22,810 nucleotides of DNA from a virus. The translations under genes were made by a program, and so were the position numbers. Of this stretch, positions 1 through 22,810 are shown piece by piece (positions within the stretch are counted from its first letter, which is position 1; the number at the start of each line of letters is the position of its first letter). The stretch is from IMG/VR virus record IMGVR_UViG_3300010885_037170, positions 1-22,810 of that record; one strand, written 5' to 3'. The notes under the pieces are model-generated. The model did not search any database. It worked only from the letters and a program-made list of their open reading frames with translations, and was not told the origin of the DNA.

Positions 1-324
1 AGCGGTGACCAGGCTGACCGCCGTGGCGCTGTAACGGTTTGCCGATGCCGTAGCATTGGTTCCCGCCACACCGTCACCAATCGTTGACACCGTGAACCCT
101 GTTCCGCCGCACGCCTCGCTTGAAATGCGAGACAGGGAAGGCAGGAACTGCGATCCAACGGGCAGAGTAATGATGTCAATGATGTCCGCTGCGGCCTCCG
201 TGCCCAGGGTTGTATAGATTGGAAACGCAAAACGAATTGCGCCAACCTCGTCTCGTCCATCGGTGAGATTCCGAGCAGAATTGCCCTGCTGGTTTGTCGC
301 GATGTTTGTCTTTTGAAGTGCCAT
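1..324 (-). CDS. Small virion-associated protein, 3' end off the window
   Basis: Open from an ATG at 324 to the left edge without a stop, giving 108 codons; the C-terminus is missing. The ATG has a good ribosome binding site (AAGGAAA about 8 bases upstream). The protein starts MALQKTNIATNQQGNSAR and is rich in Ala, Thr, Gly and Ser, with short beta-prone stretches and no signal peptide or membrane segment. It follows the capsid gene and another small protein in the same direction, where phages commonly encode decoration, head-completion or small structural proteins. I do not recognise a family. That it is a real gene is well supported by the RBS and context; the virion role is inferred from position only. 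Confidence 0.7.
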   Translation of the reverse strand, partial: MALQKTNIATNQQGNSARNLTDGRDEVGAIRFAFPIYTTLGTEAAADIIDIITLPVGSQFLPSLSRISSEACGGTGFTVSTIGDGVAGTNATASANRYSATAVSLVTA

Positions 325-349
325 ATTATGATTTTCCTTTCAGTTTTGG

Positions 350-574
350 TTAAGGTGATAATGCGGTGATCGCCGTTTCGACTGTCGAGGTATTGCTTCC
401 AGCATCCACAAGAGCCAGGTATCCGAAGATTCCTTGGATTTGTGCGGACGAGGCAACAACAACAATGTCGTGGCAGACTCCCTCGGGTTTAGTAGCACCC
501 TTTACCAGGGTGCTACTTTCAATGGAGCCGCCAGAATCGACCGGCGTAATCTCGAATTTGTAACCTTGTGCCAT
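350..574 (-). CDS. Small protein after the capsid gene (candidate decoration or head protein)
   Basis: A 74-residue protein starting 3 bases after the capsid stop codon, so it is probably translationally coupled to it. It has no cysteine-rich, membrane or signal features except one Cys in the middle (GVCHDIVVV). The C-terminal half is small-residue rich (ALVDAGSNTSTVETAITAL), compatible with a compact beta-structured protein. The 25-base gap to the next gene holds that gene's RBS. Position directly behind the major capsid gene suggests a capsid-associated protein, but no family is recognised and the function is inferred from neighbourhood only. Confidence 0.7.
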   Translation of the reverse strand: MAQGYKFEITPVDSGGSIESSTLVKGATKPEGVCHDIVVVASSAQIQGIFGYLALVDAGSNTSTVETAITALSP

Positions 575-577
575 ATT

Positions 578-1474
578 TTAGACGGTTTGGTCTGCGAAGA
601 TTGCCACAACTTTCTTTTCTTCCGTGCGAGTCGCGCCCAGGGCAGCGGTCGTGCGGACTTGAAGCGAGTGCGAACGGTCCGCGCGGATGTCCATGCGGGT
701 CGTGCGGCCGGCGTCAGAAAACCGAATTCCACTTTTCACCCATGCAAAGCATGTGCGAATGTTGGACGCCAGCGCGAGACGTTCCGAACGGATGAACTTG
801 AAGCCCATGAAGGCATCAATCTTGCCATCCGAGAGAGCCCGGACAGTGTTGTAATCATCGCTCGTGACTTCCGTTGTGCGGAGCAGGTTTTGAATCTGCT
901 TGGCCGAACACGCAAGGAAGCGATCCTCATCGGGATCAACTTCGTTGCTGTCCAAGATATACTTGGCTTGGCGAAGCTTTCCGATGGTCAGACCACTGTT
1001 TGCCGCGGTGCCGGTTTCAACGAAATCAACCGCAACTTGCTGCGTGGAAGGCAGCGCGGTTGTGGATGTTCCGGATTCCCCGGTGTAGGCTGTTCCGGTT
1101 GCGGCAGCGATAATGACGTCATCGCAAGCGCGGTTATAAGCCATGCCATGTCCCATGACGGTTTCGCTTGTCGGCAACACGATCTCGCCCAAGAACTCTT
1201 CATCCCATTCATCGAACAGGGTGGCGAGGTCATAAGGGAGAGGACGCAGCCAGCGTTTGCCGGTCGGCGTGTCTGTGTGACGGGTTTCCGCCGCGCGTGC
1301 TGTGACGCGGGCCATTTCGATAATGCCAAGCTGGTTGTAGGATTTCTCCTTACCCTTGACACGATCAACAAGCACGATGTCTTTCAACCGGGCTTCTTTT
1401 TGCTGAACGAGAAAATCCCAGTTGTTCGCAAACTCAGTTACGAAGAACTGCGGGATTTGTGTGAGAGCTGCCAT
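578..1474 (-). CDS. Major capsid protein (phage capsid protein family)
   Basis: This 298-residue protein forms the icosahedral head shell. It resembles the family annotated simply as 'phage capsid protein' (I believe PF19821), often found in podoviruses and metagenomic phages. Features typical of it are an N-terminus with FVTEFANNWDFLVQQK, the conserved RHTDTP near residue 65, the W.PL.YD block, and GHGMAYNRACDDVIIAA followed by TGESGTST. The C-terminal half ends in a beta-rich segment with a basic MDIRADRSHSLQVR. The start has a consensus RBS (AAGGAGG, 6 bases before ATG), the strongest in the head operon. Unlike the tightly packed genes around it, it is preceded by a 214-base leader with repeats and a hairpin, suggesting separate high-level control. 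Length fits the family. Confidence 0.9.
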   Translation of the reverse strand: MAALTQIPQFFVTEFANNWDFLVQQKEARLKDIVLVDRVKGKEKSYNQLGIIEMARVTARAAETRHTDTPTGKRWLRPLPYDLATLFDEWDEEFLGEIVLPTSETVMGHGMAYNRACDDVIIAAATGTAYTGESGTSTTALPSTQQVAVDFVETGTAANSGLTIGKLRQAKYILDSNEVDPDEDRFLACSAKQIQNLLRTTEVTSDDYNTVRALSDGKIDAFMGFKFIRSERLALASNIRTCFAWVKSGIRFSDAGRTTRMDIRADRSHSLQVRTTAALGATRTEEKKVVAIFADQTV

Positions 1475-1688
1475 TTGTGTTTCCTCCTTGGAATGTGGTT
1501 TTGGTTTGGTCCGCGCCCTCGGCCTTCCAGAAGTGTCTCTTTCGAGGTTCCCGGTCGTGGGTTTGCCGTGGGCGGGCCATCCAAAAAGGAAGGGTGTCCG
1601 CTCTCTGCTGAGTTACGCTTTAAGCAAAACTCAGGGTGTCAGTCAAGACTCTTTTAATGTGAAACAAAATTTTGTTCCATGTGGAACG
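1475..1688. promoter_or_regulatory. 214-base leader upstream of the capsid gene
   Basis: The only sizeable gap in the head operon. In transcription order (minus strand) it holds: an inverted repeat GTTCCA/TGGAAC at 1674-1687; an adjoining perfect 14-bp palindrome AACAAAATTTTGTT at 1663-1676; the 16-bp dispersed repeat at 1633-1648; a hairpin at 1609-1633 made of TGAGTT/AACTCA arms plus an inner GCTT/AAGC; a GC-rich stretch; then the capsid RBS. I see no convincing sigma70 promoter and no U-tract after the hairpin, so this is not a standard terminator. It may allow independent transcription, processing or silencing of the capsid gene. The function is inferred. Confidence 0.5.
1633..1648 (+). 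repeat. Dispersed 16-bp repeat, copy A (before capsid gene)
   Basis: Exact copy of AGGGTGTCAGTCAAGA, in the leader about 160 bases upstream of the capsid start. It overlaps by one base the right arm of the 1609-1633 hairpin. Orientation relative to transcription is the same as in copies B, D and E. Confidence 0.8.
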
Positions 1689-2585
1689 CTAACCCTGTTG
1701 CAAATAGTTCCTCACCATTTGAACCGTGTCAGGATCTCCATCTTTATATTTCGCATGAAGGGGATTTTGCGGGTTCGTCTGGATGTCTTTTGCTCGAGCC
1801 GCGCCACCTTGCGTCATATCGCCGCCAGCGCCTCTCACCAGCTTGTCATCGCTCAACTGAGCGGCCAGTCGGACGAATCCCTTCACAACTTCGGGATCTC
1901 CAAAGCCGAACGATTCCGGATTCACGCCAGCCAGTTTTGCGGCTTGCTGTGCAACCGTCAAATTCTTGTCAAAGTTTTCGCCCCAGGTCTTTTTCAGATC
2001 CTCGACACCTGCCGTCTTCCGTGAATCAATCTCCTGTGCCATGACCTGCATTTCCGCCAGGCGGTGAGCGCCATATTCAGCGACGATCGCTTTCATTGCT
2101 GCCGGTGGAATGTTATACTTGTACCCAAGTTCCATAAACCGTTTTCCATTCTCATCGTTCCAAGAAAGTCCTTCCGGCAATTCATCGGGCTTGATGTTGT
2201 ATTCCTTGATGTCATCAGGAATCCCAAGTGCCTTGCGATAAACGGAAATTTCTTCCGGCGTGGATTTCTCGTTTGGAACAAGTGTCTTTTTGCCGATCAA
2301 CGCATTGGCATTGTGAAGCGCCTTGGCAAGATCCGTGACGGTTTTGTATTTCCCGAGCGTGGGAGCCGCTTCCTTCAAGTCATCGGGAAGTTTCTCAGTC
2401 CATTTTTCAGAAAATGCACCATCGGCACCGATCCATGGAACGTCGCCAGAAGCCACGGGGGGAGTTGTGCCAGATGCCGGGGCAGCAATCAAAGAAGGCG
2501 GATCTCCCGCGCCTCCGGGTGTTCCGCCAGTTGGGTTGCCTCCGCCGTCAGCTTCAAAGAAGCGCATGATGTGGGTTTTTTTCAT
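1689..2585 (-). CDS. Capsid scaffolding / assembly protein
   Basis: A 298-residue acidic, mostly helical protein directly upstream of the capsid gene, the usual place for a scaffold. The N-terminal 45 residues are Gly/Pro/Ala-rich and disordered. They are followed by [19 protein letters not shown] and the repeated helical blocks typical of T7 gp9-like assembly proteins ([65 protein letters not shown]). The C-terminal tail ([20 protein letters not shown]) fits the capsid-binding tail of such scaffolds. The start overlaps the preceding stop by four bases (ATGA), showing coupling; an ATG six codons in (MRFFEADGG) is an alternative. The scaffold would be present in procapsids and absent from mature heads. 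Family assignment is by overall pattern and position. Confidence 0.85.
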
Positions 2586-2773
2586 AGTCGATGTTTTTTC
2601 AGGTATCTGTCGAAAAATTCTTCCTCAGTGTGATTGCGTTTGAACCATTCGATCCAAGCAGGAGTCAGGTCACCAAGCTCGATGCTCTTTTCAGGTTCCG
2701 GATCATTTCCAGCAGGTGCATTTGATGGAATCCGCCTCGTGTATTTTCGCTTTGGTTTTTCCTCTTCGCTCAT
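2582..2773 (-). CDS. Small charged protein of the head operon
   Basis: 63 residues, with ATGA overlaps at both ends (with the Bbp19-like gene upstream and the scaffold gene downstream), so it is clearly part of the coupled head operon. The N-terminal third is basic and proline-containing ([16 protein letters not shown]) and the C-terminal half is an amphipathic segment, [20 protein letters not shown]. It has no membrane segment. No family is recognised. Similar tiny genes sit between portal and scaffold in many podoviruses without known roles. Confidence 0.7.
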
Positions 2774-3069
2774 CGGATGACCTTTCGTTTTTTCGGTTTT
2801 TCGATTCCATCACCCTCGCACTTTGCCGAGAGCTTGGCCTGAATGTGCTTCAAGACATCCGCCTGCCCGTCGCGCTTTGCCGCATGGTGCGTGTCAAATC
2901 CACCGTCCGGCTTGGCGATGAATGCCGGCATGTGGAGTCCGAACACTTTGGAAATGTCATCAATCACGCGCTTTCCATCGTCAGACTTGAAAATCCGGTG
3001 ATACGCGTTCACCGTCCGTTGGCTTTCCTTCGCTCGATGGATGCCTTCAATTGTCGGTTCGTCCATCAT
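2770..3069 (-). CDS. Bbp19-like phage protein
   Basis: 99 residues. The central motif [20 protein letters not shown] and the downstream [20 protein letters not shown] match the pattern I associate with the Bbp19-like domain first named from Bordetella phage BPP-1, in which an 'F..DDGK.VL.DL' helix precedes an 'R..G...V...I' helix. Proteins of this family usually lie near portal and scaffold genes, as here, and have no firmly established biochemical role. ATGA overlaps join it to both neighbours. The C-terminus is very basic ([10 protein letters not shown]). Two consecutive ATG codons open the gene; either could initiate. Recognition is by motif only. Confidence 0.7.
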
Positions 3070-3386
3070 GGTCCAATCTTTATGTTAATGCGCTCCAATA
3101 GCGATTTATTGTCAAGCAACCGTCCAGCAATATTGAGTCGGACGGCTTTTTCATATAGTGAGCGGGCATTCGCTTGGGAAAAACCAAATAGTTCGCCAAT
3201 CTCAGGAAAAGTCATTCCGTCTTTTCGTAGCTTAAAAATAGCCACTATCCTCTGCTTTGAATTCGATGTTCTTTTTTTAACCCGCTCTTTCCTGTTGCGT
3301 TCCAGGTTGACAGCAAAGGAATCCATCGCTCGACGATGACGAGCAATTTCTTGTTTCCTAAGCTTATTTATTTGCGCGTCCGTCAT
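3066..3386 (-). CDS. Helix-turn-helix protein inside the head operon
   Basis: 106 residues. The N-terminal 45 are strongly basic (RKQEIARHRRA, RNRKERVKKRT). Residues about 46-83 form a sigma70-region-4 / resolvase-like helix-turn-helix, with AIFKLRKDGMTFPEIGELFG followed by a recognition-helix segment FSQANARSLYEKAVRL. The gene lies between portal (stop 3 bases upstream of this start) and the Bbp19-like gene (ATGA overlap), so it is made with the structural proteins. It could be a late regulator, or a DNA-binding factor for packaging or the connector. No known family is recognised beyond the HTH fold. Confidence 0.75.
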   Translation of the reverse strand: MTDAQINKLRKQEIARHRRAMDSFAVNLERNRKERVKKRTSNSKQRIVAIFKLRKDGMTFPEIGELFGFSQANARSLYEKAVRLNIAGRLLDNKSLLERINIKIGP

Positions 3387-3389
3387 AAA

Positions 3390-5093
3390 TCATCCAAGCG
3401 CGGGAGTCGGTCCGCCCGGTTGCTGGCCGGATTGCAATGCCTGTCCGAGAACAGAATCATTTTTGACAGTTCCAGCCTTGGCAGCAGCATCCGCCATCAT
3501 TTGCGCCTGTTGAGCTTGTGCCTGTTGTGCCGCTTGCTGTGCGCGCGCTTTCCGCATTTCGTCGCGCTTTTGCTCCTCGACCAACCAGCGTGCAGGCAAT
3601 CCATCATTCCGGGCCCCGTCTCGCGTGATTTCGTCGAGGTCGTAATTGTCGAGGATGTCAGGACGGATTTGAAGGAGTGGCATGGTCATTTCCATTGACC
3701 GCGAAAACGAATTATTTTCGAGAGCCTTGATTGCAAGGGCGATCCGCGAAGAATATGACAATTGCGGTTCAGGAAGGAATCCCGCTTGCACCAATTCAGG
3801 AGGAGGAACCGGGAAAATGCCAGGAACGCGGACAAGAAGCCCGAACACCCGGCGAAGCATGGGATTGAAAAGCTCCGTTGTCATGCGGGCAAATGTCGGA
3901 GAAAATTGAATCAGCTTTTCAGCACTTCGCTCCTGGACCTCGCGGGCCGTCATTTGTTTTGAGACTTGCGAGAACATGGAAAACAAATCGACATGGAACG
4001 CATTGTTGATTGCCGTCCGCTTGATTTCCGCGCGGTCTTTGCCCACGTCATACCTGCCACCTGTCGCCCATTCGCGAGGAATCGCGCTTGGGTTGTTCCC
4101 GTCATAGTAGGTTACCCCGCTTGCCCTGGTATCAATTTCGCCCTCGTGCGTGTCCGGGATCAGGATGCGGGGGAAAGCGGAAATTTCCGCCAAGGCATCC
4201 ATTTGCTTTTCGAGGAAATTCAGCTGCCGGGCTTCCGGCAATGCGATCCATGACGGGCACCATCCGTAAGCGACGGTCGAAATCCATTTCAGGTATCGCG
4301 TGGCAAAAAACGGTTGCTCATCAAATCCAGATTCCCGCACGACATGCTTGGTGTCCTTCTCGACATAGACCGATGACACAGGCTTGTTCTTGCCGTCCTT
4401 CTTTCCCTTTTGGCGATCCTGTTCTGACCGGGGCTCAATCATGTGGATAAACCACGATTTTTGAGAAAGCAATTTTGTGTCGTTCGTGGCAAATGCGCGT
4501 TGCTTGGCATCGCTCAGATTTTCAACCCCGAATTTTAAAACCGCTTGCCGAAGCGTCATTTGAAATTCGCGGCAAAGCGTGTCAACCAATCCCTCTTCAT
4601 CCTCAGAAATTGAGAACGAACCCACGTCGAACTTTTGGAATGTCAGCGGCCCGCGCTTGCCAGGCTCGACAAAAATAACCGCCGTTCCGAATGCCCCGCG
4701 GTCAAGGTAAAGCTCATGGATCTCCGAATAAAAATTGCTCCTCGCGAGTTCGACCGCCGTCCGCTCCGAACACTCCCGGAAGTATTGTTTGCACGCGTCC
4801 GAATCTTTGAACTGATACGGTGGTTCAAACGAAAACCAAGGGGATTCCATCGGGGTCATCCATGACAGTTGCCCATTGGCAAGGATCATGTTTGCACGAA
4901 CTGCAGTTGAATCAAAAAGGATGTCCTGTTTTACCGTGCTTGGAACATCCTGTTTGGTAATGATCTCATCCTTTCGCGGCATGACATATTCCCCGATCTC
5001 CTGCCAAAATGTGTCCCACGTCCTGCGCTCACTGCTCATTTCGCTTGCGCGTTGAACAATTCGATTTGCGAGGTCTGTGGATGATTTTGCCAT
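3390..5093 (-). CDS. Portal protein (T7-type head-tail connector)
   Basis: This 567-residue protein forms the dodecameric ring at the head vertex through which DNA enters and leaves. The N-terminus (RRTWDTFWQEIGEYVMPRKD), the DSTAVRANMILANGQLSWMTP block, the W.P.Y.F segment and REVQERSAEKLIQFSPTFARM near residue 390 are typical of the head-tail connector family of T7-like podoviruses (Head-tail_con). Length is close to family norm. The C-terminal about 60 residues are a Gln/Ala-rich helix (AQQAAQQAQAQQAQMMADAA), commonly the portal barrel or crown, then a Gly/Pro tail. The 16-bp repeat copy B abuts the start codon with no recognisable Shine-Dalgarno sequence. Confidence 0.93.
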   Translation of the reverse strand: MAKSSTDLANRIVQRASEMSSERRTWDTFWQEIGEYVMPRKDEIITKQDVPSTVKQDILFDSTAVRANMILANGQLSWMTPMESPWFSFEPPYQFKDSDACKQYFRECSERTAVELARSNFYSEIHELYLDRGAFGTAVIFVEPGKRGPLTFQKFDVGSFSISEDEEGLVDTLCREFQMTLRQAVLKFGVENLSDAKQRAFATNDTKLLSQKSWFIHMIEPRSEQDRQKGKKDGKNKPVSSVYVEKDTKHVVRESGFDEQPFFATRYLKWISTVAYGWCPSWIALPEARQLNFLEKQMDALAEISAFPRILIPDTHEGEIDTRASGVTYYDGNNPSAIPREWATGGRYDVGKDRAEIKRTAINNAFHVDLFSMFSQVSKQMTAREVQERSAEKLIQFSPTFARMTTELFNPMLRRVFGLLVRVPGIFPVPPPELVQAGFLPEPQLSYSSRIALAIKALENNSFSRSMEMTMPLLQIRPDILDNYDLDEITRDGARNDGLPARWLVEEQKRDEMRKARAQQAAQQAQAQQAQMMADAAAKAGTVKNDSVLGQALQSGQQPGGPTPALG

Positions 5094-5109
5094 GCGGTGT
5101 CAGTCAGGA
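5094..5109 (+). repeat. Dispersed 16-bp repeat, copy B (degenerate, before portal gene)
   Basis: GCGGTGTCAGTCAGGA matches AGGGTGTCAGTCAAGA at 13 of 16 positions; the central GGTGTCAGTCA is intact. It fills the gap between the previous stop (5111-5113) and the portal ATG, and touches the start codon. Confidence 0.6.
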
Positions 5110-5110
5110 C

Positions 5111-5425
5111 TTAACCGAGAAGCGATCCAGTTCCTGTCGCGGATGATGTCGGACCTTGCGAGCCGGATTGACCCGAGAGAAGCGAAGCGGCCATTCCCCG
5201 GCGCTTTTTGGCGTCTTCGGCTTGTTGTGCCATCCGGTTTTGAACTTCCGAGGCGGATTCTGTAGGAGGAGGAGGCGGGGGAGGGGCGGGAGCGACAGGC
5301 GCGAGAGTCTCAGGCATTTTTAAAGGCGCCTGGTTCTGTTGCTTCGGCATACTTGGTGACTTCCCACCAAACCAACACACCACAGAATTCAGAAGCGGGT
5401 TTGAAAGCGGGTCAGCATTTCGCAT
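5111..5425 (-). CDS. Proline-rich small protein between terminase and portal genes
   Basis: 104 residues from the ATG at 5425, which overlaps the previous gene by 37 bases. An internal ATG at 5350 (MPKQQNQAPLK) would give 79 residues and no overlap, and the N-terminal 25 residues may be spurious. The middle holds a run of eight prolines after APA. The C-terminal part (AKKRRGMAASLLSG followed by a Gly/Ser/Thr tail ending GSLLG) resembles the RRGR.S.LLTG-type tail of small proteins that precede the portal gene in many short-tailed phages. The function of those proteins is unknown to me. There is no membrane segment or signal peptide. Confidence 0.65.
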   Translation of the reverse strand: MRNADPLSNPLLNSVVCWFGGKSPSMPKQQNQAPLKMPETLAPVAPAPPPPPPPTESASEVQNRMAQQAEDAKKRRGMAASLLSGQSGSQGPTSSATGTGSLLG

Positions 5426-5757
5426 AGTCTGGAAAATTTATAATACCTCAACGGGCCGTCATTTCGCCCGAATGCCACCCACATAAGCGGATAAGGAATG
5501 ACCGTCAAGAAAATATCTTGACTGACACCCTCCGCGATCGCTGCCGCCTGGACAAACCAGCAGTCAGGCGAATCAAAGCGATGCCAGGGATTCGTAACTT
5601 GCGGGTGATCTTTCACGACCGGCCGACCCATGATGAAAAAATCCCGCGTGTCGAACACATGCCCACCGCTTGAAATGTTCGCTTCAATGTCCTCGTGAAA
5701 TGTGCGCGGCTGTGGAAATTGGAGGTAAAGCGAATGAACTTTTCCGTGTGGAGTCAT
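5389..5757 (-). CDS. Conserved-looking phage protein of unknown function
   Basis: 122 residues, coupled to the terminase large subunit gene by an ATGA overlap. Visible blocks are FHEDIEANISSGGHVFDTRD, FIMGRPVVKDHPQVTNPWHR, SPDCWFVQAAA and IPYPLMWVAFGR, with a basic aromatic C-terminus. The pattern, with a cysteine-tryptophan pair and a PYPL.WVAF strand, is like small proteins found between terminase and portal genes of other phages, but I cannot name a family. A single inverted copy (C) of the dispersed 16-bp repeat lies inside this reading frame, where it encodes EGVSQD. Confidence 0.7.
   Translation of the reverse strand: MTPHGKVHSLYLQFPQPRTFHEDIEANISSGGHVFDTRDFFIMGRPVVKDHPQVTNPWHRFDSPDCWFVQAAAIAEGVSQDIFLTVIPYPLMWVAFGRNDGPLRYYKFSRLCEMLTRFQTRF
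5516..5531 (-). repeat. Dispersed 16-bp repeat, copy C (inverted, inside a gene)
   Basis: Exact 16-base match in the opposite orientation to copies A, B, D and E, and the only copy inside a coding region. The flanks AAATA and CCGCG are not shared with the other copies, so identity ends close to the 16-mer. Confidence 0.75.
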
Positions 5758-7061
5758 AGCCCTCGAAATCCAGAAACAACTTTGACCGGCCCGCGAATCT
5801 TTTTGGCAATTGATGACCGATCAATGAGCATCCCTGCATTGATGGCTTGATGGGAAATACTCCATGCATCGGAATAGTGAGACGACCAATCATGGACGGG
5901 AATGTCACGGATCGTCATACCGTCGCGTTCCTCTTTTGAATGGTATGCGTCAAGAGCTTCGAGCCCGTCCGAACATCCGGAAACATTGAAAAAACAACGC
6001 GGGAAAGCATCGAGTCCATAGTTGATGCCGTCCCAAACATCCACTTGCCGACGAACGGCAGTAACGCCAGTCAGCCCGCCCCTGATAAGCCCATCCTGCC
6101 AGAGCCCGCCATTCTCGGCAGCTGCATCATGTGGGATGAAATGCCCGCCATATCGGTATTGTTTTGACATGAGACGACCCGCCCAATCAGCCGGTGTGCC
6201 GCAATCTTCCGAGCCTGTGAGCGATTCCAAATAATTGATCCGGTCACCGCACGGCTGAAAGATCCATACCTTTTGATTTCGTGGCGCGCCGACATCAAAA
6301 GCCGTGTAAACCGGCAATTCTTTGAACCACATGACATCATCATTGATGCGCTTTTGTTGCCTAGCGTGTTCGAGCGATCGCGAATAAATAGCCCCGGGCC
6401 GGCCGACACTAAAGTCACATTCAAATTCCTGCTTGAACATGGAATCTGACATCGACTTTTGAAGTTCTGAGAGTTCCGAAGAATCAATCAATCCAGAATC
6501 CGACGCCCGGAGAATGAGCGAGAACCACGAGGAATCTTGAAGAGACTGCAGATGGATGCGCCAAAATGCATTCCTTCCTTTTGGCGTCCCGATGAATGTC
6601 GCCCACCCGTTGTAATCCGTGAGACATGGCCGAATGACCGAATCCCATGCCGCGGGGTCCATGTCGGCACCCTCATCAATGACCACTCCGTCAAAATACA
6701 GCCCGCGCATTCGCTCGTAACTCTCGCCAGAATAAAGCCGAATCGTTGCCCCGTTCGGAAGCGTGACCATCAGGTCAGCCCGGTTGATCTCAACGCCCGG
6801 GATTTGAGACGTGAACGAAAGCAGGTATCCCCAGGCGATGTCTTTGGCTTGGTCGCGCGTTGGAGCAATGTAGGCATACCGGAGCGGAGGGCCCGGGCGG
6901 GAATGTGTCAGCGCCTTGGCAAGAAGATCCTGGATGCAAATGTATGTCTTGCCTGCCCGACGATGGACAACGAGACATGCCCACCGTGCCGCGCGTTCGA
7001 GGTAGGAACGGAATTGCTTTCGCGGCCGGATCTCAATCGTGATCTCAGGCATTGCCGCCAA
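5754..7061 (-). CDS. Terminase large subunit (packaging ATPase and nuclease)
   Basis: 435 residues. This enzyme pumps DNA into the procapsid through the portal and cuts the concatemer. The ATPase domain shows a terminase Walker A, HRRAGKT (residues 33-39), Walker B GVVIDEGADM (about 125-134) and the coupling motif TFIGTPKGRN (about 155-164). The C-terminal RNase H-like nuclease begins VYTAFDVGAPRN (Asp256) and continues with HFIPHDAAAENGG and a late DAWSISHQA segment, all as expected. The start overlaps the small-subunit gene by 17 bases; an internal ATG (MPEITIEIRP, 7052) would reduce the overlap. Length is normal. Assignment is firm, though the packaging mode (cos or headful) cannot be read from it. 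Confidence 0.93.
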   Translation of the reverse strand: MAAMPEITIEIRPRKQFRSYLERAARWACLVVHRRAGKTYICIQDLLAKALTHSRPGPPLRYAYIAPTRDQAKDIAWGYLLSFTSQIPGVEINRADLMVTLPNGATIRLYSGESYERMRGLYFDGVVIDEGADMDPAAWDSVIRPCLTDYNGWATFIGTPKGRNAFWRIHLQSLQDSSWFSLILRASDSGLIDSSELSELQKSMSDSMFKQEFECDFSVGRPGAIYSRSLEHARQQKRINDDVMWFKELPVYTAFDVGAPRNQKVWIFQPCGDRINYLESLTGSEDCGTPADWAGRLMSKQYRYGGHFIPHDAAAENGGLWQDGLIRGGLTGVTAVRRQVDVWDGINYGLDAFPRCFFNVSGCSDGLEALDAYHSKEERDGMTIRDIPVHDWSSHYSDAWSISHQAINAGMLIDRSSIAKKIRGPVKVVSGFRGL

Positions 7062-7446
7062 TGATGACTCGAGTTGTCAGCGTCCCGGATGTTTCGACCT
7101 CGACCTTTTCACCGTATTTTTTTGGAGCCAGTTTTGAAGCGAGCCATTTCCGAGCGTCGAACCGCAGCCGGCCAAGTTGTGCATCTTTTGCCGACAGCGC
7201 ATCATTTATTCCCCTTTGCGCCTGGACCTCTGCCATTGTTTCGCGCGCGCGGGCGTATTTGTCCGAAAAATATTTGTGCTTAGTCAGCCAAAGGAACACA
7301 GTTGATGGCGTCGGCATTCCAGGTTGTTCGCACAGTTTTTCAATTCCGCCGTCGATGTATGGAAGCTCAGCACAAATGCGATCAGCCATGGCGTCGGAGT
7401 AATCCGATGGCCGTCCGCGCTTCTTGGCTGGTTTTGCGTTTGGCAT
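7045..7446 (-). CDS. Terminase small subunit (Sf6-like)
   Basis: 133 residues from the ATG at 7446; a TTG at 7464 would add six residues but has no better RBS. The small subunit recognises viral DNA to start packaging. Recognisable blocks are KKRGRPSDYSDAMADRICAE, GMPTPSTVFLWLTKHKYFSD, KYARARETMAEVQAQ and the diagnostic LRFDARKWLASKLAPKKYGE near the C-terminus, matching the Sf6-type terminase small subunit family. The N-terminal half holds the helix-turn-helix. It directly precedes the large subunit gene with a 17-base overlap. Repeat copy D lies at the junction with the upstream resolvase gene. Confidence 0.9.
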   Translation of the reverse strand: MPNAKPAKKRGRPSDYSDAMADRICAELPYIDGGIEKLCEQPGMPTPSTVFLWLTKHKYFSDKYARARETMAEVQAQRGINDALSAKDAQLGRLRFDARKWLASKLAPKKYGEKVEVETSGTLTTRVIIGGNA

Positions 7447-7469
7447 CTTTTTGAAATGTGGCAATGGTG

Positions 7470-7485
7470 AGGGTGTCAGTCAAGA
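7470..7485 (+). repeat. Dispersed 16-bp repeat, copy D (before terminase genes)
   Basis: Exact copy of AGGGTGTCAGTCAAGA. It spans the stop codon of the resolvase gene (TGA at 7476-7478) and ends 24 bases before the terminase small-subunit ATG. Confidence 0.8.
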
Positions 7486-7919
7486 TCGCGTTCGAATACT
7501 TCGATTTCTGTCCGCTCGTCCCCCTTCCGGCATCCGTGCTGTGCGAATTCGAGAATGACGGTCTTTGGATCATCGTCCGGGATAATGCCAGCGCGTCGGA
7601 TCGCGTCGATGAGGGGCTTGCATCCCCCGGCCAGGTTGTCAGCGTCGAGCGAGCGGGCGGCGTAGCGGGTGATCAGCAGGCGGAATCTTGGAGTGCCGCA
7701 TCCAGCGCCCGCTTTGCCTCCTGCTTGGCTTTGTGGGCTACTGTCCAATGCTTGTGTAGCAGTTTGTTGAGTGACGGAGTGAGATAGCCCATGAGGATGA
7801 GCTTTTGTTTTCGGGTCCAGTTTTGGTTTTGCATGAATGGTGGCGCCTGGTGCGAAAAATGATCCGTCCGGCTGTTTGGAAAATCCGAGTTTTTGCAATT
7901 GGTCTGTGGTGAATGGCAT
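7476..7919 (-). CDS. RusA-like Holliday junction resolvase
   Basis: 147 residues. The C-terminal half carries the RusA pattern: SLDADNLAGGCKPLIDAIRR (residues 90-109), giving Asp92, Asp94, Asn95 and Lys101, then AGIIPDDDPKTVILEF with the acidic cluster Asp115-117, and a basic RKGDERTEIEVF strand. In RusA, paired aspartates bind the metal for cutting branched DNA. The N-terminal about 75 residues are longer than in E. coli RusA and look unstructured. In phages these enzymes resolve replication and recombination intermediates before packaging, which fits its place between the replication module and the terminase. No RBS is obvious at the ATG (7917-7919). Confidence 0.75.
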   Translation of the reverse strand: MPFTTDQLQKLGFSKQPDGSFFAPGATIHAKPKLDPKTKAHPHGLSHSVTQQTATQALDSSPQSQAGGKAGAGCGTPRFRLLITRYAARSLDADNLAGGCKPLIDAIRRAGIIPDDDPKTVILEFAQHGCRKGDERTEIEVFERDLD

Positions 7920-8166
7920 GATGGTTAAAAAGTGGGGATTGTCGGGAATGTCGGTTTTGGCGGGTGTTTTGACATCCTATTAGGAAAACACTGTTTTTAA
8001 TTTTCCCTTACGCGATAGGATTAGGAAACTACCTGTAAACCCGACATTCCCGACAAAAACCGCAGTGTTTTGATTCATTTTTTAGCCTTGAAAAATAAAG
8101 ATGGTGAAAAAGTAGGTTTTTCCCGACTTTCCCGAACTGTCGGTTTTGTCGGGTTTGATGAGCATC
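7920..8166. other. Candidate replication origin / operator: GTCGGG-box array
   Basis: A 247-base gap with no gene. It contains a perfect 16-bp inverted repeat (TTGTCGGGAATGTCGG at 7939-7954 and its complement at 8041-8056) enclosing 86 AT-rich bases. A second palindromic group at 8122-8153 holds two GTCGGG-type boxes pointing each way. About eight GTCGG boxes are present, usually in pairs about nine bases apart. ATTAGGAAA is repeated at 7979-7987 and 8020-8028 inside the AT-rich part. Inverted iteron-like boxes beside an easily melted stretch, next to the primase-helicase gene, suggest an origin or an autoregulatory site. The function is inferred. Confidence 0.5.
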
Positions 8167-10599
8167 TTATCCGGCAAGCTCCAAAATGTTCGATTGTTCG
8201 TCAATTTTCAGCCTCATGTCATTGATGACCGGGTATTCCCGGGCGTTCGTTTCGGATGAAAAACCACGGTCAATCATGACAGATTTGATCTTTCGAGTGC
8301 CACGATAACGGGGCGTTTCTCCATTTCTTTCGCACCACACGAGGTAAATCTTTGAGAGGTCAGACACCCGGACCGTGTGCCCAAGATGCTTCTCTGTGCA
8401 TTCGGTCAGGAATGCTCCGAACTGGTCCGATTCATCCCGATAATCCTTTGTTGCCTCGACCACCTGGGCGGGTGGCCGCAATCCGATGTCCCGGCTTTCC
8501 AAAAGCCCGCGGATCGCCCAATTGAGGATGCCCGCGGCCTCGGCCTCGAATTCAGCAAGAATTTCATGGCGTGGCCGGCGTTCATTTTCTGCAATCGTAA
8601 CGAGGAACGGGATCAGATGGACCCGGCGCCAGATACCCTCATCCGTGCCTGTGATTTCCGGCTTGTGGTTCCCCATCAGCCAAAGCTTGTGGGTTGGGTT
8701 GAACGAGTATGGAGATTCAAACGGCCGGCGTGCATTCATGGCGTCGCCACCAGTGATCGCCTTCACCTGCGAATCTGCCAGCTTGCGCCCCTCCGGGATC
8801 TCATCCGTGAGAACGACCCGCTTCCCTTCCATGGATGCCTTGTGGTAGTCAAAATTATTATCCGACTTCGCGGCCAGGAGTGCAGCAATTGGAACGGTTG
8901 TCATGAGGTCACCCAAGAGGATTTTCAGGACACCGTAAAAAGTGGATTTTCCGTTCGCTCCCTTTCCGTAGGCAAAAAACAGCGCGTCACCGTGAACGCG
9001 GCCGGTCAGACTATATCCGACCGCCCGGGCGAGATAAACGCGGGTTTCCACGTCCGGGAAAAACCGCTCGAGAAATCCAATCCATTTCGGGCACTCGGCG
9101 GCGGGATCAAATGCAATGGGCGAACGAACGGTTGCATTGTCAGACGGCCGGTGTTCCCGGAAAACCCCTTCGGCAAAGTCGAGCGTGCCATTGAGGACAA
9201 CAAGAATGTCCTGATTCGAGTCAAACGCAGTAGCCGGAAGGTTGATCTCACGGAGGGCAAATTTTTCCACCGACGAAATGTATTCCCACTTTCGGAGCAT
9301 ATCGCACCGGAATTGAAACCCGGCGTGTTCTTTTTCCCGGGGGTCTTTCTTTTTGTCCGGAGCGGGATCTTTGGCAATCTCTGCCCGGATGGAATCTGCC
9401 ATCTTGGAATAAACCTCGCAGAGCGTATCCGAAATGTCCCAGGGCGTTGAATGGGCAGCGTCCCGGCGCCAAAGCCCTTCCTCGTAAATCATCCACATTT
9501 TCGCGTGAACATTCCAGACGCGCAGGCCCCGGCGCATTTCGCACCACAGGCGGGCGTCTCCGGCCTGCCCGGTATTGAACGCGTGCATGATCCGCTCGCG
9601 GGTCAATTCGGTAGCGATGCAGGCAGGAGCCGTGTCCGTTTCCGGATTTTCTCCCTGTCCCGGGCCCCGTTCACTATCGGCAAAACGAATTCGACCAGCC
9701 CACCGCTTGCGATTCCATGCGGCACGGGCGTCAAACCCGTGAAGGCTGGCAATGTGGGCAAGTGTTCCAATTCCTACCTGTTTGAGCCGCGCCTTGTGCT
9801 TTCCGACATACTCTCCTTCTTTTTCCTCCGGGCTCCATTGGTGAAGAATCCGGGCACCGTCAGCCATGGGAAGGACCGACCACACCGCCGACGCGATCCG
9901 CAGCCACGTATCATAATCCGGCCGCGGTGGAACGAACGTCAGCATTTCCGCAATGTCTGCCGCCGTGGTTTCAACAGGCGGTCGCCACGACTCGACCTCG
10001 GGAAGTGATTCAATGACCGGGATTGGCGTGACATCCTCGCTGGTTTCAAGATCTGGATCATGGGAAACGAAACAGAGCCGCATGGGGTCTTTCGTTGCCC
10101 GGTCGAGCCGCAAGCCGTGGACGTCGCGAAAATGAGCCTCGGCAGCAAACCAACTATCCTTGTGGCGTTCGGTATCAATTGATACCACCGCCTTGAGCCC
10201 TTCACCGGACGGCCCGACAAAGACCGCGCAAACGTGAGGGTCAGCGATCAACGCGGCACGCTTGGCAGCGACGGCCCCTGCATCAGAAAGAATCGGGTTA
10301 TCCTTGAGATCAAAATCCGCCTGGAGCCATCCGGAATGGGTGATTGCCTTCGCTTCCGGAGAAAGGTCACGTTCGCGTGACAGGCAATGGCAGGAGATTG
10401 TTACGGCCGGCAATTCGCGCTTCTTGTGATCGTAGCGCACCCGGTCACCGCGGCGAATGTGTTCACGGCAAATTGAAATCTTGCGTTCCCACCTGCCATT
10501 TTTCATGGCGGACAAAAATTCTTTGAGTGGTATTGCCTGATCCGGCTCTTGTGCGAGCGCGGAAGGGAAAATTGAAATAAGTGTGTCGAGTGTGTTCAT
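8167..10599 (-). CDS. Primase-helicase fusion (BT4734-like primase domain plus SF3/D5 helicase)
   Basis: An 810-residue replication protein. Residues about 40-200 match the BT4734/VirE-N-like domain, probably an archaeo-eukaryotic primase relative: ADFD (94-97) would be the metal site and GPSGEGLKAVVS (129-140) the next strand. Residues about 215-290 resemble a PriCT-type linker (DYDTWLRIASAVWSVLP). The C-terminal half is a D5-type superfamily 3 helicase: Walker A GKGANGKST (545-553), Walker B VVLTDEIPEG (595-604), sensor LWLMGNHKP (639-647) and arginine finger IWRRV (656-660). It probably primes and unwinds at the phage origin; no DNA polymerase is seen in the window, so host polymerase is likely used. 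Repeat copy E lies 9 bases upstream of the start, where no Shine-Dalgarno is visible. Confidence 0.88.
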   Translation of the reverse strand: MNTLDTLISIFPSALAQEPDQAIPLKEFLSAMKNGRWERKISICREHIRRGDRVRYDHKKRELPAVTISCHCLSRERDLSPEAKAITHSGWLQADFDLKDNPILSDAGAVAAKRAALIADPHVCAVFVGPSGEGLKAVVSIDTERHKDSWFAAEAHFRDVHGLRLDRATKDPMRLCFVSHDPDLETSEDVTPIPVIESLPEVESWRPPVETTAADIAEMLTFVPPRPDYDTWLRIASAVWSVLPMADGARILHQWSPEEKEGEYVGKHKARLKQVGIGTLAHIASLHGFDARAAWNRKRWAGRIRFADSERGPGQGENPETDTAPACIATELTRERIMHAFNTGQAGDARLWCEMRRGLRVWNVHAKMWMIYEEGLWRRDAAHSTPWDISDTLCEVYSKMADSIRAEIAKDPAPDKKKDPREKEHAGFQFRCDMLRKWEYISSVEKFALREINLPATAFDSNQDILVVLNGTLDFAEGVFREHRPSDNATVRSPIAFDPAAECPKWIGFLERFFPDVETRVYLARAVGYSLTGRVHGDALFFAYGKGANGKSTFYGVLKILLGDLMTTVPIAALLAAKSDNNFDYHKASMEGKRVVLTDEIPEGRKLADSQVKAITGGDAMNARRPFESPYSFNPTHKLWLMGNHKPEITGTDEGIWRRVHLIPFLVTIAENERRPRHEILAEFEAEAAGILNWAIRGLLESRDIGLRPPAQVVEATKDYRDESDQFGAFLTECTEKHLGHTVRVSDLSKIYLVWCERNGETPRYRGTRKIKSVMIDRGFSSETNAREYPVINDMRLKIDEQSNILELAG

Positions 10600-10737
10600 G
10601 AAAATATGAGGGTGTCAGTCAAGAGAGGCAGGTTTCAAGTGGGGAGCGAATAATGCTTTCGCCTGATGACATCTGTCAAAAGTCCTAAGTGTTTGGTTTT
10701 GTTGTCCATAGTATTTTTGATAACGGACGGCAGTCAG
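10600..10737 (-). promoter_or_regulatory. Gap upstream of primase gene with candidate promoter
   Basis: A 138-base non-coding stretch. Reading the minus strand, TTGACA (10674-10679) and CATTAT (10650-10655) are 18 bases apart, a plausible sigma70-type -35/-10 pair that would start transcription near 10643. The resulting leader carries repeat copy E and then the primase ATG. The -10 matches only four of six consensus bases, so this is a moderate prediction. Confidence 0.4.
10609..10624 (+). repeat. Dispersed 16-bp repeat, copy E (before primase gene)
   Basis: Exact copy of AGGGTGTCAGTCAAGA, 9 bases from the primase start codon and downstream of a candidate promoter. Confidence 0.8.
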
Positions 10738-11049
10738 TTAATCATTGTTCGGCAAAAGAATAGTGATCGCCTTGTGAGGATCGACTTGATACCAAGGCCA
10801 GTCCACTCCCATGTCATCGCACTCCTGCTTGTATGCTGGCCTGCCATGCGCGAAGTAGATCGGCGTTCCTGCCGGATATTCGTCCAGCCATGCGTCCTTG
10901 AATGCCATGTCCATTGCGTCTTCCAGCTTTTTGCAGCATCCATTCCATTCGTCGGCTTCGAGGTCCATCGTGTAGAGCCATCGGCCACGATAATACCGAA
11001 CAGTCGATGGAGCTAACACAGCCCCGTCCACGGTTTCACTGGTTTTCAT
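10738..11049 (-). CDS. Small acidic protein of unknown function, between helicase and primase genes
   Basis: 103 residues, starting at the ATG at 11049 because a consensus RBS (AAGGAGG) lies six bases upstream. The reading frame stays open further upstream, but that part runs antiparallel in codon use inside the helicase gene and is not used. The protein is rich in Trp, Asp and Glu (YYRGRWLYTMDLEADEWNG, MGVDWPWYQVDPHKA). It has a helix, KKLEDAMDMAFKDAWLDEYP, and an aromatic C-terminal half. It has no signal or membrane segment. Its place within the replication module suggests a replication accessory or DNA-mimic-like protein, but nothing in it identifies the function. Confidence 0.7.
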   Translation of the reverse strand: MKTSETVDGAVLAPSTVRYYRGRWLYTMDLEADEWNGCCKKLEDAMDMAFKDAWLDEYPAGTPIYFAHGRPAYKQECDDMGVDWPWYQVDPHKAITILLPNND

Positions 11050-11092
11050 GCATCCTCCTTCTGGGCTGTGCAGCTCATCGCGGCGTTCGCAT

Positions 11093-12514
11093 TCATAAGT
11101 TCCTGTAAAAGTGGATTGCCGCTTCCGATACATGGACACCCTTGATCCATTCCTTGAGGAACAAGCCAGAGAGCGAGCGCAGGCGGGAAAGTGCGACGTA
11201 TGCTTGCCCAGGCTCACGCGCGGCCCGGATGTCGATATGTGCCCGGTCGAGCGTAAGACCTTGGCTTTTGTGAATCGTAAGTGCGTATGCCGGCCGCAAT
11301 GGGATTTGATGCATCGCGGCTGAATCGTCACGTTGCGGATCAAACGTCCATGTTCTAGCCACAAGCTGAATTGTGGAACCATTGTCGATCGTGACCCATA
11401 CCGATTCGCTATCCATTTCCTTAACCGTTCCACATTGCCCGTTGACCGCGGAAAGCCCTCCTACCTCATCGGTGATATTGGATGTCACCATCACCCGCGC
11501 CCCAACCTTGAGAATTAGAACGGCGGGAGTGATTGAATTCTTGGCAATGAAATCTGCCTCATGTTCCGGCCCTTCAAAATCGGCATTGTAGGTTCGCTCC
11601 GGGGAATCGATTTCCCCGATTTGGTAAGAGTTCCACTTGTCCACCTGGGCGTTGTGAGTCATGAGCCGGACAACCCGGCGATCCACGAACATCTTGACCC
11701 GTGAGGAAAGCACATCGGCCACCGCACGCGAGATCCGGCCCTCACGGAAATTGTTCAATGCCTCGACAAACAACGGCTCATCCTGCCGGTGGATCGTGGT
11801 CAGATAGGCGGCTTGAAATCGTGCCAGCGCCCACGACTTTGCAAAGAATGCCCAGTCGTATTTTCCATCCTTTGCCACAGGGGGAAGTTGCAGAAAGTCA
11901 CCGACCGCGATGATTTGAATTCCACCAAACGGGCGGGAGTCTCCGCGAATCTGTTGAAAGTGAAAATTGAGGTAGTCAAGAACCCGCCCGGGAAGCATGG
12001 AAATTTCGTCAATGACAAGGCATTCCGAGCGTGCCACGCGACGAAATGCCGCAACTCGAGACATCGGCATCCGGCCAAGGTTAAGGAAATCCCAATAATG
12101 CTGGTGCGATTGACCAGCAGCGGGCCCGAGCCCAATACCTGACCAACGATAAACGGTATGCGCTGGCAAAGCGACCCCGGCACGGCGACGAAATTGATCT
12201 TGTAAGTTCAGAGCGGCGATCCCGGTTGTCGCGCACACGTCGACCGACCGGAACGATTGTCCGATGAATTCCAAAAGCGTCGTGCTTTTCCCGGTTCCCG
12301 CCATGCCGGACAGGAACAGATTCCCGCCCCCCTGCATCATGTCGACCGCACGTTGTTGTTCTGCGTCGAGTTTAGTAGTCGATGACCCGGCCTTTGAATA
12401 GTCGGATTGCGACGGCGAGGAATCGAGCTTCCGGATCGTCTGGACCATTGAGCCATCCGGTGCTGTGGGCAACAAGAAGTTCCCTTGCGATACGGGCAGG
12501 TTCATTGTTGTCAT
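11093..12514 (-). CDS. PIF1/RecD-type superfamily 1B DNA helicase
   Basis: 473 residues with a nearly complete set of PIF1-type motifs: Walker A GMAGTGKST (70-78), motif Ia ATTGIAAL (95-102), motif II VIDEISML (167-174), motif III GDFLQLPPV (205-213), the motif after it ending TTIHRQ, motif V TIHKSQGLTLD (413-423) and motif VI GQAYVALSR (436-444). These are 5'-3' helicases that unwind forks, G-quadruplexes and R-loops or assist recombination. The N-terminal 45 residues are unstructured. The gene begins 3 bases after the preceding stop. Together with the primase-helicase, SSB and RusA proteins it forms a self-contained replication and recombination set. Confidence 0.92.
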   Translation of the reverse strand: MTTMNLPVSQGNFLLPTAPDGSMVQTIRKLDSSPSQSDYSKAGSSTTKLDAEQQRAVDMMQGGGNLFLSGMAGTGKSTTLLEFIGQSFRSVDVCATTGIAALNLQDQFRRRAGVALPAHTVYRWSGIGLGPAAGQSHQHYWDFLNLGRMPMSRVAAFRRVARSECLVIDEISMLPGRVLDYLNFHFQQIRGDSRPFGGIQIIAVGDFLQLPPVAKDGKYDWAFFAKSWALARFQAAYLTTIHRQDEPLFVEALNNFREGRISRAVADVLSSRVKMFVDRRVVRLMTHNAQVDKWNSYQIGEIDSPERTYNADFEGPEHEADFIAKNSITPAVLILKVGARVMVTSNITDEVGGLSAVNGQCGTVKEMDSESVWVTIDNGSTIQLVARTWTFDPQRDDSAAMHQIPLRPAYALTIHKSQGLTLDRAHIDIRAAREPGQAYVALSRLRSLSGLFLKEWIKGVHVSEAAIHFYRNL

Positions 12515-12517
12515 CGG

Positions 12518-12943
12518 TCAAAATGGGTTGCCCGAATGCGGGCGGTTGATCAGCGGAAGACGCATGATCAGAATCGGCGGTTGAAATTGCCGTGCCTGGA
12601 CTGCCAGCCACGCGTGACCGCTGTCCGGTTCGATCACAATCCCCATGTCGCTCTCGAATGAGTGAAGCGAGTCGAACCACTCCCAGGCTGCGTCCGGCGC
12701 TCCCTGGTCCGGGTGATGCATCGGCAACCGCTCGCCCGCTTCCATGGCCCCCAACTCCCTTTGTGGAGCCGGGGGTTGATATTTTGGGAGCATTGGCGGT
12801 GCGGATGCGTCGAGGGTTTGTTTGATAGACGCGGCCAATTTTGCCCGTTCGTCAGCAGCTTTGATTTTTACCCCACTATCAGCGGGAGCCGGTTGACCGG
12901 CCCCCGCTGATTTGCGGGCTATGATTTCGGCAAGGGTTGGCAT
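12518..12943 (-). CDS. Hypothetical protein between coiled-coil and helicase genes
   Basis: 141 residues starting MPTLAEIIARKSAGAG. The start is the ATG at 12943, one base after the previous stop (TGACATG); the longer open frame upstream lies inside the coiled-coil gene and is not used. The N-terminal half is Ala/Pro-rich and probably flexible. The C-terminal half has a compact-looking WEWFDSLHSFESDMGIVIEP followed by GHAWLAVQARQFQPPILIMR and ends in NPF. No family is recognised. Position suggests a replication or recombination accessory role, which is inference only. Confidence 0.7.
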   Translation of the reverse strand: MPTLAEIIARKSAGAGQPAPADSGVKIKAADERAKLAASIKQTLDASAPPMLPKYQPPAPQRELGAMEAGERLPMHHPDQGAPDAAWEWFDSLHSFESDMGIVIEPDSGHAWLAVQARQFQPPILIMRLPLINRPHSGNPF

Positions 12944-12944
12944 G

Positions 12945-13694
12945 TCAGTAGTCGAAAGATTCGACGTTGACCGGATCGGCCCCGCGGACGATTGCGCTCG
13001 CAGCCTGCCAGATCCGAAGCCCCGGGATTGGTTTCCCTGCATTCGGCTTGAGAATCGCACGGATCGCAGGACCGTTTTCCGACACAATGCAAAGTTCCGG
13101 CCTCGCCGCAAAAAGTGCGTTGATGTCAGTGACTTCAAACTTCCAAGCTGTGCGTGTGCTTACTCCCTCGATCTTCGGACCTTCCGCCTCAATCACGGCA
13201 AGCTGACTGGCCGCGATAGCGTCCGCCGCCTCTGCCCGGGCAGCATCCGCCGCCTCCTCGTCACCGGCAGCAAGTGCCGCCGCCTGTTTCTCCTGCATTT
13301 TCTCGAGTGCCGCCGCCTGTTCCTTGGCCGCTTCCTCGCGTTCCTTTTCCGCCTTCCGCCTCGCGGCCTCCTGGTAAGAACCGACGAGTGTTTCAAGCCT
13401 GCTTTTCTCGGCTTCGAGCGGAGCCAGGTATTCCTTGGCGACCGAATCAATCCGCTTTCCGACTTCCAACACAGGCGCCTTGACTTCCTTCCGGCTGGAT
13501 TCTACCGACCGCACAAGCGACACGACAGTTGTCAATGCCGCCGCCGCCTGGTCGAGATCCGCAACGCTGGCAATTGCCTTGACGTTGCCGGAAGCGAGCA
13601 GGGCGACCGACCGCGCATTGAACGCGGCCGGCGTGAGTTCGATTTCCGGACGGGGCAGGGGACCAGAAACGACAATTTCAAGTTTGTCGCTCAT
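12945..13694 (-). CDS. Coiled-coil phage protein of the recombination module
   Basis: 249 residues. Residues about 50-170 are a long charged coiled coil, starting near VADLDQAAAALTTVVSLVRS with KAPVLEVGKRIDSVAKEYL, then a Lys/Glu/Ala-rich stretch (RRKAEKEREEAAKEQAAALE). The C-terminal domain contains TAWKFEVTDINALFAARPEL and GKPIPGLRIWQAASAIVR. This layout, with an alpha coiled coil followed by a W.FEVTD...L...P domain ending in PGLR.W, is shared by phage proteins often encoded near SSB, RecT or exonuclease genes (DUF1351-like proteins have a similar form). Their function is unclear. It is joined to the HTH gene by an ATGA overlap. Confidence 0.75.
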   Translation of the reverse strand: MSDKLEIVVSGPLPRPEIELTPAAFNARSVALLASGNVKAIASVADLDQAAAALTTVVSLVRSVESSRKEVKAPVLEVGKRIDSVAKEYLAPLEAEKSRLETLVGSYQEAARRKAEKEREEAAKEQAAALEKMQEKQAAALAAGDEEAADAARAEAADAIAASQLAVIEAEGPKIEGVSTRTAWKFEVTDINALFAARPELCIVSENGPAIRAILKPNAGKPIPGLRIWQAASAIVRGADPVNVESFDY

Positions 13695-13873
13695 AGACGA
13701 ACCGTCGCCTCCCGTTCGATGCGTTCGATTTCTTCCGGCAAATATCTAACGGATTTGCCGAGTTTGAGAAACGCAAGCTGTCCGGCTTTCTCGCGCCTTT
13801 TAAGGGTTTCAGTTGAAACCTGCCAACGATCAGCGAGCGTGCGGCGTGTGTAATGCTGTTTTTGATCGCTCAC
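13691..13873 (-). CDS. Excisionase-like / MerR-type HTH protein
   Basis: 60 residues. YTRRTLADRWQVSTETLKRR is a winged-helix MerR/excisionase-type HTH (HTH_17-like), followed by the wing GQLAFLKLGKSVRYLPEEIE. Such small proteins act as excisionases (bending DNA at att) or as regulators. This one lies 3 kb from the integrase inside the replication operon, with ATGA overlaps on both sides, so it would be made early in lytic growth. That fits an excisionase but does not prove it. It is the only excisionase-like gene seen in the window. Confidence 0.7.
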   Translation of the reverse strand: MSDQKQHYTRRTLADRWQVSTETLKRREKAGQLAFLKLGKSVRYLPEEIERIEREATVRL

Positions 13874-14283
13874 TTTGTGTATTCTCCTTGTTCGGATTCA
13901 CTTGTCAGGTCGAGCACAAGTTGACGATCAGCGTCCGTCATTTCGCGCACCCATACCCGCTCCCCCGTATCGTCACGGGTGCAGGTTTTAAGGTTCAGTT
14001 CAGGAGTCTCAAACGTGACCGTGCATTCCGTGTCTTTGATGTCGTATCCACGGCTGATCCGGCCCGTCTGAGCAGTCACGCGAGCCTCAACCGCGCTGAT
14101 CCTGCTTTTCCATTCGTCCCGCACGCTCTTGAAATCATCGTCGAGTTGGCGCAATTCGATTTGGGATGCCGCAAGATCCTTCCCCGCCTCAACCATCTGA
14201 TCAGTCGAGAGGGGATGACGGCAGGACTCACGAGATTTTGACGTTCGAGCCTTTGGCGATTCTGCTTCGATTTTCTTATCCAT
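13870..14283 (-). CDS. Hypothetical phage protein with helical and beta halves
   Basis: 137 residues. The N-terminal 70 residues are charged and helical (DLAASQIELRQLDDDFKSVR). The rest is beta-rich: GYDIKDTECTVTFETPEL, LKTCTRDDTGERVWVREMTD, then DADRQLVLDLTSE. The 'T.R.DTGE.V..R.MT..' pattern is familiar from unnamed proteins of phage recombination modules. Its RBS (AAGGAGG) lies within the end of the SSB-like gene, and the stop overlaps the HTH gene by four bases. The function is unknown. Confidence 0.7.
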   Translation of the reverse strand: MDKKIEAESPKARTSKSRESCRHPLSTDQMVEAGKDLAASQIELRQLDDDFKSVRDEWKSRISAVEARVTAQTGRISRGYDIKDTECTVTFETPELNLKTCTRDDTGERVWVREMTDADRQLVLDLTSESEQGEYTK

Positions 14284-14286
14284 GGC

Positions 14287-15033
14287 CTAGAAGTCCTCCT
14301 TCGGAGCGTCGTTCAGAGCCTCGTTTGCGAGCGCAAGAGCAGCGGCCAGACGTTTATCGTCGGCGGTTGCCTTCTTGTTCCCCTCGTGGACCGGAAGCCA
14401 GTTGGTGACAAGCTTCTTGATCGCCTCGGCATCCAGGTCGCGCAATTCAACACCGGCATGTTTGCCGACATGGACCTTGACCTTTGTCCAATCCTCGCCG
14501 GCCTTGGTGCCATCGACCTGTTCAGGTCCCGGAGTCCCATCGGTGGGCTTGGCCGCGCCACGGTAGGAAGCTTCCTCGCCATTGGCCTCGCGGTCTTTTT
14601 TGCGGGTGAACTTGCCGGACGGTTCGAGCGGCTTACCGTTTTTGAGTCCGGTGCAAGCAACGATATTGGCGAACACGTCTCCCGTCTCGCCCGTCTCGTG
14701 AGTGATGACGAGTTGTGCCGAACGGCCCAACAAGTCTTCTGTGTCGAATTCGGTTTCCTCCGCAGCCGTCAGGTCGCGCCCGAGCCACTGCCGCAGGAAT
14801 TTTCGGAAGTTCGCCTTTTCGTTCAGGCTCGGGGTGAATCCCCGGCTCCAAACACATTGCGGGCTTCCGTCCTCGCGGGCCGGGGCGTCCGTCTCGAATA
14901 CGAGTTGGAAGACTTCCCGTTCACCGAATTTCGATTGCTGTTTTTTCATGGGTGTCACGTCAACGCAGACAGCCCGGAATGTTCCTTCTTCATGCGGGGT
15001 AAAATTCCCGCCTTGCTTTTTCGATAGTTTCAT
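14287..15033 (-). CDS. Probable phage single-stranded DNA-binding protein
   Basis: 248 residues. An N-terminal OB-fold-like region (residues about 15-130) includes EEGTFRAVCVDVTPMKKQQS, REVFQLVFETDA, then NFRKFLRQWLGRDLTAAEE and LLGRSAQLVITHE. This pattern is typical of phage SSB-type proteins in the wider DUF669/SSB group. A linker with charged and Gly/Pro residues leads to a helical segment and an acidic tail ending in Phe (APKEDF), like the protein-interaction tip of bacterial SSBs. The RBS AAAGGAAA is 7 bases before ATG. It heads the replication genes and would coat displaced strands for the primase-helicase and PIF1 helicase. The family is assigned by pattern, not by search. Confidence 0.65.
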   Translation of the reverse strand: MKLSKKQGGNFTPHEEGTFRAVCVDVTPMKKQQSKFGEREVFQLVFETDAPAREDGSPQCVWSRGFTPSLNEKANFRKFLRQWLGRDLTAAEETEFDTEDLLGRSAQLVITHETGETGDVFANIVACTGLKNGKPLEPSGKFTRKKDREANGEEASYRGAAKPTDGTPGPEQVDGTKAGEDWTKVKVHVGKHAGVELRDLDAEAIKKLVTNWLPVHEGNKKATADDKRLAAALALANEALNDAPKEDF

Positions 15034-15062
15034 GTTTTTCCTTTTTTTGTTGTTTTTCCACT

Positions 15063-15093
15063 CCCCCGCTTCCGGCGCTTACCGGGGCGGGGG
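15063..15093. promoter_or_regulatory. Strong GC hairpin upstream of the SSB-like gene
   Basis: CCCCCGC (15063-15069) pairs with GCGGGGG (15087-15093), and an inner CCGG (15072-15075) can pair with CCGG at 15082-15085. On the minus strand it precedes the SSB RBS by about 20 bases and lacks a following U-run, so it is more likely an attenuator, RNA-processing or stability element than a terminator. Confidence 0.45.
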
Positions 15094-15384
15094 AAATTCT
15101 TTTTCAGGCACGGCGAAGAACGCGTTGCTTCCTGCCATTCCAAAATGCTTCTGTGCGTCGGCGTTCGACTTCCAAGCGCCAGAGGATGAACTTGCATCCG
15201 CAGATCCAGCCCAGGCAGAACACGATAAGAAAAAAGAGGATGTATCCGGGCTCGCACATTGTTCGTCCTCCGGGTGCGGTCCTGCATGGATGCCCTGTTC
15301 AATAACGTCTCGCATCCAGCGCCGCTCGCGGGCCGCTTGCTCGCGATATTCCGCGTCGTGTGTGTCGTCGCGATCCTCGCTCAT
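15079..15384 (-). CDS. Hypothetical protein, 3' half overlapped by another gene
   Basis: 101 residues starting MSEDRDDTHDAEYREQAARE, coupled to the upstream gene by ATGA. The N-terminal 42 residues look like a real charged helical protein (RERRWMRDVIEQGIHAG). The second half is a Ser/Ala/Cys-rich sequence of odd composition, which is explained if the same DNA is used in another frame by the small membrane protein at 15104-15259. The stop falls inside the GC hairpin. The N-terminal part is probably genuine; whether the C-terminal part matters is doubtful. Confidence 0.55.
   Translation of the reverse strand: MSEDRDDTHDAEYREQAARERRWMRDVIEQGIHAGPHPEDEQCASPDTSSFFLSCSAWAGSADASSSSGAWKSNADAQKHFGMAGSNAFFAVPEKEFPPPR
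15104..15259 (-). CDS. 51-residue single-span membrane protein, nested out of frame
   Basis: Translated by eye: MCEPGYILFFLIVFCLGW begins a hydrophobic span of about 20 residues (with Cys-rich ICGC), followed by a basic helical tail, LEVERRRTEAFWNGRKQR, ending VLRRA. The ATG at 15257-15259 has an RBS (GGAGGA, 7 bases upstream). The positive-inside rule puts the tail in the cytoplasm. It lies wholly within the 15079-15384 frame but in a different reading frame. The combination of RBS, hydrophobic span and basic tail argues strongly for translation. The function is unknown; tiny early membrane proteins may affect host membrane or superinfection. Confidence 0.65.
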   Translation of the reverse strand: MCEPGYILFFLIVFCLGWICGCKFILWRLEVERRRTEAFWNGRKQRVLRRA

Positions 15385-15620
15385 TTTCCGTCCTCCATTG
15401 CCTTGATCCGTGCCCGCTTGAGCCGCCGACTCATGACGCTTGTGAAAGTGTTCCCGTCCGGGTGGACGTTCGCCTTTTGTTCCAAGAGAAATTTGTGGAT
15501 CGCGCGGAACTTGTATCCCTTCGACCTCATGATCTCCACGCACCCCAACACCGTGTCCGTGGGATACCTTCCAGCCGGTGGAAGCGCCTTTGCCTTTTCG
15601 ATCAGGTCAGCGGCACTCAT
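15381..15620 (-). CDS. Small basic hypothetical protein
   Basis: 79 residues: an N-terminal helix (SAADLIEKAKALP), then YPTDTVLGCVEIMRSKGYKF and RAIHKFLLEQKANVHPDGNT, ending in a basic stretch (MSRRLKRARIKAMEDGK). The middle resembles a recognition-helix-type unit (KGYKFRAIHKFL..) seen in small DNA-binding proteins, but I cannot name a family. ATGA overlaps at both ends place it in a run of tightly coupled small genes. Confidence 0.65.
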   Translation of the reverse strand: MSAADLIEKAKALPPAGRYPTDTVLGCVEIMRSKGYKFRAIHKFLLEQKANVHPDGNTFTSVMSRRLKRARIKAMEDGK

Positions 15621-15736
15621 TTGGTGGAAATTAAAACTCCGGTTTTCCGCCTCGCCACCTGATCATCTTTCGGAGTCAGGCATTGCCTCGCGTAGCGAAC
15701 CTCTGCATTGAAACGATTCGTGAATGATGGGCTCAT
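15617..15736 (-). CDS. 39-residue coupled micro-ORF
   Basis: Begins MSPSFTNRFNAEVRYARQ and continues with a basic stretch including VARRKTGVLIST before the stop. It exactly fills the gap between the ribbon-helix-helix gene and the next gene, with ATGA overlaps at both ends (15733-15736 and 15617-15620). A chance ORF would rarely fit both junctions this way, so it is probably translated, either as a product or to carry ribosomes through. No family is recognised. Confidence 0.65.
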   Translation of the reverse strand: MSPSFTNRFNAEVRYARQCLTPKDDQVARRKTGVLISTK

Positions 15737-15924
15737 TTCCGTGGGGATTTTTTCGTTGATTTTGGTCCGGTGGTTATACACCCATCACCAAAAAAAAGGC
15801 GGCGAACATAGGAGGACAAAGAACGTCCTTCACTTTTCGCCGCGTCTTTCAATTTCTGCAATTCATCGGACTCAAGGTAAAGCCCGACCGATACGAGTTT
15901 ATTTGTCTTTGTAGATGCGCTCAT
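15733..15924 (-). CDS. Ribbon-helix-helix DNA-binding protein 1
   Basis: 63 residues. KLVSVGLYLESDELQKLKDA then GRSLSSYVRRLFFG is the beta-strand, helix, helix pattern of the Arc/CopG/MetJ (RHH) fold, in which dimers insert a paired strand in the major groove. The C-terminal tail is basic (KSTKKSPRK). A good RBS (AAAGGAAAG) precedes the ATG at 15924. It overlaps the second RHH gene by 26 bases, suggesting joint expression, possibly as a heteromer or antagonistic pair. The gene itself carries one copy of the GGTGGTTATACACC element. Confidence 0.8.
   Translation of the reverse strand: MSASTKTNKLVSVGLYLESDELQKLKDAAKSEGRSLSSYVRRLFFGDGCITTGPKSTKKSPRK
15769..15782 (+). repeat. GGTGGTTATACACC element, internal copy
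   Basis: Inverted copy of the 14-mer found upstream of RHH gene 2 (16071-16084), inside RHH gene 1. Both carry GGTG/CACC half-sites. It is a possible secondary operator; a chance match of this length in the window is not negligible. Confidence 0.35.
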
Positions 15925-16054
15925 GAATTCTTTCCTTTAAAACTTCCGACATGGTTTTTCCAGACAAACGGGCAAGCTCCTTCAAAACGGCTTTCTCTTC
16001 CGAAGTCAACCAGACTGCCACTTGTTTCTTTCCAGCTTTGCGTTTGCTCGGCAT
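15899..16054 (-). CDS. Ribbon-helix-helix DNA-binding protein 2
   Basis: 51 residues from the ATG at 16054 (MPSKRKAGKKQVAVWLTSEE). A TTG further upstream would extend it, but that stretch overlaps inverted repeats and has no RBS. KQVAVWLTSEEKAVLKELARL followed by SGKTMSEVLKERIHERIYK is a canonical RHH unit. It is the first gene of the small-gene run. Upstream is a perfect inverted repeat that may be its operator, so autoregulation is likely, as for many RHH repressors. It could be a lysogeny regulator, though no target is shown. Confidence 0.8.
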   Translation of the reverse strand: MPSKRKAGKKQVAVWLTSEEKAVLKELARLSGKTMSEVLKERIHERIYKDK

Positions 16055-16127
16055 GCCTGCAAAGATTGCAGGTGTATAACCACCCGTCAACAAAAAAGTT
16101 TAAAATATTTTTCCAGACATCAAAATG
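16055..16127 (-). promoter_or_regulatory. Control region of the RHH gene pair
   Basis: A 73-base gap, AT-rich at its upstream end. Next to the start codon lies a perfect inverted repeat CCTGCAA-AGA-TTGCAGG (16056-16072), which also forms a hairpin that would hide the only RBS-like sequence. It abuts the GGTGTATAACCACC element (16071-16084). TTGACG (about 16084-16089) could be a -35 box. The layout is that of an operator-promoter for an autoregulated RHH protein; the binding itself is inferred. Confidence 0.45.
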
Positions 16128-16580
16128 CTACCTATATGCAGTTGAAGACCTGCATTCCGTGTTCTTGTCTTTCCGAACACTCAGCACCATGTAAGTCGCT
16201 AGATTTATATCCGAACTCGATGGAAGATTATAAATCATTTTTTTAACTGATTTTTTTGCAAGATAAGATGATTCAGAAATATGAACTGTTTTTGCTTCAT
16301 CCATTTTTCTCAACAGTTCGATGTTTTTACCAACCGCAACTTTTGCAATCACTTCGGGAGAAGTGTTGCCATCATCAATTTCAATAATCGTCTTCAAAAG
16401 CGCATCAAAATATTCATCTGATGCAAGTTTTGACGCTTTTTTTTGTTTCTCTGTCGGATCTTTGATTGCTGGAGGCGTGTAAACTGGTTCAGAAACTGGA
16501 AGATAATTATATTTTTTTGGATTCGTTTCACACCCCGACAGCGCAAGCGCGATTGCCACAACTGCCAGAGAGATTTTCAT
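16128..16580 (-). CDS. Lipoprotein encoded in the lysogeny region
   Basis: 150 residues from the ATG at 16580 (RBS GAGGAA close upstream). The signal peptide MKISLAVVAIALALSGC has a lipobox LSGC with Cys17 as the lipidation site; +2 is Glu, which does not force inner-membrane retention. The mature part has a proline-containing linker (SEPVYTPPAIKDPTEKQKK) and a mostly helical, charged body. It is coupled to the basic protein gene by ATGA. The region is visibly more AT-rich than the replication genes, suggesting separate acquisition. A prophage lipoprotein away from the lysis genes could serve superinfection exclusion; no family is recognised. Confidence 0.75.
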   Translation of the reverse strand: MKISLAVVAIALALSGCETNPKKYNYLPVSEPVYTPPAIKDPTEKQKKASKLASDEYFDALLKTIIEIDDGNTSPEVIAKVAVGKNIELLRKMDEAKTVHISESSYLAKKSVKKMIYNLPSSSDINLATYMVLSVRKDKNTECRSSTAYR

Positions 16581-16786
16581 TTCCTCTTCACCTTCTTTTT
16601 CGCCGCCCGCTGTAGTCGTTTCTTTTTGGCCTGGGCAGCGAGCCACTTGGGATCATTGGCCTTCTCAGCATACCAAGCCGCCTTTCTCGCGGACTCGGCA
16701 GTTCTGAACTTCCGATCAGTCCGATAAATTTCCACATACCTTTGGGCATGGGATTTTTTCCAATCGGCAACATCCGCATAAGGCAT
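16577..16786 (-). CDS. Small highly basic protein
   Basis: 69 residues from the ATG at 16786; a TTG at 16822 is an alternative. Sequence runs WKKSHAQRYVEIYRTDRKFR, then AARKA-type Ala/Arg/Lys helices, ending in AKKKRLQRAAKKKVKRK. The composition (over one third Lys/Arg) suggests nucleic-acid binding. Its stop overlaps the lipoprotein start (ATGA). It is the gene nearest the attachment site on this side. No domain is recognised and no nuclease motif (HNH, GIY-YIG) is present. Confidence 0.6.
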   Translation of the reverse strand: MPYADVADWKKSHAQRYVEIYRTDRKFRTAESARKAAWYAEKANDPKWLAAQAKKKRLQRAAKKKVKRK

Positions 16787-16873
16787 ATAATCAAGACAAC
16801 CATTTAAGAAAAATGGAATCAAGTTGAATCAACTCGACGGAATGCCGTAAATCCATGCCGTAACTGACAAATG

Positions 16874-16903
16874 AAAAACCCTTTATACCTGATGGATAAA
16901 GGG
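16874..16903 (-). terminator. Rho-independent terminator beside the tRNA fragment
   Basis: A perfect 8-bp stem (CCCTTTAT at 16879-16886 with ATAAAGGG at 16896-16903, 9-base loop) followed on the minus strand by five U residues and more pyrimidines. It sits just downstream of the tRNA-Gly 3' end, as a tRNA terminator would, and would also stop leftward transcripts leaving the lysis and integrase region. Confidence 0.7.
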
Positions 16904-16904
16904 G

Positions 16905-16933
16905 GGAGCGGGTGACGAGACTCGAACTCGCGA
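16905..16933 (-). tRNA. 3' end of a tRNA-Gly gene (att core, not a whole tRNA)
   Basis: On the minus strand TCGCGAGTTCGAGTCTCG followed by TCACCCGCTCC contains the T-arm with TTCGAGT loop, the acceptor 3' strand CACCCGC and discriminator T, as in bacterial tRNA-Gly (GCGGG... acceptor, U73). Upstream, the anticodon region does not complete a cloverleaf. About 29 bases of tRNA identity is the usual extent of an att core. The phage would restore the host tRNA on integration. Confidence 0.75.
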
Positions 16934-17031
16934 TTTCACCAAGGCAACCTTTTTTTGTGGTTTGCTATGGTAAACGATTCCTTTGATTCGCTTGCAATTC
17001 TATTGAAACGCCGTAAAAATATGCCGTAAGT

Positions 17032-18207
17032 ATGGCATCGGTTCGCAAATCAAAATTGTCCCCGTTCTGGCTGGCAGACATGCGGGTTTGGAAATCGGTT
17101 CCCGGTCATCCACGGGGAGGATATTCTTGCAAGACGACAAAATCCACCAAGATCCCGACCACGGAAAAGCGGGAAGTTGCCGAACGTGCCGCGGATGAAA
17201 TGGAGCGGATCGGCAACGAGCGCCCCACCGGGCCGGTTGACCGCGGCACGTTCGAGCGCCGTGTTGATTCGCTCATGCGAGCGGCAGGCGTTGACGTTCC
17301 CAAGAAGCAAACGACATGGCGGGAATTTTCTGAAAAGTTCTTGGATGAATCAGACGCGGGCGAATCATCATTGATGAAGTATCGCGGGGAGGTGGGACAA
17401 TTCACCGCGTTCCTTGGGGCCCGGGCTGGCCTGGACCTGCGCGACGTCACCCATGAAGACATTGCACGGTTTTACAAAGGCATCCAGAAAAGCGGGCGAT
17501 CAGTAAACACGGCCCGAAATACGACAAAGACCGTGCGGGCAGTCTTGCACCGCGCGAGCCTGTTGGGATTCATCGACACCAACCCGGCCGCATTGGTTCG
17601 CTTGAAGTCAACAGGGGCGAATTCATCCCGGGCGCCATTCACACGGGATGAGATCGCGGCAATCCTTGCCAATGTGGAGGGGGAAAAACGAATTGCCGTT
17701 CTATTTGGCCTGACCTACGGCCTTCGGGCAGGGGATGCCACTCGCAGGAGATTCGAGGAAATTTCCATTCAAGATGGCATCCCGGTTATTTCGTTCGTTC
17801 CTGAGAAAAAGTCTCGAGCCGGAAAAATAATCACCCTTCCATTGGTGGGAGAGCTTGCCAAGTTGAAAGGGAAGTCCGGATTTATTACGAAATCGCTTGC
17901 CCATAACCAACACCCGGGAAGATTTTTCAACGCGGTCATGAAAGCGGCCGGCATTGACCGGAAGACTCAGAAAGCTACGGGAGAGGGGAGGGCAACCAAC
18001 GCGAAGACGTTCCATTCACTACGCCATACGATTTCCTCTTGGCTCATGGACTCGGGAGCGGATCAACGAATGCGCCAGCTGGTCTGCGATCATGACGACC
18101 CGAAGATGAATGCCAGGTATACCCATGGGAACATTGTCGCCATGTCCAAGGCGATCACCGCAGCGATCAATCCAGCCAGTTCCGAACGGAAAAAATCTGA
18201 CGGATGA
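17032..18207 (+). CDS. int: Tyrosine recombinase integrase
   Basis: 391 residues, the only plus-strand gene. It catalyses integration at, and with an excisionase excision from, the host tRNA-Gly site. Layout: N-terminal arm-binding domain (about 1-65, MASVRKSKLSPFWLADMRVW), core-binding SAM-like domain (about 95-185) and C-terminal catalytic domain. Catalytic residues by position: Arg232 in YGLRAGDA, probable Lys265, His328 and Arg331 in FHSLRHT, His354 in CDHDDPKM and nucleophile Tyr363 in ARYTH. The start codon lies two bases after the last arm-type repeat with no Shine-Dalgarno, so expression is probably weak, leaderless or blocked by bound Int. The last 41 bases overlap the endolysin gene on the other strand. 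Confidence 0.95.
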   Translation: MASVRKSKLSPFWLADMRVWKSVPGHPRGGYSCKTTKSTKIPTTEKREVAERAADEMERIGNERPTGPVDRGTFERRVDSLMRAAGVDVPKKQTTWREFSEKFLDESDAGESSLMKYRGEVGQFTAFLGARAGLDLRDVTHEDIARFYKGIQKSGRSVNTARNTTKTVRAVLHRASLLGFIDTNPAALVRLKSTGANSSRAPFTRDEIAAILANVEGEKRIAVLFGLTYGLRAGDATRRRFEEISIQDGIPVISFVPEKKSRAGKIITLPLVGELAKLKGKSGFITKSLAHNQHPGRFFNAVMKAAGIDRKTQKATGEGRATNAKTFHSLRHTISSWLMDSGADQRMRQLVCDHDDPKMNARYTHGNIVAMSKAITAAINPASSERKKSDG

Positions 18208-18730
18208 GCCGCCGCTTGCGCCACACTCCATCCCCATTGCGATCCGCAGCAGATCCGGGCACGGCATCAGGGGAAGTGTTCGCTTCGATCGTCAACACGA
18301 CATCTTTCCCCCACCGTTCGACAAGTCCGGTGTGGGCTACTCGCCCTTTGCTTGGAAAGTAGATTCCCCAGGGGTCACCGGGCAGCGGAGTTCTTCCACC
18401 GTTTGCCCGTGTCCATGTCGGATTCTGCACCCATACGGCAGCAAGGGCCGAACGCGGGCCAACTCCGCGCAACTGTGCCGCATCATACACCCATCGGTTA
18501 AAGGCTGCACAATACGGGGAGCCGGTTCCGTCGAGTCCGACAGAGGCAAGGATTCTGTCAATGGCTGGTCCGTCATTGTGTCCGGTTGCTTCAGTGGTTC
18601 CGACAAGCCCCGAGGCGGAAGCGAGAATTCGATTTCGCGCTCCCTCGCGCGTCTCCTCAACTCCCACGATATATTGACCGTGGCAAAGAACCGGAGCAAA
18701 CAGGAGGGTAAGTAGAAGCGCACGAATCAC
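18167..18730 (-). CDS. Secreted Cys/His endolysin (CHAP/NlpC-like)
   Basis: 187 residues from a GTG at 18730, which overlaps the preceding stop (GTGA). An N-terminal signal peptide (MIRALLLTLLFAPVLCHGQ) implies Sec export, after which cleavage of peptidoglycan lyses the cell. Catalytic motifs are SPYCAAFNRW (Cys74) and GRVAHTGLVERW (His133), with TIEANTS (Glu149 or Asn151) as third residue. This is the CHAP/NlpC-P60 amidase pattern, and it ends in an RNGDGVWRKRR surface typical of such phage enzymes. Export by a signal peptide means the holin-like neighbours may set timing or trigger by depolarisation. Its 3' end overlaps the integrase gene by 41 bases. Confidence 0.8.
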   Translation of the reverse strand: MIRALLLTLLFAPVLCHGQYIVGVEETREGARNRILASASGLVGTTEATGHNDGPAIDRILASVGLDGTGSPYCAAFNRWVYDAAQLRGVGPRSALAAVWVQNPTWTRANGGRTPLPGDPWGIYFPSKGRVAHTGLVERWGKDVVLTIEANTSPDAVPGSAADRNGDGVWRKRRLIRQIFSVRNWLD

Positions 18731-19104
18731 GAGACTGGCACCAATTTGAGGCAGACGATAAAAAGGATGACGCACAGGACAAATGCGGTCTGTGTGGCAA
18801 GCCAACGCTGGCCTTCCGTGAGATGTTCAAACCATCCCTTGAGGTTCCCCCATTCGTCCGGTTCGTTCGCGCTCGCTTGGTCGAGAGAATGGAAAAGCAC
18901 TTGGAACAGCACCCACCCAATGAATCCGGCCCAGAACGCCAAGAATGTTGCCAGCCCGACCCATTGCAGATACCCGGCATCGAACACCCCCGCAGTCGGA
19001 TCGTAAGCCCGGATGATGGGAGGAAGCGCGAGGTAGATCACGAGGGCCACAACGCCGGAGATCATGCCACGCCAGGAAGAAAAGATTCGTCTGAGAGTTT
19101 TCAT
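18727..19104 (-). CDS. Three-span membrane protein, candidate holin
   Basis: 125 residues from the ATG at 19104, 5 bases after the previous stop. Three hydrophobic spans at about 13-31, 46-72 and 104-122 separated by short loops, with a charged loop (DQASANEPDEWGNLKGWFEH). The N-terminus is basic (MKTLRRIFSSWRG). Size, topology and place directly before the endolysin gene (GTGA overlap) fit a class I holin, but no holin family motif is visible. It could equally be another envelope protein of the cassette. Confidence 0.65.
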   Translation of the reverse strand: MKTLRRIFSSWRGMISGVVALVIYLALPPIIRAYDPTAGVFDAGYLQWVGLATFLAFWAGFIGWVLFQVLFHSLDQASANEPDEWGNLKGWFEHLTEGQRWLATQTAFVLCVILFIVCLKLVPVS

Positions 19105-19111
19105 TGGATTT

Positions 19112-19684
19112 TTAAAAAAATACTTGGATGAATATAAATGTAGTGCACGCCACAACGCCCGGAGCGCAGATTGCTACCGCGGCGCCGGGGATGGAATTGA
19201 GGGCAAGCCCGCCGAACCGCAAAATCAAGAGTCCGACGATTGCCCCGGCAAGGAGTCCGCAGAGCCCTGCCGCGTAAAATTTCAGCTTGTGGTATTTCGC
19301 AAGCGTTGCAGCGTGAGCTTTGACTTCTTTGGCAACCCGGAGTTCCGCCGCGTCCCGCTCGGCCCCGACCTTCTGCACCGCCTGATTTGCGAGATCCAGC
19401 GATGACTTCAATTCAATCGCATCCTGTGCCATTTTCGAGTTGGCGCCGGCCAAGGCATTCGCCAGATCCTGAGTGCGGGCAAGTTTTCCCATTTGTTCAG
19501 CAACGGTCGATTGCGATTCTGCCAGCTTTGCCCGTAGGTCAGCCGTTGCCTTTGTGAGCCCTGTTACAAGGGTTCGTTCGTCAGCAGACAGCGCAGCGTG
19601 AGCGGGCTTGCATGTCGAGATGATGAGCAACACCACAAAAGCGATGAAGAGAAACAGTGGTAATCGAGCGTCAGTAGTTTTCAT
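19112..19684 (-). CDS. Signal-anchored coiled-coil protein with C-terminal membrane hairpin
   Basis: 190 residues. Signal or anchor segment at 9-25 (LFLFIAFVVLLIIS) followed by PAHA, a possible cleavage site; a long coiled coil at about 35-130 (LTKATADLRAKLAESQ, AERDAAELRVAKEVKAH); then two hydrophobic spans at about 136-156 and 167-189. It forms an ATGA-coupled pair with the lipoprotein gene. A periplasmic coiled coil next to a small lipoprotein suggests a spanin-like function in fusing the outer membrane, but the C-terminal hairpin is not typical of Rz. Alternatives are a tail-to-lysis membrane protein or an anti-holin. Confidence 0.6.
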   Translation of the reverse strand: MKTTDARLPLFLFIAFVVLLIISTCKPAHAALSADERTLVTGLTKATADLRAKLAESQSTVAEQMGKLARTQDLANALAGANSKMAQDAIELKSSLDLANQAVQKVGAERDAAELRVAKEVKAHAATLAKYHKLKFYAAGLCGLLAGAIVGLLILRFGGLALNSIPGAAVAICAPGVVACTTFIFIQVFF

Positions 19685-19947
19685 TTTTGGAGTAGCTTGG
19701 TTGTTTTGTAATCCATTCGGTCGAGAATTTCGGACTGTTCACCATTGATGCGCGACAAGACCTCGTTGCTGGCCCGGAGTTCCCCGAGCGCCGCTTTCAC
19801 CTGTTTACTGTCTTGCGCGGCCTGCTGTGCAGCCGTGGAGAGATTGCCAGCCTTTCCAATCGCTCCCGAGAGTTCAGGCGTTGACGTGTGCGTCGGATGC
19901 TGGCAACCAGCTAGAGCAAGAATTGAAATAAGTAGGAGTTTTTTCAT
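19681..19947 (-). CDS. Small lipoprotein, candidate outer-membrane spanin partner
   Basis: 88 residues. MKKLLLISILALAGC gives a clear signal peptide with lipobox LAGC (Cys15). The mature part is short, Thr/Ser/Pro at first (PTHTSTPELSG), then a helical coiled-coil stretch (TAAQQAAQDSKQVKAALGEL, then RASNEVLSRINGE). Lipoproteins of this size in lysis cassettes are often o-spanins (Rz1-like). It is ATGA-coupled to genes on both sides. Spanin identity is inferred from position and topology. Confidence 0.7.
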   Translation of the reverse strand: MKKLLLISILALAGCQHPTHTSTPELSGAIGKAGNLSTAAQQAAQDSKQVKAALGELRASNEVLSRINGEQSEILDRMDYKTTKLLQK

Positions 19948-20471
19948 TGTTCACTGTGCTGGCAGAGTTTCGCAACGAGTTCAGAAAGTTTATCCAGCCG
20001 AGCATCAAAGGCTTCCTGCCGTCCAAAGGAATAGGCCGACCCAACCGATGCACGCTCAACAATAACGTGTGTTTGCTGAACCTGATCAGACAACGAATCA
20101 AACCGTTTTTCCCGCTGTTCCCAAAGTCCCTCATACCTTCCTTGCCATTTTGCAGTTACAAGGTCAGATGTTTGAAGAGACGAGATCGAAGCCGTGTTTG
20201 TAGATTGCTGGTCCCTCAGTGGAATCATCATTAGCGTTGCGTATCCACCAGCCAGCACCAGTAAAAGAGAGGCAAAACTAATCACGGTAGCAAAAGGAAA
20301 ATCTTTCTTCCCCATGCCACGAACAGAAGTTGCCAGGTCTGCAATCGCTTGCTCCATTCGTGAAACCGATATGGCAAGGCCATTGACAATTTTTTCCGTT
20401 TCTAATTGACGGTTAGATATTTCCGTCCTCCACTCAATAACATTGGTTGGATCTACGTGTTGATTTTCCAT
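19944..20471 (-). CDS. Membrane protein with long periplasmic or cytoplasmic coiled coil
   Basis: 175 residues from the ATG at 20471, one base after the sulfotransferase stop (TAATATG). The N-terminal half is helical (VIEWRTEISNRQLETEKIVN). One hydrophobic span lies at about 58-83 (FATVISFASLLLVLAGGYAT). The C-terminal 90 residues are a charged coiled coil (WEQREKRFDSLSDQVQQT) rich in Gln and Ser. Its stop overlaps the lipoprotein start (ATGA). Such single-span coiled-coil proteins occur in phage lysis cassettes as holin or i-spanin candidates. The true role is unknown. Confidence 0.65.
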   Translation of the reverse strand: MENQHVDPTNVIEWRTEISNRQLETEKIVNGLAISVSRMEQAIADLATSVRGMGKKDFPFATVISFASLLLVLAGGYATLMMIPLRDQQSTNTASISSLQTSDLVTAKWQGRYEGLWEQREKRFDSLSDQVQQTHVIVERASVGSAYSFGRQEAFDARLDKLSELVAKLCQHSEQ

Positions 20472-20472
20472 A

Positions 20473-20997
20473 TTATTGAATCCCCTTCCAAATGCTAATA
20501 TCCCGCGCATAATAGGCCCGCACCGCAGCCTCTTCGTCGCTGGTCAGCGTCGGGCGAGTCTCGCTCTCGTTTTCGTGCGGAAGAAAATCGAATCCGACCG
20601 CCGCACAAAAAGCGTTAATTCCCGTCTCGAATTTGAAAAGCTGGACGCTCGGGAGAACGAGGTCCGTGAGTCCGCGAGTTTCGAGCGATTCAAAGTGGAC
20701 ATCAACGAGATTCTGAGTCATGGGCGGTTTTCCTTCAATCCGCTCATCAAGGTCATTGAGCATCGCTAGAGCATCTGTTGGTGTCTTTCCAGTCTTAGCA
20801 CACGCTGAAATAAAACGGTCCACGGAATCACGAATTAGCGCAAAGGCTGAAAAACTATCAGGAATCTCAAACGTGCGGGGAGAAAATGGAGAACGCTGTT
20901 CAGGTGTATAAAGAGCGTCAATCTTTGCCCTGATGCTGGTGCTTCCAGAACGGGGGATGAACAAAATACATTTATTTGTTGGTAAGTGGAGCCACAT
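20473..20997 (-). CDS. Sulfotransferase-like protein
   Basis: 174 residues. CILFIPRSGSTSIRAKIDAL (10-29) matches the 5'-phosphosulfate-binding loop of PAPS-dependent sulfotransferases (P[KR]xGxTS type). FALIRDSVDRFISACAK (52-68) matches the 3'-phosphate-binding motif (R.P..R..S). PPMTQNLVDV and the late SLETRG...LFKFE segment, then an EEAAVRAYYARDISIWKG end, resemble the carbohydrate sulfotransferase group. The protein is shorter than typical enzymes (250-350 residues), so it may be minimal. Catalysis would move sulfate from PAPS to a sugar or other acceptor. It sits between tail-fibre and lysis genes, so it may modify host surface glycans or virion components. The fold is well supported; the substrate is unknown. 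Confidence 0.75.
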   Translation of the reverse strand: MWLHLPTNKCILFIPRSGSTSIRAKIDALYTPEQRSPFSPRTFEIPDSFSAFALIRDSVDRFISACAKTGKTPTDALAMLNDLDERIEGKPPMTQNLVDVHFESLETRGLTDLVLPSVQLFKFETGINAFCAAVGFDFLPHENESETRPTLTSDEEAAVRAYYARDISIWKGIQ

Positions 20998-20999
20998 AA

Positions 21000-21365
21000 T
21001 TAAGATCCTTTAGTTACTGTGCAAGTGCCACTTCCCACATCTACTATGGTAAATGTAACAAGCCACGGACATAATGGAACTGAGGCAATAGGAAGAGACG
21101 CGCTTCGTATGGAAAATATCAGATTTAAGTTTTTGCCATCAAAAATGCCGTAATGATACGTCCAATACGGAAAACTTCCTGTAACGCAGTATAGTTCATA
21201 GGTGATCCCGCCAATCACATCTCCATAAGTATTCCTGCCATTGTTTGCTCCGTTAATAGGCAAAATGATTGATCCGTTTACAATAGCACTTGCCGTCGCA
21301 TCCGGCGTTCCGCCGCTCGCCGGTTTACGCGAAGCAAAAATCGACTGTGCCAGCGCGAGAAACAT
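21000..21365 (-). CDS. Small tail-fibre-associated protein, candidate
   Basis: 121 residues. The N-terminus MFLALAQSIFASRKPASG is weakly hydrophobic but not a clear signal peptide. The rest is beta-strand and aromatic rich (NTYGDVIGGITYELYCVTGS, FPYWTYHYGIFDGKNL, IPWLVTF-like segment CPWLVTFTIVDV). The start overlaps the previous stop (TGATG). Its place after the tail fibre and before the sulfotransferase suggests a receptor-binding or virion accessory protein. No family is recognised. Confidence 0.65.
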   Translation of the reverse strand: MFLALAQSIFASRKPASGGTPDATASAIVNGSIILPINGANNGRNTYGDVIGGITYELYCVTGSFPYWTYHYGIFDGKNLNLIFSIRSASLPIASVPLCPWLVTFTIVDVGSGTCTVTKGS

Positions 21366-21625
21366 CAGGCGTAATAAGCGATGATCGTTCCGCTGTGCAG
21401 AGTGATCGCAGAAAACGACCCTTCAAGAATCGTTCCAGCCGGAATCGTTGGCGCGCTTCCCAACGTGGTATTCGCCACACCCGAGAGCGTTCCAGTCAAG
21501 ATGTTGAATTTCGCGTCTGCAAGAACCTGAATAACACCCCAGGTAGAGCCCGTTACCCCTCCCGGAGTGTGAGCCGAAGTGTCGTTGTAAAGTGTTCCTC
21601 CGCGTGTTGCGTTGTCGATTTTCAT
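21365..21625 (-). CDS. Small virion protein beside the tail fibre
   Basis: 86 residues. Thr/Gly/Ala-rich and beta-prone throughout, with the C-terminal pattern PTIPAGTILEGSFSAITLHS followed by GTIIAYYA. The 'IPAG..L.G.F..I.L.SG..IAY' ending recurs in small proteins next to phage tail-fibre genes. It begins right after the tail-fibre stop and overlaps the next gene's start. Probably a tail-fibre accessory or decoration protein, inferred from pattern and position. Confidence 0.65.
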   Translation of the reverse strand: MKIDNATRGGTLYNDTSAHTPGGVTGSTWGVIQVLADAKFNILTGTLSGVANTTLGSAPTIPAGTILEGSFSAITLHSGTIIAYYA

Positions 21626-21626
21626 A

Positions 21627-22810
21627 TTATGCTTTGATTTCCTGCAATGTTAATGTTGCTGCCGATATTCCGCCAAATAACCGAGCCCCTGTTGTGCCAT
21701 TGATTGCGATTGTTCCTGTGGAACTTGGACCGCATCTGACAGAATATGTCTGAGCGGACGTGCTGCCGGGGGAATCATAAACGCACAGGCTCGCGGTTGA
21801 ATGGGTCTGATTGTAATAATACACATGGCATGTAGCGACGCCGATGCACGTTGATCCGCGAAACACCGAAAAAATTGCGCCGTATCCGTTTGATGCCGCC
21901 GTCACAACTGGCACGCAGAGAGAAACGAGAACCTTGTTTGTTGCTGACTGCGGCGTGATTGCCTGAGAAATAATTTGCACCCCCTCTGAAGAAAGGGGCG
22001 TTGTATCATCAAGGGGAATCACCGAAGTCACCGCTTGCTGTGTCCCATATGATGCTTGAATGACCTGGACAACAGCTCCGGAAGCAACCTTTGCCTGAGT
22101 GACCGATCCGTCTGCCAGTTTTGCAGTTGTCACATTCGCATCAAGAATCTTGACGGTCGTAACTGCATCGGATGCCAGCTTTGCCGCCGTCACATTCGCA
22201 TCCGTAATTTTTGCAGTAGTGACCGCATTCGATGCCAGCTTTGCAGTAGTGACCGAAGCGTCCGCCAGTTGAGTAGTTCCGACAACACCAGCAGAAAGCG
22301 TGAACGAATATGCCGACCACGATCCGGCAGTTGTTGCGGTCGAAATATAAACGGTGGTCGTATCAAGCTGAACACCAAGTTGCCCAAGAAAATCAGGAAC
22401 AGCGGCAGTCCGCGCAGACAAATTTGCAAATGTCTTTGTTGGCTGGTCAACAACTGTTGCCGGAAGATTCAGAAGAGTTTGAATCTCTGCCCCGGTGAAC
22501 ATTTTTGCCACCCCGTCAGCCCCGATGCCAACCAGCGCGTTCAGCACTTTTGCAAATGGGGTGATTGACCCGTCAGCCTCGCGGAGCTTGAAGCTTGCCG
22601 CCAATCGCCGCGCATTTTGTTGGGAAAGATATGTCAGCCGGTCGAGCCCTTGCTCGTGCATGGCCGCGGGGAAGTTGTCAGCCTCAGTATATTGGAGCGG
22701 CTGAACAACCGGAATGTCGCGGTAGATTGTCACCGTGCTTGTCGCCGGAACAGCCGCAACAGTTGTCACGCTTCCACCGTCCGAGTTCCCGGCGCCGGTG
22801 ACCGAATAAT
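21627..22810 (-). CDS. Tail fibre protein, 5' end off the window
   Basis: At least 394 codons, open to the right edge; upstream of the GTG at 22769 the frame continues (YSVTGAGNSDGGSVTTVAAV), so the true start lies outside. The visible N-terminal part (VTIYRDIPVVQPLQYTEADN, FPAAMHEQGLDRLTYLSQQN) matches the conserved virion-attachment domain of T7 gp17-type fibres. A central shaft has about six 10-residue repeats of type NAVTTAKLAD (roughly 22080-22280), encoded by degenerate 30-base repeats. The C-terminal domain from VIPLDDTTPLSSEGVQIISQ on is a globular beta domain likely to bind the receptor. It heads the right-hand operon. Confidence 0.9.
   Translation of the reverse strand, partial: YSVTGAGNSDGGSVTTVAAVPATSTVTIYRDIPVVQPLQYTEADNFPAAMHEQGLDRLTYLSQQNARRLAASFKLREADGSITPFAKVLNALVGIGADGVAKMFTGAEIQTLLNLPATVVDQPTKTFANLSARTAAVPDFLGQLGVQLDTTTVYISTATTAGSWSAYSFTLSAGVVGTTQLADASVTTAKLASNAVTTAKITDANVTAAKLASDAVTTVKILDANVTTAKLADGSVTQAKVASGAVVQVIQASYGTQQAVTSVIPLDDTTPLSSEGVQIISQAITPQSATNKVLVSLCVPVVTAASNGYGAIFSVFRGSTCIGVATCHVYYYNQTHSTASLCVYDSPGSTSAQTYSVRCGPSSTGTIAINGTTGARLFGGISAATLTLQEIKA

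Follow-up and report, generated by a model that had tools for sequence, protein, structure and literature searches.

The catalytic base of PAPS sulfotransferases varies by family, being either a His or a Glu; in HS 2-O-sulfotransferase this function is performed by a His located between the two PAPS-binding motifs. PAPS itself is made by APS kinase. Viral sulfotransferases are known as auxiliary genes of unclear function (PMC10580990, PMC8290583), and the biological role of those carried by phages has been called unclear (PMC10580990). We analysed a PAPS-sulfotransferase-like gene, P0001, in a 22,810-nucleotide virus record (IMG/VR IMGVR_UViG_3300010885_037170; the whole stretch is referred to as the window). 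The described families closest to it are the carbohydrate/heparan-type PAPS sulfotransferases of PF03567 (Sulfotransfer_2) and PHROG 3347, together with annotated phage sulfotransferases such as those of Stenotrophomonas phage DLP_6 and Prochlorococcus phage P-SSM7.

P0001 shares with PF03567 the 5'-loop, the 3'-motif (R...S), the C-terminal half (LPxxN ... Y..D) and the predicted fold, but differs from it in its length of 174 aa, a score below the curated cut-off, the missing canonical His and Gln, and a C-terminal 'RPTLT/KPTLT' signature that is common to the tail subclade described below. The annotated phage proteins are likewise phage-encoded and belong to the same superfamily, although the match is weak; the DLP_6 gene is unfused and lies among replication genes, away from the tail, whereas P0001 is located at the tail. 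Closer counterparts are the genes L086/L091/L111/L114, L088/L093 and L221, which fall into one clade with P0001 and also lie at a tail or fibre module, and for which no description was found in the literature searched. P0001 and its relative L001 stand alone with no visible APS kinase, whereas the subclade relatives include fused forms. The sequence-only reading had regarded a sulfotransferase as unusual phage cargo, which our data do not support, as 372 of 600 pattern-matched IMG/VR stretches carried one. Viral sulfotransferases as such are common, and it is the coupling to the tail and the link to APS kinase that are of interest.

Results

P0001 occupies positions 20473..20997 of the window on the minus strand (ATG at 20997, stop at 20473), exactly the 174-residue reading frame singled out from the sequence. 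It belongs to a same-strand block in which a tail fibre gene is followed by two small ORFs, P0001 and the lysis genes. The tail fibre gene (21627..22769, minus strand; phrog_28766, E 7e-21; phrog_892, tail fiber) has a frame open to the window edge and, at 22056-22568 of the minus strand, TTAKLA/VTTAKI units typical of fibre repeats. The interval between the fibre gene and P0001 contains an 86-aa ORF (21365..21625, minus; phrog_34166) and, immediately upstream of P0001, a gene for a 121-aa protein (21000..21365, minus). On the other side lie an ORF with a hydrophobic stretch, part of the lysis-side block (19944..20471, minus; listed start 20510, likely ATG 20471), an 88-aa lipoprotein-like or spanin-like ORF (19681..19947, minus; weak match to the Rz-like spanin phrog_16495, E 0.017) and a CHAP-type lysin (18167..18805, minus; PF05257, E 1.6e-4, with 22.5 bits below the cut-off of 26). 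The placement between tail fibre and lysis genes thus holds, with the fibre upstream, the lysin downstream, and two small ORFs separating the fibre from P0001.

The gene is tightly packed. It starts 2 nt past the stop of its upstream neighbour, with an SD-like AAAGGA present, and stops 1 nt ahead of the probable ATG of the next gene (20471). A lysogenic-conversion moron would have its own promoter and terminator and stand apart from the late operon; P0001 has 2-nt and 1-nt spacings instead. A search for sigma-70-type consensus sites found no promoter-like excess around the gene (3 sites versus 3.4 in shuffles), no Rfam or tRNA features were found in the window, and no secretion signal or membrane segment was apparent in the protein when read by eye.

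When P0001 was searched directly, Pfam offered only DUF2240 at E 0.1, which is not a meaningful match; NCBIfam, PDB sequences, phage records, plasmids and GTDB contigs gave nothing, and for no model was a curated HMM cut-off passed. PHROG 3347 (Galactose-3-O-sulfotransferase) matched P0001 with E 1.2e-3 and L001 with E 4.4e-4, in the region of the 3'-motif only. Against PF03567, with its cut-off of 22 bits, P0001 gave no match, and L001, L086 and L091 scored 17.7, 20.9 and 21.9, while among the proteins tested L097 (53.3), L096 (37.7) and the DLP_6 protein (36.8) exceeded it; P0001 is not filed under PF03567 because the curated cut-off is missed. Distant relatives were gathered after the DLP_6 sulfotransferase had joined the query, and they match PF03567. 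Comparison of profile A1 by hhalign with the viral Sulfotransfer_2 set, of which L097, L096 and the DLP_6 protein are members, gave a probability of 98.5 and a score of 78.6, against a mean of 11.6 (sd 2.0, maximum 20.7) in 200 column shuffles; because P0001 was part of the query that gathered the relatives, this comparison is not fully independent, although their Pfam membership is. The profile-profile comparison supports the proposed sulfotransferase identity, and P0001 very probably belongs to the PAPS-sulfotransferase superfamily with its P-loop fold.

The two PAPS-binding signatures noticed from the sequence were recovered in the expected structural elements. The predicted 5'-phosphosulfate-binding loop IPRSGSTS (residues 14-21; 20935..20958, minus) contains Arg, is rich in Ser and Thr, and is flanked in the model by strand E9-12 and helix H19-28. 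In the predicted 3'-phosphate-binding motif IRDSVDRFISA (residues 55-65; 20803..20835, minus), strand E50-55 is followed by helix H58-69, and R56 at the strand end is followed by S64 eight residues on. R56 is invariant across 45 viral sequences, and S64 is common to 42 of the 43 others, one having Thr. The AF2 model built with 45 sequences reached pLDDT 88.2 and pTM 0.84, compared with pLDDT 38 with two sequences only, so that the fold depends on the sulfotransferase alignment and is not independent of it. In a PDB fold search the top 13 matches were all sulfotransferases, with modest scores (E 8e-3 for the best, TM by query 0.26-0.47), and 9 of the 12 matches at E<=1e-3 in a viral library were named sulfotransferase. 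In the model both motifs lie in the strand-loop-helix elements expected for 5'- and 3'-phosphate binding. Of the two refuting outcomes named in the sequence-only reading, a structure prediction without a PAPS pocket did not come about, the elements of the PAPS site being present in the model. A P-loop protein other than a sulfotransferase, the outcome against which the sequence-only reading had set its proposal, was rejected, because the motifs and the fold matches agree on sulfotransferase and no other P-loop family appeared among the best of them. The short length noted earlier is correct, but it does not reflect truncation: the alignment of P0001 to longer relatives reaches the C-terminus, and a truncated remnant was rejected on this ground.

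P0001 retains R16, the S/T-rich loop, R56 and S64, and departs from the family elsewhere. S58 replaces an otherwise invariant Pro (RDSVDRF; L001 has the Pro, RNPVDRF). A His between the two PAPS motifs, found in 33 of the 42 others with a residue at that place, and the Gln of the PQ motif, conserved in 39 of 43 others, are missing from both P0001 and L001, while H101 of P0001 is kept at the family 'HF(x)PQ' (HFxPQ) position. Relatives fused to a phrog_7759-type domain also lack the His and have an altered P-loop region; L088 and L093 have the His. These deviations raise the possibility of an unusual general base, for which H101 and E44 are candidates, or of lost activity.

L001 is the sole close relative in IMG/VR (69-70% aa identity), with the same two motifs and at the equivalent place in another phage; it shares with the window the 121-aa upstream neighbour (37% identity), the CHAP lysin (65%) and the integrase (80%). 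Identity between P0001 and L001 at codon positions 1, 2 and 3 is 76, 79 and 33%, and dS is saturated. The protein is under purifying selection, since the first and second positions are conserved while the third are randomised, and the ORF is a real gene rather than a product of chance. A search of portal relatives with PF03567, which misses P0001 itself, gave nothing usable, and one with A5 gave matches only in the window and L001, the portal-relative records being fragments. The L001 record also contains, at L001:26-4279 and upstream of the fibre region, a 1417-aa protein with no Pfam match.

Phylogenetic analysis united P0001, L001, L088, L093, L086, L091, L111 and L114 in one clade of 8 (support 98/96), which remained one when prophage-like L221 was added as the ninth member (support 93/87). 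To judge from sequence comparison, P0001 belongs to a distinct phage sulfotransferase subclade. Each of the nine members in the tree sits at a tail-fibre or tail-protein module, in at least four gene arrangements, and no member away from tail genes was seen in the loci examined. The sulfotransferases of L088 and L093 start where a fibre-like gene ends. L086, L091, L111 and L114 carry a phrog_7759-type domain fused to the N-terminus of the sulfotransferase, and the fused proteins of L086 and L091 come after Gly-rich fibre-like genes; a tblastn search of phage records with the phrog_7759-type domain gave no match. In L221 the fusion partner is DUF4376 (E 5.9e-15), and the gene follows one for an Mtd_N-LRR receptor-binding-like protein in a Verrucomicrobiota genome, among genes, one of them a tape-measure-like ORF, that by eye resemble tail genes. 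The prophage-like tail block at L221:10046-12273 (genome G097, contig C103) is a possible tropism-determinant system. The proposed proximity to receptor-binding genes is therefore shared by the entire subclade, where two types of fusion and, in some relatives, a neighbouring APS kinase are added to it.

An APS kinase gene (PF01583, E 1.4e-37) is the next gene after the fused sulfotransferase in L086/L087 and in L111, between it and the lysis genes (L086:6007-6441 and L111:2832-3266). L086 and L087 have identical sulfotransferase proteins, and the cases count as two separate phages. No APS kinase was found in the window or the L001 record, both of which are fragments. L110, which is the same contig as L086, and L111 are otherwise nearly identical phages; their lysis genes share 100% of nucleotides, APS kinase stands at 89%, the sulfotransferase domain at 75% and the phrog_7759-type domain at 62%, and the fibre genes at 32-36% are unrelated. 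The sulfotransferase therefore lies at the edge of the receptor-binding module and varies with it. An arrangement of APS kinase and sulfotransferase in phages was not described in the literature found, coverage of which was incomplete.

The 22.8-kb window contains integrase, primase, helicase, terminase, portal and major head protein genes. It comes from a tailed phage that we read as temperate because of the tyrosine integrase (17032..18207, plus; phrog_1, E 8e-35), and the record is probably incomplete. The host is placed, probably, in the phylum Verrucomicrobiota on account of the portal relatives, which in bacterial assemblies are mainly from this phylum, one in a Verrucomicrobia MAG having 60% identity. 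The Verrucomicrobiota genome holding the closest bacterial portal relative has its own APS kinase, so PAPS should be available to the phage. A relative at E<=1e-5 was present in 15 of 289 Verrucomicrobiota genomes, and a search for the close family in 388 genomes of the phylum yielded a single match, the L210/L221 prophage-like copy.

Discussion

The reading we prefer, to which we give a probability of about 0.45, is that P0001 is a PAPS sulfotransferase made late and in the service of the receptor-binding module, with the fibre a slightly likelier target than a host glycan. Of its parts, service to the receptor-binding module is held with fair confidence; the protein is likely to be an active PAPS enzyme; and the fibre as acceptor is a tentative choice at somewhat less than even odds. 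P0001 would be made late, on one transcript with the tail fibre and lysis genes, and would draw on the PAPS of its host; in some relatives the adjacent phage APS kinase may supply it. As PAPS occurs in the cytoplasm and no export signal is apparent in P0001, the enzyme is expected to act inside the cell before lysis, sulfating some part of the receptor-binding system there. The acceptor would most likely be the fibre or receptor-binding protein while still nascent, or a glycan attached to it; a host surface glycan precursor would be the alternative. The nascent fibre is favoured by the fusions, and the host glycan precursors by the sulfated exopolymers of some Verrucomicrobiota (PMC7356697). 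A fibre-tied subclade with fusions and a PAPS-making neighbour points to a testable role, namely to sulfate either the fibre or its receptor, and, if true, sulfation would join the chemistry used by phages in host recognition.

A more specific proposal, which we consider rather doubtful, is that phages sulfate their own receptor-binding proteins, the phrog_7759 or DUF4376 domain bringing the sulfotransferase to the nascent fibre. A dedicated APS kinase would supply PAPS in some members, and the modification might serve as post-translational tuning of host recognition. These fusion partners are encoded in tail-gene blocks, and fusion to them is no proof of fibre targeting; no report of sulfated phage virion proteins was found in the literature searched.

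Sulfation could instead be directed at polysaccharide of the host surface, or at a lipid- or nucleotide-linked precursor of it, masking the fibre receptor late in infection or in lysogens, and so blocking superinfection or the binding of progeny to infected cells and debris. We hold this for a possible, though not the leading, explanation. A mask that has to match its receptor would be expected to co-vary with the fibre, and a protein with neither an apparent secretion signal nor a membrane segment is consistent with the cytoplasm, the site of PAPS. The probable host phylum, assigned from the portal relatives, includes members that make sulfated exopolymers and carry sulfotransferases (PMC7356697), in line with the relatives present in 15 of the 289 genomes. 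Masking, however, needs no fusions to tail-block domains, and expression in lysogens is doubtful, given that the gene sits within the late block and that no promoter of its own stands out.

The deviations at the active site raise the question whether the fold is dead or repurposed, as a nucleotide-binding domain or a structural or assembly domain of the tail tip. The absence of the canonical His and Gln, Ser in place of Pro at position 58, the altered P-loop region of the fused group and the fusions to domains of the tail-gene block would all agree with this. Against these stand the retention of R16, the S/T-rich loop, R56 and S64, the variation of the catalytic base among families (His or Glu) with H101 kept, and the APS kinase next to the fused protein of both L086 and L111, which would be difficult to account for unless PAPS is used; we therefore judge a non-catalytic role unlikely. 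Sulfotransferases are widespread in viruses and are as a rule classed as auxiliary metabolic genes, so P0001 might also be generic sulfur-metabolism cargo that reached the tail by chance, but with nine of nine subclade tree members at the tail module, in no fewer than four arrangements and with two kinds of fusion, this is highly improbable.

Sulfotransferase genes were also observed in other viral settings. L096:194-3808 holds three sulfotransferase-like genes within a 4.6-kb viral contig, and a 341-aa neighbour there has the stretch 'CxSPWN...KAGT...RHI..AAHYEY' in common with L221:8544-10052. L097 and L098 are viral cargo clusters in which, by eye, sulfotransferases occur together with carbamoyltransferase-like and 2-oxoglutarate-oxygenase-like proteins, and which are possibly glycan-decorating islands.
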